Assembly (NCBI GenBank): GCA_016870035.1
Contig: VGCJ01000005.1
Location: 1-63,710, forward strand
Source of the DNA: Alphaproteobacteria bacterium
GTDB lineage: Bacteria > Pseudomonadota > Alphaproteobacteria > Rhizobiales > Beijerinckiaceae
Reading direction: 5' to 3'
Length of the DNA stretch: 63,710 bases
The position numbers were made by a program, and so were the translations under genes. Shown one piece after another: positions 1 through 63,710 of the stretch; position 1 is the stretch's first letter; each line of letters opens with the position of its first letter. The notes under the pieces were generated by a model that saw only the letters and a list, made by a program, of their open reading frames with translations, made no database searches and was not told the origin of the DNA.

Positions 1-1
1 T

Positions 2-238
2 CTTGCCTGTGGGACACCGGTCGCAACTTTCCCGACTGCGGGTGTCGTCCCATCAATTCTTGAAGCTCAAGTGGGCGTTGCGCATCAAGATCTTCGAAAA
101 GCTGCAATTACTGCGCTCTCGATTAAGCGCGAGTCTTGCCGAAATTTTGCACTGCTCTATTCGCATGCGGCGGCCACGCAGCAATTTATCGATAATGTAA
201 GCCGCGCAATTAGACCACGCCTGTCCCAAGCGGCCTGA
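2..238 (+). CDS. Glycosyltransferase family 4-type protein, C-terminal fragment (cut by the window edge)
   Basis: Reading from base 2 gives 78 open codons ending in TGA at 236-238, with no start because the gene begins outside the window. The fragment opens with ACGTPVATFPTAG, the acceptor-side signature of GT-B glycosyltransferases (usually A-x-GTPV), and continues with a short helical tail (DLRKAAITAL, then CRNFALLYSHAA). From memory this tail resembles the Hyphomicrobiales glycosyltransferases found beside PlcP-like metallophosphoesterases and lipid acyltransferases, the Agt type that makes glycolipids during phosphate stress. The next gene is indeed an acyltransferase with a Pho box. The family call is well supported. 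The Agt role is inference, because the catalytic N-terminal part is not visible. Confidence 0.72.
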   Translation, partial: LACGTPVATFPTAGVVPSILEAQVGVAHQDLRKAAITALSIKRESCRNFALLYSHAAATQQFIDNVSRAIRPRLSQAA

Positions 239-258
239 CCTGTAGAGCGCATTTTCTA

Positions 259-276
259 CCGTCATCATCCTGTCAT
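259..276 (+). promoter_or_regulatory. Candidate Pho box (PhoB site) upstream of the acyltransferase gene
   Basis: Two 7-mers, CCGTCAT (259-265) and CTGTCAT (270-276), are separated by 4 bases, which gives the 11-bp repeat spacing of a Pho box. The second half matches the consensus CTGTCAT perfectly and the first has one mismatch. A degenerate third half-site, ATCATGT, follows after another 4 bases (281-287). The box ends 23 bases before the ATG at 300, so a PhoB-activated transcript would start close to that ATG and could be nearly leaderless. PhoB itself is encoded at 60603-61310. Confidence 0.55.
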
Positions 277-299
277 GAAAATCATGTGACAGTTTTATT

Positions 300-1193
300 A
301 TGGAACACACTCGCTTTTCTTATTCAGAGCTCACGCAACCCCTTCTGCAACAAATTACGATTCGCGCGGACGAAAAAATAAACGGCCAACCCGAATTGAA
401 ACGGCTTTATGAATTGAACCAAATAAATCCGTTTCAAGGCGAAAGTTTCTGGCAAGCGGCGGTGCGTTTACTCGACTTAAAGATTCCACTCGACGATCAT
501 GAATTAAATGCCGTGCCAAAGACAGGGCCCTTGGTTGTTGTCGCTAACCATCCCTATGGCGTGCTCGATGGAATTACGATTTGCTGGTTGATGGAGAAAA
601 TTCGTAAAGATTTTCTTGTTCTCACACATGCCGCTTTGTTGCGTGGCCCAGAAGTCAGGCCCTCTCTCTTGCCTGTTGACTTTTCTGGCACCGCTGAAGC
701 GACCGCTGCCAATCTTGAGATACGCAAAAAGGCCCGCACGCATCTTGATCAAGGTGGCTCGATTGTTGTCTTTCCCGCGGGCGCGATTTCGACATCACCG
801 GATCGGCTCGGTCAAAAGCCAGCGACGGATTGGCCGTGGCAACCCTTTACCGCGCAACTCATTCAGCGTTCGCGCGCACATGTGGTGCCGGTTTATTTTC
901 ACGGGCAAAATAGCCGCCTCTTCCAAATGGCGAGCCATATCAGCTCTACATTGCGCCTCGCTTTGATTTTCAAAGAAGTACGCGACCGTATGGGCTCCAT
1001 ACTTGACATCTCGATTGGCGTGCCTCTATCGCCTGATTTCATTGTAAGCTTTACGGATCGAAGCGCGCTCACGGAATTCTTACGTCAAAGAACTTACGCG
1101 CTTGGGTCGGCTACAAAACACGGGCCCACCCCGATGTCGTGGTCAAATACGACCTCTTGGCCTGAACTTGAATCCGCGCCTGCGACCCCGTGA
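300..1193 (+). CDS. Lysophospholipid acyltransferase family protein (PlsC/OlsA-like)
   Basis: The 297-residue protein carries the acyltransferase block I motif NHPYGVLD at residues 83-90 (catalytic His, then Asp after five residues, as in the hemolysin/OlsA-type branch rather than the HX4D of classic PlsC). FPAG at 158-161 corresponds to the FPEG block that contacts the glycerol phosphate. No clear transmembrane segment is visible, so it is probably a peripheral membrane enzyme. It would transfer an acyl chain from acyl-ACP to a lyso-lipid. Given the Pho box and the OlsB-type gene at 52466, O-acylation of lyso-ornithine lipid is an attractive but unproven role. The ATG at 300 has no good ribosome site and no nearby in-frame ATG follows. 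A terminator overlaps its stop codon. Confidence 0.82.
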   Translation: MEHTRFSYSELTQPLLQQITIRADEKINGQPELKRLYELNQINPFQGESFWQAAVRLLDLKIPLDDHELNAVPKTGPLVVVANHPYGVLDGITICWLMEKIRKDFLVLTHAALLRGPEVRPSLLPVDFSGTAEATAANLEIRKKARTHLDQGGSIVVFPAGAISTSPDRLGQKPATDWPWQPFTAQLIQRSRAHVVPVYFHGQNSRLFQMASHISSTLRLALIFKEVRDRMGSILDISIGVPLSPDFIVSFTDRSALTEFLRQRTYALGSATKHGPTPMSWSNTTSWPELESAPATP

Positions 1194-1212
1194 TTATAGT
1201 CGGGGGTTTTTT
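1184..1212 (+). terminator. Intrinsic terminator overlapping the acyltransferase stop codon
   Basis: ACCCCG (1185-1190) pairs with CGGGGG (1201-1206) around a 10-base loop that contains the TGA stop, followed by TTTTTT. The stem is short but GC-rich and the T-tract is good, so it should separate this transcript from the downstream histone-deacetylase-family gene. Confidence 0.6.
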
Positions 1213-1275
1213 ATTGCTGATGATCGGCGCGGCAATTAAGCCTTTGCAGAAAGACACACCGCGCTTTAGGAGTTG

Positions 1276-1291
1276 AGTTGTATACACAACT
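1276..1291. promoter_or_regulatory. Short inverted repeat upstream of the histone-deacetylase-family gene
   Basis: AGTTGT and ACAACT flank ATAC (AGTTGTATACACAACT), a 16-bp dyad about 20-40 bases upstream of the start codon. It could be an operator. No regulator gene is adjacent, and a dyad this short may occur by chance. Confidence 0.25.
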
Positions 1292-1311
1292 GTCCGTGAG
1301 AGCGTTGTCTT

Positions 1312-2343
1312 TTGGTGTCGCCCCTTCTTGTCAGCCATCCGGTTTTTCACACGCCGCGCCACACGGGGCGTCATCCTCTTGCCATTCGCCGCGTCGGCGC
1401 GTTGATTGATGTTCTCCACGCATTGAATTGGTTGCCGCCCGAACAATATCTCGAAGGTGAAGCTGCAACGCGCGAGGCGATGCTGGCTTTTCATGATACG
1501 GCCTATCTCGATGCGCTCATCCATGCGAATGAGCCTGATTGCGATCAAACTTTGTTGCGTGAAAAATTCAAAATCGGCACGCTTGATAATCCGATCTATA
1601 CTGGTCTATTCGAACGAACATCGTTACTTGTCGGCTGCGCTACGCTTGCTGCTGATCTCGCGCTTCAAAAACGCACCGTATTTTTTGCAGCGGGCGGAAC
1701 GCATCATGGACGCCCTGATCGCGCAAGCGGCTTTTGTTTTACCAATGATCCTGTTTTTGCGATCAAGCATTGGTTGATCAAAGGCCTTGAGCGCGTGGCC
1801 TATCTTGATTTCGATGCGCATCATGGTGACGGCGTTGAAGATGAATTTATGGATGATCCGCGCGTTCTCACCATTTCAATTCACGAGCAGAAGCGCTGGC
1901 CCAATAGCGGCACAAACTCAACCGAAACCGCGCTCAATTTTCCGGTTCAAAAAGGATTTGATGATCAGGAACTTTCAATGCTCCTGCGCACGAAGATTCA
2001 TCCGGCGCTTGATCGATTCAAACCCGAAGCCGTGTTGGTGATGAGTGGAGCGGACGCTTTGCAAGATGATCCGCTTTGCGGCTTGGCGCTCTCAATTCCG
2101 TCGCTTCGTAACGCGATCCTTTCGGTCATTGATCATGCGCAGATCCGTATGATTGTCGGCGGCGGTGGGTATAATCCGTGGAACGCTTTGCGGCTTTGGG
2201 CTTCGCTTTGGGCGGCCCTCAATGTGTTTCCGATCCCCCATCCGCTTCCCGATGAGGTGCGCGCCATTCTCGAAGGGCTCGAGGCCTCCCGCATTCCGAA
2301 ACACCGCATTCGTCCAGAATGGCTCGAGAGGCTTGACGGCTAG
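1312..2343 (+). CDS. Histone deacetylase / acetylpolyamine amidohydrolase family protein
   Basis: The 343-residue, single-domain protein has the arginase/deacetylase-fold active site of class II-like bacterial HDAC-family proteins: THHG (130-133), FCFTND (141-146), and DFDAHHGDG (166-174), whose Asp and His residues bind zinc, plus ISIHE soon after. Expected chemistry is zinc-dependent hydrolysis of an acetamide; the natural substrate (acetylpolyamine, acetoin-related or other) cannot be read from sequence. The frame opens at a TTG (1312) immediately followed by a GTG (1315); neither has a strong ribosome site, so the start is uncertain by a codon. The PfkB kinase gene follows after 24 bases and is probably cotranscribed. 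Confidence 0.85.
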   Translation: MVSPLLVSHPVFHTPRHTGRHPLAIRRVGALIDVLHALNWLPPEQYLEGEAATREAMLAFHDTAYLDALIHANEPDCDQTLLREKFKIGTLDNPIYTGLFERTSLLVGCATLAADLALQKRTVFFAAGGTHHGRPDRASGFCFTNDPVFAIKHWLIKGLERVAYLDFDAHHGDGVEDEFMDDPRVLTISIHEQKRWPNSGTNSTETALNFPVQKGFDDQELSMLLRTKIHPALDRFKPEAVLVMSGADALQDDPLCGLALSIPSLRNAILSVIDHAQIRMIVGGGGYNPWNALRLWASLWAALNVFPIPHPLPDEVRAILEGLEASRIPKHRIRPEWLERLDG

Positions 2344-2367
2344 AGCTGCGCCCGAGACAGATAAACC

Positions 2368-3273
2368 ATGAGCCAACACAAGTTCGACATCATCGTTTGC
2401 GGCAGCCTCCATCTCGACATCATGGTCGATGCACCGCATCTCCCACGCGTCGATGAAACAGCGGTCGGGACAAAATGGGCTTATAAATGCGGCGGCAAAG
2501 GCGGCAATCAGGCGGTTATGAGCGCTAAGCTCGGCGCGCGCACCGCAATGATTGGGCGTGTGGGACAGGATGATTTTGGCACCAGGCTTATCGCCCATCT
2601 CGATCGCGCCGGTGTTGATCGTCGCGAAGTGGGCACCGATCTGGCCGCGGGTTCCGGCATGAGCGTAGCGATTGTGGAAAAGACCGGCGACTATGGCGCG
2701 GTCATCGTTTCGGGTTCAAATCTCGCCATTAACCCGCAAGATGCGGGCGCGGCCTTCACCCGCCTTGGCGGCGCACCGATTCTGATCCTACAAAATGAGG
2801 TGCCTGAGGCGGTGAATATTGCGGTTGCGCGAGAAGCGAAAGGGACCGGCACACGGGTAATCCTTAACGCCGCGCCCGCCTGCGTTTTATCCCAAGAACT
2901 TATTGAATTTATTGATATTTTAGTCGTAAACCGGGTCGAGGCGGCGATGCTTTCGGGTCGCCCCGTCGAAACGCCAGAAGACGCGATGGGTGCTTTAAGT
3001 GCGCTCGGACACGCCCATCGCGATGTGATCGTGACTTTGGGGGCTAGCGGCCTTGTTGTTGGCGCGCTCGGGGCTACGCCACACTTCATCCCAGCAACAC
3101 CCGTAAAGGTCATTTCAACACATGGCGCAGGCGATTGTTTTGTCGGCGCGCTTGGTCTTGCTTTAGCGCATGGAGCGGCAATTGAAGCCGCCGCCGCTCA
3201 GGCAAGCCGTATTGCGGCACGCTTTGTTTCCCTCTCGGAAGACGCCTGTGGAACCGTTACGCAGATTCTCTAA
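2368..3273 (+). CDS. PfkB-family (ribokinase-like) carbohydrate kinase
   Basis: This 301-residue kinase has the N-terminal sugar-binding signature GGKGGNQA (42-49) and the C-terminal catalytic/ATP signature GAGD (253-256), with Asp as the general base. It should phosphorylate a sugar or nucleoside at a primary hydroxyl. It follows the HDAC-family gene by 24 bases and precedes a sugar ABC transporter. A second PfkB kinase of the same cluster lies at 10460-11392 on the other strand; the two are clearly different paralogues (GGKGGNQA here, GGKGSNQA there), so they probably act on different intermediates. Exact substrate unknown. Confidence 0.85.
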   Translation: MSQHKFDIIVCGSLHLDIMVDAPHLPRVDETAVGTKWAYKCGGKGGNQAVMSAKLGARTAMIGRVGQDDFGTRLIAHLDRAGVDRREVGTDLAAGSGMSVAIVEKTGDYGAVIVSGSNLAINPQDAGAAFTRLGGAPILILQNEVPEAVNIAVAREAKGTGTRVILNAAPACVLSQELIEFIDILVVNRVEAAMLSGRPVETPEDAMGALSALGHAHRDVIVTLGASGLVVGALGATPHFIPATPVKVISTHGAGDCFVGALGLALAHGAAIEAAAAQASRIAARFVSLSEDACGTVTQIL

Positions 3274-3340
3274 GTTCTGGCGCATATCGTGACCTGATCA
3301 AAATGTTCCCTATCAGCGCAAAAATCGTAATTCAATGCCA

Positions 3341-3369
3341 TTGACAGCAGACCCAGGTACGATAGTTTT
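3341..3369 (+). promoter_or_regulatory. Possible sigma-70-like promoter of the sugar ABC transporter operon
   Basis: A perfect TTGACA (3341-3346) is followed, after 16 bases, by a weak TAGTTT -10 candidate (3363-3368). It lies 50-80 bases before the binding-protein ATG at 3421, which is preceded by a good ribosome site (GGGGAGA). The poor -10 suggests activator dependence or chance. Confidence 0.3.
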
Positions 3370-3420
3370 ATCGGTCGGCGTGCAAAAAAGTGCGTCAAGT
3401 GAAAAATGGGGAGAATGTAA

Positions 3421-5079
3421 ATGAAGGTCGATCTATACAACGATATCGTCAATAGAAAGACGGACCGACGCAGTCTTTTAAAAGGCGCAGCCGGCGTCGC
3501 AGCGCTGAGTGCGACAGGCGGGCTGGGAGCGATGACTGTTCCCGCGCAGGCTGCGAGCAGTCTGCGAGCCGATATTTTGAAAATTCCGGGTGTTGGCAAA
3601 GGATCGCCGCAGGATGCTGATTGGCAGAAGGTTGGTGAGATGTGCCTTGGCGCGACTAAGCAAATCGTCAAGCAAGGTGAATTTAAAGGTGTTGAGTTAT
3701 CTTTCATGGGTCTCAACAACCAAAACCTTCACAATGTTCTTTTCCGCGGCTTTTTAAAGCCATGGGAAGCCTACACCGGCGCTAAGATCAACTGGATTGA
3801 CCTTGCTCAAGCCGATTACAATCCACGTCTGCAGCAATCAATTGCGACAGGCACCGTTGATTTCGATATTGTGGAAATGGGCGCGCCATTTGAAGGTGAT
3901 GTGTGTGGCAAAGGCCTCGCCTCTGTGATGCCGGATTGGGTCAAAAAATCAATCGAGATGGATGACTATGTCGGCTACCTCAAGGCGCCAGTTGGCACAT
4001 GGGAAGGCAAGACCTATCGCATCTCGATCGACGGCGACTGCCACAACTTCAACTATCGCACTGACGTCTTCGCCGATGCCGAACTCGCGAAAGCATGGAA
4101 GGCTGCTGGCAAGACGGGGGAATGGGGTCCACCGAAAACTTGGCAACAGGTAAATGAAATCACGAAATTCTTGAAGGGTAAGAAATTTAAAGGTCAGGAT
4201 GTTTATGGCTATCTTGATCCAACTAAGGGCTGGGGTGGTTTCGCGTTCTACTACCTTGGTACACGCGCATCTGCATATGCCAAGCACCCTAATGACAAAG
4301 CATGGTTGTTTGACATCGATACAATGAAGCCGCGTGTCAATAATCCAGCTTGGGTCCGCGCAATTCAGGACGTTGTTGATTGCTTGCCTTTTGAACCTGC
4401 TGACCAGCTCAATGCCGATCCGGGCACAACCGCGTTCCAGCAATTCCTCGCTGGCACAGGCTCAATGCTCGCTTGGTGGGGTGATGTCGGCTCGATGGCA
4501 AAAACATCTGATTCGTCTGTCGTGGGTGATGTTATAGGCTTTTCAATCATTCCAGGGTCGGATGACGTGTACAATTCAAAAACCGGCAAGTTTGAAGTGC
4601 TGCCCTCAGGTCCTAACTTTGCACCTAACATGGCTTATATCGGCTGGGGCATTTACGTCATGGCACGTGTCGATGCAGACTCGAAGAAGCAGAAGGCTGC
4701 GTGGTCAGCAGCAGCGCATCTCGGTGGCAAGGACATCTCGCTCTGGTGCTCGGCCTATCCATCAGGCTTCCAACCCTATCGCAACTCGCACTTCAATGTC
4801 GATGAGTGGGTGGGCGCTGGTTATGACAAGGCGTACATCTCGTCCTATCTGAAGTCAGAAGCAGATAGCTACAATCACCCGAACGCAGCGATTGAGCCGC
4901 GTATCCCGGGTATCTTCCAATATTACAGCGTTGCGGAAGATGAACTCGCCAAGATCTACGCCGGCAAGGTAGCTGTGCAAGCAGGCGCAGATGCGATCGC
5001 AGCAGCTTGGGAAAAGATCACAGATCAAATTGGTCGCGAAAAGCAGATCAAGCTTTATAAAGCTTCGCTTGGCGTCTAG
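3421..5079 (+). CDS. Sugar ABC transporter substrate-binding protein (family 1), Tat-type signal
   Basis: The 552-residue protein begins with a twin-arginine export signal: DRRSLLKG at residues 15-22, a hydrophobic stretch, and a likely AQA cleavage site near residue 45. The mature part has the layout of cluster-B extracellular solute-binding proteins (MalE/UgpB-like) and is at the long end of that family. Export folded through Tat fits a periplasmic binding protein that feeds the permeases that follow. The ligand is not predictable. A perfect 14-bp-arm hairpin follows the gene before the permeases, the usual arrangement for keeping binding-protein mRNA in excess. Confidence 0.88.
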   Translation: MKVDLYNDIVNRKTDRRSLLKGAAGVAALSATGGLGAMTVPAQAASSLRADILKIPGVGKGSPQDADWQKVGEMCLGATKQIVKQGEFKGVELSFMGLNNQNLHNVLFRGFLKPWEAYTGAKINWIDLAQADYNPRLQQSIATGTVDFDIVEMGAPFEGDVCGKGLASVMPDWVKKSIEMDDYVGYLKAPVGTWEGKTYRISIDGDCHNFNYRTDVFADAELAKAWKAAGKTGEWGPPKTWQQVNEITKFLKGKKFKGQDVYGYLDPTKGWGGFAFYYLGTRASAYAKHPNDKAWLFDIDTMKPRVNNPAWVRAIQDVVDCLPFEPADQLNADPGTTAFQQFLAGTGSMLAWWGDVGSMAKTSDSSVVGDVIGFSIIPGSDDVYNSKTGKFEVLPSGPNFAPNMAYIGWGIYVMARVDADSKKQKAAWSAAAHLGGKDISLWCSAYPSGFQPYRNSHFNVDEWVGAGYDKAYISSYLKSEADSYNHPNAAIEPRIPGIFQYYSVAEDELAKIYAGKVAVQAGADAIAAAWEKITDQIGREKQIKLYKASLGV

Positions 5080-5119
5080 TTAGCTTTGATTTGTTTGTAG
5101 CCAAAAAGAATCTCGTAAT

Positions 5120-5149
5120 GGCTGGCGATGTTTAAAAACATCGCCAGCC
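5120..5149 (+). other. Strong intercistronic hairpin between binding-protein and permease genes
   Basis: GGCTGGCGATGTTT (5120-5133) and its exact complement (5136-5149) are separated only by AA. There is no T-tract after it, so it is unlikely to be a simple terminator. It is better explained as an mRNA-stabilising or processing hairpin, as known between malE and malF of enteric bacteria. It is the only notable element in the 127-base gap. Confidence 0.6.
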
Positions 5150-5206
5150 TATCAAGCGTGTTAATTCATATCTCCGGCCGAACGGGCCAGCCATTCAGAA
5201 TAGGCC

Positions 5207-6310
5207 ATGACCCAATCGTCTTTCGCTTTACCTTCTTTGTCGGCATCAGACTCACGCCATATGCTTGGCCGAGGCCTTGTGATCATTGCAAGTATTGCAT
5301 TTGGCGTTGTTTTTATATTGCAATCCCTCAGCGCTGCGGGCGTTTTTGATCTCGGTTTTGAAAATTGGCGTCCCTCACTGTACGCTTATACACTATGGGC
5401 AATCGCGTTTGGAATTGGGCAAGTTCTGACTCGTGATGAAGCAGGCTACAAAGCACTCTTTCTTTTACCGGCACTTCTTTTTACCGTTGCAATGGTGATT
5501 TTCCCGACCTTGTTCGGGCTCTATATTGCTTTCACCGATTGGAACTTGAGTGCGTTTGAAGGGCAGAAATTCAACGGACTTGATAATCTGCGCACGCTCA
5601 TTGCGGACCCCTATTTCTGGAACGCGCTGCACAATATGATGTTCTATGTTGTGAGCGTATTGGGCCAATATGTTTTGGCCTTTGGATTAGCGCTTCTATT
5701 AAACGCCGATATTCGCGCACGACGTTTTTTCCGTATCGCATTTCTGCTGCCGTTTATGCTTTCGCCTGTGGCCGTGAGCTGGATGATCGGTAAATCGCTG
5801 ATGGAATTTCGCTACGGTCCGCTTGCCACACTGATGCGCCACATCGGCTGGGAAAATCCAGCTTTCTTCACTGATCCATGGACCGCGCGATTCTGGATTA
5901 TGGCGCTTGATGCATGGGTCTGGATTCCGTTTATGATCATTTTGTTGCTTGCCGGTTTGCAAGCGATGCCCAAAGACATCCAAGAAGCGGCCCGTGTTGA
6001 TGGTGCAACAGGATGGCGCGCATTTTGGAACATCACTTTTCCATTGATGTTACCAGTAAGTATAACGACGATCGTTTTACGTATTGTATTCCAATTAAAA
6101 CTTGCCGACATTGTCATCAACACCACATCAGGCGGCCCCGGAGGCGCAACAGACACGGTGTCGAGTTTTATTTTCCGTGAATATCGTGATCGATCGAATG
6201 TCGGCTACGGTACGATGATTGCGGAAGTCTATCTGATCATCATCATCATCTTCATCACACTTCTCCTGAAATTCGTCGGTAAATTCATGCGTCGAGAGGC
6301 TCAATCATGA
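5207..6310 (+). CDS. Sugar ABC transporter permease, MalF/UgpA type
   Basis: This 367-residue inner-membrane protein has about eight hydrophobic segments and the cytoplasmic EAA loop (IQEAARVDGATGWRAFW...) that contacts the ATPase. Two extra N-terminal membrane segments make it longer than the usual 290-310 residues, as in MalF-type subunits. It begins 127 bases after the binding-protein gene and overlaps the next permease by 4 bases (ATGA), so the pair is translationally coupled and should form the heterodimeric channel. The ATPase is not in this operon; the MalK/UgpC-type gene on the opposite strand at 9215-10312 is the obvious partner. Confidence 0.88.
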   Translation: MTQSSFALPSLSASDSRHMLGRGLVIIASIAFGVVFILQSLSAAGVFDLGFENWRPSLYAYTLWAIAFGIGQVLTRDEAGYKALFLLPALLFTVAMVIFPTLFGLYIAFTDWNLSAFEGQKFNGLDNLRTLIADPYFWNALHNMMFYVVSVLGQYVLAFGLALLLNADIRARRFFRIAFLLPFMLSPVAVSWMIGKSLMEFRYGPLATLMRHIGWENPAFFTDPWTARFWIMALDAWVWIPFMIILLLAGLQAMPKDIQEAARVDGATGWRAFWNITFPLMLPVSITTIVLRIVFQLKLADIVINTTSGGPGGATDTVSSFIFREYRDRSNVGYGTMIAEVYLIIIIIFITLLLKFVGKFMRREAQS

Positions 6311-7221
6311 GTGTATGGATGACAACAATTCAAATACGGCCTTGGACGTGGAGTCGAACCACAGTAAAGATATTAACTTATGCCGCCCTGATCACATGGG
6401 CTTTCATCTGTCTGTTTCCGATTTATTGGACTTTCACAACGTCTTTCAAAACGGCAGTAAATGTCACGCAAGGTCATATAATTCCCTTCACGGTGCAATT
6501 TCCGGGTGATTGGAAAGGATTGCGTTCTTTGGGCTTATCTCCTGACACTATTTTTGCAATCTCGACCGTGCGTGACGAGTTCATGCGACGATTTTTAAAT
6601 AGCGCCATCGCGTCAATTTGTGCGTCATGTCTTGCAATTTTGATTGGCGCGCCTGCTGCTTATGGTCTTGCGCGATTTCCTTATAAATTTGGTCCTATGC
6701 GCAATAAAGATATTTCATTCTTCTTCTTGTCGCAGCTTTTGTTACCCCCCGTCGCTCTTGCTATGCCGTTTCTTGTTCTTTACAAACAATTGTCAATGCT
6801 CGATAATATGATTGGGTTGATTCTTGTTTACACATTGATGGTGTTACCCATTGTGATCTGGATCACGCGAGATCAATTTGAAACGATACCGATTGAATTA
6901 GAGCAGGCCGCTCTTGTTGATGGTTGTACAGTATGGAGTACTTTTTTTCGTATTGTTCTCCCAATAGCTTTACCAGGCTTGGTGGCTGCTTTCATTCTCT
7001 CCTTTGTATTGTGTTGGAATGAATATTTTTTTGCTGCACTTCTAACCGGTATTGACGCGCGGACCTTACCGGTGATGGTTGCGAGTCAAACTGGCTCACA
7101 AGGTATTAGCTGGTGGTCGATGGCAGCGCTCTCTTCTGCAGCAATTTTGCCTCTGGTTCTGGTAGGCATTTTCTTTGAACGCTATATCGTCAAAGGCCTT
7201 ACAGCCGGCGCTGTGAAGTGA
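6307..7221 (+). CDS. Sugar ABC transporter permease, MalG/UgpE type
   Basis: A 304-residue membrane protein with six predicted segments and an EAA-type loop (IELEQAALVDGCTVWSTFF). It is the second half of the permease heterodimer and starts inside the stop of the preceding gene (ATGA overlap). Codon use here is visibly richer in A/T at third positions than in flanking genes, which may only reflect membrane-protein composition. The BtpA/SgcQ gene follows after 22 bases in the same direction. Confidence 0.88.
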   Translation: MSVWMTTIQIRPWTWSRTTVKILTYAALITWAFICLFPIYWTFTTSFKTAVNVTQGHIIPFTVQFPGDWKGLRSLGLSPDTIFAISTVRDEFMRRFLNSAIASICASCLAILIGAPAAYGLARFPYKFGPMRNKDISFFFLSQLLLPPVALAMPFLVLYKQLSMLDNMIGLILVYTLMVLPIVIWITRDQFETIPIELEQAALVDGCTVWSTFFRIVLPIALPGLVAAFILSFVLCWNEYFFAALLTGIDARTLPVMVASQTGSQGISWWSMAALSSAAILPLVLVGIFFERYIVKGLTAGAVK

Positions 7222-7243
7222 TTAAATTTAATACCAAGAGTTA

Positions 7244-8074
7244 ATGATAATGGCTGACAAATTCCGTAAAGTATTCGGCAACACAAAGCCTGTAATCGCG
7301 ATGGTCCATCTAAGCGCTCTTCCGGGGTCGCCGCTCTATGATGCCGAGGGTGGTCTGGAGCGTTTGATTGCTGACGCGCGCAAGGATCTCACGGCGCTTC
7401 AAAATGCGGGCGTTGATGCCGTGATGTTCGGCAATGAAAATGATCGACCTTACGAATTCAAAGTCGATACCGCTTCAACCGCGACGATGGCTTTCATCAT
7501 TGGTCGTCTGAAATCCGAGATAATCGTGCCCTTCGGTGTGAATGTACTGTGGGATCCGATGAGCACCGTCGCGCTAGCGGCGGCAACAGGCGCAGCTTTT
7601 GTGCGTGAGATTTTTACCGGCACTTATGCATCTGATATGGGGCCGTGGACTCCGGATGCGGGAGCAGCGATGCGCTATCGTGATCGGCTTCACCGCAAAG
7701 ACCTCGCGATGCTTTACAATGTATCTGCAGAATTTGCAGATTCGCTTGATCGGCGCAGCCTGCCGGATCGCGCACGCAGTGCAGTGTTCTCAAGCATCCC
7801 TGATGCGATTCTTGTTTCAGGCGCGATCACAGGCGAAGCGGCAGCGATGTCTGATCTTGAAGCGGTCAAAAAGGCTTTGCCGGAGACACCGGTTCTCGCC
7901 AACACAGGCGTGAAGCACGCAACCGTCGCTGATGTGTTGCGTGTGGCTGACGGCTGCATCGTCGGCTCATCATTGAAAGTCGATGGCCACACATGGAATG
8001 CGGTGGATCCTGCGCGTGCTAAAGATTTCATGGATCGCGCCCGCGCCGCGCGCAAAGGCTATTCTTATGGCTAA
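7244..8074 (+). CDS. BtpA/SgcQ family TIM-barrel protein
   Basis: The 276-residue protein starts with the family hallmark KPVIAMVHLSALPGSPLYD and keeps the conserved central segments (GVDAVMFGNENDRPY, VPFGVNVLWDP, AFVREIFTGTYASDMG) and the C-terminal TGVKHATVADVLRVADG, the phosphate-binding side of an alpha/beta barrel. Family members sit in sugar-utilisation operons (E. coli SgcQ) or, in cyanobacteria, affect photosystem I; the enzymatic reaction is not established to my knowledge. Two ATGs, 7244 and 7250, are possible, with AAGAG at 7235-7239 placed better for the second. The M42 hydrolase gene overlaps its last codons, so the two are coupled, as sgcQ and sgcX-like genes often are. Confidence 0.85.
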   Translation: MIMADKFRKVFGNTKPVIAMVHLSALPGSPLYDAEGGLERLIADARKDLTALQNAGVDAVMFGNENDRPYEFKVDTASTATMAFIIGRLKSEIIVPFGVNVLWDPMSTVALAAATGAAFVREIFTGTYASDMGPWTPDAGAAMRYRDRLHRKDLAMLYNVSAEFADSLDRRSLPDRARSAVFSSIPDAILVSGAITGEAAAMSDLEAVKKALPETPVLANTGVKHATVADVLRVADGCIVGSSLKVDGHTWNAVDPARAKDFMDRARAARKGYSYG

Positions 8075-9197
8075 AGCATCGAAGACTCTCTCGCCGAAAA
8101 CACGCCTCGCGCACTCACTCGAACAATTAATGCTGATCCCGGGCCTATGCGGTCATGAAGGTCGTGTACGCCGTCACATCGCGCGTGAATTAAAAGCGCT
8201 CGGTGTTGAGTATTGGAGCGATCGAATCGGCAATCTCATCGCGACGATTGAAGGCACGAAAGGCGCGCCCGAGATCATGCTTTACGCACATATGGATCAG
8301 CTTGGCTTGATCGTGCGAAAAATCGAATCAAATGGTCTGATCCGTGTCGAGCGTGTCGGCGGTGTGCCGGAACGCGCACTCGCGTCTCAAGAAATATTAC
8401 TTTGCGTTGGTCAAGGTAAAGATGTATCCGGCGTCATCGCCAACAAAAGCCATCACGCGACAACGCCTGATGAAAAATACAAAGTTATTCCCTATCAGGA
8501 GCTTTATATTGATGCCGGTTTTTCATCTGCAGAGGATGTGCTGAAAGCCGGAATCGATATTGGTACGCCGGTTGTCTATCGCCCTCATTGTGTAAAGCTT
8601 GCTGACGATCGCATTGCAGGCATATCCGTTGATGATCGTGCCGGCTGCGCGGTGGTGCTTGAAGTTGCACGCGCTTTGCTTGAGACAAAAAAGCGCCCGA
8701 CCGTTCACATTGTTTTCTCCGTACAGGAAGAATTCAATCTCCGTGGCGCAGTCACCGCCGCGCAAGCTTTGATGCCCGATATTGCGATTCAAATTGATCT
8801 CATTCTCGCAAATGACACACCCGATATGGCTTCGCGCGGCGATGTGAAGCTCGGTGGTGGTCCGGCGATGGGGCTTTATAGTTTTCACGGACGCGGGACG
8901 CTCAATGGCACGTTGCCGCATCCGGCTATTGTATCGCTGATGGAAAACACCGCGAAGGCTTTGAAACTGCCATTACAACGCAGCGCTCATATCGGCGCTC
9001 TTACTGAATCATCTTATGTTCAATTGGTCGGTTCAGGCGTCGCGGTCATCGATATGGGTTTCCCTTGCCGCTACACGCATTCGTCACTTGAAGTGTGCGA
9101 TGTGAATGATCTCGTGCAGTTAAGCGCGTTGCTTACCGCAGCCATTAAAAATGTGGATGCGAAATTCAATCTTGATCGCGACTTTTACGAAAAATAA
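8067..9197 (+). CDS. M42 family metallohydrolase (FrvX/SgcX-like)
   Basis: The 376-residue protein shows the dinuclear metal site of M42 aminopeptidases: AHMDQLG (His, Asp), DDRAG (bridging Asp), QEE (catalytic Glu and ligand Glu), ANDTPD, and CRYTHSSLE (His). M42 proteins are annotated as glutamyl aminopeptidase or, historically, endoglucanase. In sugar operons their natural substrate is unknown. I chose the ATG at 8067, inside the end of the BtpA gene (8-base overlap), because the longer frame back to 7983 would only read through BtpA in another frame. The two genes are therefore coupled. It converges on the ATPase gene with 17 bases between stops and no obvious terminator. Confidence 0.86.
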   Translation: MAKASKTLSPKTRLAHSLEQLMLIPGLCGHEGRVRRHIARELKALGVEYWSDRIGNLIATIEGTKGAPEIMLYAHMDQLGLIVRKIESNGLIRVERVGGVPERALASQEILLCVGQGKDVSGVIANKSHHATTPDEKYKVIPYQELYIDAGFSSAEDVLKAGIDIGTPVVYRPHCVKLADDRIAGISVDDRAGCAVVLEVARALLETKKRPTVHIVFSVQEEFNLRGAVTAAQALMPDIAIQIDLILANDTPDMASRGDVKLGGGPAMGLYSFHGRGTLNGTLPHPAIVSLMENTAKALKLPLQRSAHIGALTESSYVQLVGSGVAVIDMGFPCRYTHSSLEVCDVNDLVQLSALLTAAIKNVDAKFNLDRDFYEK

Positions 9198-9214
9198 CCG
9201 ACAGCCATCATCGC

Positions 9215-10312
9215 TCAAATCAGCGAGCCATTCACAAGCGCGCGGCCTTCCGCATCAAAGAGATGACACACATTGGATGGCAGCACGATGGTGACCGTTT
9301 CACCAATTTTCTGCCGCGCCAAACCATCGGCTTTGACGACGCATTGAGCGAGCGCACCGGTCTCGACATAGAGCATGGTTTCGCCCCCGAGGTGCTCGGA
9401 GAGCGTCACCTTGCCCACAATTGAATTTTGCGCTCCTGATGCAACAAGTTTTATATGTTCGGGCCGAATGCCTAGAGTGACGTTGCCTTTCGGTAGCGTC
9501 TTTCCATGTGTGTCAACAAAAATCGTTGAACTACCTTGCAGCAAAATGCTCGCAACACCATTCGTCACATCCGTAACTTCGCCCTGGAAAAGATTCATTT
9601 TCGGGCTGCCGATAAAGGTCGCCACAAAAAGATTATTCGGCCGATGATAAAGTTCAAGCGGGCTGCCCACTTGCTCAATCTTTCCCGCATTTAACACAAC
9701 GATCTTGTCGGCCATGGTCATGGCTTCCACCTGATCATGCGTGACATAGATCATCGTCGCTTTGAGACCATTATGGAGCTTGGCAATTTCAATCCGCATC
9801 TGCACGCGCAGCGCCGCATCGAGATTGGACAGCGGCTCGTCAAACAGAAACACATCAGGCTCGCGTACTATCGCACGACCAATCGCGACGCGCTGACGTT
9901 GACCGCCTGAGAGCTGCGCCGGACGCCGATCAAGATAATCTTTCAGTTGCAAAAGATCGGCCGCTTTATTCGTACGGGCATCAATCTCGGCTTTCGGTGT
10001 TTTCGCCATCTTCAAACCGAAGGCGATATTTTCGCGCACGGTCATATGCGGATAGAGCGCATAGGATTGAAAAACCATCGAGATACCGCGCTTGGCCGGC
10101 GGCAAAGGCGACACATCCCTACCGCCAATTTCAATGACGCCGCCCGACATATCTTCAAGGCCCGCCACCATGCGCAACAAAGTCGATTTGCCACAGCCTG
10201 AGGGGCCGACAAACACGCAGAATTCACCATCAGCAATATCGAGATCCACACCGCGGATTACTTCAACATTGCCAAATGATTTGTGCACTTTGCGCAAAGC
10301 CAATCCTGCCAT
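9215..10312 (-). CDS. Sugar ABC transporter ATPase, MalK/UgpC type
   Basis: This 365-residue ATPase has Walker A (GPSGCGKST), a Q-loop, the signature LSGGQRQR, Walker B (VFLFDEP) and the switch His (VTHDQ), followed by the C-terminal TOBE/OB-fold region (GIRPEHIKL) typical of carbohydrate importers that can share one ATPase among several permeases. It is transcribed opposite to the permeases at 5207-7221, but is the only importer ATPase of this class in the window. It lies 147 bases downstream of the ribokinase-like gene on the same strand and may be cotranscribed with it. Confidence 0.9.
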
Positions 10313-10459
10313 AGCCGTTTACTCCCCATTCAATTTCCGCGTCAGCCTCATCACACCGCGCGACAAACTCTCAACTACAAAAAGATTGCGATTTTTTCTC
10401 GCGCCGAGCAAGCGCTAGTCACACCACAGCCTTTAATCCAGTTTGAGAAAATAATCACA

Positions 10460-11392
10460 TCAGCGTACCAACAAGGCATCGACTTCGGCACGCCTAGGCA
10501 TAGCCGGCGCGGTACCCGCGCGTGTCACCGCAATACCGGCGACAGCGCAGCCAAAGCGCGCGGCCTGAAGCGAGTCCTGCCCTTCTGCCAAAGCCGCAGC
10601 GAAGCCGCCATTAAACGCGTCGCCCGCACCCGCCGTTTCAACAACAGGGGCGACATGAAAGGCCGGAATCAGTTCAGAGCGGGTTTTTGAATGAAACAAC
10701 GCACCCTTTTCACCAAGCGTGATCAGCGCAACGCCTACGCCTTTCTGCAAAAGCGCATCGCCGGCGCGTTTAGCATCCTCAATAGTCTCAACTGAAAAGC
10801 CCACCATCGCAGCGGTCTCACTTTCATTCGGCGTGATGTAATCAATAAGCGGATAGATTGCGGGATCAAAAGGTGCTGCCGGCGCGGGATTAAACACCGT
10901 GATCACGCCCGCCCCGCGTGCGATTTTCAGCGCCGCAAGCGCGGCTTCCGCCGGTTGCTCCAATTGAGTCACAAAGACGCGCGATGAACGGATCGTATCA
11001 GCAGCCGCTTCAACATCGGCAACAGAAATATCGCCCGCCGCGCCCGGCACCACGATGATGGCGTTTTCGCCATTGATCTCATTCACATAGATGAAGGCCG
11101 CGCCTGTTGGCGCTGTCGATGAGCGCGCGACTTTGGCATCAATGCCCTCGGCGGCCCACGTTGCCATCGCGATATCGCCGAAGGAGTCCTGCCCAAGTCG
11201 GGAAATGAAAGTGGTCTTGGCTCCCGCGCGCGCTGCGGCCACCGCTTGGTTCGAGCCTTTACCGCCCGGCCCCATCGCAAAGCCCGACCCCAAAATCGTT
11301 TCGCCGACTTGAGGCATGCGCCCCGACCGGAATGCCAAATCCGCCACAAAAATCCCAAGGATAGAAACACCCATCGAAACGCCGCCCGCCAT
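10460..11392 (-). CDS. Ribokinase-like PfkB sugar kinase
   Basis: A 310-residue kinase much closer to classical RbsK than the PfkB gene at 2368: GPGGKGSNQAVAAARAGA near residue 45 is the ribokinase sugar-binding motif, and AGAGDAFNGG near residue 255 holds the catalytic Asp and anion hole. Ribose or a related pentose/deoxy sugar is the likely type of substrate. Start at 11392 or at the ATG seven codons inside (11374). It is divergent from the fucU mutarotase gene across about 155 bases that must hold both promoters. The combination with a FucU/RbsD-type mutarotase is familiar from ribose and fucose systems. Confidence 0.88.
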   Translation of the reverse strand: MAGGVSMGVSILGIFVADLAFRSGRMPQVGETILGSGFAMGPGGKGSNQAVAAARAGAKTTFISRLGQDSFGDIAMATWAAEGIDAKVARSSTAPTGAAFIYVNEINGENAIIVVPGAAGDISVADVEAAADTIRSSRVFVTQLEQPAEAALAALKIARGAGVITVFNPAPAAPFDPAIYPLIDYITPNESETAAMVGFSVETIEDAKRAGDALLQKGVGVALITLGEKGALFHSKTRSELIPAFHVAPVVETAGAGDAFNGGFAAALAEGQDSLQAARFGCAVAGIAVTRAGTAPAMPRRAEVDALLVR

Positions 11393-11548
11393 GCTCTACC
11401 CCTTGTCGCGCCGCTTTTGTGCGCGCGCCTTTTGACCTTAACCGGAAGCCACACTACGGAGCAGGTTGTTCGGCGTCAAACGCCGTTATTGCGCTTCGTC
11501 CTCGACTCTGTGATTTTGGCATCCTCACCACTCGAGAAGGCCAATGCC

Positions 11549-11989
11549 ATGCTCAAAGGGCTTGATCCGATCCTAACCGCCGACCTTCTCTATGTGCTCA
11601 AAGCGATGGGCCATGGTGATGATATTGTTTTGTGCGACCGCAATCATCCGGCTTCGACACTGGCTGCAAAAACCACACATGGGAAATTGCTCACTCTGTT
11701 TGGTGCGGATTTGAAACGCGCGGCTGAAGCCGTGTTGTCGCTTTTTCCGCTCGATACTTTTGTCGATGAACCCGTGATGCGCATGATAGTCGTCGGCAAT
11801 CCGACCGAACTTGTTCCAATCCATTACACGATGCAAGAGGTTGTAAACAAAGCCGAAGGGCGCCCGATCAAAATCGGCGCTTATGAGCGTTTTGATTTTT
11901 ATGATGCGGCCGCGCGCTCTTTCGCGATTGTGCAAACATCCGATCCCGGACCTTATGGTTGTTTTATTTTTCGGAAAGGCGTGATCTGA
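11549..11989 (+). CDS. fucU: FucU/RbsD-family sugar mutarotase
   Basis: The 146-residue protein begins MLKGLDPILTADLLYVLKAMGHGD, which is close to the FucU N-terminus. The family's catalytic residues are visible in GHGD and DRNHP, and YERFDFYDAA near the C-terminus is the conserved sugar-binding end. It interconverts alpha and beta anomers of a sugar for the next enzyme. I start at 11549 because GAGAAGG lies upstream at a usable distance, and the longer open frame back to 11246 is antisense to the kinase and does not match the family. The isomerase gene follows after one base, so these two are an operon with the SIS gene. Confidence 0.86.
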   Translation: MLKGLDPILTADLLYVLKAMGHGDDIVLCDRNHPASTLAAKTTHGKLLTLFGADLKRAAEAVLSLFPLDTFVDEPVMRMIVVGNPTELVPIHYTMQEVVNKAEGRPIKIGAYERFDFYDAAARSFAIVQTSDPGPYGCFIFRKGVI

Positions 11990-11990
11990 C

Positions 11991-12989
11991 GTGAGTGTAA
12001 TCACCGGCTATGCCGCTCGTCTAAACTCTTTCAAAATTGATACGAATAATTATTGGCACGGGCTAAACCGTAAGCCCAACACGCTTGATCTTGTTAAGCG
12101 CGCAGCAACGGTGAAAGGGCTCACAGCTGTTGATCTGAATTACCCTGATCACCTCGAGGGTTTTTCTGAAAAAGACATTGTTGAAGGCTTGAATAAATCT
12201 AATATCCGGCTCAATGGCTATGCGATGCGTTATTATACCGATCCTGGTTTCAAGCTTGGCGCGTTCACGCATCCTGATGTAACTGTGCGTCGTGCTGCGA
12301 TTGATTTAACCAAGCGCGGGCTTGATTCTCTTGCGGCTGCTGGTGGCACTTTGATGACTCTCTGGATGGGTCAAGATGGTTTTGATTACGCCTTTCAAAT
12401 TGATTATCGCAAAGCGTGGGATGATACGATTGCGGCGTTAAACGAAGTAACCGCGCATAATCCAAAGATTGACATTGCGATTGAGTATAAGCCGAATGAA
12501 CCACGCTCATTTAGTCTCATGCCTGATATCGGCACCACGCTTCTCGCCGTGAAAGAAGTGGGGCGCAAGAATCTCGGTGTCACGCTTGATTTTGCGCATG
12601 TGCTTTATGCCGACGAAATGCCTGCTTATGCGACCTCTCTTGTCGCGCGTCACTCTCGACTTTTGGGTGTTCATCTGAATGATGGATATGGAAAGCGTGA
12701 TGACGGTTTGATTGCCGGATCAGTTCATCCTATCCAAACCATAGAATTACTCGTAGCCCTTAATCATATTGGTTACAATGGCATTCTTTATTTCGATACA
12801 TTTCCGGATACTGCGGGCATTGACCCTGTCGCAGAATGTGAAGCCAATATCGCAGCAACGGAATCGATGAAAAAAATTGCGGAATATCTGACCGACCACA
12901 CCGATTTGGCTGAAGCCATTCACCGTCAAGATTCAGCCAAGAGTATGGCAATCGTTCAGAAAGCCTTGTTTGGTCATCTTGTGAAATGA
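11991..12989 (+). CDS. Xylose-isomerase-like TIM-barrel sugar (phosphate) isomerase/epimerase
   Basis: A 332-residue AP-endonuclease-2-fold barrel. The metal-binding pattern is visible as IAIEYKPNEPR (Glu), GVTLDFAHVL (Asp, His), GVHLNDGYGKRDDG (His, Asp) and LYFDTFPD (acidic residue). Such proteins are divalent-metal-dependent aldose-ketose isomerases or epimerases. HLND followed by GSVHP recalls the rhamnose-isomerase branch, but this is a weak impression. It starts at GTG 11991, one base after fucU, with GGAAAGG upstream. With the mutarotase before it and a SIS isomerase after it, a sugar isomerisation step is likely; the sugar itself is unknown. Confidence 0.8.
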   Translation: MSVITGYAARLNSFKIDTNNYWHGLNRKPNTLDLVKRAATVKGLTAVDLNYPDHLEGFSEKDIVEGLNKSNIRLNGYAMRYYTDPGFKLGAFTHPDVTVRRAAIDLTKRGLDSLAAAGGTLMTLWMGQDGFDYAFQIDYRKAWDDTIAALNEVTAHNPKIDIAIEYKPNEPRSFSLMPDIGTTLLAVKEVGRKNLGVTLDFAHVLYADEMPAYATSLVARHSRLLGVHLNDGYGKRDDGLIAGSVHPIQTIELLVALNHIGYNGILYFDTFPDTAGIDPVAECEANIAATESMKKIAEYLTDHTDLAEAIHRQDSAKSMAIVQKALFGHLVK

Positions 12990-13005
12990 AAGCGTAAGGA
13001 CTCCC

Positions 13006-13569
13006 ATGAATTCATCACTTGCATCACTTGGCCAGCAAGCGCTTCATGAATTAGGTGATGTGTTCAAGCATGTAAAAGATGATGCCGCGGATGCTTTGAT
13101 CAATGCCATTATCGCCGCGCGGCATATCGCGGTTTATGGATGTGGACGCGAAGGCCTCGCGATCAAAGGCTTCGCCATGCGCCTCTTTCATTTGGGTCTT
13201 GATGTTCATGTTTTAGGTGACATGACGGTGCCGCATTTCGGCAAAGGCGATTTGTTGATTGTGAGCGCGGGAACAGGTCATCTCAATTCTGGCGAAGCCT
13301 TTATCAAAGTGGCGCGAGAGGATGGCGCACGCATTGCGGTCATCACATCGCAACCTACATTATCGACTCCCAAATTGGCGGATGTCCTCACAATCATTCC
13401 GGCGCAAACCATGGCGAATGATCAAAGCGCCAAGGCTTCGGTTTTGCCCATGGGATCTATGTTTGAAATCGCCGAGACGATTTTGTTCGAGCTCATTATT
13501 TTACGGCTTCGCGATAGACTTGGTGAGACCGCAGAGACCATGCGCGCGCGCCATACGAATCTCGAATAG
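13006..13569 (+). CDS. SIS-domain protein, 6-phospho-3-hexuloisomerase-like
   Basis: The 187-residue single SIS domain has the length and layout of HxlB/PHI proteins: an N-terminal helix, YGCGREG (phosphosugar-binding loop, here with Cys-Gly-Arg where many have GAGRSG), LGLDVHVLGDMTVP, LIVSAGTG and a C-terminal MGSMFEI helix. Members isomerise ketohexose or related phosphosugars. No hexulose-phosphate synthase is present, so a ribulose-monophosphate role is not supported. It follows the TIM-barrel isomerase by 16 bases with GTAAGGA as ribosome site, and is the last gene of the mutarotase-isomerase-SIS operon. Confidence 0.8.
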   Translation: MNSSLASLGQQALHELGDVFKHVKDDAADALINAIIAARHIAVYGCGREGLAIKGFAMRLFHLGLDVHVLGDMTVPHFGKGDLLIVSAGTGHLNSGEAFIKVAREDGARIAVITSQPTLSTPKLADVLTIIPAQTMANDQSAKASVLPMGSMFEIAETILFELIILRLRDRLGETAETMRARHTNLE

Positions 13570-13683
13570 ACTCTCATCTGGTTCCTCTCAATTTGAAAAT
13601 CTGGGCCTCTGGTAAAAGCCCGAAAGTCACTATAGGAACGCGCAAGAATGATTGCGTCCGCGTCAAAAATACGGAGTTAAACT

Positions 13684-15162
13684 ATGACCGCCTCGTTCAA
13701 AGATCAGTTGAAAGACAAAAGCCTCTTTCGTGAGGAGGCGTATATTGCCGGTCGCTGGACAGGATCGGCGAAGAAGATCGATGTAACCAATCCGGCCAAT
13801 GGCCATGTGATCGGCACTATCCCCAAGTTAGGCCGTGCTGAAGCCGCGGACGCAATCAAAGCGGCAGAAGCAGCGCAAAAACAATGGGCTGCCACGCCTG
13901 CAAAACAACGCGGCCAAATTCTTCGTCGCTGGTTCGAATTGATGATGGAAAATCAAGACGATCTCGGTCGCATAATGACCGCTGAGCAAGGCAAGCCGCT
14001 CCCCGAAGCAAAAGGTGAGGTTGCCTATGGCGCGAGCTTTGTCGAGTTCTTCGCCGAAGAAGCACGCCGCATCTATGGCGAAACCATTCCCTCTCCCTGG
14101 CCGAATGCCCGCATTGTTGCCATCAAGCAGCCCGTGGGTGTCGTCGCTGCCATCACGCCTTGGAATTTTCCGAATGCGATGATCACACGCAAAGCCGGCC
14201 CGGCGCTTGCGGCGGGTTGTTCGTTTGTTGTGAAACCCGCAACAGATACACCTTTCTCGGCGCTCGCCCTCGCTGAACTTGCAGAACGCGCAGGCATTCC
14301 CAAAGGTGTGTTCTCGGTGATCACAGGTCCAGCGCGCGAGATCGGCGCCGAGATGACCTCAAACCCGATCGTGCGTGCGCTTTCTTTCACAGGCTCCACA
14401 GATATCGGTAAATTGCTGATGGCACAATGCGCAACCACTGTGAAAAAAGTTGGCCTTGAACTTGGCGGCAACGCGCCATTCATTGTCTTTGATGATGCCG
14501 ATCTTGATGCAGCGGTTGCTGGTGCGATGGCTTCGAAATATCGCAATGCCGGTCAGACTTGTGTCTGCGCCAATCGCTTACTCGTACAAGACGATGTCTA
14601 TGATGCTTTCGCAGATAAGCTTGCGAAAGCGGTTACAACACTGAAAGTGGGTGATGGTTTTGGTGATGGCATAACGACCGGACCACTCATCAATGCTGCA
14701 GCGGTTGATAAAGTTGAAGAACATGTGACTGACGCTTTGAAGAAGGGCGGCAAAGTGATTACCGGCGGCAAACGTCATGCGCTTGGGGGTACTTTCTTTG
14801 AGCCGACCGTTATTCGTGATGTCACACCTGATATGTTGATTGCACGCGAAGAAACATTCGGACCGGTTGCGCCACTCTTCCGTTTCAAAACTGAAGAAGA
14901 AGCCATCCGCATGGCCAATGATACAGAATTCGGTCTCGCTTGTTATTTCTATACACGCGATATTGGTCGTGTGTGGCGCGTTGGCGAAGCACTTGAATAT
15001 GGCATTGTTGGCATCAATGAAGGGATCATCTCCACCGCTGAAGCACCCTTTGGTGGCGTAAAAGAATCCGGCATCGGCCGTGAAGGTTCACTTCATGGCG
15101 TCGAAGAATATATCGAAATTAAATATATGCTGATGGGTGGTTTGGGGAAGTTAAAGAAGTGA
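13684..15162 (+). CDS. gabD: Succinate-semialdehyde dehydrogenase, NAD(P)-dependent
   Basis: The 492-residue aldehyde dehydrogenase is of the GabD/GabT-pathway type: ITPWNFPNAMITRK (cofactor and oxyanion Asn), LELGGNAPFIVFDDAD (general-base Glu) and NAGQTCVCANR (catalytic Cys), with SGIGREGS and the terminal EYIEIKYM oligomerisation end. It converts succinate semialdehyde to succinate, feeding the TCA cycle from GABA or similar amines. GGAG sits about 8 bases before the ATG. It stands alone between the sugar cluster and the converging ferredoxin reductase gene, and no gabT is adjacent. Confidence 0.9.
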   Translation: MTASFKDQLKDKSLFREEAYIAGRWTGSAKKIDVTNPANGHVIGTIPKLGRAEAADAIKAAEAAQKQWAATPAKQRGQILRRWFELMMENQDDLGRIMTAEQGKPLPEAKGEVAYGASFVEFFAEEARRIYGETIPSPWPNARIVAIKQPVGVVAAITPWNFPNAMITRKAGPALAAGCSFVVKPATDTPFSALALAELAERAGIPKGVFSVITGPAREIGAEMTSNPIVRALSFTGSTDIGKLLMAQCATTVKKVGLELGGNAPFIVFDDADLDAAVAGAMASKYRNAGQTCVCANRLLVQDDVYDAFADKLAKAVTTLKVGDGFGDGITTGPLINAAAVDKVEEHVTDALKKGGKVITGGKRHALGGTFFEPTVIRDVTPDMLIAREETFGPVAPLFRFKTEEEAIRMANDTEFGLACYFYTRDIGRVWRVGEALEYGIVGINEGIISTAEAPFGGVKESGIGREGSLHGVEEYIEIKYMLMGGLGKLKK

Positions 15163-15166
15163 ATGG

Positions 15167-15243
15167 TGAGTAGCGAATAGTGAGTAGCGAATAGGGATTA
15201 GAGTCACGTTGCTTCTCGCTCGCTCTCCACTACTCGCTACTCA
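15167..15243. repeat. Tandem 14-bp repeat with a partial inverted copy
   Basis: TGAGTAGCGAATAG occurs twice in direct tandem (15167-15180, 15181-15194). A partial inverse copy, TACTCGCTACTCA, lies at 15231-15243, so the segment can fold into a stem with a loop of about 40 bases. It fills the 87-base gap between two converging genes and could end transcription from either side, although there is no long T-tract. Similar AGTAGCGAATAG strings are, as I recall, frequent dispersed intergenic repeats in Hyphomicrobiales genomes. Confidence 0.65.
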
Positions 15244-15249
15244 CAAAAA

Positions 15250-16023
15250 TCATCTTTCCACAAAGGCTTTCTCAACCACATAGCTTGCAGGCTCACGACT
15301 TGAGCCTTCTTCAAAGCCACGCGCTTTGAGAATGTTTGTGAGATCAATATTCAAGCCCTGCGATCCGCAAATCATGATGCGATCATCTTTAGCATTGAGT
15401 ACGGGCAACTCAATATCACTCGTCAATAAATCGGCAGAGATTAGATCCGTAATACGGCCACGATTTTTAAATGGCTCGCGCGTTACTGTCGGATAATAAA
15501 TCAATTTATCGCGTACGAACTCGCCCAAAAATTCATCTTCGGGCAATTCCTTCTCAATCATGTCACTATAAGCGAGTTCGGCCACTTCGCGTGTGCCATG
15601 AACGAGTACGACCTTTTCAAATTTTTCGTAAGTTTCAGGATCGCGAATGAGACTTAAGAACGGCGCCAAACCTGTGCCTGTTCCCAAAAGATAAAGATGT
15701 TTTCCGGGCAAAAGATTTTCGAGCAACAATGTACCGGTCGCCTTTTGTCCGACGATGATTTTATCACCGGGAACAATATTCAACAAACGCGACGTCAAAG
15801 GACCATCAGGCACTTTGATCGAAAAAAATTCGAGCTTGTCGTCATAATTCGGACTGGCAATCGAATAAGCGCGCAGCAAAGGTTTACCATCTATCGGCAA
15901 CCCGATCATCGAGAATTGGCCATTGCGAAAACGGAAGCCGCGATTGCGCGTGGTCGTGAAGCTGAAGAGCCGGTCCGTCCAATGATTGACACTCAACACG
16001 GTTTCTTCTTGAAATGCGCTCAT
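15250..16023 (-). CDS. fpr: Ferredoxin/flavodoxin-NADP+ reductase
   Basis: The 257-residue protein has the FAD-binding RAYSIASP motif (near 49-56), the NADP-binding GTGTGLAPF loop (near 112-120), CGSQ near 219, and a C-terminal VEKAFVER end, all as in bacterial subclass FPR enzymes (about 258 residues). It exchanges electrons between NADPH and ferredoxin or flavodoxin and often answers oxidative stress. A good sigma-70-like promoter lies just upstream (16051-16079). An FNR-type site lies a further 150 bases out but at a distance that does not fit that promoter. Confidence 0.9.
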   Translation of the reverse strand: MSAFQEETVLSVNHWTDRLFSFTTTRNRGFRFRNGQFSMIGLPIDGKPLLRAYSIASPNYDDKLEFFSIKVPDGPLTSRLLNIVPGDKIIVGQKATGTLLLENLLPGKHLYLLGTGTGLAPFLSLIRDPETYEKFEKVVLVHGTREVAELAYSDMIEKELPEDEFLGEFVRDKLIYYPTVTREPFKNRGRITDLISADLLTSDIELPVLNAKDDRIMICGSQGLNIDLTNILKARGFEEGSSREPASYVVEKAFVER

Positions 16024-16050
16024 AGCCGCCCGCCCGCTTCGACTGACCTC

Positions 16051-16079
16051 TTATTCGAAAGGATGCGACATTTTGTCAA
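16051..16079 (-). promoter_or_regulatory. Promoter of the ferredoxin-NADP reductase gene
   Basis: On the minus strand a perfect TTGACA (16074-16079) and GAATAA (16051-16056) are separated by 17 bases. The expected transcript start is near 16044, about 20 bases before the fpr ATG at 16023. Confidence 0.5.
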
Positions 16080-16228
16080 ACCCTTCCAAACTGTTATATC
16101 AACTAATTATCAGAATTCAACGTAAATTTTATAATATCACATTTTAAAAGTGTAATTTTATCTCTTGATGATGAGGTTGAATTCCGCCTTTCAATGCATC
16201 GGAATATGCGGGCGGGCGTTGGGGCGAC

Positions 16229-16242
16229 TTGATCTGGGTCAA
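16229..16242. promoter_or_regulatory. FNR/FixK-type binding site
   Basis: TTGATCTGGGTCAA fits the anaerobox pattern TTGA-N6-TCAA recognised by FNR/FixK-family regulators in alphaproteobacteria. It lies in the gap between chaB and fpr, both on the minus strand. A CATATT hexamer (16202-16207, minus strand) lies about 31 bases from its centre, as for a class II FNR promoter firing towards fpr. No intervening gene was found, so such a transcript would have a 5' leader of about 170 bases. Confidence 0.4.
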
Positions 16243-16268
16243 GTTTTCAAGGAGGGGTGCGCCGGGTT

Positions 16269-16502
16269 TCAACCGCCATTCAACGGAACCCAATAATCCC
16301 CATCTTTTCGATATGAGCGCTTTACGGCCGCCCAAGCGACCCGATGCGCTGCGGCGTCACGTCCGCCGCCATAATGGCGTTTGTTTGGGTCAGCGTAACG
16401 CTCATAAGCGTGGTTGAAGGCTTCACGGAAAATCGTTTGCGCATGAACCGGCAGATGAAGACGCACGCGATCCGGCAATTCCTCATTCTTGCGATATGGC
16501 AT
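16269..16502 (-). CDS. ChaB family protein
   Basis: The 77-residue protein matches the ChaB family (about 75-80 residues): MPYRKNEELPDRVRLHLPVHAQ at the start, then IFREAFNHAYERY, and the diagnostic AAHRVAWAAVKRSY before a short C-terminal tail. E. coli ChaB was named as a regulator of the ChaA cation/proton antiporter, but the molecular role is not settled. I chose the ATG at 16502 rather than 16532 because family members begin MPY. It is 85 bases downstream of the amidase gene on the same strand, with no obvious functional link. Confidence 0.82.
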   Translation of the reverse strand: MPYRKNEELPDRVRLHLPVHAQTIFREAFNHAYERYADPNKRHYGGGRDAAAHRVAWAAVKRSYRKDGDYWVPLNGG

Positions 16503-16587
16503 CACTTCCTCCCGATTTTGATCGCTGATCATGATCGGATCGGGCGCACGAAAACCATTCGCGATGTTGCTTATGAGAGTCTATCTG

Positions 16588-17958
16588 TCAGCTTGCGAGA
16601 TGAGGACATAGAATGGGTCCGCCAAGACTGCGTTCCAACCGATAGGCCAAATCCAACGCACGCGCTTCTTGAAAACCAGGTACGATGAATTGCACACCGA
16701 CCGGCAAACCTTCAGATGTTACGCCCGCCGGAAGACTGATTGCCGCCAATTCAAAATAGTTCGCAAAGCGAGTGAATACTGCGGGACTGTCATGTTCTGG
16801 ATGCTCACCAAGCACGGGAGCGGGAAACGCGGTTGTCGGTGTCAGCAACGCATCAATCGATTCAAAAGCCTTATCAATCGCCGCTTTGTTGCGATCGCGA
16901 TTTAAAAGATTTTCCAGATAATCGACTGCGGTGATGGATTTACCACTCATCATTCGACGTCGGACAGCTTCACCGATACGATTGGGTGTCTCCTCTACAA
17001 ATTCACGATAATGACGATAGCCATCGATCGCGAGAAACATACCGCAAGGCGCTGCATAATCAGCAAGGCTTTTTGAAAAACGGATCGGCACACATGTTGC
17101 GCCTGCCGCGTTGATCCGATTGATCGTCTCTTGCCAAATTTTTTCTGTATGCGGATGAGGTGTAACGCCGAGCTCAACAGGAATACCAATCCGCTTACCT
17201 TCAAAGGCTTTGGAATCATTTACAGGAGAGGGCACGCTCGTTCCCTCAGGATGTTCTGTAAGAACATCAAATAAGAGCGCAGCATCACGCACCGTGCGTG
17301 TCATCGGACCAATTGTATCAAGCAATTCCGAAAGGGGCAGAACCCCCGTTGTCGGAATCAACCCTATCGTTGTTTTTAATCCCACAAGACCAGAGAAAGA
17401 TGACGGCAACCGAATGGATCCCCCCGTGTCCGTACCGAGCGCTCCGGGCACCAAACCGGATGCGACTGAAACGCCCGAACCATTTGAAGACCCACCGGGC
17501 ACGCGATGTTGTTTTTGATCCCAAGGGTTAACCGGCGCGCCAAGTGTTTCATTAGAACCCCAGCCGCCGAATGCATATTCAACGGTTGCGACCTTGCCGA
17601 TAATAATCGCGCCAGCATTTTTCAATCGTTGAACGACGACCGCGTCTTGTGCTTCCGCTCGAGCCCCTTTGCGTGTCAGTGAGCCCCCGCCTGTGGGCAT
17701 ACCTGCAACATGAATAATGTCTTTGATCGCAAGAGGAACTCCAAAAAGCGGCCCTCTCGGCGTGCCGAGTGCGGCGAGTCGATCAAGATGCCGCGCCTCA
17801 TCAAGAGCGCGCGTTTGATCAAGATGAACGAAGGCCTTTAAGCGATCATTCGCGTGTGTGATTCGATTGATTGCCGCAATCACCATCGCTTCGACCGAAG
17901 CGTTTCCGGAGCGGGTTTTTTTGATTGTCTCTTCGAGGGTCAAAGGCACAGTCGACAT
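16588..17958 (-). CDS. Amidase-signature family hydrolase
   Basis: The 456-residue enzyme shows the Ser-cisSer-Lys triad of the amidase signature family: Lys in GVPLAIKDIIHVAG, GGSSNGSGVSVASG (cis-Ser) and TDTGGSIRLPSS (nucleophile Ser). It hydrolyses an amide such as an aryl or aliphatic amide, urea derivative or gamma-glutamyl-type conjugate; the substrate is not predictable. It is not GatA in context, since gatB and gatC are absent. The ATG at 17958 is preceded by AGGAA at about 8 bases, better than the longer start at 18006. It may belong with the nearby gamma-glutamyltransferase and glutamylation genes, but this is only proximity. Confidence 0.82.
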   Translation of the reverse strand: MSTVPLTLEETIKKTRSGNASVEAMVIAAINRITHANDRLKAFVHLDQTRALDEARHLDRLAALGTPRGPLFGVPLAIKDIIHVAGMPTGGGSLTRKGARAEAQDAVVVQRLKNAGAIIIGKVATVEYAFGGWGSNETLGAPVNPWDQKQHRVPGGSSNGSGVSVASGLVPGALGTDTGGSIRLPSSFSGLVGLKTTIGLIPTTGVLPLSELLDTIGPMTRTVRDAALLFDVLTEHPEGTSVPSPVNDSKAFEGKRIGIPVELGVTPHPHTEKIWQETINRINAAGATCVPIRFSKSLADYAAPCGMFLAIDGYRHYREFVEETPNRIGEAVRRRMMSGKSITAVDYLENLLNRDRNKAAIDKAFESIDALLTPTTAFPAPVLGEHPEHDSPAVFTRFANYFELAAISLPAGVTSEGLPVGVQFIVPGFQEARALDLAYRLERSLGGPILCPHLAS

Positions 17959-18124
17959 TTTAAATTTCCTGTTATTATTGCGCTCAAGATTTATCGATTT
18001 TACCAATTTGTCAAAAGATTCATGACTTCATTTTGAGTTGAGCAGCCACGCCCTTTCCTGCGAGAGAAAAACTCAGCTATAGTTCGAAATAAGAGTGAGT
18101 TGTGAGAAGACGGAGTGCGACGCC

Positions 18125-18883
18125 ATGAGTCGTGTTGGATCTTTTGGACGTTCCGTTTTTATAGGGTTGATCATTTTCGGTCTGTTGGCGCTTGCGACAA
18201 AAAGCGCAAAAGCCGGACCCGTGGAAGAGGGCGATCGCGCCTATCTTCAAGGTCGTATTGAGGCGGCCATTCAGCTCTGGACACCGCCTGCCACGCAAGG
18301 CAGTGCCGAAGCTCAATATCGTCTCTCGCAGGTCTATCTCTCCGGCAATGGTGTCGCGCGCCATCTTGAATTGGGTTTGAAATGGTTGTCACTGGCCGCG
18401 GAGCGGCATTATCCGCCGGCGCTGATTGATCTCGCCGATCTGAAGCTCGATCCCCGCAATGTGATGTATCAACCTGATGAAGCGGTAGCCTTGTTACGCG
18501 ATGCGGCGGGACAAGGCATTGTTCAAGCGCAAAGACAACTCGGGCAGCTCTATCGCGAAGGAAAAGCCGTTTCGCAAGATTTCACCGAGTCTTTGCATTT
18601 CTATCGCATGGGTGCGCAGCGTGGAGATCTTGAATCACAATATGTTTTGGGTGAACTTTATCGCTATGGCTATGGCGTTGAACAAAGCAACATCAAAGCT
18701 TTGATGTGGATGAGTCTCGCTGCAAGTGCGATTACGGGAAACAACACTCACTTAAAAAAAATTGCCCATGACGCAGCGATTGCACGCAGTCAATTATCAA
18801 GACTCGTTGGCCCTTCCGAGCGCGCGGAAGCTGATGACTTGGCGTCCCGCTGCTGGCAAAATAAATTAGTCGCTTGCGATTGA
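18125..18883 (+). CDS. Sel1-repeat (TPR-like) exported protein
   Basis: The 252-residue protein has a signal sequence (basic MSRVGSFGRS, hydrophobic core VFIGLIIFGLLALA, then AKA-G as probable cleavage site) followed by about four Sel1 repeats (A-x-Y-x-L-x-x-x-Y-x-x-G pattern: AQYRLSQVYLSGNGVAR, AQRQLGQLYREGKAV, SQYVLGELYRYGYGVEQ). Such solenoids mediate protein-protein contacts in the periplasm, often in envelope or signalling functions. The ATG at 18125 gives a proper signal peptide, whereas the GTG at 18095 would add a charged, Cys-containing leader. Partner unknown. It converges on the gamma-glutamyltransferase gene. Confidence 0.78.
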   Translation: MSRVGSFGRSVFIGLIIFGLLALATKSAKAGPVEEGDRAYLQGRIEAAIQLWTPPATQGSAEAQYRLSQVYLSGNGVARHLELGLKWLSLAAERHYPPALIDLADLKLDPRNVMYQPDEAVALLRDAAGQGIVQAQRQLGQLYREGKAVSQDFTESLHFYRMGAQRGDLESQYVLGELYRYGYGVEQSNIKALMWMSLAASAITGNNTHLKKIAHDAAIARSQLSRLVGPSERAEADDLASRCWQNKLVACD

Positions 18884-18893
18884 TGAAGCGCCC

Positions 18894-20480
18894 TCAATAA
18901 GCGAGCGCGACACCGTCTTTGCGCGGGTCCGTGCCCGCGGCATAATCGCCTTCAGTCGTCACGAGAATGCCCTGCCCGCCACCAAGCGGCATTGTGGGCC
19001 GCGTGACTGGATGACCGCGATCAGCGAGCTCACGCATGACGGAGTCAGGAATTCCCCTTTCGCCTTCGAACACATCAAGACGACGAAATCCGCGCGGATA
19101 ATCAAAGGCTTCTTGAATGTTCATCTCGTAATCGATGAGATTTTGTAGAACATGCGCTTGGCCAACCGGCTGGTAAGCGCCGCCCATCACGCCATAAGAA
19201 AGCCAGGGCCTTCCGTCTTTTAATGCCATTGCAGGAATGATCGTATGAAGCGGTCTCTTGCGTGGCGCGACATTATTCGGATGGCCGGCTTCAACACGAA
19301 AACATGCGCCACGATTTTGCAAAGCAATACCGGTTGCGGGATCAACTTTGCCTGTACCAAACGAGAAATACAATGAATTGATAAAAGAACACATATTGCC
19401 GAAGCGATCAGCCACCGTGAGATAGATTGTATCACGTTGATAGGTTGAAGATTTATGCGACGGTGCGTGACTGGATTTTTTCATATTGATTTTCTCACGC
19501 AACTCATCGGCGAAAGATTTTGACAAAAGCCGATCAACCGGAATATCGGCAAAAGTTGGATCAGCCACGAAAGCATCGCGAACCGAATAGGCCAATTGCG
19601 TAGCTTCAATTTGTAAATGGAAGCGATCCGCACTCAAAGGATCCATCGCTTTTGTTTGATAGCCTTCAAGAATATTTAAGAGAACAAGTGCGGTAAGCCC
19701 CTGCCCGCTTGGCGGAATTTGATAGAGATCAACACCGCGATAATTCGCTTTGATCGGATCAACATAATGCGTCGTGAAATCCGAAAAATCTGCCAACGTA
19801 TGTGTACCGCCTTGTTTTTGCGCGAATTCAACAAGCGATTTGGCAATCGAGCCCTTATAGAAAGCATCGCGTCCTTCATTCGCGAGAACGCGCAAGGTCT
19901 TTGCCAATTCAGGAAAGATAATCTTTTCACCCGCACACGGGGCACGCCCGCCCTTTAAAAGTTGCGTACGCGCACCTTCATCATTTTTAAGTTTATTCTC
20001 TTCTTCAGTCCAATCGGTAGCCGCGCGCTCATGAAGAATGAATCCCTTTTCAGCGAGTTCGATAGCAAGTGCGAGAATATCGGAAAAAGATTTGGTGCCA
20101 TGATCGTCAAGCAATCGCGACCAGGCATCAATCGCACCGGGAATTGTTACCGCATGAATTGAATCCGTCGCGATCGCATTCATTCCTTGATCACGCAATA
20201 ATTTTTCTGTGAGGCCTGCAGGTGCCCATCCAGAGCCATTCAGCGCATAAAGCTTCTTCTGATCAGCACGCCAATATAATGCAAAGCAATCGCCCCCGAT
20301 GCCCGTATTATGCGGTTCGATCACACATTGAACGGCTGATGCGGTGAGTGCCGCATCCATCGCATTTCCACCATGGCGCAGAGTTTCAAGCGCGATCAGG
20401 GTGGACAATTGTTGCGAGGTCGCCGCCGCACCATGACGGCCATAGGCAACGGAGCGACCTGGTAAATGTAGATCACGCAT
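18894..20480 (-). CDS. ggt: Gamma-glutamyltransferase family protein
   Basis: The 528-residue protein has the N-terminal-nucleophile layout of gamma-glutamyltranspeptidases: an N-terminal large subunit and a small subunit expected to begin at the Thr of the DTIYLTVAD segment, followed by GNMCSFINSLYFSFG. No export signal is visible (it starts MRDLHLPGRSVAYG), so it is probably a cytoplasmic GGT-like hydrolase. It would cleave gamma-glutamyl bonds, for example in glutathione or gamma-glutamyl amines. The TauE-type exporter gene lies 17 bases upstream and is probably cotranscribed. It may serve as the last step of the nearby gamma-glutamylation pathway. Confidence 0.85.
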   Translation of the reverse strand: MRDLHLPGRSVAYGRHGAAATSQQLSTLIALETLRHGGNAMDAALTASAVQCVIEPHNTGIGGDCFALYWRADQKKLYALNGSGWAPAGLTEKLLRDQGMNAIATDSIHAVTIPGAIDAWSRLLDDHGTKSFSDILALAIELAEKGFILHERAATDWTEEENKLKNDEGARTQLLKGGRAPCAGEKIIFPELAKTLRVLANEGRDAFYKGSIAKSLVEFAQKQGGTHTLADFSDFTTHYVDPIKANYRGVDLYQIPPSGQGLTALVLLNILEGYQTKAMDPLSADRFHLQIEATQLAYSVRDAFVADPTFADIPVDRLLSKSFADELREKINMKKSSHAPSHKSSTYQRDTIYLTVADRFGNMCSFINSLYFSFGTGKVDPATGIALQNRGACFRVEAGHPNNVAPRKRPLHTIIPAMALKDGRPWLSYGVMGGAYQPVGQAHVLQNLIDYEMNIQEAFDYPRGFRRLDVFEGERGIPDSVMRELADRGHPVTRPTMPLGGGQGILVTTEGDYAAGTDPRKDGVALAY

Positions 20481-20497
20481 GAATGAGATCTCCGTTT

Positions 20498-21259
20498 TTA
20501 AGAAAACAAACTACGGATGATTCCGGCAAGTGCAATGAAGATCAGCATAAACAAAGTGATACGGCGGAAGCCTTCAGCGGTTGCGCCCAGAAAATGTCGT
20601 GTGCCGAGAGTCATGCCAATCAACAAGACAGGAAATGCAAGCGCGGCTGTTTTCAAAGTGTTGTGATCAACCAATCCCGCGTTGAAGAGAAATATGAAAA
20701 CCATAATATCAAGCAAGAAAAAATAGGCTGTAACCGCCGCGCGAATTTTTGCAGGCGAGTCACCATCAGCGGTCAGAAAGAGTGCCACTGGCAACCCGCC
20801 CATGCCGACAGCACCATTTGCAACACCGGAAGCGATGCCAACTGAAAGCGCGCCTTTATCATTGGCTTTCTTTCTGAGCTCCCATCCGCGTAACAATAAA
20901 AACGCCGCACCCAATACGAAGATCGAGAGACCGAGTTTGAGTTGATCAGCGGGAATGCTTGAGAGCAACAGAACGCCCGGGCCCGTGCCAATCGCTGCAC
21001 CCATAAGAAGGAACACAACGCGACGCCAAGGAATATCGCGCCATACAGAAAAAGCCTGGACACAACTAGTAATCACTTTGAGAAGGAGGGCCACGCCAAT
21101 CGCACGCGCGAGGACATCGACAAGCGACCAACTTGATACGAGAACGGCGGAGAACCCAAAGCCGGAATAACCGCGCGCAAGCGATGCGATAAAAAGGCCA
21201 ATGAACATAATGAAGAGCGCGAGAGGCGAAGCTGATAATAAAAATTCAGGCAGGATCAT
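20498..21259 (-). CDS. TauE/SafE family membrane transporter
   Basis: A 253-residue membrane protein with about eight hydrophobic segments and the family's two-fold repeated signature (RGYSGFGFSAVLVSSWSLVD in the first half, GVANGAVGMGGLPVALFL in the second). TauE/SafE proteins export sulfite, sulfoacetate or other organic anions; many are of unknown substrate. It is immediately upstream of the GGT-like gene in the same direction (17 bases), so the two are likely an operon. Handling of a sulfur-containing or gamma-glutamyl product is possible but not shown. Confidence 0.82.
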   Translation of the reverse strand: MILPEFLLSASPLALFIMFIGLFIASLARGYSGFGFSAVLVSSWSLVDVLARAIGVALLLKVITSCVQAFSVWRDIPWRRVVFLLMGAAIGTGPGVLLLSSIPADQLKLGLSIFVLGAAFLLLRGWELRKKANDKGALSVGIASGVANGAVGMGGLPVALFLTADGDSPAKIRAAVTAYFFLLDIMVFIFLFNAGLVDHNTLKTAALAFPVLLIGMTLGTRHFLGATAEGFRRITLFMLIFIALAGIIRSLFS

Positions 21260-21350
21260 CGCTCACCTTTTTTGATTTTCTTTCAGTGAGCGTAATTCGG
21301 CTTTGCGCAGGAGACAGAACCAGTGCGCATGAAGCCGTCAGTCCACAAAC

Positions 21351-21779
21351 CTATTTGCCTGCCATCATCAAGAGCTGAAGATAACAAACGCGGCGCTTGA
21401 AGCGGCGATTCTCGTCCCATTCAAAAATGACGAGGCGCGGACGATCTCGACCGGGACGTTCAACTTTGATTTCGATCTCGGGCGGAAGCAGAATGCCAAG
21501 ATGGCGCAATGTGCGATGCGCATCACGTTCGATTTCACCAAGAAGCGAGCGATCAATCCAACAACGCGCGAGAACCGCGCCCAGATAATCAAGAATCTTT
21601 TCTTTGAGTTCGCTCGGATTGATGACGATTTCGATCGGCGGCTCGCGTGCAAACTCGGCATCATTCGAGTCATCATAATCATAATGATTTTCATTGGCGA
21701 TGGTCTCGAAAGGTGCGGGGAGATTTTCCTCCGCGCCCATAATGGCCGGCACACCCCCGGAATTGGAACGATTGGCCAT
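21351..21779 (-). CDS. Conserved-looking hypothetical protein, acidic N-terminus, compact C-terminal domain
   Basis: I do not recognise this 142-residue protein. The first 40-50 residues are low in order and rich in Asn/Asp/Glu (ENHYDYDDSNDAEFARE). The rest looks like one small domain: a helix-rich part (KEKILDYLGAVLARCWID) followed by beta segments (PPEIEIKVERPGRDRPRLVIFEWDE). No signal peptide, membrane segment or Cys pair is seen. The ATG at 21779 has GGGAG about 10 bases upstream; the alternative GTG at 21809 is less likely. Codon use and the absence of stops across the acidic region support a real gene. It diverges from the GT39 gene. Confidence 0.6.
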   Translation of the reverse strand: MANRSNSGGVPAIMGAEENLPAPFETIANENHYDYDDSNDAEFAREPPIEIVINPSELKEKILDYLGAVLARCWIDRSLLGEIERDAHRTLRHLGILLPPEIEIKVERPGRDRPRLVIFEWDENRRFKRRVCYLQLLMMAGK

Positions 21780-22012
21780 GGGGGCGGCTCCCGCCTTCCT
21801 CAAGAACACACTAGAACGGACAAGAGAAAAACGGCGTTCCGCCCCAAAAATTAATGGGGTTCACGATCACCATCTCCCTCTATTTCCATCGTCTCATAGT
21901 AGAATTAGACTGGCAAGAGCTTCGCGCTCAGTAAAATGCCGAACCGGGTGGACGGCGGCGGGGGTGAGTGCCAAGGTGCAGCGCGATTCGAGAAATCCTC
22001 CAAAAGCACAAA

Positions 22013-23512
22013 ATGGCCCTATATCCTTCAAATATACGCCCTTCTGGCGCTATTCTGTGTCTACTCGTGGCTTTAACAGCCATCCGGCTCTCGATTGCTG
22101 CGGGCACAGGGCTTGTTTTTGATGAAGCCTATTACCGGCTTTGGGGGCTCTTTCCCAGTTGGGGCTATTTCGACCACGCGCCCATGGTTGCCTGGTGGGT
22201 GGCACTGGGACAGATCCTCGCCGGCGACACGGCTCTCGGCACCAGGCTCCTCGGACCGCTTTCGGCCCTGATCGGCTCGCTTCTTTTATGGCGAACGGCG
22301 TTTCTTCTTTTTGACCGGTCGATCGCCGCGCTTTCGGTTCTCGCTTTTAACGCCATGCTCCTGCCCTGCGTGGGCAGCAGCATCATGACCCCCGATGTGC
22401 CGAGCGTGTTTTTCTGGGGCTTAACTTTATGGGCGCTCGCCGAGTTGCGCGCCTCGCAAAAAGCAATTTGGTGGCTCATCATCGGTGCGCTGATTGGGCT
22501 TGATCTGCTTTCAAAATATTCGGGTGTCTTCCTTGGGCTCGGCATTTTGCTATGGCTGATCATTGACCGAGAGCAGAGACATTGGTTCGCACATCCGCTC
22601 CCCTATGTCAGCGCGTTTCTCGCGATACTCTTGTTCGCACCTGTGCTCTATTGGAATGCGACACATGATTATGTGTCCTTCGCCAAGCAATTGTCACGCA
22701 CACAAGGTAAGAGTTTTGAACCACGTTTTATATTTGAATTGATTGGTGCGCAGTGGCTTTTGATGACGCCCGTTATAGGTGCTTTTGCGCTTTATTCATT
22801 TGTAAAAAATCTTCGCACGCTCACGCCTGCCCGAAGTAGCCCAACAATATTACTTGTTGCAACGTCTTTACCATTCGCGCTTTATCTTTTGCTTCATGCT
22901 CTCCATGATCGCGTGAATGCCAATTGGCCAGCGCCTCTTATGCCGTCCTTCGCCGTGCTTGCGGCGATCACGCTCGAAAAAATGAAATTACACTTTTTAA
23001 AGCGATTTGCTTTTGCGAGTGGTTACGCACTCATTGGTCTTACTTTTCTTGAAATCATTCATCCCTTCTTACCTATCCCCTCCGATCGCAATCCGGCGAT
23101 GCTGACTCGAGGGTGGGTTGAGTTGGGCAAAGAGCTTGAAACCATCGCAAAAGAAAAAGGTCTGAGCTGGATTGCCACCGCAAGCTACGAACATACGGGC
23201 GGATTGGGCTTTGCGCTTCACGGTCAATTGAATGTGATTCAAATTAATGAGCGCATTCGCTATGGTTTCATGCCGCCGCCTGATCCGGAATTGGTTGCAA
23301 AGTCAGCACTATTCATCATGTGGGATTATGCAGCAGAAGATACACTAAAAAATCTCGCTGCGTGTATCGGTCACGCTGAAAAGATCGGGACAATCTCAAG
23401 AAAATTTAACGATACCGTGATTGAGACTTTTTCGCTCTATCAACTCAATGATATCAAAATCACGCCTCCAATTTATGATTGGAAGCGTGATCCAAGTTCT
23501 TGTCAATTATAA
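22013..23512 (+). CDS. GT39-family membrane glycosyltransferase (ArnT/PMT-like)
   Basis: The protein (about 499 residues from the ATG at 22013; a GTG at 21968 is an alternative) has roughly ten to twelve membrane segments. The acidic FDEAYYRLWG motif in the first periplasmic loop is the metal/donor site of GT39 and ArnT-type enzymes, followed by YFDHAPMVAWW. It would transfer a sugar from a polyprenyl-phosphate donor to an envelope acceptor such as lipid A or protein. The soluble C-terminal part contains SWIATASYEHTGGL and ends freely. It abuts the converging alcohol dehydrogenase gene with no gap. Specific acceptor unknown. Confidence 0.82.
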   Translation: MALYPSNIRPSGAILCLLVALTAIRLSIAAGTGLVFDEAYYRLWGLFPSWGYFDHAPMVAWWVALGQILAGDTALGTRLLGPLSALIGSLLLWRTAFLLFDRSIAALSVLAFNAMLLPCVGSSIMTPDVPSVFFWGLTLWALAELRASQKAIWWLIIGALIGLDLLSKYSGVFLGLGILLWLIIDREQRHWFAHPLPYVSAFLAILLFAPVLYWNATHDYVSFAKQLSRTQGKSFEPRFIFELIGAQWLLMTPVIGAFALYSFVKNLRTLTPARSSPTILLVATSLPFALYLLLHALHDRVNANWPAPLMPSFAVLAAITLEKMKLHFLKRFAFASGYALIGLTFLEIIHPFLPIPSDRNPAMLTRGWVELGKELETIAKEKGLSWIATASYEHTGGLGFALHGQLNVIQINERIRYGFMPPPDPELVAKSALFIMWDYAAEDTLKNLAACIGHAEKIGTISRKFNDTVIETFSLYQLNDIKITPPIYDWKRDPSSCQL

Positions 23513-24676
23513 TCAGAGTATGCCTGAATAGGCTTTCTCAAAAAGATCATGCGCGTCTTTTTCAGTCAGAGGCACAGGATTACCTCCGGCAGTCGGATCA
23601 TCAGGCGCCATTTTCGCCATCAAGGCGAAATTTTCTTTGCCGACGCCAAAATCTTTCAGCGTTTGCGGCACATCAAGCTCAACACGCAGATCAAGAATCC
23701 ATTTTAGAAACACATCAAAGTCAGGCGCTAAGCCAATATAGGCAGACAGTCTTTTGATTTTCGTTTCAATCGCTTTGCGATTGAATTGCAACACATAAGG
23801 CATGAAGACCGCATTCGTCATGCCGTGATGTGTGTCATGCAGCGCACCGACCGGATGCGAAAGCGCATGAATCGCACCAAGACCTTTTTGAAAGGCGGTT
23901 GCGCCCATTGCCGCAGCCGACATCATATGCGCGCGTGCCTCAAGATCTTTGCCATCTTTATACGCGCACGGCAGCGCCTCTTTCACAAGACGAATGCCTT
24001 CAACGGCAATGCCCTCACCCATCGGATGATAGAAAGGCGACGAATAGGCTTCCAAACAATGCGCGAGCGCATCCATGCCCGTTCCCGCTGTGATTTTCGG
24101 CGGCATGCCGACGGTGAGTTCTGGATCACAGATTGTCACTTTCGGCATCATGCCGGGATGAAAGATCACTTTTTTCGTATGCGTTGTTTCTTGCGTGATG
24201 ACGCCCGCACGACCCACTTCAGACCCTGTGCCTGCCGTTGTCGGAACTGCGATCACGGGCGCGATGCCTTTGGGGTCCGCGCGCGTCCACCAATCACCGA
24301 TATCTTCGAAATCCCACATCGGACGTGTTTGTCCGGCCATGAACGCGATCACTTTACCGGCATCAAGACCTGAGCCGCCACCAAAGGCAATCACACTGTC
24401 GTGTTTACCAGCGCGATAGACCTTCAACCCCGCTTCGATATTTGAATCAACCGGATTAGGTTTGATCTCTGAAAAAACAGCCACACCGAGACCTGCTGCG
24501 TTCAATGTCTTCACCGCCTCATGAACCATCGGCTGCGTCGCAAGAAAAGGATCGGTCACGAGCAAAGGATTTTTGAATCCGTGATCTTTGCAAAGCTGAG
24601 GCAAATCCTTGATGCGTCCGGCACCAAATTTGACAGCGGTCGGATAGTTCCAATTGGCGGTAGGAGAATTGGTCAT
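23513..24676 (-). CDS. Iron-containing alcohol dehydrogenase
   Basis: The 387-residue enzyme has the NAD-binding GGGSGLDAGK (the GGGSxxD loop), TTAGTGSEV, and the metal ligands in GTGMDALAHCLEAY, HALSHPVGALHDTHHG (several His), all as in group III Fe-dependent dehydrogenases. It would oxidise a primary alcohol or a hydroxyalkyl amide. It precedes, in gene order, an aldehyde dehydrogenase and a GS-like ligase on the same strand (30 and 123 base gaps), which fits oxidation of a gamma-glutamylated amino alcohol to aldehyde and then acid. Substrate not proven. Confidence 0.87.
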   Translation of the reverse strand: MTNSPTANWNYPTAVKFGAGRIKDLPQLCKDHGFKNPLLVTDPFLATQPMVHEAVKTLNAAGLGVAVFSEIKPNPVDSNIEAGLKVYRAGKHDSVIAFGGGSGLDAGKVIAFMAGQTRPMWDFEDIGDWWTRADPKGIAPVIAVPTTAGTGSEVGRAGVITQETTHTKKVIFHPGMMPKVTICDPELTVGMPPKITAGTGMDALAHCLEAYSSPFYHPMGEGIAVEGIRLVKEALPCAYKDGKDLEARAHMMSAAAMGATAFQKGLGAIHALSHPVGALHDTHHGMTNAVFMPYVLQFNRKAIETKIKRLSAYIGLAPDFDVFLKWILDLRVELDVPQTLKDFGVGKENFALMAKMAPDDPTAGGNPVPLTEKDAHDLFEKAYSGIL

Positions 24677-24706
24677 AGGATCGGCCTTATTCGTTTTCGA
24701 GAAAAA

Positions 24707-26089
24707 TCAAATTGTGCGGAGGTGATAGCTCTTCACTCGTGTCAGCGTATCATAACCGATGGCTGAAAGACTGACACCACGGCCTGTGTCTTTCACACCC
24801 GTCCATGCGAGTGCGGGATCGAGATAATCACACCGATTCATAAAGACCGTACCGGTTTCAATATCGCGTCCAAGACGCTGCGCCGCCGCTTCATCTTGAG
24901 TCCAAATTGCGGCCGTCAGCCCATAGGGGCTATCATTTATCAGCTTCAACGCCTCAGTATCATCTTTAACTTTCATGATACCGACTACAGGACCAAAATT
25001 TTCCTCCCGCATGAGCGCCATTGAATGATCAACATTCGTCAAGACTTGCGGCATAAGGTAGGAGCCTGTGCCTTTATCGAGCGGAAAGAGAGACGCATCA
25101 ATATGTGCTCTCGCACCTTTAGAGAGCGCTTCTTTCACTTGCGCGCGCACAAGATCAGCGCCCTTTGCTGTAGCGAGCGGTCCGAGAGTTACGCTTTCAT
25201 CAAGAGGGTTGCCCATTTTGTACGTTTTTGTGAGCGCCACAAATCCTTCAACAAAGCGATCATAGAGGCTTTCATGCACATAGATGCGTTCAATGCCGCA
25301 ACATGATTGTCCGGAATTAAAAAACACCCCGTCGACAAGATTTTCAACCGCGTGATCAAAATTCGCGTCCGCCCTCACATAAGCGGGATCTTTGCCACCA
25401 AGCTCGAGGCCAAGCGTTGTAAATGTACCGGCGGCGGCCGTTTCAATCGCGCGCCCACCCGTCACCGAACCTGTGAAAACACAGTGATCAACCGCGTGGG
25501 ATGATAAGATTCGGGTTGTATCCTCATGCGTTAAAACAAGATTGGCGAACAATCCTTTCGGAAGATTGGCTGCTTCCATCGCTTTCGCAAAACGCTCTCC
25601 AACCAGAAGTGTTTGCGCGGCATGTTTGAGAATAACAGCATTACCGGCAATCAAGGCCGGAACGATTGAATTCACTGCCGTGAGATAAGGATAATTCCAA
25701 GGTGCAATCACAAAGACGATGCCAACCGGAGTCTTTTCAATAAAACGCGTGAACCCTTCTTTCGGGTGAGGACGATGAGGCGCGAGACTCTCGGGCGCAA
25801 TCTTAATCATGTGACGCGCGCGTTCTTCAAAGCCACGAAACTCGCCACCCCATTTCACCGGTCGCCCCATTTGAGTGGTAAGTTCAGGCACCGCTTCAGC
25901 GGACATTGTGAGCATTGACTCGACGAAGGCTGACAGTTTCGCCATTCGTTCGGCAAGGGGTACATCACGCCATATTTTTTGTGCCGCGCGCGCGTCTTTC
26001 AATACGCGATCAATCTCGGCTTGAGAGGCGCTTTGGCGTCGTGCCACTTCGCGACCATCAATGGGTGAAATACAAACAATGTCTGTCAT
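24707..26089 (-). CDS. NAD(P)-dependent aldehyde dehydrogenase
   Basis: This 460-residue aldehyde dehydrogenase contains IAPWNYPYLTAVNSI (Asn for the oxyanion), LELGGKDPAYV (Glu) and NSGQSCCGIERI (catalytic Cys next to another Cys). It differs clearly from the GabD-like enzyme at 13684 and is shorter at both ends. Lying between the Fe-alcohol dehydrogenase and the GS-like gene, it most simply oxidises the aldehyde made by the former. A gamma-glutamylaminoaldehyde is the pathway-based suggestion, as with PuuC of the putrescine pathway, but the protein itself gives no substrate clue. Confidence 0.87.
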   Translation of the reverse strand: MTDIVCISPIDGREVARRQSASQAEIDRVLKDARAAQKIWRDVPLAERMAKLSAFVESMLTMSAEAVPELTTQMGRPVKWGGEFRGFEERARHMIKIAPESLAPHRPHPKEGFTRFIEKTPVGIVFVIAPWNYPYLTAVNSIVPALIAGNAVILKHAAQTLLVGERFAKAMEAANLPKGLFANLVLTHEDTTRILSSHAVDHCVFTGSVTGGRAIETAAAGTFTTLGLELGGKDPAYVRADANFDHAVENLVDGVFFNSGQSCCGIERIYVHESLYDRFVEGFVALTKTYKMGNPLDESVTLGPLATAKGADLVRAQVKEALSKGARAHIDASLFPLDKGTGSYLMPQVLTNVDHSMALMREENFGPVVGIMKVKDDTEALKLINDSPYGLTAAIWTQDEAAAQRLGRDIETGTVFMNRCDYLDPALAWTGVKDTGRGVSLSAIGYDTLTRVKSYHLRTI

Positions 26090-26212
26090 GTTAAAACTCG
26101 GGGTGAGTGATTATAAAAAATCGAAAGGTTCAAAAGCGAAAGCATGGCAATCAAGCGTTCCTTAAGCAAAAAAGATCGACAACAGGAGCGCTTCACGAAA
26201 TCAAAAGACCAA

Positions 26213-27586
26213 TCAAATGATCTCGAAATAGCGCTGCATTTCCCAATCGGTGATTGCGCGACGGAACTCTCTTTCTTCCCATTCGCGCGTCGCTGCGAAA
26301 TGATCAACAAAGACATCGCCGAAAAGATCGCGCGCTGCTTTCGAAGCTTTAAGCCTCTGCGCGGCTTCCCATAAAGTGCGTGGGAGCGCGCGGTTTTTAG
26401 GAAGCTTGGCTTCATAGGCATTACCGGTTTGCGCATCACCCGGTTCGATTTTATTTTCGATACCCCAAAGGCCTGAACCAATGGCGGCAGCAAGCGCGAG
26501 ATAGGGATTGATATCGGCTGCAGCGACGCGGTACTCAACGCGCTGCGATTTTTCAGAGCCTTCAATGACACGCAATGCGGTTGTGCGATTATCAACCGAC
26601 CATGCTGAATCGGTTGGTGCCCAGAAGCCTGGAATGAGACGCGTGTAAGAATTCACAGTGAGCGCCACCATTGCGAGGAGTTCTGGCATCAAATCTTGTT
26701 GCCCGCCAACAAACCAGCGCATCGTGTCGGACATTTTATGTTTTTTCTTCGCATCATAAAAAAGTCCGCGTCCGGTTTTTTTATCCGCAAGCGACAAATG
26801 CAAATGGCCTGATTGGCCCGGCCATTCATGTGAACTCTTCGCCATGAAAGAGGCCATCCAGCCGCGTTTCTGTGCGAGGACTTTTGTGTAGGTTTTAAAG
26901 AGAGCGGCTTTATCCGCAGCGTGCAATGCTTCATCGACCTTGATTGCCGCTTCAAGCACTCCCGGACCCGTTTCAGTGTGAAGGCCTTCGATCTCAAAAT
27001 TCATCTTGCGGCCGAGATCCAAAAGATCGCGATAGAAATCGGCATGAACCGATGAACGCAGCATAGAGTAACCGAAGAAGCCAGGCGTGATATTTTTTAG
27101 GTTCCGATAATTTTTTTCACGCACGGAATGAGGCGTTTCTTCAAAAAGAAAAAACTCGAATTCGGCGGCGGCATTGACACGGAATCCGTTATCCGCCGCA
27201 CGCTTCAATACGCGACGCAATGTACCGCGCGGGCAGACATCCTCCCATTTGCCGGTAAACTCGCAAAGAAACAACGGCAGATCATCTTCAAACGGAATTA
27301 GCCGCATTGTTTCCGGCACCATGCGCACTTTGGCATCGGGATAACCGGTATGCCAACCGGTCACCGTCACATTGTCATAGAGTTGATCATTCGAATCCCA
27401 GCCCACGACAACGTCGCAAAATCCCAAGCCCTTCTCGATCGCGCTTTCGAATTTATCGCGATTGACATATTTGCCGCGAAACACGCCGTCCATGTCGAAG
27501 ACGCCGAGCCGCACATAAGGCACATCGCGTTTGCGGACATAGGCAAGGGCATCGGCGGCGTTTTTAAGAACAGGGGAAGACGACAT
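26213..27586 (-). CDS. Glutamine-synthetase-family gamma-glutamyl-amine ligase (PuuA-like)
   Basis: The 457-residue protein has the GS fold: a reduced N-terminal beta-grasp, then metal/glutamate motifs AAEFEFFLF, GPGVLEAA, SGHLHLSL, NRTTALRV and VEYRVAAADINPYLALAA. It lacks the adenylylation-loop signature of GlnA (NLYDLPP-type) and resembles PuuA or GlnA4-like enzymes that join the gamma-carboxyl of glutamate to an amine with ATP. Neighbouring Fe-alcohol dehydrogenase, aldehyde dehydrogenase and amino-acid permease fit ethanolamine or a related amino alcohol as the amine, and putrescine would also need an oxidase that is absent here. Starts at ATG 27586. Confidence 0.84.
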   Translation of the reverse strand: MSSSPVLKNAADALAYVRKRDVPYVRLGVFDMDGVFRGKYVNRDKFESAIEKGLGFCDVVVGWDSNDQLYDNVTVTGWHTGYPDAKVRMVPETMRLIPFEDDLPLFLCEFTGKWEDVCPRGTLRRVLKRAADNGFRVNAAAEFEFFLFEETPHSVREKNYRNLKNITPGFFGYSMLRSSVHADFYRDLLDLGRKMNFEIEGLHTETGPGVLEAAIKVDEALHAADKAALFKTYTKVLAQKRGWMASFMAKSSHEWPGQSGHLHLSLADKKTGRGLFYDAKKKHKMSDTMRWFVGGQQDLMPELLAMVALTVNSYTRLIPGFWAPTDSAWSVDNRTTALRVIEGSEKSQRVEYRVAAADINPYLALAAAIGSGLWGIENKIEPGDAQTGNAYEAKLPKNRALPRTLWEAAQRLKASKAARDLFGDVFVDHFAATREWEEREFRRAITDWEMQRYFEII

Positions 27587-27810
27587 GATGACTCCGGACG
27601 GCAGAGCAAGGTTAAAATTCAGAGTGAATAGCGGCGATCATGAAAGCGATCACGGTGCGGATTGGCAAGTCGTAAATCAAAGGCGGTCGCGCCTTTTATT
27701 CGGATCGAGCATAAATTTTTAAGGTCCTATGGTAAAAAAACCAAGGTGATTCGGTATTGTTGTTCGAAGCACGCGTGTTGTAGCGTCTCGTTTGTATCTG
27801 GTTGCGTATC

Positions 27811-28074
27811 ATGTCTGTGTTGTCCCAAGCCCCGGCTGCGGCACTTTCGCTCGCCGATCTGCCGCCAAGCCACGAAACCCGTTGGGTCATGAGCCGGAAA
27901 GCCAAATTGATTGAAGCCATTCATGCGGGCCTGATCAGTTCAGAGGAGGCCGCTGAGCGCTATCGTCTGACGCTTGATGAGCTCACCGAGTGGCAGACCT
28001 ATTTCACCCACCACGGAGCGCGCGGATTAAGGGCCACTTTCCTTCAGCAATATCGGCATATTCACGGCGCCTGA
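27811..28074 (+). CDS. DUF1153/SciP-family protein (divergent paralogue)
   Basis: The 87-residue protein carries the DUF1153 core: LADLPPSHETRWVMSRKAKL (family LADLPPP..TRWVIRRKAEV), GLISSEEAAERYRLTLDEL (helix-turn-helix) and GLRATFLQQYRH at the end. SciP of Caulobacter, the best-known member, binds CtrA and represses CtrA-activated promoters in G1. This copy departs from the canonical sequence, for example SRKAKLIEAIHA where SciP has RRKAEVVAAVRG, and FTHHGARGL for IDQHGLAGL, so it is more likely a second, uncharacterised paralogue than SciP itself. Start at ATG 27811, not the TTG at 27802. It is divergent from the GS-like gene and opposite to the broken permease. Confidence 0.75.
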   Translation: MSVLSQAPAAALSLADLPPSHETRWVMSRKAKLIEAIHAGLISSEEAAERYRLTLDELTEWQTYFTHHGARGLRATFLQQYRHIHGA

Positions 28075-28143
28075 AACCCGCAAAAGAAAAACGGCGGGGC
28101 ATTAAAAGTGGCGGGACTTGGCCCGACGCCTTCTCATTTCGAA

Positions 28144-29689
28144 TTATTTCTCGCCGATAGCCGCTTCCGCCGCCGCAATTTCGGCTTGGCGCTTGGCGAT
28201 CACATGACCAATCGGCGGGCCTTTGAAACGCTTATTTTCAAAAGCGAACCAGATGATCCCCGTCAAAATCAAGAAGCCGACCGTAATTGAGAGCGCCCAA
28301 TCATTCGGTGGCTGGATGCCGAGATAGAAGATCAACGCCATTGCGAGGATCGACAATACAGCAAAGAGTTTGAAGAGGCCCGGGCCCAAATCCCAAGGAC
28401 CCATCTTGTTCCATTTTGGCGTGCCGTGCGCAAAGAGGCCCAAAGCAATCGGCACCGTGAAGGACAGGAACAAGAAGATCACCGTGCAAGACACGACAAT
28501 CGAATAGGCCGACGAGCCGGCGATGGAGATCACCGTCGTGCCCCAAACAAAGAGCACGGACAGTATCGAACCCGTCCGAATCGCAGAGACAGGTGTGCGA
28601 TGCGCTTTGCTCACACTTGCCAAGGTTTTCGAGAAGGGCAATCCACCATCACGCGAGAAGGCAAAAATCATGCGCGATACGGATGTCACTGTCGCCAAAC
28701 CGCAAAGCCATTGCGAGATGAAAATCGCAACATAGAGAAGCTTCGCGAAAGTCGGATTCATTTTCGCATCAATCGCCCAGAAGAAGACGTTCCAGCCTTG
28801 CTTCGCGGCTTCTGCCATATCCGGGATCATCATCACGAAAGCGGAGAGCATGACCCAACTCGCGATCGAAGACCACAGGATCGACGAGACAATGCCACGC
28901 GGAACAGAATGCGCAGCGCGTTTCGTTTCTTCAGACGTATGGGCAGAAGCATCATAGCCGGTGATTGTGTAAATCGGCAGCAAGAGTCCCAAAAGGAAAA
29001 TCCGGAACAATGAATCCGATTGCGGCCACACCGAGCCTTCTTCCGGTTGACCGGAATAATTTGTAAAGGTCCAAAGCCGTGAGATTTCCCAATGATCCGC
29101 GGCGATCAGACATCCAATCGTCAATGCGAGTGCAGCACCAAAAATCAAATAACCCGAGAAATCGGTAAGCAATGCGGTCAGGCGAATGCCGAAATGATTG
29201 ACGAGAGCTTGCGCGCCCGTAATCACAACGAGAAAGATCATTTGATTGGTGAGATTGGTTACATCGAAACCAAATGCGCCGGCAAAGAAATTCCATGTTC
29301 CGAAATTGATCGCACCAAGAACTGTCACAAGACCTAAAAGATTAAGCCAAGCCGTAAGCCAGCCTGTGAAGTGGTTACCGAGAATGAAACCCCAATGATA
29401 AAGACCGCCTGCAGTCGGATAGGCCGAACCAATTTGCGCCATCGCGATTCCGAAGACTGCAGAAACCGCACACCCAACAATCCAACCGATTCCGATGGCG
29501 CCGCCGCCCGCACCCGCTGTGGCTTGAGCGAGTTAGTTAATGCCGCCCGACAAAATGCAAATGATCGAAAAAAATCGCAAAATTTGAAAATGCACTCATC
29601 GATCTTTCGAGTTCTTCTGCATAGCCCATCGAATGGAGGACTTTCAGATCCTCTTTCTTGGCATGATCATCGTAATTTTCAGCCGACAT
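28144..29689 (-). pseudogene. APC-superfamily amino-acid permease, broken by a frameshift and an in-frame TAA
   Basis: The N-terminus starts at ATG 29689 (MSAENYDDHAKKEDLKVLHSMGYAEEL...MSAFSNFAI). It goes out of frame in a run of seven T on the minus strand (near 29565-29572). In the other frame the family sequence continues, FSIICILSGGIN, but hits TAA at 29534-29536 and then resumes as LAQATAGAGGGAIGIGW and AQIGSAYPTAGGLYHW to the end at 28144. The family normally reads FAISFSIICIL without a break, so at least two bases are lost and one codon has become TAA. The piece from ATG 29442 alone lacks the first two membrane helices. It would have imported the amine for the adjacent glutamylation pathway. 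Confidence 0.85.
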
Positions 29690-29818
29690 TTTTTCGCGCC
29701 CCCTCGCGCATTTTGTTGCTCTGCAACACCAGAATAAAGACTCTGCGCTGCATTCACTAACGCAATGGCGACTTAACGGGAAAATTCCGTCCAGCAATCA
29801 TGACTTGACGTTAAATGA

Positions 29819-30676
29819 TTACACAGCGTCAGACTGTCGCAGCGTGAACGCAATATCCGGGTCAGCCAATCTAACTGAAAAAATCCGCCGCGCTAAACTT
29901 TCGCGACTAAAAGCGACAAAAGCACCGCTTTGAAACCCGCCTTTCCCGTAACGAAAGGGACGACCCTCGCCATCAACCACAACACCACCCGCAGCGGAAA
30001 TAATCGCATGTCCGGCCGCGACGTCCCATTCCATTGTTGGGCCAAAACGCGGATAGAGATCCGCCCGTCCCTCTGCCACGAGACAAAATTTCAGCGAAGA
30101 TCCGGCGGAAATGCACTCTGCAATGGAAAGCGCGTCGATAAATTCTCCCGTTGCACGGTCGGGATGTGAACGGCTCGCCACCACCGTGAGTGGGCCCTGC
30201 GGGGCTTCACGCGTGGCGATCTCCCGCCGATCACTTGCGGCCTCGAGCGCTTCATCCGGCTTAATTGTCAGCGCAAAGGCTCGTGTTCCGCCAATCCAGA
30301 GTTTGGAGAGAAGCGGCGCATAAATCGCGCCGGCAACGGGGACGCCTCCCTCGATCAACCCGATATTGACCGCAAATTCCGCACGGCCACGAATAAATTC
30401 CCGCGTCCCATCAAGCGGATCGACAAGAATAAATCGATCAGCGATAGCATGGGATATCCCAGCGGCTTGTTCCTCTTCTGCAATCACCGGAATTTCAGGC
30501 ACGGCTTCACACAGCGCGCGAAGAATAAACCGCTCCGAGGCCTCATCGGCATCAGTCACGGGACTGCCATCTGCTTTTCGACGCGCCTGATCAAGCCGCG
30601 CGCGGTGTGGGAGAATGATGGCACCCGCTCGAACGGCAATCTGTCCAAAGAGTTCCGCCAGCGTGTCCCGATCCAT
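29819..30676 (-). CDS. cysQ: 3'(2'),5'-bisphosphate nucleotidase
   Basis: The 285-residue protein (from ATG 30676; a GTG at 30709 is possible) has the inositol-monophosphatase-fold metal sites: EEEQAAG, DPLDGTREFIRG (the DPxDGT motif, with the REF of CysQ), and WDVAAGHAIISAAGG. CysQ removes 3'-phosphate from PAP, the by-product of sulfate activation and of carrier-protein phosphopantetheinylation. IPVIAEEEQ and DGTREF place it with CysQ rather than SuhB. It is divergent from mogA across about 110 bases. Confidence 0.87.
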   Translation of the reverse strand: MDRDTLAELFGQIAVRAGAIILPHRARLDQARRKADGSPVTDADEASERFILRALCEAVPEIPVIAEEEQAAGISHAIADRFILVDPLDGTREFIRGRAEFAVNIGLIEGGVPVAGAIYAPLLSKLWIGGTRAFALTIKPDEALEAASDRREIATREAPQGPLTVVASRSHPDRATGEFIDALSIAECISAGSSLKFCLVAEGRADLYPRFGPTMEWDVAAGHAIISAAGGVVVDGEGRPFRYGKGGFQSGAFVAFSRESLARRIFSVRLADPDIAFTLRQSDAV

Positions 30677-30786
30677 GCTCGGCCTATCCCTGTCGATTGC
30701 GTCCACCACATGCTACAAATAAATCACTTCGCGGTCGGACCGCAGAGAGTCAAGTTTGCAATAAGGATTTAGAGGGATTGACCTCC

Positions 30787-31320
30787 ATGAGCACTGCTTC
30801 GCCGATTGGCATTGTCACGATCTCGGATCGCGCTAGTCGCGGTGATTATGAAGATAAAGGCGGGCCTGGAATCATTGCCGCTTTGACGAATCTTTTGGCG
30901 TCGTCTTGGCGACCTGTTCAGGTGATCATTCCTGACGAGACGCCGACCATTATCACAACACTCTGCGATCTAGCCGATCATGAAGCCTGCTCTTTGATCT
31001 TGACCACGGGCGGCACCGGCCCAGCGCTACGCGATGTCACACCGGAAGCCACCGAAGCGGTATGCGAAAAAATGATGCCCGGCTTTGGAGAATTAATGCG
31101 CATAGCGAGTTTGAAAGAAGTCCCTACTGCCATTCTCTCGCGTCAAACGGCAGGCATTCGTGGCAAGAGTCTGATCATCAATCTACCCGGAAAACCTACA
31201 GCGATTCGCACTTGTCTCGATGCGGTATTTCCAGCGGTTCCTTACTGCATTGATTTGATCGGCGGTGATCGTTTTGAGACGAATAAAAAATTCTGCAAGG
31301 CGTTCAGACCAAAATCATAA
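30787..31320 (+). CDS. mog: Molybdopterin adenylyltransferase (MogA/MoaB family)
   Basis: The 177-residue protein begins IGIVTISDRASRGDYEDKGGPGI, the MogA N-terminus, and has TTGGTGPALRDVTPEAT (molybdopterin/AMP-binding loop) and LIINLPGKPTAIRTCLDAVFPAVPYCIDL at the end. The (T)GGTG plus IINLPGKP pattern and full length (MogA is about 190) favour MogA over MoaB. It adenylylates molybdopterin before molybdenum insertion. The ATG at 30787 has AGAGGGA upstream; the longer frame to 30697 is not supported. It converges on ugd, 28 bases apart. Confidence 0.87.
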   Translation: MSTASPIGIVTISDRASRGDYEDKGGPGIIAALTNLLASSWRPVQVIIPDETPTIITTLCDLADHEACSLILTTGGTGPALRDVTPEATEAVCEKMMPGFGELMRIASLKEVPTAILSRQTAGIRGKSLIINLPGKPTAIRTCLDAVFPAVPYCIDLIGGDRFETNKKFCKAFRPKS

Positions 31321-31348
31321 TGTTTTTGATGGACAAACGCGTCTGGCT

Positions 31349-32653
31349 TCACGGACGACCCACGCTCACATACTGAAAGCCTTTTGTCCGCATTTCTACT
31401 GGGCGATAAATATTGCGTAGATCGATTAGAACGGGAGTCTTAAGAGATGCGCGAACGCGCTCAAGATCAAGCGCCCTGAATGCATCCCATTCAGTCACAA
31501 TGACAAGCGCATCAGCATTATCAACACATGTATAGGCATTATCAGCGAAAAACACATTCGATGTCATTGACGCTGCCGCTTCCATACCTTGCGGATCATA
31601 AGCGCGAATCTCAGCACCGGCATCTTGGAGGGCTGTAATCAAAGCCAATGATGGCGCATCGCGCATATCATCCGTATTGGGTTTAAAAGTGAGACCTAAA
31701 ACCGCAATAGTTTTTCCACGCACATCGCCACCAAGTGCAGAAATTACACGATGTGCCATTCCTCTTTTGCGTTGATCATTTACAGCCACAACACTTTCAA
31801 CGATGCGTAAAGCTACACCTTCATCTTGCGCAGTTTTTACCAATGCTTGCGTATCTTTTGGAAAACAAGAACCTCCATAACCGGGACCAGGATGAAGAAA
31901 TTTTGAACCTATGCGGTTATCCAATCCGATCCCTCGCGAAACATCTTGCACATTGGCACCGACCGCCTCGCAGAGATCCGCAATCTCATTGATGTAAGTG
32001 ATCTTGACAGCAAGAAAGGCATTCGCGGCATACTTAATCAATTCGGATGTTCGACGATCTGTAAAGACGAGTGGCGGCTCGTTGAGATAAAGCGGTCGAT
32101 AAATTTCTGTCATTACTTTACGTGCACGCTCATCAGTCGTGCCGATCACGATACGATCAGGCCTTTTAAAATCACCAATGGCAGCGCCTTCGCGAAGAAA
32201 TTCAGGATTAGAGACCACTTCAATTGAATGCTCCGGACGCATCTCGCGCAAGATCCGCTCAACTTCATCACCGGTTCCAACAGGCACCGTTGATTTTGTG
32301 ACGACAATCGCGTCAGGATGAATCGCTTCAGCAATTTGGCGCGTCGCGGCATAGACATAAGATAAATCCGCATGACCGTCACCACGACGTGAGGGCGTGC
32401 CGACAGCAATAAAAACGGCATCCGCTTTTGAAACAGCAGCAGGTAAATCCATTGTGAAAGAGAGGCGACCTTCACGCGTATTTTTTGCGACAAGTTCAGC
32501 AAGGCCAGGTTCGTAAATGGGTATCTCGCCCCGATTTAGTCCCTCGATCCGATCGCGGCTTGCATCGACGCAGATCACTTCATGACCGAAATCCGAAAAG
32601 CAGGCGCCCGACACCAACCCGACATAACCTGCGCCAATCATGGCAATACGCAT
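31349..32653 (-). CDS. ugd: UDP-glucose 6-dehydrogenase
   Basis: The 434-residue protein is a full-length UDP-glucose/GDP-mannose dehydrogenase: MRIAMIGAGYVGLVSGACF (NAD site), SKFLHPGPGYGGSCFPKDTQAL containing the catalytic Cys, and GLTFKPNTDDMRDAPS (UDP-sugar binding). It oxidises UDP-glucose to UDP-glucuronate for exopolysaccharide, glycolipid or lipid A modification. In phosphate-stress lipid remodelling UDP-glucuronate can be a donor for glycolipids, and a glycosyltransferase fragment and Pho box lie 30 kb away, but no direct link is visible. Monocistronic; divergent from the asparaginase gene. Confidence 0.93.
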   Translation of the reverse strand: MRIAMIGAGYVGLVSGACFSDFGHEVICVDASRDRIEGLNRGEIPIYEPGLAELVAKNTREGRLSFTMDLPAAVSKADAVFIAVGTPSRRGDGHADLSYVYAATRQIAEAIHPDAIVVTKSTVPVGTGDEVERILREMRPEHSIEVVSNPEFLREGAAIGDFKRPDRIVIGTTDERARKVMTEIYRPLYLNEPPLVFTDRRTSELIKYAANAFLAVKITYINEIADLCEAVGANVQDVSRGIGLDNRIGSKFLHPGPGYGGSCFPKDTQALVKTAQDEGVALRIVESVVAVNDQRKRGMAHRVISALGGDVRGKTIAVLGLTFKPNTDDMRDAPSLALITALQDAGAEIRAYDPQGMEAAASMTSNVFFADNAYTCVDNADALVIVTEWDAFRALDLERVRASLKTPVLIDLRNIYRPVEMRTKGFQYVSVGRP

Positions 32654-32800
32654 GAACCTTTTCTCCGTATTTCATCCGTCCGCTTCGCGGCCTTACTGAC
32701 GACTCCGCTCTAACCCAAGGCCAAGGAAAAGTCTGCTCCCTTGTGTCGAAAGCTTCGATATGCGACTGCCACTCTCGTCTCGTCTTTTGGAGTCATAGTT

Positions 32801-33814
32801 GTGAGCACCCATCCCGTTCTTGTCGAAGTCTATCGTGGCCAAGCGGTCGAATCCCAACATCGGGGGTCTGTGGCCGTTATTGATGCCGATGGCGGGACCG
32901 TCCTTGAACTCGGGGATATTGAAACGCCCGTCTTTCCGCGTTCGGCAGTGAAAGCTTTCCAAGCGCTCCCGCTGATCGAGTCAGGGATTGCAGATCGCTT
33001 TGGCCTCACCGATGAAGAACTGGCGCTTGCCATATCGTCTCATTCCGGCGAGCCGCGCCACGCAGAAACCGCATTGGGGATCCTTAAAAAGGCGGGTAAG
33101 GATCAAACATGCCTCGAATGTGGGGCACATTGGCCCTCGAATAAAACAGCGGAACGCGCGTTGGTCGCAGCCGGCCAAAAACCCTCGGCACTTCACAATA
33201 ATTGCTCCGGCAAACATTCAGGCTTCATTTGCTTGGCTTGCGGCCTTGATGAGGACCCAAAGGGTTACATAAAACCCGAACATCGAGTGCAAAGACAAAT
33301 TCGCGCCGCTGGCGAAGAGATGACAGGGTTTCGCGTGCGTGAGGAATGGACCGGCACGGATGGCTGCTCGATTCCAACCTATGCGGTGCCCTTGAAAAAT
33401 CTTGCACATGGTTTCGCAAAGATTGGCACGGGCGCAGGGCTTGGGCCTGAACGAGCGAAAGCTGCGGCGCGGCTTCGGCAAGCGGCCGCAGCCCATCCCT
33501 TTATGGTCGCGGGCACTGGGCGGCTTGATACGGTTGCGATGGAAATTTTTGGTCAACGCCTGTTTGTGAAAACCGGCGCTGAAGGTGTTTACTGTGCGGC
33601 TTTGCCCGAACAGGGTTTAGGCATTGCACTTAAAGCGGATGATGGCGAGACGCGCGCATCACAAGCGATGCTTGCGGGCATTGTTCATCGCTTCCTCATA
33701 ATGAGTGAAGAGGAGCGGCGCGCATTTGATGCTAAAGCGTGGCCGACCTTAACCAATTGGAACGGCATGACGGTCGGTTCCGTCAAACCAACAAGCCTTT
33801 TGATGGATGCCTAA
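32801..33814 (+). CDS. Rhizobial-type L-asparaginase (class 3)
   Basis: The 337-residue protein begins VSTHPVLVEVYRGQAVESQHRG and contains SSHSGEPRH, CLECGAH and LHNNCSGKHSGF, the conserved Ser/Lys and Cys sites of the R. etli AnsA/ReAV family, which is unrelated to E. coli AnsA/AnsB. It hydrolyses L-asparagine to aspartate and ammonia in the cytoplasm. I chose GTG 32801 because GGAG lies about 9 bases before it; the open frame extends back to 32741 but that part shows no family similarity. It is divergent from ugd across about 150 bases. No aspartase gene is adjacent. Confidence 0.87.
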   Translation: MSTHPVLVEVYRGQAVESQHRGSVAVIDADGGTVLELGDIETPVFPRSAVKAFQALPLIESGIADRFGLTDEELALAISSHSGEPRHAETALGILKKAGKDQTCLECGAHWPSNKTAERALVAAGQKPSALHNNCSGKHSGFICLACGLDEDPKGYIKPEHRVQRQIRAAGEEMTGFRVREEWTGTDGCSIPTYAVPLKNLAHGFAKIGTGAGLGPERAKAAARLRQAAAAHPFMVAGTGRLDTVAMEIFGQRLFVKTGAEGVYCAALPEQGLGIALKADDGETRASQAMLAGIVHRFLIMSEEERRAFDAKAWPTLTNWNGMTVGSVKPTSLLMDA

Positions 33815-33832
33815 AGGCACTGGTCCTAATCT

Positions 33833-33870
33833 CGCCTCATTCACCCATGAAAGAGGCGTGCCTTAGTTTT
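33833..33870 (+). terminator. Possible terminator after the asparaginase gene
   Basis: CGCCTC (33833-33838) pairs with GAGGCG (33853-33858), extendable by an outer AAGGCA/TGCCTT pairing, and is followed by AGTTTT. It lies in the 73-base gap before the DUF900 gene. The T-tract is short, so confidence is low. Confidence 0.3.
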
Positions 33871-33887
33871 GATCTCAATTTTTTAGA

Positions 33888-34988
33888 ATGAACATGATCC
33901 GTCCGCAGCCTTCACAATGTATGAAATTCAGTGTCATCGGCGTTGCATTGACGATGCTTTCTGGATGCATGAGCGGATTATCCGGTACGCGCTTCACAGA
34001 TACGGCTGAAGTGAAAACCGGTGATGTGATGCCTATTTTCATTGCGACAACTCGTAAAATGAATGGCGATGGATCGGTGACCACCGAGCTTTCATCAACG
34101 ACAAATTATTTGATGAATCTCATCAATATTCCAAAAAATCATAAAACCGGACAAATTGAAAGGCCTGCCTTTGGTTCGGAAAGTCGGAACTCTCATTTCA
34201 CTTTTTTAAGTCAACGCATGCTTGATCATGATCGGTTTCGTGCCGAAATTTCAGCGCAGCTTTCCGGTCGTGTTGGTACCGCTCGTGATATTCTTGTTTA
34301 CGTTCATGGCTTCAATACTGGCTATGACGAAGCTCGGTTTCGTCTTGCACAAATTGCAACCGATTCCGGATTTACAGGCGTGCCGGTCCTTTTTACATGG
34401 CCTTCGCAAAACCGAGCTTTTGCTTATGGTGCAGATAAAGACAACGCGACAGCGTCTCGTGATGATTTAACGACCGTTCTCTCAGAACTTGGCACTATGC
34501 CTGGCGTTGGACGCATTCACATTTTGGCCCATTCCATGGGCACATGGTTGACGATGGAAGCTTTACGCGAATCGGCCATCGGCGGTCGCGGCGATCTCTC
34601 CGGTCGTCTTGGTGAAGTGATGCTGGCCGCCCCGGATATCGATCTTGCTGTCTTCAAGCAGCAATATGCGCGTGTTGGCGCTTTTGCGCGCGTTTCAATT
34701 TTTGCGGCTGCGGATGATAAGGCACTCAATATTTCAAGTGTCTTGGCGGGCGATCGTCAACGTGTGGGCGCACTTGATCTCAATGACAAAACGCAACGCG
34801 ACGAAATCGCAAAACTTGGCGTGCGCGTTTACGATCTTTCAAATACCGATACGGGTGATTTTTTCCGCCATGGTACTTTTGCGGCAGCGCCGGCGGCCAT
34901 TCGTGCGATTGGTGCACAGCTAGCGATGCCGCCGGACGATGCGCGACAAGCGCAAGCGTTCGAAGCGCAGAGCCTCGAGACACAATAA
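33888..34988 (+). CDS. DUF900 alpha/beta-hydrolase, probable lipoprotein
   Basis: The 366-residue protein has a short signal with a lipobox (TMLSGC, Cys near residue 27), so it is probably anchored to a membrane on the periplasmic side. The hydrolase domain shows ILVYVHGFNTGYDEARFR (oxyanion strand), HILAHSMGTWL (nucleophile Ser elbow) and a C-terminal FFRHGTF containing the probable catalytic His, all typical of the DUF900 esterase-like family. The substrate is not known. Two ATGs (33888 and 33894) are possible. The last 25 residues are Ala/Gln-rich and look disordered. It converges tail to tail with the methylmalonyl-CoA mutase genes. Confidence 0.78.
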   Translation: MNMIRPQPSQCMKFSVIGVALTMLSGCMSGLSGTRFTDTAEVKTGDVMPIFIATTRKMNGDGSVTTELSSTTNYLMNLINIPKNHKTGQIERPAFGSESRNSHFTFLSQRMLDHDRFRAEISAQLSGRVGTARDILVYVHGFNTGYDEARFRLAQIATDSGFTGVPVLFTWPSQNRAFAYGADKDNATASRDDLTTVLSELGTMPGVGRIHILAHSMGTWLTMEALRESAIGGRGDLSGRLGEVMLAAPDIDLAVFKQQYARVGAFARVSIFAAADDKALNISSVLAGDRQRVGALDLNDKTQRDEIAKLGVRVYDLSNTDTGDFFRHGTFAAAPAAIRAIGAQLAMPPDDARQAQAFEAQSLETQ

Positions 34989-34990
34989 TT

Positions 34991-37147
34991 TTATAACACG
35001 TGCGTTTGCCGATAGCCACGACGTTCATTTAAACGATCAAGCACATTGATTGCCGCGTCGGACACGACCGTACCCGGCGGAAAGATGGCATCAGCGCCTG
35101 CATTTTTGAGCGCTTCAAAATCTTGCTCGGGGATCACGCCGCCGACCACGATCATAATGTCTGAACGGCCTGATTGATCCAATGCAGCTTTAAGTGCGGG
35201 CACAAGTGTCAGATGACTAGCCGCAAGCGTTGACACGCCGACCACATGAACATTTTTCTCAATCGCTTCTTTCGCGGCTTCCTCGGGTGTTGAGAAGAGA
35301 TCGCCGACATCGACGTCAAAGCCGAGATCAGAGAATGCGGATGCAATCACTTTCTGCCCGCGATCGTGTCCGTCCTGACCCATTTTCGCGACGAGAATGC
35401 GCGGCAGGCGACCGTCATTTTCTTTGAAAGATGCAACCATATCGCGCGCGCGGTCGAAGGCTTCATTGAGTGCGCCAATTTCTTTGCTATAAACGCCCAT
35501 GACGACATCGGCGACAGCCTTGTGGCGTCCGAATGCCTTCTCAAGCGCCATGGAAATTTCGCCGACAGTGGCTTTCGCGCGTCCGGCATTGATCGAGAGT
35601 TCAAGCAGATTGGCGTTTCCGCGTGCGCCGTCTTCAAGCGCTTTCAATGCGGCTTGCGTGTCGGTTTCATTGCGTTCGGCGCGGAGGCGTTTGAGTTTGT
35701 CGATTTGCTGGGCAAGCACTGCGGAGTTATCAACTTTCAAGACGTCGATCTGCTGCTTGTTTTCAGGACGGTAGATATTCACGCCGATGACAGCTTGCGT
35801 GCCGGAGTCGATACGCGCTTGTGTACGTGCTGCCGCTTCTTCGATGCGGCGTTTCGGAATGCCGGCATCAATGGCTTTCGCCATGCCGCCTAACGCTTCG
35901 ACTTCTTCGATATGCGCCCAGGCTTTTTCAGCGAGTTCCGCCGTCAAGCGCTCGACATAATGCGATCCGCCCCACGGATCGATGATGCGCGTTGTGCCGC
36001 TTTCCTTTTGCAAAAAGAGCTGCGTATTGCGGGCAATGCGCGCCGAGAAATCCGTCGGTAGGGCAAGTGCTTCGTCGAGCGAATTGGTATGCAGCGACTG
36101 CGTATGGCCTTGCGTTGCCGCCATCGCTTCAATCTCGGTACGAATGACATTATTGAAGACATCCTGAGCCGTGAGTGACCAGCCGGAAGTCTGGCTGTGC
36201 GTGCGCAAAGGCAGGCTCTTCTCGCTCTTCGGGTTGAACTGCTTGACGAGTTTCGTCCAGAGAAGGCGCGCAGCGCGGAGCTTTGCGACTTCCATGAAAA
36301 AATTCATGCCGATGGCCCAGAAGAACGAGAGACGCGGGGCAAACGTGTCGATGTCTAATCCTACAGCAATACCGGCGCGGATATAATCGACACCATCAGC
36401 AAGCGTGTAAGCGAGTTCGAGATCCTGCGTCGCACCTGCTTCTTGCATGTGATAGCCGGAAATCGAAATCGAATTGAATTTGGGCATATGCGTCGACGTG
36501 TAGGAGAAAATATCCGAGATGATGCGCATCGATGGCGCAGGCGGATAAATATACGTATTTCTCACCATGAATTCTTTGAGGATATCGTTCTGGATTGTGC
36601 CGGAGAGCTTTTCTTGCGCCACGCCCTGTTCTTCAGCAGCGACGATGTAAAGCGCGAGCACCGGCAGAACCGCCCCATTCATCGTCATCGACACGCTCAT
36701 CTCGTCAAGCGGAATGCCCGAGAACAGAGTGCGCATGTCGTAAATAGAATCAATCGCAACACCAGCCATGCCGACATCGCCTTTGACACGCGGATGATCG
36801 GAATCATAACCACGATGCGTCGCAAGATCGAACGCGACCGAGAGACCCTTCTGGCCTGCAGCGAGATTGCGGCGATAGAAGGCATTTGAATCTTCAGCCG
36901 TCGAGAAGCCCGCATATTGTCGGATCGTCCAGGGTTGATTGACATACATGGTGGGGTAAGGGCCACGCAGATAAGGTTGCGCGCCCGGAACGGAATCGAC
37001 GAAGCTCAAGCCCTTGCGATCCGCTTCCGTGTAGATCGGCTTTACCGCAATACCTTCGGGTGTCATCCAGTCGGATGTGCTGCCGCTCTGTGTTGGTACA
37101 TTTGTCGCGACGAATGATGCTTTCGAGAAATCAGGGATACGGGTCAT
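34991..37147 (-). CDS. scpA: Methylmalonyl-CoA mutase, large (catalytic, B12-binding) subunit
   Basis: The 718-residue protein has the full catalytic barrel ([33 protein letters not shown]) and a C-terminal cobalamin-binding domain with [10 protein letters not shown] (DxHxxG) and the downstream VVGVIPEQD-like end. It is the size of E. coli ScpA/MutB. It interconverts R-methylmalonyl-CoA and succinyl-CoA in propionate and branched-chain catabolism. The small-subunit gene overlaps its start by 4 bases (ATGA), so subunit synthesis is coupled. No epimerase, propionyl-CoA carboxylase or meaB gene is in the window. Confidence 0.93.
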
Positions 37148-38595
37148 GATGCAGCTCCCAGTTTCGGCATTTTCGCTTCAAACCGCTCAGCAATGCGCGA
37201 TGCAATCAGAGGTTCGAATTGTGTGTTTTCCAGAGCTGCGAGCGAAGGCATGGGCGCGAGAACAGTTATCGGCTTTTCATGTGCATCGGGGAACAAAGTG
37301 ACGCCAAGGATCGCTGCTCCTTTACTTTCAATCGCCGCGTGACGTTCTGCTGCAATGGTTCTCACACGCGCTTGAATTGCGCCTTTGTGTAATGCTTCAA
37401 CAACGCCGCCATCTTGCTCAATAGATTGAAATTCGGACCATGCTTTTTCAACAAGCGCATCAGTCAAAGCTTCATATCCGCCTGCACCAGCAGCCGGATC
37501 AGCAACGCTTGCGAGATGCGATTCCTGCGCGAGCACCAGTTGCGTATTGCGCGCCAAGCGCCGCGCGAACCCATCGGCAAGACCAATCGCCGATGTGAAG
37601 GGCAAAACCGAAATCGCATTCGCGCCGCCAATCGCGGCCGCAAAACATCCCATACCGTTGCGAAGCAAGTTCACCCATGCATCACGCGTTGTGAGCATGC
37701 GGGATGCCGTTTCTGATGTCATGAAAATTGGCTTTGGCGTGGGTCCACATTGGGTCTCGATTCCCGCCCAGAGTTTGCGCAAGGCGCGATGTTTGGCAAT
37801 TGACAGGAATTGGTCACCATCGCTCGCAAGGCGAAACTCGATCATCGCGCGCGCATCATCAAGTGCAATGCCGGAGGCTTCAAGTCCACGAAGATAGAAA
37901 ATGGCAGAGGCTAAGACAAATGCAAGCTCCTGCGCTTCGGATCCGCCTGCTGCATGCACACCGCGGCCGTCAGCCGCTATGAACGGACCTTTGAAGCCCT
38001 TACCAATCAAATCATTCACCGCGGCCGAGACATTTTTCGCCACTTGTGCACCATCACCATGCAATACGCCGATGCGCGCGCCCGTGCCAATCGGATTCAA
38101 TCCGAAACGCACACGCACAGTGTTCGCCGGAAAGCCGAGCGCCTTGCAGGCATCGGCAAAGGCATGCGCGTCGTTACGTCCACGCGGACCGCAATCAAGC
38201 GCGATGTCGATTCCGGCATCGAGATAAACACCTTTCAGAATATCGGCGACGAGTTCGGCTTTTGCGTCGATGCCGAAACCGTTCGCTCCTATCGAGTCGT
38301 TGAAAACAAGCGTCAGGCCATTCGCGCCATTCTCTAAATCGGTGAGCGCTTGCTTATTGGCGCGTGTCGCATCGGCATCATCAATGCGTTGCATGATCGC
38401 CCATGCGCTTCCTGCCGGACGTCCCGCAATCGGTGCGCGGCTTTCGGCCTTGGCATAAAGCGGCTCAATGCGGATACCATCTGCGGTTTTCGAGGTAAGG
38501 GTCTCATCGAAATCCGCGCCTTTCAGCACAGCTTCTGCGAGTTTCCGCCAACGGGCGAGATCGGTCACCGCCGGATCGTCTAGATGCAACGCCAT
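37144..38595 (-). CDS. mutA: Methylmalonyl-CoA mutase, small subunit (short form)
   Basis: The 483-residue protein follows the mutase barrel of Mut[36 protein letters not shown] is the barrel's conserved second half. It ends at about the barrel boundary, whereas many MutA proteins are about 600 residues with a degenerate C-terminal B12-like domain. The missing tail does not look like truncation by mutation, because the stop falls directly at the overlapping start of the large-subunit gene. It should be the noncatalytic partner of the heterodimer. Transcribed first in a two-gene operon. Confidence 0.85.
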
Positions 38596-38643
38596 GAATA
38601 GTCCCCTTAACTGAGCGGGACATTGCCATATTTTACCCTAGAG

Positions 38644-38665
38644 CCGCCACTTGGCACTTTGGCGG
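38644..38665 (-). terminator. Hairpin downstream of the hydantoinase-family gene
   Basis: CCGCCA (38644-38649) and TGGCGG (38660-38665) form a perfect 6-bp stem with a 10-base loop in the 88-base gap after the hydantoinase-family gene and before mutA. There is no T-tract on the minus strand, so termination is uncertain. Confidence 0.3.
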
Positions 38666-38683
38666 AGTGATCAGAGGGAATTT

Positions 38684-40687
38684 TCAGGAGTGGGCGAGGC
38701 GCGGGCGGCCTGCAGCGACCGCGATGATTCGGCTTTCGACGAAGATTTCCTGCCCGTCGGTGAAAGCGGAGACATCTTTGCGGTCGACCGCGATGTCGAT
38801 GTCGTCTGCGCCAGCCGCTTCCGCGCGCTTGGCGAGATCGGCTTTGAGGCCCGAGATCGCCGCTTCAGCAGCAGCTTCGAGATCCGTGAAATCATGTTTG
38901 TCGCTCGGCCCGTGTACACGGAAGCGACCGGGGCCAGGCGAAAGGATAACGCTTTCGCCCGTGATGCGCACATGACCGACAACCGCGCCAAGCGCATTGG
39001 CGACATCGGAATGTTCGGGCAGCACGACTTCGGATTCGAGGAAATCGCCGACCATCGGATAATAGGTCGGAGCAGACGCGCCGACGCCGACAATCGGCAA
39101 ATTGAAATCGAAGCGGATCGACGACACGCCGGTCTTCTTTTCAAGCGCGGCAATCATCAGCGGATGGCGGCTTGGATGATCGAGCATGAAACCATCTTCA
39201 TGCAGAGCAACATCCATCAGCGCTTCGCCGGAGCGGCGAACAAGGCGCGCGATGATCGCTTCAGCCACCGCTTCTGGCGTTTCAAACAGAACTTCACCTT
39301 TTGCACCACGTCGACGCGCCATTAGCGTTGCCGCTTGGCGCGCTGCATCGCCATCCCAGCCGGAATGAAGGCCAAGCACATGCGCGGCATCTGAAGGCGT
39401 GAGTGAGGAGATCAGCACAAGCCCGTTGATGACGAGGCGATTGAGCGCGCCCGTTTCCGTTCGTGTCTCTGCTACATCTTCAACAGCTTTTGGTTTGTCA
39501 TCGATTTTATCGAGCAGCTCTGCTTCAGCGGGCGAGAGGCCCGCGCGTGCAGCCTCCGACACAGGCATCGGCACAACAAAGCGCGCATCTGTCGGGCGTG
39601 CGACTTCCGCCCGCATCTGCTTTTCCAGTGAGGCATGCACCATGGCGCGATGCTCAAGCGCGAGAAGGCTCAGCGGCATTGCGCGGCGCGGGCCAAGCTC
39701 AAGCGTCACGCGCATGCCTTCTTCATGCAAGCGCACTTCACTATCACCACCGAGACCAATTGTGCGCATCGCGACAGCCTGCACCATGGTCTGATAGGGG
39801 CCGACACGCGCGCCGAGCGGATCGAGCCGCGGCGCACCATTTTTCATGATCGCAATATCGGTTGTCGTGCCGCCAATATCGGAGACGAGCGCATCTTGCG
39901 AACCCGTCAAAAACGCTGCGCCGACAAGCGTTGCGGCGGGGCCTGAGAGAATAGTTTCAATTGGCCGTTCACGCGCAACATCTGCGGCAATCAATGCGCC
40001 ATCGCCGCGCACGACCATGACGGGAGCTTTTATATTTCGCTCGTCAAGAAAACGCGCTGTCGCGCCGATGAGCCCGTCAATCAGCGGAATGAGGCGTGAA
40101 TTCAAAACACAGGTGAGCGCGCGGCGTGGGCCATCGAGCTGGCTTGTCAGTTCATGGCTGCATGTGACGGGCAAATGCGTGCGCGCACGAATATGATCGC
40201 GCATGCGAATTTCATGCTCCGGATTGCGTGTCGAGAAATAACCGGCAACGGCGTAACCGGTAACCGTTTTCCCTGCCCCATCAAGCCATGCATCAAGCGC
40301 CGCGAGATCAAGCGATGCGGCTTCATCACCCGTTACATTATGCCCGCCAGCGATGCGCACCATCGGATCATTGCCGAGCGCGGAAGCAAGGCCTTGGCGT
40401 TGAATATCACTTTCAGAGAAGCCGATCATCACAAGACCGATGCGGCGTTGCTGACCTTCAACAAGTGCATTGGTTGCAAGCGTAGTGGAGAGAGAAACAA
40501 GTTCGATTGTCGCGGCATCAATTTTAGCCGCGTCGATGACGCGCGTGACCGCACCTGAAATGCCGATGGCGAGATCATGGCGCGTCGTCAGAGACTTCGC
40601 TTTGGCGATCACTCGGCTCTGTTTGTCGTCAAACAGAACCGCGTCGGTATAAGTGCCGCCCGTGTCGATGCCGAGAAGAAGCGCCAT
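38684..40687 (-). CDS. Hydantoinase/oxoprolinase family protein (HyuA-like)
   Basis: The 667-residue protein has the ASKHA-type ATPase layout of the HyuA/5-oxoprolinase alpha family: LLGIDTGGTYTDAVLFDD (phosphate loop), SLSTTLATNALVEG, and VSDIGGTTTDIAIM in the second half. The usual partner HyuB is not next to it, so it may act alone or with a subunit elsewhere. Family members open cyclic amides (hydantoins, 5-oxoproline) or carboxylate ketones (acetone and acetophenone carboxylases) with ATP. The methylmalonyl-CoA mutase genes downstream on the same strand do not settle the substrate. The C-terminal third (SGEALMDVALHEDGF onward) is also intact. Confidence 0.82.
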   Translation of the reverse strand: MALLLGIDTGGTYTDAVLFDDKQSRVIAKAKSLTTRHDLAIGISGAVTRVIDAAKIDAATIELVSLSTTLATNALVEGQQRRIGLVMIGFSESDIQRQGLASALGNDPMVRIAGGHNVTGDEAASLDLAALDAWLDGAGKTVTGYAVAGYFSTRNPEHEIRMRDHIRARTHLPVTCSHELTSQLDGPRRALTCVLNSRLIPLIDGLIGATARFLDERNIKAPVMVVRGDGALIAADVARERPIETILSGPAATLVGAAFLTGSQDALVSDIGGTTTDIAIMKNGAPRLDPLGARVGPYQTMVQAVAMRTIGLGGDSEVRLHEEGMRVTLELGPRRAMPLSLLALEHRAMVHASLEKQMRAEVARPTDARFVVPMPVSEAARAGLSPAEAELLDKIDDKPKAVEDVAETRTETGALNRLVINGLVLISSLTPSDAAHVLGLHSGWDGDAARQAATLMARRRGAKGEVLFETPEAVAEAIIARLVRRSGEALMDVALHEDGFMLDHPSRHPLMIAALEKKTGVSSIRFDFNLPIVGVGASAPTYYPMVGDFLESEVVLPEHSDVANALGAVVGHVRITGESVILSPGPGRFRVHGPSDKHDFTDLEAAAEAAISGLKADLAKRAEAAGADDIDIAVDRKDVSAFTDGQEIFVESRIIAVAAGRPRLAHS

Positions 40688-40732
40688 GATATTTTATTCC
40701 AAACCTTAAACTTCAGCGCTTACGCAGACCGA

Positions 40733-41155
40733 TCATCGCCAGATCGGATATTGTTTGATGCCGTCGGTGATCTCGTACCAATCGGGTTTATCGGCAACAT
40801 AAATATGCTCGCAAATTTTGAGACCCGTCTTGCCGTCAAGCGATCCCGCAGTGATAGAAATCGTATCGCTATCAAAGCGACGCCAGAACAACGCGCTACC
40901 ACAATCCTGACAAAAGCCTCGTTCAGCCTGGTCTGAAGACTTGAACCATTTGAGACCTTTGGTCTCAACAAAACTCACATCAGCGCTTTTTGCATTTGAG
41001 GATGTGAAAAAATTACCGGTCTGCTTCCGGCATTGCGAGCAGTGACAGGCAACCACCTCGCGCATTTCACCCGCGACTTTAAACTTCACATGACCGCATA
41101 AACACCCTCCCGTCAGATGTTTCTGACCGTCTGCCATTGCGATTTTATCGGACAT
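40733..41155 (-). CDS. GFA-family protein (Cys-rich zinc protein)
   Basis: The 140-residue protein shows the glutathione-dependent formaldehyde-activating (Gfa/CENP-V) zinc pattern: TGGCLCGHVKF, VACHCSQCRKQTG and GFCQDCGSALFW, i.e. a set of Cys residues for two zinc ions. Many family members are uncharacterised and do not activate formaldehyde, so the name should not be read as function. The ATG at 41155 is preceded by GGGAGAG and fits the family start; the frame to 41200 adds an unlikely leader. No adjacent formaldehyde genes are present. Confidence 0.84.
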   Translation of the reverse strand: MSDKIAMADGQKHLTGGCLCGHVKFKVAGEMREVVACHCSQCRKQTGNFFTSSNAKSADVSFVETKGLKWFKSSDQAERGFCQDCGSALFWRRFDSDTISITAGSLDGKTGLKICEHIYVADKPDWYEITDGIKQYPIWR

Positions 41156-41244
41156 GGGGCTCTCCCTATATTGAACGCCAAGAAGAATGGTGGACCTCAT
41201 TATCTGTGACTATCGCGAATAAGACCCTTCAAAGAGAAACTGCG

Positions 41245-41799
41245 TCATGGCGCTTCCGCAAAGGTCAAACTCGTCTCGCCATAATCTCGCGTTTCAAGAA
41301 GGGTGATCCCGTCCGGCAGCACATCTGTCGCGCCGATCTTTTCCTCAACAATGATCAATGCGCGGGGCGCCAGCCACCCTCCTTTGAGCGCGCTGTTTAG
41401 AGCGCGCGCCGCAAGGCCTTTGCTATAAGGCGGATCGCAAAAGATGAGTGAAAATTTTTCATCGGGCGGCAACGGTCCGAGATGTGTTGCGTCACGGCGA
41501 TAGACTTTCGTGATGCCAGCGACACCAAGCGCATCAATATTGTCTTTGATCGCGCCCCGCGCAGCGGGCGCCTCTTCAACAAATTGCGCGAACACCGCAC
41601 CGCGTGAAAGCGCTTCCAATCCAAGCGCACCGGATCCTGAAAAAAGATCAAGCACACGCGTATCCGTGACACGATCATCATAGGCATGCGCCAACACATT
41701 AAAGAGTGTTTCGCGCAATCGATCCGAAGTCGGTCTGGTCGCCATTCCCGAAGGCGTTACAAGCACTCGTCCCTTGAAGCGACCCGCAACGATGCGCAT
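41245..41799 (-). CDS. rsmD: 16S rRNA (guanine966-N2)-methyltransferase
   Basis: The 184-residue protein begins MRIVAGRFKGRVLVTPSGMATRPTSDRLRETLFNVL, the RsmD signature, has the AdoMet loop LDLFSGSGALGLEALSRGA and the catalytic IFCDPPYSKGLA (NPPY-type motif, here DPPY). It methylates G966 of 16S rRNA in the 30S P-site region. I start at ATG 41799; the frame extends back 38 codons over the end of the rluB-like gene but without family similarity. The rluB-like gene stops 4 bases upstream, so rluB-rsmD form an rRNA-modification operon. Confidence 0.92.
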   Translation of the reverse strand: MRIVAGRFKGRVLVTPSGMATRPTSDRLRETLFNVLAHAYDDRVTDTRVLDLFSGSGALGLEALSRGAVFAQFVEEAPAARGAIKDNIDALGVAGITKVYRRDATHLGPLPPDEKFSLIFCDPPYSKGLAARALNSALKGGWLAPRALIIVEEKIGATDVLPDGITLLETRDYGETSLTFAEAP

Positions 41800-41803
41800 G
41801 GGT

Positions 41804-43750
41804 TTAACGCGAACGTGGCGGACGCGGACCCTTTGAACGCGGCGCGCCCTTGCCTTGTGGTGAGCGATCCGTGCGCCCTGACTCAGTGCGTGTTCGGTGG
41901 CTGAGTTTTTCAACCATCACACTTTTACCGCCGCGCGATTGGATGCGTCCGGCGCGTTGATGCGTGCGTTCGGCATTTTCAGCACGGGCTTGTTTGGGAT
42001 CAAATCCGCGACGTGGCGCTTTCGGCGTTGAGCGTGTGGTCATACGTTCTTGCACATCATCCGCACGCCAGATTTTTTTCTGGACTTCATTGCGATACGG
42101 ACGGGGAGAACGCGCGGGTTTTTCATCTCCACCCGCTTCAGGCGCTTTTGCTTCAAAACGTGCCGGGCGATCTTTGCGGTCACTGCGCGGAGCGTCACGA
42201 TCATTACGATCAAATTCGCGACGTGATGGACGTGAGTCATCGCGACCAAATTCACGACGTGGTGGACGCGCATCGCGTGTGTGCTCCTCACGACGTTCAA
42301 ATTTTTTCGGTGCGATGTCCTCGAAGTCTTCGTCATAGTTGAAAACCGGACCATTAAAATCAACACCAGAAGCCGTCACCATTTCGGGTGAAATTTGATG
42401 CCGCAAAAATCCGGTACGCACTTCTTCAACTGCACTTTCTGCCAATTCGCCCAATTGGAAAGGGCCAAATGACACGCGGATCAAACGATTGACCGCAAGT
42501 CCGAAATGCTCAAGCACGCGTTTGACTTCGCGATTTTTTCCTTCGCGTAACCCCAAAGTAAGCCAGACATTATCGCCCTTCTCGCGATCAAGCGTGGCTT
42601 CAATCGGGCCATAATGCATGCCATCAATCGTCACACCGTCTCTGAGTGTATCAAGAGTTGCTTGATTGATTTCACCAAAGCAACGCACACGATAACGACG
42701 TAACCATCCCGTTTCTGGCAATTCGATGATGCGCGCCAAACCACCATCATTGGTGAGAAGCAGTAAGCCTTCAGTGTTGATATCGAGACGGCCGACTGAA
42801 ATCAAGCGCGGCAGGCCTTTTGGCAATTGCGCGAAAGCAGTGGGGCGACCTTCCGGATCACGCGCTGTGGTCACAAGACCACGCGGCTTATGATAAAGAA
42901 AAAGTCGCGTGCGCTCGCGGAGAGGTAAGGGCTTGCCATCCACTTCAACGCGATCACTCGGCACAATATCGCGCGCGGGCGTTGCAAGCGTTTCGCAATT
43001 CACAACTACGCGGCCTTCGAGAATCCACGCCTCTGCATCACGACGCGAGCAAAGTCCCGCACGCGCCATGACTTTCGCGATACGATCACCTGGACGCGGC
43101 TTAGGCGCTGACCCAGGACGATTATGTCTTATACCGCGCCCGTCCGAAGGCCGGTCATGGAATTTGCCTTGATCGCGGGATGAGCCATCCCGCGGTGGGC
43201 GTGGACCACGAGGCCTATCCCCTTCGCGGCGTTCGCGGAAAGGGCGGTCGCCGGATGGGCGAGAGCGGAAAGGACGATCACCCTGGGGGCGGTCACGGAA
43301 TGGACGATCACCCTGGGGACGATCCCCCGCGCGTCGCTCACGCGGCGGTCTTTCTGATTTGGCAAAATCGGGACGATCAAAAAAGCTGCGACGCGGGCCT
43401 TTCGTGGGCGAGAAACGGCGCTTGCCGCCATCTCTTTCGCGCTGATCTGAAAAAGAGCGAGACTCTGAGCGGGGACCAGAATCAGCCTTCGCCCCCTCAT
43501 CACGCGGCTTTCTGGGGCGAAAAGCCCCTTTGATCATGGCTTCGCCAGAAGCGGGTCGATCCGGCCGACCTTCGGAGCGGCTGCGATCAAAACGTCCCCC
43601 TTCTGCGCGCGGACTTTTGAAACCGCGCCCCTCGGAACGGGGGCCACCCCGGGAAGGTCCACGCGGAGGGCCATTGCGGTCCCGATCAAAACCAGGGCCA
43701 CGCGGGGGGCGGCCTTTGCCGCCGCCACTCTTTCTATTGTCATCACTCAT
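41804..43750 (-). CDS. rluB: 23S rRNA pseudouridine synthase (RluB/RluE-like) with long disordered tails
   Basis: The core has an S4 RNA-binding domain starting near residue 221 (GDRIAKVMARAGLCSRRDAEAWILEG) and a pseudouridine synthase domain with GRLDINTEGLLLLTND, whose Asp is catalytic. The family core is about 250-290 residues, but this protein is 648: the first 220 residues are Arg/Gly/Asp/Pro-rich and include a 10-residue repeat (141-180), and the last 180 are again basic and Arg/Asp-rich. Such tails are common in Hyphomicrobiales and probably bind RNA. Start at ATG 43750; the open frame to 43939 is antisense to tadA. It isomerises a uridine of 23S rRNA, most likely U2605. Confidence 0.9.
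   Translation of the reverse strand: MSDDNRKSGGGKGRPPRGPGFDRDRNGPPRGPSRGGPRSEGRGFKSPRAEGGRFDRSRSEGRPDRPASGEAMIKGAFRPRKPRDEGAKADSGPRSESRSFSDQRERDGGKRRFSPTKGPRRSFFDRPDFAKSERPPRERRAGDRPQGDRPFRDRPQGDRPFRSRPSGDRPFRERREGDRPRGPRPPRDGSSRDQGKFHDRPSDGRGIRHNRPGSAPKPRPGDRIAKVMARAGLCSRRDAEAWILEGRVVVNCETLATPARDIVPSDRVEVDGKPLPLRERTRLFLYHKPRGLVTTARDPEGRPTAFAQLPKGLPRLISVGRLDINTEGLLLLTNDGGLARIIELPETGWLRRYRVRCFGEINQATLDTLRDGVTIDGMHYGPIEATLDREKGDNVWLTLGLREGKNREVKRVLEHFGLAVNRLIRVSFGPFQLGELAESAVEEVRTGFLRHQISPEMVTASGVDFNGPVFNYDEDFEDIAPKKFERREEHTRDARPPRREFGRDDSRPSRREFDRNDRDAPRSDRKDRPARFEAKAPEAGGDEKPARSPRPYRNEVQKKIWRADDVQERMTTRSTPKAPRRGFDPKQARAENAERTHQRAGRIQSRGGKSVMVEKLSHRTRTESGRTDRSPQGKGAPRSKGPRPPRSR
43211..43330 (-). 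repeat. Four tandem 30-bp units inside the rluB-like gene
   Basis: Residues 141-180 read as four decapeptides of the form x-x-[DSE]-R-P-x-G-D-R-P: AGDRPQGDRP, FRDRPQGDRP, FRSRPSGDRP and FRERREGDRP. The DNA units are near-identical 30-mers. Such in-frame repeats can expand or contract by slippage without a frameshift, so the tail length probably varies among strains. Confidence 0.7.
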
Positions 43751-43802
43751 GGCGCGCTGATAGCAGAGGAACGAGTGCGAAGCGAGGGGCGACGACGCAT
43801 CC

Positions 43803-44267
43803 ATGAGCCAAACGACCAAAAAGCCGATGGATCTGGCTCTTGATGCCGCCCACCAAGCTGCGGAGCGTGGCGAAGTGCCTGTTGGTGCCGTTATTGTGAA
43901 AGACGGTGCGGTGCTCGCTACAGCCGGCAATCGGACCATCGCCGATCATGACCCCACCGCCCACGCAGAAATTCTCGCGCTCCGCGAAGCGGCGCGGCTC
44001 ATCGGATCAGAGCGACTATTTAAGTGCGATCTCTATGTGACGCTTGAGCCTTGCGCGATGTGCGCAGGGGCGATTTCTTTCGCTCGCATTCGCAGATTGT
44101 ATTTTGGGGCAAGCGATCCAAAAGGCGGTGCGGTTGAACATGGTCCGCGTTTCTTCTCGCAACCCACATGCCATCACGCACCGGAAATCTATGGCGGAAT
44201 TGGCGAGTTAGACGCTTCCACATTATTAAAAAAGTTTTTTAAAGAGCGGCGAAATGAAAATACATGA
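43803..44267 (+). CDS. tadA: tRNA-specific adenosine deaminase
   Basis: The 154-residue protein has the cytidine-deaminase-fold zinc site of TadA: AHAEILALREAA (HAE, His ligand and Glu proton shuttle) and PCAMCAGAI (two Cys ligands), with the tRNA-loop contacts SEQ GASDPKGGAVEHG further on. It deaminates A34 to inosine in tRNA-Arg(ACG). It is divergent from the rluB-like gene across 52 bases. A hairpin with 8-bp arms, suited to both strands, follows before maeB. Confidence 0.92.
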   Translation: MSQTTKKPMDLALDAAHQAAERGEVPVGAVIVKDGAVLATAGNRTIADHDPTAHAEILALREAARLIGSERLFKCDLYVTLEPCAMCAGAISFARIRRLYFGASDPKGGAVEHGPRFFSQPTCHHAPEIYGGIGELDASTLLKKFFKERRNENT

Positions 44268-44374
44268 TGCATGGATGAAGCTGCTTCTCTTCCGGCCTTT
44301 CGCTCGGGCTCAAGGCGTTCGAAACTGACGTTTCTATTCCGGCCCTGCGCTTACGCTTCGGGCGTTCGAGTTTC

Positions 44375-44397
44375 AAAAATGTTCGCTGGACATTTTT
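44375..44397. terminator. Bidirectional terminator between tadA and maeB
   Basis: AAAAATGT (44375-44382) and ACATTTTT (44390-44397) form a perfect 8-bp stem with a 7-base loop; the A/T ends give a U-tract on either strand. A second, GC-only hairpin (CGCGCG, loop CAAAG, CGCGCG) follows at about 44402-44418. The two converging genes therefore share an end. The remaining part of the 157-base gap holds an imperfect GAAAC/GTTTC-type fold and no gene. Confidence 0.65.
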
Positions 44398-44424
44398 GCC
44401 GCGCGCAAAGCGCGCGAACAACCC

Positions 44425-46722
44425 TCACCCACCAACATTGAATGCAGCGAGCGCGGCCATATTGACGATGTCAGAATCTTTCGCACCAAGCGGCATGATT
44501 TGAACCGAGCGATCAAGTCCTACAAGCAAAGGGCCAATCACAGTTGATCCTCCGAGCGTTTGCATCATCTTGGTTGAGATCGATGCGGAGTGAAACGCCG
44601 GCATTACAAGCACATTAGCCGTATCCTTCAAACGGCTAAACGGATATTGCGCGAGAAGATCTTTACTGAGCGCCACATCAGCTGCCATTTCACCATCATA
44701 AATAAAATCACAATGGCATGTATCCAAAATTTTCACCGCATCAATGACTTTTGCAGATCGTTCTCCTGGCGGATGACCAAATGTTGAATAAGCAAGCAAA
44801 GCAACGCGCGGCTCATAACCCAAACGACGTGCAACGCTAGCCGCTTCAACCGTTATATCGGCGAGCTCTTCTGCCGTTGGCATTTCAGTGATCGCGGTAT
44901 CAGCGACAATCACCGTACGCCCGCGCGCGATCACAATCGACGCACCCATCAATTTATGACCCGGCTTAGCGTCGATCACATTGAGCACATCATTCAACGC
45001 GACAGAATAATTACGAGTGGCACCCGTTACCATGGCATCCGCATCACCAAGTGCCACCATCGACGCGCCGAAATAATTACGGTCATTATTGATCAAACGT
45101 TGGCAATCACGGAACAGAAAACCCTTGCGCTGCAAGCGTTCATAGAGCGCTTGCGCATATGCGGCATTACGATGCGAGAGACGCGCATTGTGAATTTCAA
45201 TACCGTTTTTGCGATCAAGCTCAATGCCGACAGCAGCGGCGCGCTCACGCACGCGATCTTCGCGGCCAACAAGAATAGCAGTACCGAGTCCCTGATTGAC
45301 GAAGGACATCGCCGCGCGGATGACCTGTTCTTCTTCGCCCTCTGCAAACACAACGCGTTTTGGATAACGCCTCACGCGTTCGAAAATACGCTGCAATGCA
45401 CCCGCAACAGGATCACGCCGCGCGGAGAGTTGCGCTTTATAGGGCTCCATATTTTCAATCGGCTTTTTCGCAACACCTGTTTCCATCGCCGCCTTTGCAA
45501 CAGCCGGCGGAATCGTATAAATCAAGCGTGGATCAAAGGGCACGGGAATGATATAATCACGTCCAAAGCGTGGGCGGGCACCCTGATAGGCAGCAGCGAC
45601 ATCATCCGGCACATCTTCACGCGCGAGATCGGCAAGCGCATAGGCAGCCGCTACTTTCATTTCCATGTTGATGGTTGACGCGCGGCAATCAAGCGCGCCG
45701 CGGAAAATGTAAGGAAAGCCCAAAACATTATTGACCTGATTAGGATAATCCGAACGGCCTGTGGCGATGATCACATCATCACGCACAGCATGCGCTTCTT
45801 CAGGTGTGATTTCCGGATCAGGATTCGCCATTGCAAAAATGATCGGGTTTGGCGCCATGCTTTTGACCATCTCAGCAGATAGCGCACCTTTAGCCGATAA
45901 TCCGAAGAAGACATCCGCACCCTTCATTGCATCTTCCAAAGAGCGCGCTTTGGTTTCAACCGCATGCGCGCTTTTCCATTGGTTCATGCCCTCGGTGCGA
46001 CCTTTGTAAACAACGCCCTTAGTATCGCAGAGAATTACATTCTCGGGCGCAAAGCCCATCGCCTTGATGAGTTCAAGACAGGCGATGCCTGCAGCACCAG
46101 CGCCATTGCAGACAAGCTTTGTCGATTTCATCTCTCGGCCCGTGAGCCGCATTGCGTTCATGATACCCGCAGCCGCGATGATGGCCGTGCCATGCTGGTC
46201 ATCATGAAATACGGGTATATCCATCAATTCGCGCAAGCGCTCTTCGATGATGAAACATTCCGGCGCCTTGATATCCTCGAGATTAATGCCGCCGAAAGAA
46301 GGCCCAAGATAGCGAACAGCATTAATGAATTGATCCGGGTCTTCGGTGTCGACTTCAAGATCAATCGAATCGACATCAGCAAAGCGTTTGAAGAGGACGG
46401 CCTTTCCCTCCATCACAGGCTTTGAGGCAAGTGCGCCAAGATTGCCGAGGCCGAGAATGGCCGTGCCATTGGAAATAACAGCGACGAGATTGCCCTTTGA
46501 TGTGTAATCGAAGGCGAGCGCCGGATTTTCTGCAATCGCTTTGACTGGGACCGCGACGCCGGGGGAGTAAGCAAGCGAGAGATCGCGTTGGGTGGCCATG
46601 GGCTTTGTCGCGACAATCTCGATCTTGCCGGGCCGGCCCATCGCATGGAACTCAAGCGCTTCGGTGTCGCTGATTGTTGGCCGCGTGCGTTTGCTGGGCT
46701 GCTCGTCCTTATTTGCCATCAT
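44425..46722 (-). CDS. maeB: NADP-dependent malic enzyme with C-terminal phosphotransacetylase-like domain
   Basis: The 765-residue protein (ATG 46722, or the next codon) has the malic-enzyme domain first ([56 protein letters not shown]) and from about residue 430 a PTA-like domain ([31 protein letters not shown]). This hybrid is the normal alphaproteobacterial DME/TME form. The PTA part usually has no transacetylase activity and probably serves regulation by acetyl-CoA. It makes pyruvate from malate with NADPH. It is divergent from mutS across 139 bases. Confidence 0.94.
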
Positions 46723-46861
46723 GCCCACCCTGTCTTTTGTGGTTTTTCCCACTCTAAAGGGCGAAAGGTCCCTAAAGCAACCGGGGCGTACCGGACAAAA
46801 ATACTCGGATAAGTCCTCTTGAGGGCGTGAAGCGCGCGAGACCCTTTGCTATGAAAAATCC

Positions 46862-49567
46862 ATGCGCCAAACCCATGACCATTCGACCGAAGACCGCGTC
46901 ACGCCGATGATGGCGCAGTATATTGAGATCAAAGGCGCCAATCCGGATTGCCTGCTTTTCTATCGCATGGGCGATTTCTACGAGCTCTTTTTTGAAGATG
47001 CTGAAATCGCGTCGCGCGCGCTCGGGATCGTGCTCACAAAGCGCGGCAAACATCAGGGTGCTGATATTCCGATGTGTGGAGTGCCGGTTGAACGCGCCGA
47101 TGATTATCTGCAACGTCTTATTGCGGCAGGTCATCGTGTTGCGGTCTGCGAACAACTTGAAGATCCGGCCGAAGCCAAGAAGCGCGGTGCGAAATCGGTT
47201 GTACGGCGCGATGTGACTCGGCGTGTTACTCCCGGCACAATCACTGAAGAACGTCTTCTTGATCCGGGTGAAGCCAATCGCCTTCTTGCTGTGGCGCGAC
47301 AAAGAGCCGATGATCAAGGATGGATTTATGGCATCGCAGCCGCCGATATTTCGACGGGCCATTTTGTAACGATTGAGAGTCAGGAGACAGCGCTACTCGC
47401 AACAATTGCGCGTTTTGCGCCACGTGAAATTCTTCTGCCCGACAGTTTGCTTGATGACCAAGGACCTTTCGGCTCTTTGCTGCGCGATCGGCGCAATGCC
47501 ATCACACCCATGGCGCGCGAAGGTTTTGATGCGTCGTCCGCTGAAAAACGTCTTGAAGTCTATTTTGATGTCGCGACACTTTCAGGCTTTGGCACATTCT
47601 CGCGCGCGGAACTCGTTGCTGCAGCAGCTCTCGTCACTTATGTTGAACGTACACAGAAGGGCATTCGCGCACCACTCGCGCCACCTTCGCGCGAGAGTCA
47701 TGACAGTGTCATGCGCATTGATGCCGCCACGCGTGCCAATCTTGAAATCACGCGGACCCTATCGGGTGAACGACACGGATCTTTACTCGCGTCAATCGAT
47801 CGCACCGTGACACCTGTTGGCGCGCGCCTGCTTGCCGAACGCCTTGCGGGCCCGCTCACAGATCTCGCTGAAATCCGCGGGCGCCATGACGCAATTGCCT
47901 ATTGTCTTGATCGACGCGATCTCCGCCAAACATTGCGCAAGGCACTTAAAAGCGCACCCGATATGTTACGCGCGTTGACGCGTGTGGCGATGGATCGGGG
48001 CGGCCCACGTGATCTTGTGAGCTTAGGTATAGCGCTCTTAACAGTAAAAGAGATTGCGGCGAAGCTTCCAAGCGATCATGCACTTCCGCAAGAAATTGAA
48101 GATGCACGCAAAGCGCTTCTTCGCGTTAATCCGGAACTTCCCAGTCTATTGAACGCCGCACTTGCGGAAGATGTGCCGCTTAATAAACGCGATGGCGGAT
48201 TTATCCGCCAAGGTTTCTCAAAAGAACTCGATGATATCCGCGCCTTGCGGGATGAAAGCCGCAAAGTAATTGCGAAACTGCAAGCCGATTATATCGCACT
48301 TACAGGTGCGCGCGCACTCAGGATCAAATTCAACAATTTTTTGGGCTACTTCATTGAAGTTCCGCAAGCCAATGGCGAAGAATTTTTAAAACCACCGCAT
48401 GTTGAAACCTTCATTCATCGGCAAACCATGCAAGGCGCAATGCGATTTTCAACGGCAGAACTTGCGGAACTTGCCGGAAAAATTGTATCAGCCGGCGATC
48501 GCGCTCTTGCGTTGGAACTTGATCTCTTTTCAATGCTCGCAACCCGCTTGATTGAATCAACGGAAGCGATCCGGCATGCCGCTGATGCGCTCGCCATCAT
48601 CGATGTCGCAACTGCGCTCGCTGAATTAGCTGATGATCTCAATCACACACGCCCCGTGATGACAGACGAGCTTGAATTCATCATTGAAGGGGGACGCCAT
48701 CCGGTTGTTGAGCAAGCGCTTCGACGCTCCGGCGTGTCTTTTGTCGCTAATAAATCGGATCTTTCGCAACCCGAACATGAAAAGGGTGGCCGTATTCTTG
48801 TTGTCACCGGTCCGAATATGGCCGGTAAATCGACCTATCTCAGACAAAACGCGTTGATCGCGATAATGGCACAGGCCGGATGTTTTGTGCCTGCAAAAAA
48901 TGCGCGTATCGGCCGTGTCGATCGTTTGTTTTCGCGCGTGGGGGCCGCGGATGATTTGGCGCGCGGTCGCTCTACCTTCATGGTTGAAATGATCGAAACT
49001 GCCGCCATTCTCAATCAAGCCACACCACAATCGCTCGTGATCCTAGATGAAATCGGACGCGGCACCGCGACTTTTGATGGTCTCTCAATCGCGTGGGCCA
49101 CGATTGAACATCTCCATGAGGTCAATCGTTGCCGCGCGCTTTTTGCGACCCATTTTCATGAGTTAATCGCACTCACTCAAAAATTGCCGCGCCTCAAAAA
49201 TGCGACGATGCGTGTTACTGATCATAAAGGCGAAGTTATATTTTTACATGAAGTGATTGCGGGTGCTGCGGATCGGTCTTACGGCATTCACGTGGCGCGT
49301 CTTGCCGGTTTGCCGCGCAGCGTGGTTGATCGTGCATCGATGATTCTTGCGGAGCTTGAAGCGTCCGACCGGCATTCATCGGTTGATGTTATGCTTGATG
49401 AATTGCCGCTCTTCTCGACAATGGTGAAACAAAGCTCTTCGCGTATTGTGAGCGGTCCGGATCCACTGCACGAAGCGCTTGAGTCAATTCATCCGGATGA
49501 TCTTACACCAAAAGATGCACTTGAAGCGCTTTACAACTTAAAAAGCTTGCAGAGAAATCATAGTTGA
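46862..49567 (+). CDS. mutS: DNA mismatch repair protein MutS
   Basis: The 901-residue protein has the mismatch-contact motif [11 protein letters not shown] (Phe-x-Glu type; residues near 34-44), the connector, lever and clamp regions, and an intact ATPase: [13 protein letters not shown] (Walker A), [18 protein letters not shown] (Walker B/D-loop) and the conserved ATHFHEL. It recognises base mismatches and recruits MutL. Length is normal for alphaproteobacteria. Starts at ATG 46862. The integrity of mutS argues that the broken genes downstream are not due to a mutator background. Confidence 0.95.
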
Positions 49568-49603
49568 GCATCAATATATAGAAGTTGAAAAAAGGCAAAA
49601 AAG

Positions 49604-50688
49604 ATGAGCGATGCACTGAATAATCGAGTAAGTCAGAGCGCTTCTCCCGAATTTCGTGAACATTCGTTTGTCTTCAGCGGTGGAACATTCACTTACTTCA
49701 AAATCTGGATCATCAATGTTCTACTCTCGATCATCACGATTAGGATTTATTCTGCTTGGGCCAAAGTACGACGCCTTCGTTATTTCTATCAGAATATAAC
49801 GCTTGACGGATATCATTTTGATTATCATGCCGAGCTAGTAAAGATTCTCATCGGACGTTTTATCGTTGTTGGCACGCTTATTCTTTACAATATTCTTGTG
49901 GCGATCTCACCCTTTTTCACCATTCTTTTGATCGGCTATATTTTTCTCTTGCCTGTCATCATCAATTCCTCACTGTCTTTTTCGCTCCGCATGACAAGTT
50001 TCCGGGATATTCGCTTCGGTTTTCGCGGCGATTATTGGCCGGCTTTGGGATCTATGTTCTGCTGCCGATTGCAGTTCTGTTGACAGGCGGTTTGGCTCTC
50101 CCCTTCTTCACCAAAGCGAGTTGGCGCTATATCGGCAGTCGTATGCGTTACGGTGCCATCCGCGCGGAAATCGCTCCGCCGCTCGGCGCCATCACGGCGC
50201 AATTCGGTCTTTCCATTCTCGTGCTCATCATCGCGATGGTTCCTTTTACAGCATTGCCACTTTATTTTCATCACCTGATGGCCGAGGAGATGGTTGACGA
50301 CATGTCAGGCGGAATTTCATCTTTCTCGGCCTGGCACTCGCTCTTCGTCTCATTTTATTTTGGACTGATTATTGCCTCGATTTTTTATCGCACGGGCACG
50401 CGTAATGTGGCGCTCTCAACGCTCGTTTTTGATCGACGTCATCGCGTGCGCTCATTTATCGGAAGGGGCGCGATGATCTGGATCACGCTAAGCAATTTGG
50501 TTGCGGTTCTTTTGACCCTTGGCCTCGCTTGGCCTTGGGCTGAAGTGAGACGGTGGCGTTATCAAGCCGCCCATCTTATGCTGCTGTGTCAAGACCCGCT
50601 TGATAATATCAGCGGCATGTCTGGCGCCGCAGGCGACATCACTGCTGCGGAATTTGTGGATATTGAAGGCTTTGATTGTGGTCTTTGA
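49604..50688 (+). pseudogene. DUF898 (YjgN-family) membrane protein, frameshifted
   Basis: Two frames make one protein. The first (from ATG 49604) reads HSFVFSGGTFTYFKIWIINVL, FYQNITLDGYHFDYHA and RFGFRGDYWPAL, then goes off frame to a stop at 50083. Family sequence resumes one frame back at GIYVLLPIAVLLTGGLALPFF and continues through WPWAEVRRWRY to 50688. The break lies near 50047-50052 and is fixed by restoring one base after the GGG there. No slippery heptamer or pairing suggests programmed shifting. Intact members are multi-pass inner-membrane proteins of unknown function. It follows mutS by 36 bases, with AAAAAGGCAAAAAAG ahead of the ATG. Confidence 0.8.
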
Positions 50689-50707
50689 GTGAGCCGCGAC
50701 ATGACGC

Positions 50708-50731
50708 CACCCTGTCACATGTGACAGGGTG
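50708..50731. promoter_or_regulatory. Perfect 24-bp palindrome between two broken genes
   Basis: The half-site CACCCTGTCACA is followed directly by its exact complement, 12 bp each side with no spacer. It lies 20 bases after the DUF898 remnant stop and 112 bases before comM. The centre TGTCACATGTGACA recalls sites of CRP/FNR-family or GntR-type dimers, but matches no consensus I can name. No T-tract follows, so it is not a typical terminator. The rest of the 154-base gap shows nothing else. Confidence 0.5.
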
Positions 50732-50842
50732 TAGAGACGGCGCGTGCTTGTGTGATCGAAGTGCCATGCCTGACACCCGCCCCGCATTTTATCCGACTGA
50801 TGTAGCTCCCCTTCGTTTCGCCACGGATAAGGGCTTGCGCCG

Positions 50843-52375
50843 ATGGTCGTAAGGGTTTCAACCGTCGCCTTTGAAGGCGTCAACGCGAAACCCGTCGATG
50901 TTCAAGTGCAAGTTATGCCGGGGCGGGTTCTTTTCAATATTGTCGGCCTGCCGGATAAATCGGTTGGTGAATCGCGTGAACGCGTGCGCGGCGCGTTGGC
51001 CGCAGTGGGCCTTGCGTTGCCGACCCGTCGGATCACGATCAATCTCGCGCCCGCCGATATGCCGAAAGAAGGCAGTCATTTTGATTTACCCATCGCGCTT
51101 GGCTTAATGGCCGCGATTGGCGCTTTGCCCTCCGACGCCCTCGAAGGTTTTGTGGTTTTGGGCGAGCTCGGTCTAGATGGTTCACTCGCGCCCGTAGCGG
51201 GGATTTTGCCTGCGGCTGTCGCTACACATGAACGTGGATTTGGATTAATATGTCCGGTGGCCTCAGGTGCCGAGGCAGCTTGGGCCGCTGCCGATCTTCC
51301 CATTCTGGCACTGCGCTCTTTGATCCAGCTCGCCAATCATTTCAAAGACATATAAATTTTATCGCGCCCTGCCCCCGCGATCCGTAAAGACGGCCAACCG
51401 CTGCCGGATATGGCCGAACTCAAAGGGCAAGACAGCGCGCGTCGCGTGCTCGAAATCGCAGCTGCTGGCGGACATAATCTTCTTTTCTCCGGTCCCCCCG
51501 GTGCAGGCAAATCCATGCTCGCGTCACGCTTGCCTTCGATTTTACCTCCACTTACGCCACCCGAATTGCTTGAAGTCTCGATGATCCATTCGATTGCGGG
51601 TTTGCTTGATGAGCTAGGACTGACGGATCGAAAGCCCTTTCGCGCACCGCATCATTCCGCGTCCATGGCCGCCCTTGTCGGTCGTGGCACGCAAGCGCGT
51701 CCCGGCGAAGTGTCACTTGCGCATCGTGATGTTTTGTTTCTCGATGAATTACCGGAATTTCAACCGCAAGCTCTCGACTGTCTTCGTCAGCCGCTTGAAA
51801 CAGGAGAAGCGGTGATCGCACGCGTGCAGCATCGCATCGCCTATCCGGCGCGGTTTCAGCTCATCGCCACGATGAATCCTTGCCGCTGCGGACATGCAAC
51901 GGATACCGGCTATGCGTGTCGCAAAGCGCCGAATGCGGTGTGCATGGCGCAATATCAATCGCGCATTTCCGGCCCTTGTCTTGATCGTACTGATTTGACG
52001 ATTGATGTCTCCGCTGTGACGCCCGGCGATTTATTATCCGCCCAGAAAAGCGAAACATCTGAATCGATTGGGCGGCGGGTGAGTGTTGCGAGGCAAAGGT
52101 AAATTCACCGCTATCAGGCGCATGCATTAGGGATTGAGACAACCAATGCGACTTGTCGTGTCTGTTTGCTTGATCAAATTGCCGCGCCGGAGGAAGCGGG
52201 CATTGCCCTCATTCGCAGCGCAGCCGACCGCATGAACCTGACCGCTCGCGGTTTTCATCGCGTTTTAAAAGTCTCCCGCACGCTCGCCGATCTCGACGGC
52301 ACCGAGACCATTAAACAGATTCACATTGCCGAGGTCCTGTCCTATCGCGCCGCGCCTGTTCATGGGTCGCATTAA
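50843..52375 (+). pseudogene. comM: ComM/YifB-family AAA+ helicase gene broken by two in-frame TAA codons
   Basis: One reading frame encodes the whole family length in three blocks. Block 1 (50843-51355) is the N-terminal Lon-S5-like domain (VGLPDKSVGESRERVRGAL). TAA at 51353-51355 interrupts it; the same frame goes on as ILSRPAPAIRKDGQPLPDM and AELKGQ, GPPGAGKSM (Walker A), LFLDELPEF (Walker B), CRCGH, and hits TAA at 52100-52102 after VARQR. It resumes as IHRYQAHALG and ends with LTARGFHRVLKVSRTLADLDG at 52375. Family alignments normally have Gln near both breaks (KGTQVL and ERQ), so CAA to TAA changes would explain them. ComM drives branch migration in natural transformation. Confidence 0.88.
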
Positions 52376-52380
52376 CGGCA

Positions 52381-52398
52381 CTGTCATAAAATGGTCGA
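52381..52398 (+). promoter_or_regulatory. Candidate Pho box upstream of olsB
   Basis: CTGTCATAAAATGGTCGA begins with a perfect half-site CTGTCAT, a 4-base AAAA spacer and a degenerate second half TGGTCGA. Against the E. coli phoA box (CTGTCATAAAGTTGTCAC) 14 of 18 bases agree. It ends 67 bases before the chosen olsB ATG (52466), a comfortable promoter distance. In Sinorhizobium, olsB is known to be induced by phosphate starvation through PhoB. Confidence 0.5.
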
Positions 52399-52465
52399 GG
52401 AGATGTGATGAAATCTTCTGGAAAAGAACGAATCACGCACATAATGGCCAAAAGGATAAATGACC

Positions 52466-53353
52466 ATGATCGATCTTGGCGAAGGTTTTCGGGAATGGAC
52501 GCAAGATCAAGCGGCACAGCGTTTGATCCGGACCCTCATGGATGATGCAGATTTTGATCCCGCCTATAGTCTCGGTCGCATTGGATCGCTCGAGGTGCGC
52601 CTTGCGGCAACGAAAACAGAAATCAAAAAAGCACAAAGCCTTCGCTTCAAAGTCTTTTACGAAGAAATGCATGCAACACCCGATTTGATCTCGCGACTAA
52701 AACGTCGAGATATCGATCCGTTTGATACGCATTGCGATCATCTTCTTGTTTTGGATCACAAAGACAACAAGCCAAAAGTCATCGGTACTTATCGACTGTT
52801 ACGTCAAAATATAGCGGCGCGCGAACGCGGATTTTATACTGCAAGCGAATTTGATATTGCCCCTATACTTGCCGCCCATCCGGCTGCGCGATTTCTCGAA
52901 CTCGGGCGGTCCTGCGTTTTGAAAGCCTATCGCGATAAACGCACGGTTGAATTACTTTGGCATGGTATTTGGACCTATGTCCGCAGGCACAAAATCGACA
53001 TCATGTTCGGTTGCGCAAGCCTCTCTGGCACAAACCCCGAGGCGCTTGCTTTGCCCTTGAGCTTTCTCCATCACACAGCAAGAGCCGAAGGAATTCTGGC
53101 GGCAAAGCCGGTTTCAGGGCGCGCCATCAATATGAATCTTATGGGCTCTGATATGATTGATGCCCGCAAAGCGCTTCATGCTCTACCGCCCTTAATCAAA
53201 GGCTATTTGCGTTTGGGCGCACGCTTTGGCGATGGCGCAGTCATTGATCGGCAATTCGGCACAACCGACGTGCTGGTTATTCTGCCCGTTTCGGCCATCA
53301 ATCCGCGCTATATTGATTATTACGGCGAAGAGGCGACCCGCTACGCTGCTTAA
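52466..53353 (+). CDS. olsB: L-ornithine N-alpha-acyltransferase (OlsB family)
   Basis: The 295-residue GNAT-fold protein contains the OlsB-family landmarks: RLAATKTEIKKAQSLRFKVFYEEM, HCDHLLVLD, VIGTYRLLR, ARFLELGRSCVLKAYRDKR and LFGCASLSG-like text (IMFGCASLSGT). It transfers a 3-hydroxyacyl group from ACP to the alpha-amino group of ornithine, giving lyso-ornithine lipid, which an OlsA-type acyltransferase completes; the gene at 300 is a candidate. I start at 52466, 10 bases after AAGGA, rather than at the ATG two codons earlier. A Pho-box-like repeat lies upstream. It follows the comM remnant. Confidence 0.87.
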   Translation: MIDLGEGFREWTQDQAAQRLIRTLMDDADFDPAYSLGRIGSLEVRLAATKTEIKKAQSLRFKVFYEEMHATPDLISRLKRRDIDPFDTHCDHLLVLDHKDNKPKVIGTYRLLRQNIAARERGFYTASEFDIAPILAAHPAARFLELGRSCVLKAYRDKRTVELLWHGIWTYVRRHKIDIMFGCASLSGTNPEALALPLSFLHHTARAEGILAAKPVSGRAINMNLMGSDMIDARKALHALPPLIKGYLRLGARFGDGAVIDRQFGTTDVLVILPVSAINPRYIDYYGEEATRYAA

Positions 53354-53377
53354 AAAATCTCTGTTGATTTTCTAAAA

Positions 53378-53404
53378 CCCTTGTAGAGACTTGCGGCACA
53401 AGGG
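53378..53404 (+). other. Hairpin that covers the deoA ribosome-binding site
   Basis: CCCTTGT (53378-53384) is complementary to ACAAGGG (53398-53404) across a 13-base loop. The right arm includes the AAGGGG part of the deoA Shine-Dalgarno sequence (AGGGGGG, 53401-53407), 3-9 bases before the ATG at 53411. Folding would hide the site, so translation could be controlled. The stem is only 7 bp. Confidence 0.4.
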
Positions 53405-53410
53405 GGGCTC

Positions 53411-54733
53411 ATGATTCCGCAAGAACTCATCCGTAAAAAACGCGATGGCGGCGCTTTGTCTGCCAATGAGATTTATCGCTTCATCGATGGCATGACGTCC
53501 GGCGCCGTGAGCGACGCGCAAATCGCCGCTTTTGCAATGGCGGTGTTTTTCAACGGCATGACACGCGATGAACGGGTCGCACTCACCCGCGCGATGACCC
53601 ATTCGGGCACTGTCCTTGAGTGGTCTGACTTTCCAGGGCCGATGCTTGATAAACATTCTACCGGCGGCATCGGTGATACAGTCAGCCTCATTCTCGCGCA
53701 GGCTATTGCTGCATGCGGTGGTTATGTGCCGATGATTTCGGGACGCGGACTTGGGCATACAGGCGGTACGCTTGATAAGCTTGATTCAATTCCCGGTTAC
53801 CTCTCGCAACCCGACCTTGCTTTGTTTCGCAAAACTGTAAAGGAGGTCGGCACTGCCATCATCGGGCAAACACGCGATCTCGCTCCCGCTGATCGCAAAC
53901 TCTATGCGCTGCGTGATGTCACGGCGACTGTTGAATCGATTCCACTGATCACGGCATCTATCCTTTCAAAAAAACTCGCCTCGGGTTTGAATGGTTTGGC
54001 GATGGATGTGAAAACCGGTTCAGGCGCGTTTATGGCGAAACTCGATGACGCGCGGGAACTCGCACACAGCATCGCTGATGTTGCGACCGCCGCAGGATTG
54101 CCAACGACGGCGCTCATCACTGATATGAATGAACCACTCGCGGATGCAGCAGGCAATGCCCTTGAAGTGAAAGTGGCGATTGATCACCTCACCGGCGCTC
54201 GGCGTACGCAAAAACTTCATGATGTCACTGTGGCGCTCGGTGTTGAAATGTTGATCACGGGAAAGCTCGCCTCACATCAAGACGAAGCGCGTGCGAAAAT
54301 TGAAGCCGCATTCTCTTCCGGTGCGGCGGCATCTATTTTTTCGAAAATGGTTGCTGCACTTGGCGGACCGAAAGATTTGCTTGAACACCCGGATCAATAT
54401 CTGCCGCACGCGCATCTTATTAAGCCTGCTTTTGCAGAACAAGAGGGTTATATCACCGAGATTTCTACACGCGATCTTGGAGTGGCCATCATCGGTTTAG
54501 GGGGCGGACGCAAACGTGCAGAGGATCAAATCGATCCTTCCGTTGGATTGAGCGAACTTCTTCCTATTGGTACCTTTTGTCACAAAGGCGATCCGCTCTG
54601 TTTGATTCATGCGCGTAACGAGACAGATTTTGATCTTGCTCATGCGGCGATCAAGAGCGCCTTTAAATTATCGTCGACAAAGCCAGCACTAACACCGCTC
54701 ATTCTTGAACGGATCACATCGGATCTCACATGA
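53411..54733 (+). CDS. deoA: Thymidine phosphorylase
   Basis: The 440-residue protein equals E. coli DeoA in length. It begins IPQELIRKKRDGGALSANEI, has the phosphate-binding DKHSTGGIGDTVSLILAQ and the nucleoside site region SGRGLGHTGGTLDKLDSIPG, and the family loop DVKTGSGAFM. It cleaves thymidine to thymine and deoxyribose-1-phosphate in nucleoside salvage. The ribosome site is unusually strong (AGGGGGG), though partly covered by a possible hairpin. The ghrA gene overlaps its stop by 4 bases (ATGA). Confidence 0.93.
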   Translation: MIPQELIRKKRDGGALSANEIYRFIDGMTSGAVSDAQIAAFAMAVFFNGMTRDERVALTRAMTHSGTVLEWSDFPGPMLDKHSTGGIGDTVSLILAQAIAACGGYVPMISGRGLGHTGGTLDKLDSIPGYLSQPDLALFRKTVKEVGTAIIGQTRDLAPADRKLYALRDVTATVESIPLITASILSKKLASGLNGLAMDVKTGSGAFMAKLDDARELAHSIADVATAAGLPTTALITDMNEPLADAAGNALEVKVAIDHLTGARRTQKLHDVTVALGVEMLITGKLASHQDEARAKIEAAFSSGAAASIFSKMVAALGGPKDLLEHPDQYLPHAHLIKPAFAEQEGYITEISTRDLGVAIIGLGGGRKRAEDQIDPSVGLSELLPIGTFCHKGDPLCLIHARNETDFDLAHAAIKSAFKLSSTKPALTPLILERITSDLT

Positions 54734-55680
54734 AAAAGACATTTCTAATTGCTATGGGTTCTGGTGATCCTGAGCCTTGGGTCAAAAGTTTTGAGACGCT
54801 GTTGCCGGAATTTTCAATTGCCAAATTGGGCGATGATTTCGAGCGCGAATCTGTTGCCTATGCAATGACATGGTATCACCCGCCGGGTTCTCTTGCTGAT
54901 TTCAAATCTTTAAAAGCGATCTTTTCTTTAGGCGCGGGCGTTGATCATCTTTTTCGTGATCCGCTTTTACCTTCTGTACCGACCGCGCGTGTTGTCGATC
55001 CTGATCTTACGAAGCGAATGACTGAATATGTTATTCTTCACGCGCTTTCTATCTTGCGTCAAACACGTCGCTATCGAAATCAACAAAATCAAAAGGTCTG
55101 GCTTGATGATGATCACCAACCGGCTGCTGGGGATGTGCGGATCGGCATCATGGGTATGGGTGTACTCGGTCAAGATGCCGCTGAAAAATTATCTCTCATT
55201 GGATTTGACGTTGCAGGATGGAATCGTAGTCCTAAATCGATATCGGGAATAAAACTCTTCTCAGGCCATGAGGAACTCCCTCACCTCCTCGCCCGTACCG
55301 ATATTCTGATTGTGCTTTTGCCGCTCACGCCTGAAACACGCGGCATCATCAATGCGAAACTCTTGAAAGGTTTAGCGCGCGATGGCCGCGTAAAAGCGCC
55401 GTCATTGATCAATGCAGGACGCGGCGGATTGCAAAAAGAGAATGAGATTCTAAGTTGCCTTGACGGCGGCACGCTTCATGAAGCGGTGCTTGATGTTTTT
55501 GAAACCGAACCGTTGCCGGTTTCATCGCCACTCTGGCTTCATCCGCGTGTGACCATCACGCCGCATAATGCATCTGTCTCCGATCCGATGGCGATAAGCA
55601 AGATGATTGCCGAGCAAGTGCGCCGATCAGAACGCGGCGAACCGCTCCTCTATCAATTAGATCAAAGTCGCGGCTATTAA
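54730..55680 (+). CDS. ghrA: Glyoxylate/hydroxypyruvate reductase A-type D-2-hydroxyacid dehydrogenase
   Basis: The 316-residue protein matches GhrA in length and layout: GIMGMGVLGQDAAEKLSLIGFDVAGWNRS (NADP-preferring dinucleotide loop), LPLTPETRGIINAKLL, INAGRGG (substrate Arg), DVFETEPLP (Glu) and HPRVTITPHNASVS (catalytic His). It reduces glyoxylate and hydroxypyruvate. The start overlaps the deoA stop (ATGA), so the two are cotranscribed, although the pathways are not obviously related. It converges on the NlpC/P60 gene, overlapping it by 4 bases at the stops. Confidence 0.9.
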   Translation: MKKTFLIAMGSGDPEPWVKSFETLLPEFSIAKLGDDFERESVAYAMTWYHPPGSLADFKSLKAIFSLGAGVDHLFRDPLLPSVPTARVVDPDLTKRMTEYVILHALSILRQTRRYRNQQNQKVWLDDDHQPAAGDVRIGIMGMGVLGQDAAEKLSLIGFDVAGWNRSPKSISGIKLFSGHEELPHLLARTDILIVLLPLTPETRGIINAKLLKGLARDGRVKAPSLINAGRGGLQKENEILSCLDGGTLHEAVLDVFETEPLPVSSPLWLHPRVTITPHNASVSDPMAISKMIAEQVRRSERGEPLLYQLDQSRGY

Positions 55681-56531
55681 AGACGTTTTATTGAAGTGAC
55701 TGGGCCCGCACCTTTTGCAGCGATGCGATCAATCGCTTGTTGTAAAGACTCAGTCACTACGAGCATGTGATGGCCGCTCGCATGAAGCAAAGTCTCCGCA
55801 TCGCGCATGATGCCGACATGACCTTTCCAGAAAATCAAATCACCGCGTTTCAATTTCAAAAGCGAGTCATTGACGGGAAGACTATGACCCACTTGTTTTT
55901 CCTGCATATCGGAATCGCGCGGCGCTGACAGGCCAGCGGCATCAAACGCCACTTGCACAAGACCTGAACAATCAAGGCCCAAACTTGTTTTGCCGCCCCA
56001 ATAATAGGGAATGCCAATAAAACGCTCGGCGACGCTTACAAAGTCTTTTTCTTGATATTCAATCGGCTGGAGATGATCAGCAATCAAACAATGTCCTCGA
56101 TGGGTGATCGCAAATTGATCTTTATGATCAACAATCGCAACGCGGCTGCCAAGCGACACGGCAGCCATCGGCGGCAATTTGATGCTTGGACCGCCATAAA
56201 GGAAACTTCGCAACACCGACACACGATGCGTTGATTGTGCTTCATCGCGCGTCAAAGTCTTCGAAGGCACAAAGCCTACATAGGAATCGCGTTCAAGCTG
56301 TCCCCAGCTCCAGCCTTCATCATCACACTCATATTCGATAAAAATTTCGCCGTGCAGCGCTTCTGTATCGAGCAGCGCATCGGGATAGGGTTCCCGGCGC
56401 ATATCGGCGGAACCATCGAAAACAATTTTTCTAACACCCTCAACATAAAGGGGCGCTTCAATCTGTCCTTTAAGGGAGAGTGCCGCTCTGTCAGGTCTTA
56501 CCGCCGTAATCCGCCGATCAAAAACACTCAT
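55677..56531 (-). CDS. NlpC/P60-family C40 cysteine peptidase
   Basis: The 284-residue protein has an N-terminal SH3-like region (EYECDDEGWSWGQLERDSYVGFVPSKTL) and, from about residue 165, the NlpC/P60 catalytic domain: YYWGGKTSLGLDCSGLVQVAF (nucleophile Cys) and GHVGIMRDAETLLHASG (His). There is no export signal, so it may act in the cytoplasm, as proposed for related muropeptide-cleaving hydrolases that recycle peptidoglycan peptides. Its start overlaps the stop of hslO by 4 bases, so it is the last gene of the argD-argF-hslO unit. Confidence 0.86.
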   Translation of the reverse strand: MSVFDRRITAVRPDRAALSLKGQIEAPLYVEGVRKIVFDGSADMRREPYPDALLDTEALHGEIFIEYECDDEGWSWGQLERDSYVGFVPSKTLTRDEAQSTHRVSVLRSFLYGGPSIKLPPMAAVSLGSRVAIVDHKDQFAITHRGHCLIADHLQPIEYQEKDFVSVAERFIGIPYYWGGKTSLGLDCSGLVQVAFDAAGLSAPRDSDMQEKQVGHSLPVNDSLLKLKRGDLIFWKGHVGIMRDAETLLHASGHHMLVVTESLQQAIDRIAAKGAGPVTSIKRL

Positions 56532-57499
56532 GAGTTCAACTCATTTTCAATTGCTGAATGATTCTCAACTTCGTTGAGCGCAACGATATAGCGCTTTGAA
56601 CAAAAATCACAGGTAACGCCGATCATACCATCATCAGCAATCATCTCGGTGCGGTCTTTCGGAGAGAAGCTTTTGAGCATCGAAAGAATGCGATCACGCG
56701 AACAGCGACATTGCGTATGAACAGATTCCGCATCAAATACGTGCACACCATTTTCATGGAACAACCGATAAAGCAACGCTTCACTTGAGAGCATTGGATC
56801 GATCAATTCATGATCTTCAATCGTCTCAACAAGCGCTCGCGTTTCGATCCATGATTGATCGTCGGTCTGATCAAAAATTGACATACCTTCTGGCGCATCA
56901 CCAGGATGAAGATCGATGCGGCGTTGTCGCTCTGGTGACGTAGGCATGAATTGCGCGAGCAATCCCCCCGCACGCCACATCACATTGGCATCGCTCGATG
57001 AGCCCGCTAAAGAAACGCGGCCCGTTGCCAAACGCACTCGCGTTGGAATTTGTTCGGACTGACGAAAATATTGCTGCGCGGCTTCTTCGAGTCCCTGTCC
57101 TTCAAGCACAACAATGCCTTGATAGCGCGAGAGATTTGACCCTTGATCAATCGTGAGGCCCAATTGTCCACGACCCAGCGCCTCAGCCGGAGTCATGCCA
57201 TCCGTCAATAATGCGCGATCAAAATGCGCGTAACCGCGAACACGATCCGGTGCTTCATAATCGACTACAAGCATCGACACCGCACCATCCGTGCGCGATT
57301 GAACCTGAAACCGTCCTTCGAATTTCAACGCGCTGCCCAGAAGAGCGGCAAGCGCCACGGCCTGACCCAAAAGATCAGAGACAACAACAGGATAGTCGTG
57401 GCCGGTCAAAATTGAATCAATCGATAATCCGAGGCGTACGACTCGGCCACGCAGATCGAGCGTTTCGACCGCGAAAGGCAGGACAAAATCATCCGCCAT
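56528..57499 (-). CDS. hslO: Redox-regulated chaperone Hsp33
   Basis: The 323-residue protein has the full Hsp33 fold and the C-terminal zinc switch: TQCRCS (CxC) and, about 30 residues later, VTCDFCSKRY (CxxC), four Cys that bind zinc and form disulfides on oxidation. It prevents aggregation of unfolding proteins in oxidising conditions. The start is ATG 57499, two bases after the argF stop. argD-argF-hslO is a gene order typical of Hyphomicrobiales. It overlaps the downstream NlpC/P60 gene by ATGA. Confidence 0.93.
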   Translation of the reverse strand: MADDFVLPFAVETLDLRGRVVRLGLSIDSILTGHDYPVVVSDLLGQAVALAALLGSALKFEGRFQVQSRTDGAVSMLVVDYEAPDRVRGYAHFDRALLTDGMTPAEALGRGQLGLTIDQGSNLSRYQGIVVLEGQGLEEAAQQYFRQSEQIPTRVRLATGRVSLAGSSSDANVMWRAGGLLAQFMPTSPERQRRIDLHPGDAPEGMSIFDQTDDQSWIETRALVETIEDHELIDPMLSSEALLYRLFHENGVHVFDAESVHTQCRCSRDRILSMLKSFSPKDRTEMIADDGMIGVTCDFCSKRYIVALNEVENHSAIENELNS

Positions 57500-57501
57500 A
57501 A

Positions 57502-58419
57502 TCAGGCCCCGAGACACCAAGCAAGAACAGACTTTTGTGCATGCAAGCGATTTTCTGCTTCATCAAACACAACGCTTTGCGGTCCGTCCATCACATCATC
57601 TGTGACTTCTTTACCGCGATGTGCAGGCAGACAATGCATGAACAGGGCTTTTGATGATGCACGTGCCATCAAAGCGGAATTCACTTGATACGGCGCGAGA
57701 AGATTGTGACGACGCCCGGCGTCTTCATCACCCATTGACACCCAACAATCCGTCACGATGCAATCAGCTTGATCCGCTGCGTCTTGCGGACTGCAGGTCA
57801 CAGTGACACGCGCGCCTTCATTACGCGCCCAGGCAATTAATTCCGTTGATGGCGACAAGTCTTCAGGTGCGGCAATCACGAGTTGGAAATCAAAACGCGC
57901 GGCCGCATGAACCCACGAGGCAAGCACATTATTGGCGTCTCCCATCCACGCAACTTTTTTTCCTTTGATTGAACCGCGATGTTCTTCGTAAGTGAGAATA
58001 TCAGCCATCACCTGACAGGGATGAGATAATTTGGTTAGGCCATTGATGACGGGAACGGTGGCATATTCGGCAAGCTCGCGCACTTTCGCGTGATCGAGCA
58101 TACGCACCATAATCGCATCGACATAACGCGAGAGAACGCGTGCCGTATCAGCAATGGTTTCGCCACGACCGAGCTGCATTTCTGCGCCGGTGAGCATTAT
58201 GGTTTCGCCGCCAAGCTCGCGCATACCCACATCGAATGACGCGCGTGTCCGTGTTGAGGGGCGATCAAAAATCATTGCGAGCACTTTGCCTGCAAGCGGC
58301 TTGGGCGCATTGACTTTATCTTTGTTACGGACGGTCTTGATGGCATGTGCCTGATCAAGGAGGCCCCGTAAAGCGTCTGCTGAAAAATCACTCAAATCAA
58401 GAAAATGACGTTGACTCAT
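57502..58419 (-). CDS. argF: Ornithine carbamoyltransferase, anabolic
   Basis: The 305-residue enzyme has STRTR (carbamoyl-phosphate site, here [14 protein letters not shown]), [11 protein letters not shown] (HPxQ), [12 protein letters not shown] (ornithine loop) and the [11 protein letters not shown] (HCLP) signature near the C-terminus, all intact. It condenses ornithine and carbamoyl phosphate to citrulline. The start is ATG 58419; the reading frame upstream belongs to the end of argD. The second gene of the operon, two bases after the argD stop. Confidence 0.95.
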
Positions 58420-58421
58420 GA

Positions 58422-59657
58422 TCAGGCCACACTCCCTGTCGCGGTAAATCCGTGTTCGGCTTCGATATGTGCGCATGCCGCATCAAGGCGATGAAGGGCG
58501 TCATCGGCAAGCTTTTCATCAATGATTAATGGCGGCAGAAGACGCACAACATTATCGCCTGCGCCAACGGATAACATATGCTCGTTGAATAAGGCCTTGG
58601 TCAATTCCGTATTTGGTTGCGCGGCTTTGACACCCATTAACAAACCTTCGCCGCGTATATCGGCAATCACACGCGGATGCCTATCTTTCAAAGCGGCGAG
58701 TTTCTGTTTGAAAAGCAAACCCAAATGGCGGACATGGTCAAGAAAACCTGGCGCCAGCATCACATCAAGGACCGCATTGCCGACAGCCATCGCAAGCGGA
58801 TTGCCGCCAAATGTCGTGCCATGCGATCCCGCAGTCATGCCTTTGCCTGCTTCAAGCGTTGCAAGACAAGCGCCGACGGGAAAGCCGCCCCCCAAACCTT
58901 TCGCGAGCGCCATGATGTCGGGCGCAACGCCTGATTTTTGATAGGCAAAAAGATGGCCTGTGCGGCCCATGCCACATTGAACCTCATCAAAAATTAACAA
59001 GAGGCCATGGCGATCACATAATTCACGCAAGCCTTTGAGACATTGCGATGGCACAACGCGAACGCCGCCTTCACCTTGAATGGGCTCAATTAAGATCGCT
59101 GCTGTTTCTGGCGTGATGGCTTTTTCAATCGCATCATGATCGGCAAAAGCGACTTGATCAAAACCATCAACTTTCGGGCCGAAGCCATCGAGATATTTTT
59201 TCTGCCCGCCCGCTGCGAGCGTTGCGAGTGTGCGACCGTGAAACGCCCCTTCAAAAGTAATGATGCGGAATTTCTCGGGGTTGTCATTCGCCGAATGATA
59301 TTTGCGCGCCATTTTGATCGCACATTCGAGCGCCTCTGCACCCGAATTCGTGAAGAAGACAGTGTCGGCAAAACTATGCTCGATAAGGCGGCGCGCGAGT
59401 CTTTCGCCTTCCGGAATCTGATAGAGATTTGAAACATGCCAAAGCTTGGCCGCTTGTGCTTGCAATGCCTCGACGAGATGCGGATGAGCATGGCCCAAAG
59501 CGTTCACAGCGATGCCCGAGCCGAAATCGAGATAGGCTTCGCCTTTCTGATCATAGAGCCAGCAGCCTTCGCCGCGCTCAAATCCAATGTCGAGACGTGC
59601 GAAAGTGGGCAACAAAGCGGAGGCGGGTGATGCGACTGCAGAACTGGGTCCGGACAT
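58422..59657 (-). CDS. argD: Acetylornithine transaminase
   Basis: The 411-residue PLP enzyme has [49 protein letters not shown] and the PLP Lys in [15 protein letters not shown], with [12 protein letters not shown] after it. It converts N-acetylglutamate semialdehyde to N-acetylornithine, and in many bacteria also serves lysine synthesis. GGGAG 9 bases before ATG 59657 decides that start over 59681. It is the first gene of the operon with argF, hslO and the NlpC/P60 gene; a promoter and a terminator-like hairpin lie upstream. Confidence 0.94.
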
Positions 59658-59670
59658 GGACACGGCTCCC

Positions 59671-59715
59671 AAAAAAGACAAGAAAAAACAAAAATGGCCG
59701 CCCCGAGGGACGGCT
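59671..59715 (-). terminator. Terminator-like hairpin in the argD leader
   Basis: On the minus strand GCCGTCCC, TCG and GGGCGGC form a GC-rich stem with a single bulged T, followed by ATTTTTGTTTTTTC. It lies between the promoter and the argD start (59657), so it could act as an attenuator of the arginine operon or as a leader-terminator with read-through. No leader peptide fits in front of it. Confidence 0.5.
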
Positions 59716-59728
59716 CATCGTGAATTAA

Positions 59729-59759
59729 CTTATAGCATGGAGAGGGCTTGCACTGTCAA
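59729..59759 (-). promoter_or_regulatory. Promoter of the argD-argF-hslO operon
   Basis: On the minus strand TTGACA (59754-59759, perfect) and TATAAG (59729-59734) are 19 bases apart, with TGC just before the -10 (extended -10). The expected transcript start is near 59722, about 65 bases before the argD ATG. The 19-base spacing is long and may be compensated by the extended -10. Confidence 0.5.
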
Positions 59760-59808
59760 TTAAAGAGGGCGACACCCATTCTCACCCCTAAAGTCGGACC
59801 ATAAGCAC

Positions 59809-59817
59809 TTATCCACT
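59809..59817 (+). promoter_or_regulatory. DnaA-box-like 9-mer upstream of gcrA
   Basis: TTATCCACT differs at one position from the consensus TTATCCACA and lies 210 bases before the gcrA ATG, in the shared gap with argD. In Caulobacter DnaA activates gcrA transcription, so the element is in a sensible place. A single 8-of-9 match can occur by chance. Confidence 0.4.
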
Positions 59818-59837
59818 ATTCATCGCTGGGGAAAACT

Positions 59838-59883
59838 GATTCAGCGACTCATCAGCGGACTCCGCGACTCTTGCGATGGAGTC
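59838..59883. promoter_or_regulatory. Cluster of five GANTC (CcrM) sites upstream of gcrA
   Basis: GANTC occurs at 59838 (GATTC), 59846, 59858 and 59866 (GACTC) and 59879 (GAGTC): five sites in 46 bases. About 0.2 would be expected by chance. The first four form two pairs spaced 8 bases, the pairs set 20 bases apart, in an imperfect 20-bp tandem repeat. GANTC is methylated by CcrM in alphaproteobacteria, and GcrA binds promoters carrying methylated GANTC. The cluster lies 145-190 bases before gcrA itself, in the gap also holding the argD promoter. Confidence 0.75.
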
Positions 59884-60026
59884 AACGCATATTGTAGGTT
59901 TTCGACGCATCAAACGCGATATCTGGTGGCGTTAAGGCTTCGTCTCTTCGCTTGGCTTTGTGAGTTTCAAGGCAATGCAGCAGGGCCCCACCAATCGGGT
60001 TTGTCAATTTTTTTGTGAGGAAATCG

Positions 60027-60587
60027 ATGTCCTGGACCGATGAACGAGTCGAGTTGCTGCGCAAGCTTTGGAACCAGGGCCTGAGTGCAAGCCAAATCGC
60101 GGCTGAATTGGCAAATGGCATCACCCGCAATGCGGTGATTGGCAAAGTGCACCGCTTGGGGCTTTCGGGCCGGGCAAAAGCGCCCTCCTCACAAGCCGCA
60201 CGGCCGCGCAAAATCACCCGCGCACCGAGCCACCCTTTGACGCATTCAGCAAATCGAGCTGGCCTTGGCTCTTATTCGTCAGCCGCCGCCGGTCAGGCGG
60301 CGATCCGCGGCAATCTTGCTTTGAGTCCTTCACCGGTCACCGCCGAGGCGATCGCGCCTGTCGTGGCTTATGATCCCGAGCCCTTCACGGATGTTGTTGT
60401 GCCAATGTCAGAGCGGATCACGATCATGGAATTACGTGAATCCACCTGTCGCTGGCCTTTCGGCGATCCGTCATCACCAGATTTCCGCTTCTGCGGTGCG
60501 GAGTCGCCGATTGGAACGCCCTATTGCGCCTTCCATTCGCGCATTGCGTATCAGCCTTCGAGCGATCGTCGCAAAAACAAAGACTGA
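60027..60587 (+). CDS. gcrA: Cell-cycle transcriptional regulator GcrA
   Basis: The 186-residue protein begins MSWTDERVELLRKLWNQGLSASQIAAEL (N-terminal DNA-binding helix-turn-helix) and IGKVHRLGLSGRAK, has a Pro/Ala-rich linker (about residues 55-125) and the conserved C-terminal domain (MELRESTCRWPFGDPSSPDFRFCGAES, YCAFHSRIAYQP) that contacts RNA polymerase sigma-70. GcrA acts with CcrM methylation to control cell-cycle genes. The start is ATG 60027 (GAGGAAA ribosome site). Five GANTC sites and a DnaA-box-like site lie upstream. It ends 15 bases from the end of phoB, convergent. Confidence 0.94.
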   Translation: MSWTDERVELLRKLWNQGLSASQIAAELANGITRNAVIGKVHRLGLSGRAKAPSSQAARPRKITRAPSHPLTHSANRAGLGSYSSAAAGQAAIRGNLALSPSPVTAEAIAPVVAYDPEPFTDVVVPMSERITIMELRESTCRWPFGDPSSPDFRFCGAESPIGTPYCAFHSRIAYQPSSDRRKNKD

Positions 60588-60592
60588 GCCGC

Positions 60593-60612
60593 GAAAGCGC
60601 GTTCACGCTTTC
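60593..60612. terminator. Possible shared terminator hairpin between gcrA and phoB
   Basis: GAAAGCG (60593-60599) and CGCTTTC (60606-60612) form a perfect 7-bp stem around CGTTCA, which overlaps the phoB stop codon. The minus-strand side continues into a T-rich stretch (CTTTGTTTTTG) about 20 bases later. It may end phoB transcription, though there is no U-run directly after the stem. Confidence 0.35.
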
Positions 60613-61310
60613 AGATTAAAATTCTCGTCGAATGAATAGCCTGCGCCGCGAATGGTGCGCACCGGATCGCGTTCGCGTGGCTTGTTGATGGCCTTGCGCA
60701 AGCGGCCGACATGAACATCGACCGTGCGTTCGTCGATTTCAGAGTCCATGCCCCAGACATGATCAAGCAATTGCGCGCGCGAAAAAACGCGCCCCGGACG
60801 TTCCATCAAAAATTCAAGCAAGCGAAACTCGGTCGGACCTAAATGCAATTCGCGGCCTGAACGACGCACACGATGGCTTGAGCGATCAAGGTGAAGATCG
60901 CCTGCTTCTAAAGCGGAAGACACACGGTTTGGTGAGACGCGTCTTAAGAGTGCGCCGACGCGCGCTAAAAGCTCCGGCACCGAAAATGGTTTGACGACAT
61001 AATCATCGGCGCCTGTTGCAAGGCCGCGCACTCGCTCATCTTCTTCGCCGCGTGCCGTGAGCAAAATAATCGGTAAGGTTTTTGTATCCGTTCTTTGTCG
61101 TAACCGCCGACAAAGCTCGATCCCGGAAAGACCCGGCAACATCCAATCAAGCAAAACAAGATCAGGAATATGCTCTTTGAGCATCAATTCGGCATCATCG
61201 CCCCGCATCGCGCTTTCAACTTCATAGCCTTCAGATTCGAGATTATAGCGCAACAACAGTGACAAAGGTTCTTCGTCTTCAACGATGAGAATGCGAGGCT
61301 TTGTTGTCAT
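60603..61310 (-). CDS. phoB: Phosphate regulon response regulator PhoB
   Basis: The 235-residue OmpR-type regulator has the receiver acidic pair (VEDEE), the phosphorylated Asp in LVLLDWMLPGLSG, TARGEEDERVRGL with the conserved Lys in DDYVVKPFSVPELLARV, and a winged-helix DNA-binding domain (FRLLEFLMERPGRVFSRAQLLDHVWG, VDVHVGRLRKAI). It binds Pho boxes. Last gene of pstA-pstB-phoU-phoB in this window. phoR, the usual kinase, is not adjacent on this side. Candidate targets in the window are the acyltransferase at 300 and olsB. Confidence 0.94.
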   Translation of the reverse strand: MTTKPRILIVEDEEPLSLLLRYNLESEGYEVESAMRGDDAELMLKEHIPDLVLLDWMLPGLSGIELCRRLRQRTDTKTLPIILLTARGEEDERVRGLATGADDYVVKPFSVPELLARVGALLRRVSPNRVSSALEAGDLHLDRSSHRVRRSGRELHLGPTEFRLLEFLMERPGRVFSRAQLLDHVWGMDSEIDERTVDVHVGRLRKAINKPRERDPVRTIRGAGYSFDENFNLKA

Positions 61311-61339
61311 TTACACTTTCCGGGACAACTAAGGATCAA

Positions 61340-62047
61340 TCAACCTAAAATTAAGGGCTCATATGCGCCCAAAACACGCGGACGGTCTGCGGTGATGGTT
61401 TCGCCTTTGACCAAATAATGAATTGTTTCCGCGATATTGGTTGCGTGATCGCCGATGCGTTCAATATTCTTGGCAGAGAACAAGAGATGCGTGCAGAAAC
61501 CGATATTACGCGGATCTTCCATCATATAGGTCAGCAATTCACGGAAGAGCGAATTATAAAGTTGATCGATTTCCTCGTCATGTTGCCATACATCAAGCGC
61601 GGCATTCACATCGCGCTGCGCATAGGCACCAAGCACACGATGAAGACGCTCAAGCGCAAGATCGCTGATATGCACGACACCGCCAACAATTTTCTGCGGC
61701 GCAAATTGTCCGTCCATTGCCACAACACGTTTACCAACATTCTTGGCGAGATCACCAATGCGCTCAATATCAGACGCGATGCGGATGGCCGACACCAGCG
61801 CGCGCAAGTCAATGGCCATCGGCTGACGACGGGCAATCGTTAAGACGGCTTTCTCTTCAATCTCGCGTTCAAACGCATCAAGTTTTGGATCGGTTGCAAT
61901 GACACGTTGGGCGAGATCCGTGTCACCCTTCACGAGCGCATCAATCGCATTGGTCAGCATGGTCTCGGCAATGCCACCCATTTCGGAAATCTTGCTACCG
62001 ATCTCCATCAACTCGTCATCATAAGCCCGTACGGTATGATCGACCAT
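61340..62047 (-). CDS. phoU: Phosphate signalling protein PhoU
   Basis: The 235-residue all-helical protein has the two PhoU repeats with the E/D-rich metal-site motifs, recognisable as ARRQPMAIDLRALVSAIRIASDIERIGDLAKNVGKR and HLLFSAKNIERIGDHATNIAETIHYLVKG. PhoU couples the Pst transporter to the PhoR kinase and dampens phosphate uptake. It sits between pstB (27 bases upstream) and phoB (29 bases downstream) in one operon. Confidence 0.95.
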   Translation of the reverse strand: MVDHTVRAYDDELMEIGSKISEMGGIAETMLTNAIDALVKGDTDLAQRVIATDPKLDAFEREIEEKAVLTIARRQPMAIDLRALVSAIRIASDIERIGDLAKNVGKRVVAMDGQFAPQKIVGGVVHISDLALERLHRVLGAYAQRDVNAALDVWQHDEEIDQLYNSLFRELLTYMMEDPRNIGFCTHLLFSAKNIERIGDHATNIAETIHYLVKGETITADRPRVLGAYEPLILG

Positions 62048-62074
62048 GATCTTTCTCCAATTCCTAAACTCAAA

Positions 62075-62830
62075 TCAACCGAAGCGGCCGGTAATATAAT
62101 CTTGCGTTCGTGAATCGTGTGGTGCGGTAAAGATTTTTGAAGTCTCGTCGAATTCAATCAATTCGCCAAGATACATAAAGGCTGTATGTTCAGATACGCG
62201 CGCCGCCTGCTGCATATTGTGGGTCACGATCGCGATTGTGTAGTCATGTTTCAACTCATCAATCAGCTCTTCTATCTTGGCCGTCGAAATCGGATCAAGC
62301 GCCGAGCAGGGCTCGTCAAACAAAATCACTTCCGGCTTGATGGCGACCGTGCGCGCGATGCAAAGACGTTGTTGCTGTCCACCCGAAAGACTTAACCCAT
62401 TCGCGTTGAGTTTGTCTTTGACTTCAGACCATAGGGCTGAACGCTTCAACGCATCTTCAACGCGGCCGTCAAGTTCGGATTTCGAGAGCTTTTCGTAAAG
62501 CTTCAAGCCAAAAGCGATATTATCATAAATCGTCATCGGAAAAGGTGTTGGCTTTTGAAACAGCATGCCAATGCGTGCGCGGAGGAGATTTAGGTCGACA
62601 TCAGGATCGAGAATATTGCGCCCGTCAAACATGACTTGCCCTTCAGCATGTTGATTGGGATAGAGATCATACATCCGGTTCAAAACACGAAGCAGCGTTG
62701 ATTTTCCGCAGCCCGATGGCCCGATAAAGGCCGTCACTTTATTCGCATAAAGAGGGATATTGATTCCCTTCAGAGCCAAACTGGTTCCGTAGAAAAATTT
62801 TAAGTCACGGATTGATATCTTCTCATTCAT
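62075..62830 (-). CDS. pstB: Phosphate ABC transporter ATPase PstB
   Basis: The 251-residue ATPase carries [17 protein letters not shown] (Walker A, with PstB-type RVLNRM), [14 protein letters not shown] (signature), [13 protein letters not shown] (Walker B) and [11 protein letters not shown] (His switch). NRMYDLYP and GEVMF-like text confirm PstB. It powers high-affinity phosphate import with PstA and PstC. It starts 41 bases after the pstA stop. Confidence 0.95.
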
Positions 62831-62871
62831 AGCTTTATCTATTTAGTTATTCGGTTAGACACTCAATTCTA

Positions 62872-63710
62872 TTACTGTTGCTTTTTGGCCACGCCCAAAA
62901 CTCGCGCAGCGATGTTTAATCCCAATACAGCCAAGGTCACAATCAAAGCACCTGTCCACGCCAATTCTTTCATATTGGCATCAGGCGTGTTGATGAAACT
63001 ATTGATCGTTGTCGGTAGGCTTGCGATCGGCTTCAAGAGACTCGCACTCCAGAAATTATTGGAGAACGCGGTAAAAAGAAGCGGTGCCGTTTCCCCCGCG
63101 ATACGCGCGACGCCAAGAAGTATGCCGGTCAGAATGCCCGCTCGTGCTGCACGATAGGCCACGTGCCATACGACATGCGAACGCGGCAGACCCATAGATG
63201 ACGCTGCCTCACGCAAAGTGTTCGGCACAAGCAACAACATGTCTTCGGTTGTTCTCACAACAATGGGAATGACGATCACAGCCAAAGCCAAGGCGCCTGC
63301 GAGTGCGGAAAAATTCTTCATTGGCAAAACAACAAGTCCGTAAATGAAAAGACCAATGATGATCGAGGGTGCCGAGAGAAGAATATCATTGATAAAACGG
63401 ATCGCGGGGGTTGCCTTGGAGTAACGGCCATATTCAGCCAGATAGGTTCCGGCCATTACACCGATCGGCGCGCCGACACCGACGCCAAGAAATGTCATCA
63501 ATAATGTACCGAAAATCGAATTGGCCAGTCCGCCTCCCGTCTCGCCAGGGGGCGGCGTCATTTCTACAAAAGTTGAGAAGGAAAGATGCGGTAATCCATT
63601 CAAAATGAGCGAAAACAAAATCAAAAAGAGCCAGATAATGCCAATGCCCGTAGCGATCAGACACAATGTCATCGCGGTAAAATTTGAACGACGGCGGCTT
63701 GCGTAAAGTG
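62872..63710 (-). CDS. pstA: Phosphate ABC transporter permease PstA (5' part beyond the window)
   Basis: A membrane protein with at least six hydrophobic segments and the Pst permease features [30 protein letters not shown], and the EAA-type loop [24 protein letters not shown]. An in-frame ATG exists at 63672, but the frame stays open upstream ([12 protein letters not shown] just before it), matching the basic start of PstA. So the true start is probably past the right edge, and this is a partial gene. It forms the channel with PstC, which should lie next, outside the window. Confidence 0.9.

Follow-up and report, generated by a model that had tools for sequence, protein, structure and literature searches.

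A dense GANTC array before gcrA in a Beijerinckiaceae genome contains a conserved, predicted promoter core that probably responds to CcrM methylation

The locus considered here raises the question of what a cluster of five GANTC motifs, the recognition sequence of the methylase CcrM, is doing within 46 bp (59838-59883) in front of gcrA. It lies in a stretch of 63,710 nucleotides, hereafter called the window, which makes up contig 5 in the draft genome (G000; 2.38 Mb) of an alphaproteobacterium of the family Beijerinckiaceae, placed in the order Hyphomicrobiales by its named relatives. An earlier note on this DNA, made from the letters alone, had put the density of the sites at ~25 times the random expectation and had described the first four as pairs repeated on a 20-bp period. 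On recount the five sites were confirmed, with offsets between successive sites of 8, 12, 8 and 13 bp, and their density is by simple arithmetic ~28 times what equal base frequencies would give and ~43 times that of the window as a whole. The first two pairs do follow a 20-bp period, within a 13-mer repeat that is 85% alike at a spacing of 20 bp, and a spacing of 20-21 bp, or roughly two turns of the helix, separates the first, third and fifth sites of the array and likewise the second and fourth. An origin of the array by tandem 20-bp duplication is not supported, as the 85% likeness extends over 13 bp that are mostly letters of the sites themselves. The coordinates of the sites and of the neighbouring features are collected in Table 1.

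Table 1. Features of the argD-gcrA locus, in window coordinates; offsets of GANTC sites are counted from core site 1, and a point marks features given without strand.
Feature	Position	Strand	Remarks
argD, divergent neighbour, outside the putative switch	58422..59657	-	NCBIfam acetylornithine transaminase, 651.5 bits (cut-off 372)
TTATCCACT, DnaA-box-like	59809..59817	+	8/9 match to E. coli-type DnaA box; TATCCAC in all 11 genus members compared
TGGGGAAAAC box	59827..59836	.	TCCCCA on the other strand is the Caulobacter W-box, a weak DnaA site (PMC4285127)
Outer GANTC (GATTC), -28	59838..59842	.	Position shared by G000, G004 and G011 alone, among the 11 genus members with data
Outer GANTC (GACTC), -20	59846..59850	.	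Minus strand TGAGTCG fits YGAKTCK; common to G004 and G011
GANTC (GACTC), -8	59858..59862	.	Kept in 10/11 genus members with data
Core site 1 (GACTC), 0	59866..59870	.	Adjoins -35 hexamer; order-wide pattern
-35 hexamer TTGCGA, predicted	59871..59876	+	TTG kept at 95, 95 and 100% in 44 aligned promoters
Core site 2 (GAGTC), +13	59879..59883	.	In -35/-10 spacer; most conserved site, intact in 59/74 promoters detected among 98 genomes
-10 hexamer TAGGTT, predicted	59895..59900	+	18-bp spacer; T, A and last T kept at 98, 95 and 84%
gcrA transcription start, predicted	59907	+	~-120 from ATG
Degenerate copy of leader palindrome TACGACATCTCGTG	59915..59928	.	Palindrome just after predicted start, common across the order
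gcrA CDS	60027..60587	+	Pfam GcrA PF07750, E 9e-54; GTG at 60015 is an alternative start

GANTC is depleted in the window as a whole (176 occurrences, against ~321 expected from shuffles), and apart from the array no 46-bp stretch starting at a GANTC holds more than two sites. When 176 sites are placed at random, five fall within the array span with P = 0.0008, and windows simulated with Markov-1 and Markov-3 models (60 runs each) reached a maximum of four sites, with five in 0/120. Chance is a poor explanation of the array. Spacing alone is not rare, the arrangement GANTC-N8-GANTC being found in 8 places in the genome and its reversed control in 5; for GANTC-N3-GANTC the figures are 10 and 5. 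Stronger support for the array than these simulation statistics comes from its conservation.

The two nearest relatives (G004 and G011) carry all five sites at positions from the start codon identical to those in G000, which bears out the conservation that the earlier note had proposed to look for in close relatives. Among these three species none of the 25 site bases varies, as against 7 of the 21 spacer bases (Fisher P = 0.002), and the strict 20-bp period was seen in them alone. Another member of the genus (G001) has four array sites with offsets of 8, 8 and 13 bp, six more (G003, G005, G006, G008, G009 and G010) retain of the array only the counterparts of sites 59858 and 59879, 21 bp apart, and G002, which is of the same genus, has a promoter that can be recognised and encodes a methylase of RAMA type, has no array site at all. 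Only a 3' fragment of gcrA is present in G007, leaving its upstream DNA unreadable, so that 11 genus members provide data: the sites at -8 and +13 are each present in 10 of them, core site 1 in 4 and all five sites in 3. The outer two sites (59838 and 59846) are young. Of the 74 genomes with the core described below, 21 have a site between -7 and -10, and 10 of these 21 are from the window's genus. A representative of a separate genus of the same family (G017) possesses a five-site cluster of its own, spanning 42 bp upstream of gcrA; this assembly is 78% complete, has no RAMA hit, and its promoter was missed by the core score introduced below. In three species of one genus the array is unusually dense; the underlying feature is real and conserved.

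That feature becomes visible across the order. Of 100 genomes searched (own included), 99 gave a GcrA match and G058 gave none; upstream DNA was read for 98, the fragment in G007 being set aside. Within the last 400 bp before gcrA, 44/98 genomes contain a pair of GANTC sites 13 bp apart, the next commonest spacings up to 40 bp being 21 bp (12/98) and 22 bp (10/98); across the order no spacing but that of 13 bp is conspicuous, and 21-22 bp ranks after it. In the window this pair corresponds to the sites at 59866 and 59879, which form part of a core element, GACTC-TTG-N5-GANTC-N6-T-N3-GTA, that occurs across the order. Alignment of the 44 promoters gave GACTCTTGC, followed by GANTCA and then by TANNGTAGNNT, with a leader that often reads TACGACATCTCGTGCGGCGGA and with TGGGGAAAAC or a variant of it upstream. 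On these letters we interpret TTGCGN as the putative -35 and TAGNNT as the putative -10 of a sigma-70 promoter with an 18-bp spacer. TATTGT was rejected as the -10 hexamer, for which the spacer would be 13-14 bp, where TAGGTT gives 18. A scan with the standard sigma-70 consensus detected no promoter at the predicted gcrA promoter. The predicted start, at about -120, agrees with the start of S. meliloti gcrA at -122 (PMC4414408). The gcrA product of the window scores 152 bits against the NCBIfam GcrA model, below the cut-off of 280.

A core score was built from the 44 promoters with the GANTC letters masked, taking the 99% level of shuffled regions as the threshold. By this score the core is present in 74/98 genomes, with both sites intact in 42 of these, site 2 alone in 17, site 1 alone in none and neither site in 15; two of the 24 genomes without the core by score (G028 and G082, which are training members) do have the 13-bp pair. 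In promoters outside the training set site 2 is intact in 17/32, against ~1 in 256 by chance. Its N base is G in 33 cases, T in 19, A in 5 and C in 2, as expected if what is conserved is a motif that can be methylated and not one particular word. Site 1 reads GACTC in 41/42 cases, and its N is therefore not free, which would suit an explanation in which the promoter letters are needed by sigma-70 or another factor, methylation is irrelevant and the outer sites drift; the 15 of 74 promoters with neither core site point the same way. At site 2, however, GA-TC is kept while N varies, the site bases of the three array-bearing species are constant where their spacers are not, and five-site clusters occur in two genera of the family, and we regard this explanation as unlikely.

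A search for the core as GACTCTTGN5GANTCN6TN3GTA in 297 genomes of the order gave matches in 78/297, the reversed pattern used as a control giving 0/297, and 30/30 of the core-pattern loci listed among these genomes precede gcrA. A scan of genome contigs found at least 118 stretches with the pattern; among the matches listed, which include Bradyrhizobium, Mesorhizobium, Phyllobacterium, Devosia, Microvirga, Bosea and Nitrobacter, 108/118 are followed by a GcrA start at no more than 700 bp. The 10 listed stretches without such a start comprise three that end too soon (L164, L185 and L205), four that resemble the same promoter (L144, L191, L196 and L226) and three that look like chance (L152, L172 and L255).

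Counted from site 1, the density of extra GANTC sites is 18.9 per kb at -30 to -5, 7.2-9.1 per kb at -100 to -30, 1.4-3.2 per kb beyond -100 and 0.6-3.4 per kb at +18 to +100. The densest bin is in the leader, at +100 to +140 (61 sites, 20.6 per kb); since the density there is at or above that of the promoter, other constraints also keep such words, and density alone is no proof of a promoter role. In relatives this leader hotspot lies ~30-60 nt before the ATG and often reads GGATTC; it is absent from the window, and could be an RNA-level signal. The gcrA leaders of many relatives also carry TGCGGCGGA, the complement of UCCGCCGCAUCU, which is the conserved loop in the EcpR1 sRNA (PMC4414408), and the counterpart of TGCGGCGGA in the window (59923-59931) is degenerate. 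A search of G000 for EcpR1 itself, by the exact 12-letter loop word, gave two occurrences, both rejected as they lie inside coding-type ORFs (Era-like and GST-like by reading), and no known RNA family was found in the window at the gathering threshold.

The array sits in an intergenic region shared with the divergent argD, near DnaA-box-like words, a position that would also fit control of the argD-argF operon, or of a replication-linked site, in place of gcrA. The position of the element is nevertheless fixed relative to the gcrA -10, whereas its distance to the hairpin before argD varies (151 bp in G000, 278 bp in G047 and 362 bp in G020), and the element also occurs in G030, in which the divergent gene has an ArgG-like beginning, as read from its translation. 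The divergent arginine operon, which the earlier note had allowed as an alternative target, is on these grounds not borne out, and it is highly unlikely that the array controls this operon or a replication-linked site in place of gcrA. The hairpin itself, in the argD leader (59697-59714, minus strand), is terminator-like, has a U-run and lies just before argD in the argD direction. A crude scan upstream of gcrA found a hairpin with a T-run on the argD-direction strand in 69/98 genomes, not all of the 69 being the argD hairpin, and on the other strand in 16/98. By eye, a candidate argD promoter (TTGACA/TATAAG, 19-bp spacer), missed by the sigma-70 scan, would begin argD transcription only ~10 nt before the hairpin. 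In many relatives the box upstream of the array reads TGGGGA, TGTGGA or TGTTGA (by eye) according to lineage, as if weak and strong DnaA sites had been interchanged. The gcrA promoter of Caulobacter has been described as activated by DnaA and as having one box (PMC3193534).

A gene for CcrM, which the earlier note had named among the things to check in this genome, is present on contig C71 of G000. It encodes a protein with N6_N4_Mtase and RAMA domains (PF01555, 214.8 bits; RAMA, 59 bits) that scores 601.6 bits against the NCBIfam CcrM model, below the cut-off of 830, and the preceding ORF is rnhB-like by reading. RAMA-type methylases are found in 97/100 genomes (own included). Coupled loss of CcrM and its sites was therefore uninformative as a line of evidence; of the three genomes with no RAMA hit (G017, G034 and G085), two are less than 80% complete.

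Agrobacterium tumefaciens belongs to the same order as the organism of the window. Its gcrA is orthologous and is likewise preceded by clustered GANTC sites in the presence of CcrM (PMC11514494), although with six sites in 250 bp as compared to the five in 46 bp observed here, and the available text of that paper contains no description of a 13-bp core pair around the -35. In A. tumefaciens gcrA rises 2.8-fold on CcrM depletion, and a gcrA promoter fusion is less active when methylated, in E. coli as well as in A. tumefaciens itself (PMC11514494). The effect, according to the authors, needs no alphaproteobacterial regulators, and hence need not pass through GcrA (PMC11514494). In the ctrA P1 promoter of Caulobacter a GANTC site adjoins the -35, as here, and activation is associated with the hemimethylated state, silencing with the fully methylated one (PMC3667746). 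This promoter is a GcrA target for which a single CcrM site is described (PMC3667746), whereas several sites are present before gcrA in the window and a role for GcrA there is putative. Among Caulobacter cell-cycle starts, the location of GANTC inside or outside the -10/-35 region goes with expression timing, the starts that have a site in the interval from -10 to -35 being a separate timing class (PMC4287350). More than one site occurs at 11/96 of the starts with GANTC within 50 bp upstream, and the available text of this study does not describe a paired element (PMC4287350).

We consider it fairly probable that the array constitutes the core from which the gcrA promoter is regulated, and that full CcrM methylation would lower the activity of this promoter and replication would relieve the effect. 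Two CcrM sites would flank the -35 of the predicted sigma-70 promoter, at ~-41 to -37 and ~-28 to -24, and since they adjoin the hexamer or lie in the spacer they would be well placed for a direct effect of methylation. With all sites fully methylated in G1 the promoter would be poorly used; passage of the fork would leave the sites hemimethylated, and gcrA transcription would rise until they are remethylated by CcrM in late S phase. The hemimethylation step has been proposed for the Agrobacterium gcrA promoter (PMC11514494), to which ours is linked by homology and site density. The extra upstream sites may give a deeper repressed state or a sharper change, and the DnaA-box-like sequences nearby may couple the burst of gcrA transcription to initiation. 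The direction of the methylation effect in the window's organism and the amplifying role of the extra sites are what we infer here. The 15 of 74 detected promoters with neither core site, and the siteless G002 with its RAMA-type methylase, run contrary to such a switch. gcrA lies within 20% of the contig span from hemE, which we take to be a proxy for the replication origin, in 13/14 long-contig genomes, 11/14 having the 13-bp pair; in the exception, G046, the pair is present and gcrA is 40% of the contig from hemE. A gcrA gene near hemE would stay hemimethylated for long.

It is also possible that GcrA, bound to the methylated sites, turns its own promoter up or down, with the array amplifying this feedback. 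The GcrA proteins of B. abortus and S. meliloti also prefer methylated GANTC, and on fully methylated ctrA P1 GcrA covers -35 to +7 (PMC3667746). The sites themselves can be compared with YGAKTCK, an extended GcrA-activation motif derived from Caulobacter and not seen in B. subvibrioides (PMC7987155), which weakens both the statement that upstream sites fit it and the statement that core sites do not; the background fit in the window is 38/176. At -11 to -30 from site 1 the motif is fitted by 12/14 sites of the relatives, or by 7/8 when counted by genus (hand count, P = 0.0001 against the window rate of 38/176). At the core, in contrast, it is fitted by 0/42 of site 1 and 7/59 of site 2, and in the window array by one outer site among the five and by neither core site. 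The remaining sites of the relatives fit in 4/21 cases at -7 to -10, in 2/61 in the leader and in 19/113 elsewhere. The set of all 118 stretches listed, which includes the 10 without a GcrA start and many close relatives, gives 0/118 at site 1, 8/118 at site 2, 25/31 at -11 to -30, 11/14 at -7 to -10 and 3/18 at -31 to -60. Methylation lowers the activity of the Agrobacterium gcrA promoter in E. coli too (PMC11514494), and a word search found no autoregulation of gcrA in the available text of PMC7987155 or PMC3667746. Feedback by GcrA as the main explanation of the array we hold to be rather doubtful; GcrA autoregulation is possible as a process secondary to a direct methylation effect, and contact of GcrA with the upstream sites appears plausible, at the core less so. 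A public GcrA ChIP-seq set exists for B. abortus (GSE136733; PMC6813329). The methylation-dependent autoregulatory switch of the earlier note can thus be retained in part: the array lies in the predicted gcrA promoter and a methylation switch is its best reading, but action of GcrA on its own promoter was not supported as the central step, as core sites rarely fit YGAKTCK and the Agrobacterium effect appears in E. coli without GcrA (PMC11514494). We suggest, tentatively, that gcrA promoters of the Hyphomicrobiales may combine two kinds of site, namely a fixed pair around the -35, through which methylation would be signalled directly to sigma-70 polymerase with no need of GcrA, and, further upstream, a variable group of GcrA-type sites that would give feedback and would have grown into a dense array on at least two occasions.

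The existence of GANTC sites before gcrA is not new. CcrM control of gcrA was predicted in 2010 for a cluster that includes the Rhizobiales, in a survey that counted sites in 500-bp windows and whose available text does not describe their architecture (PMC2877005). As far as the available text of the literature searched extends, we found no description of the fixed pair, its order-wide reach or the amplified array, which is no proof of absence. The conserved core provides two specific sites for mutation, and the natural series of 0, 2, 4 and 5 array sites (in G002, G003, G001 and G000, respectively) offers a handle on the effect of site number. The 31-bp pattern is a practical marker, which precedes gcrA in 108/118 of the matches listed. 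If the suggestion of two kinds of site is true, gcrA would be a two-input clock that responds to fork passage and to its own product. Judged by its sequence, the promoter in the window appears to represent, in a variant form, the methylation-sensitive gcrA promoter already known, and by analogy it probably senses how recently its own DNA was copied, much like that of Agrobacterium. Since GcrA reads CcrM marks, a gcrA promoter that senses those marks would close the methylation clock on its own reader.
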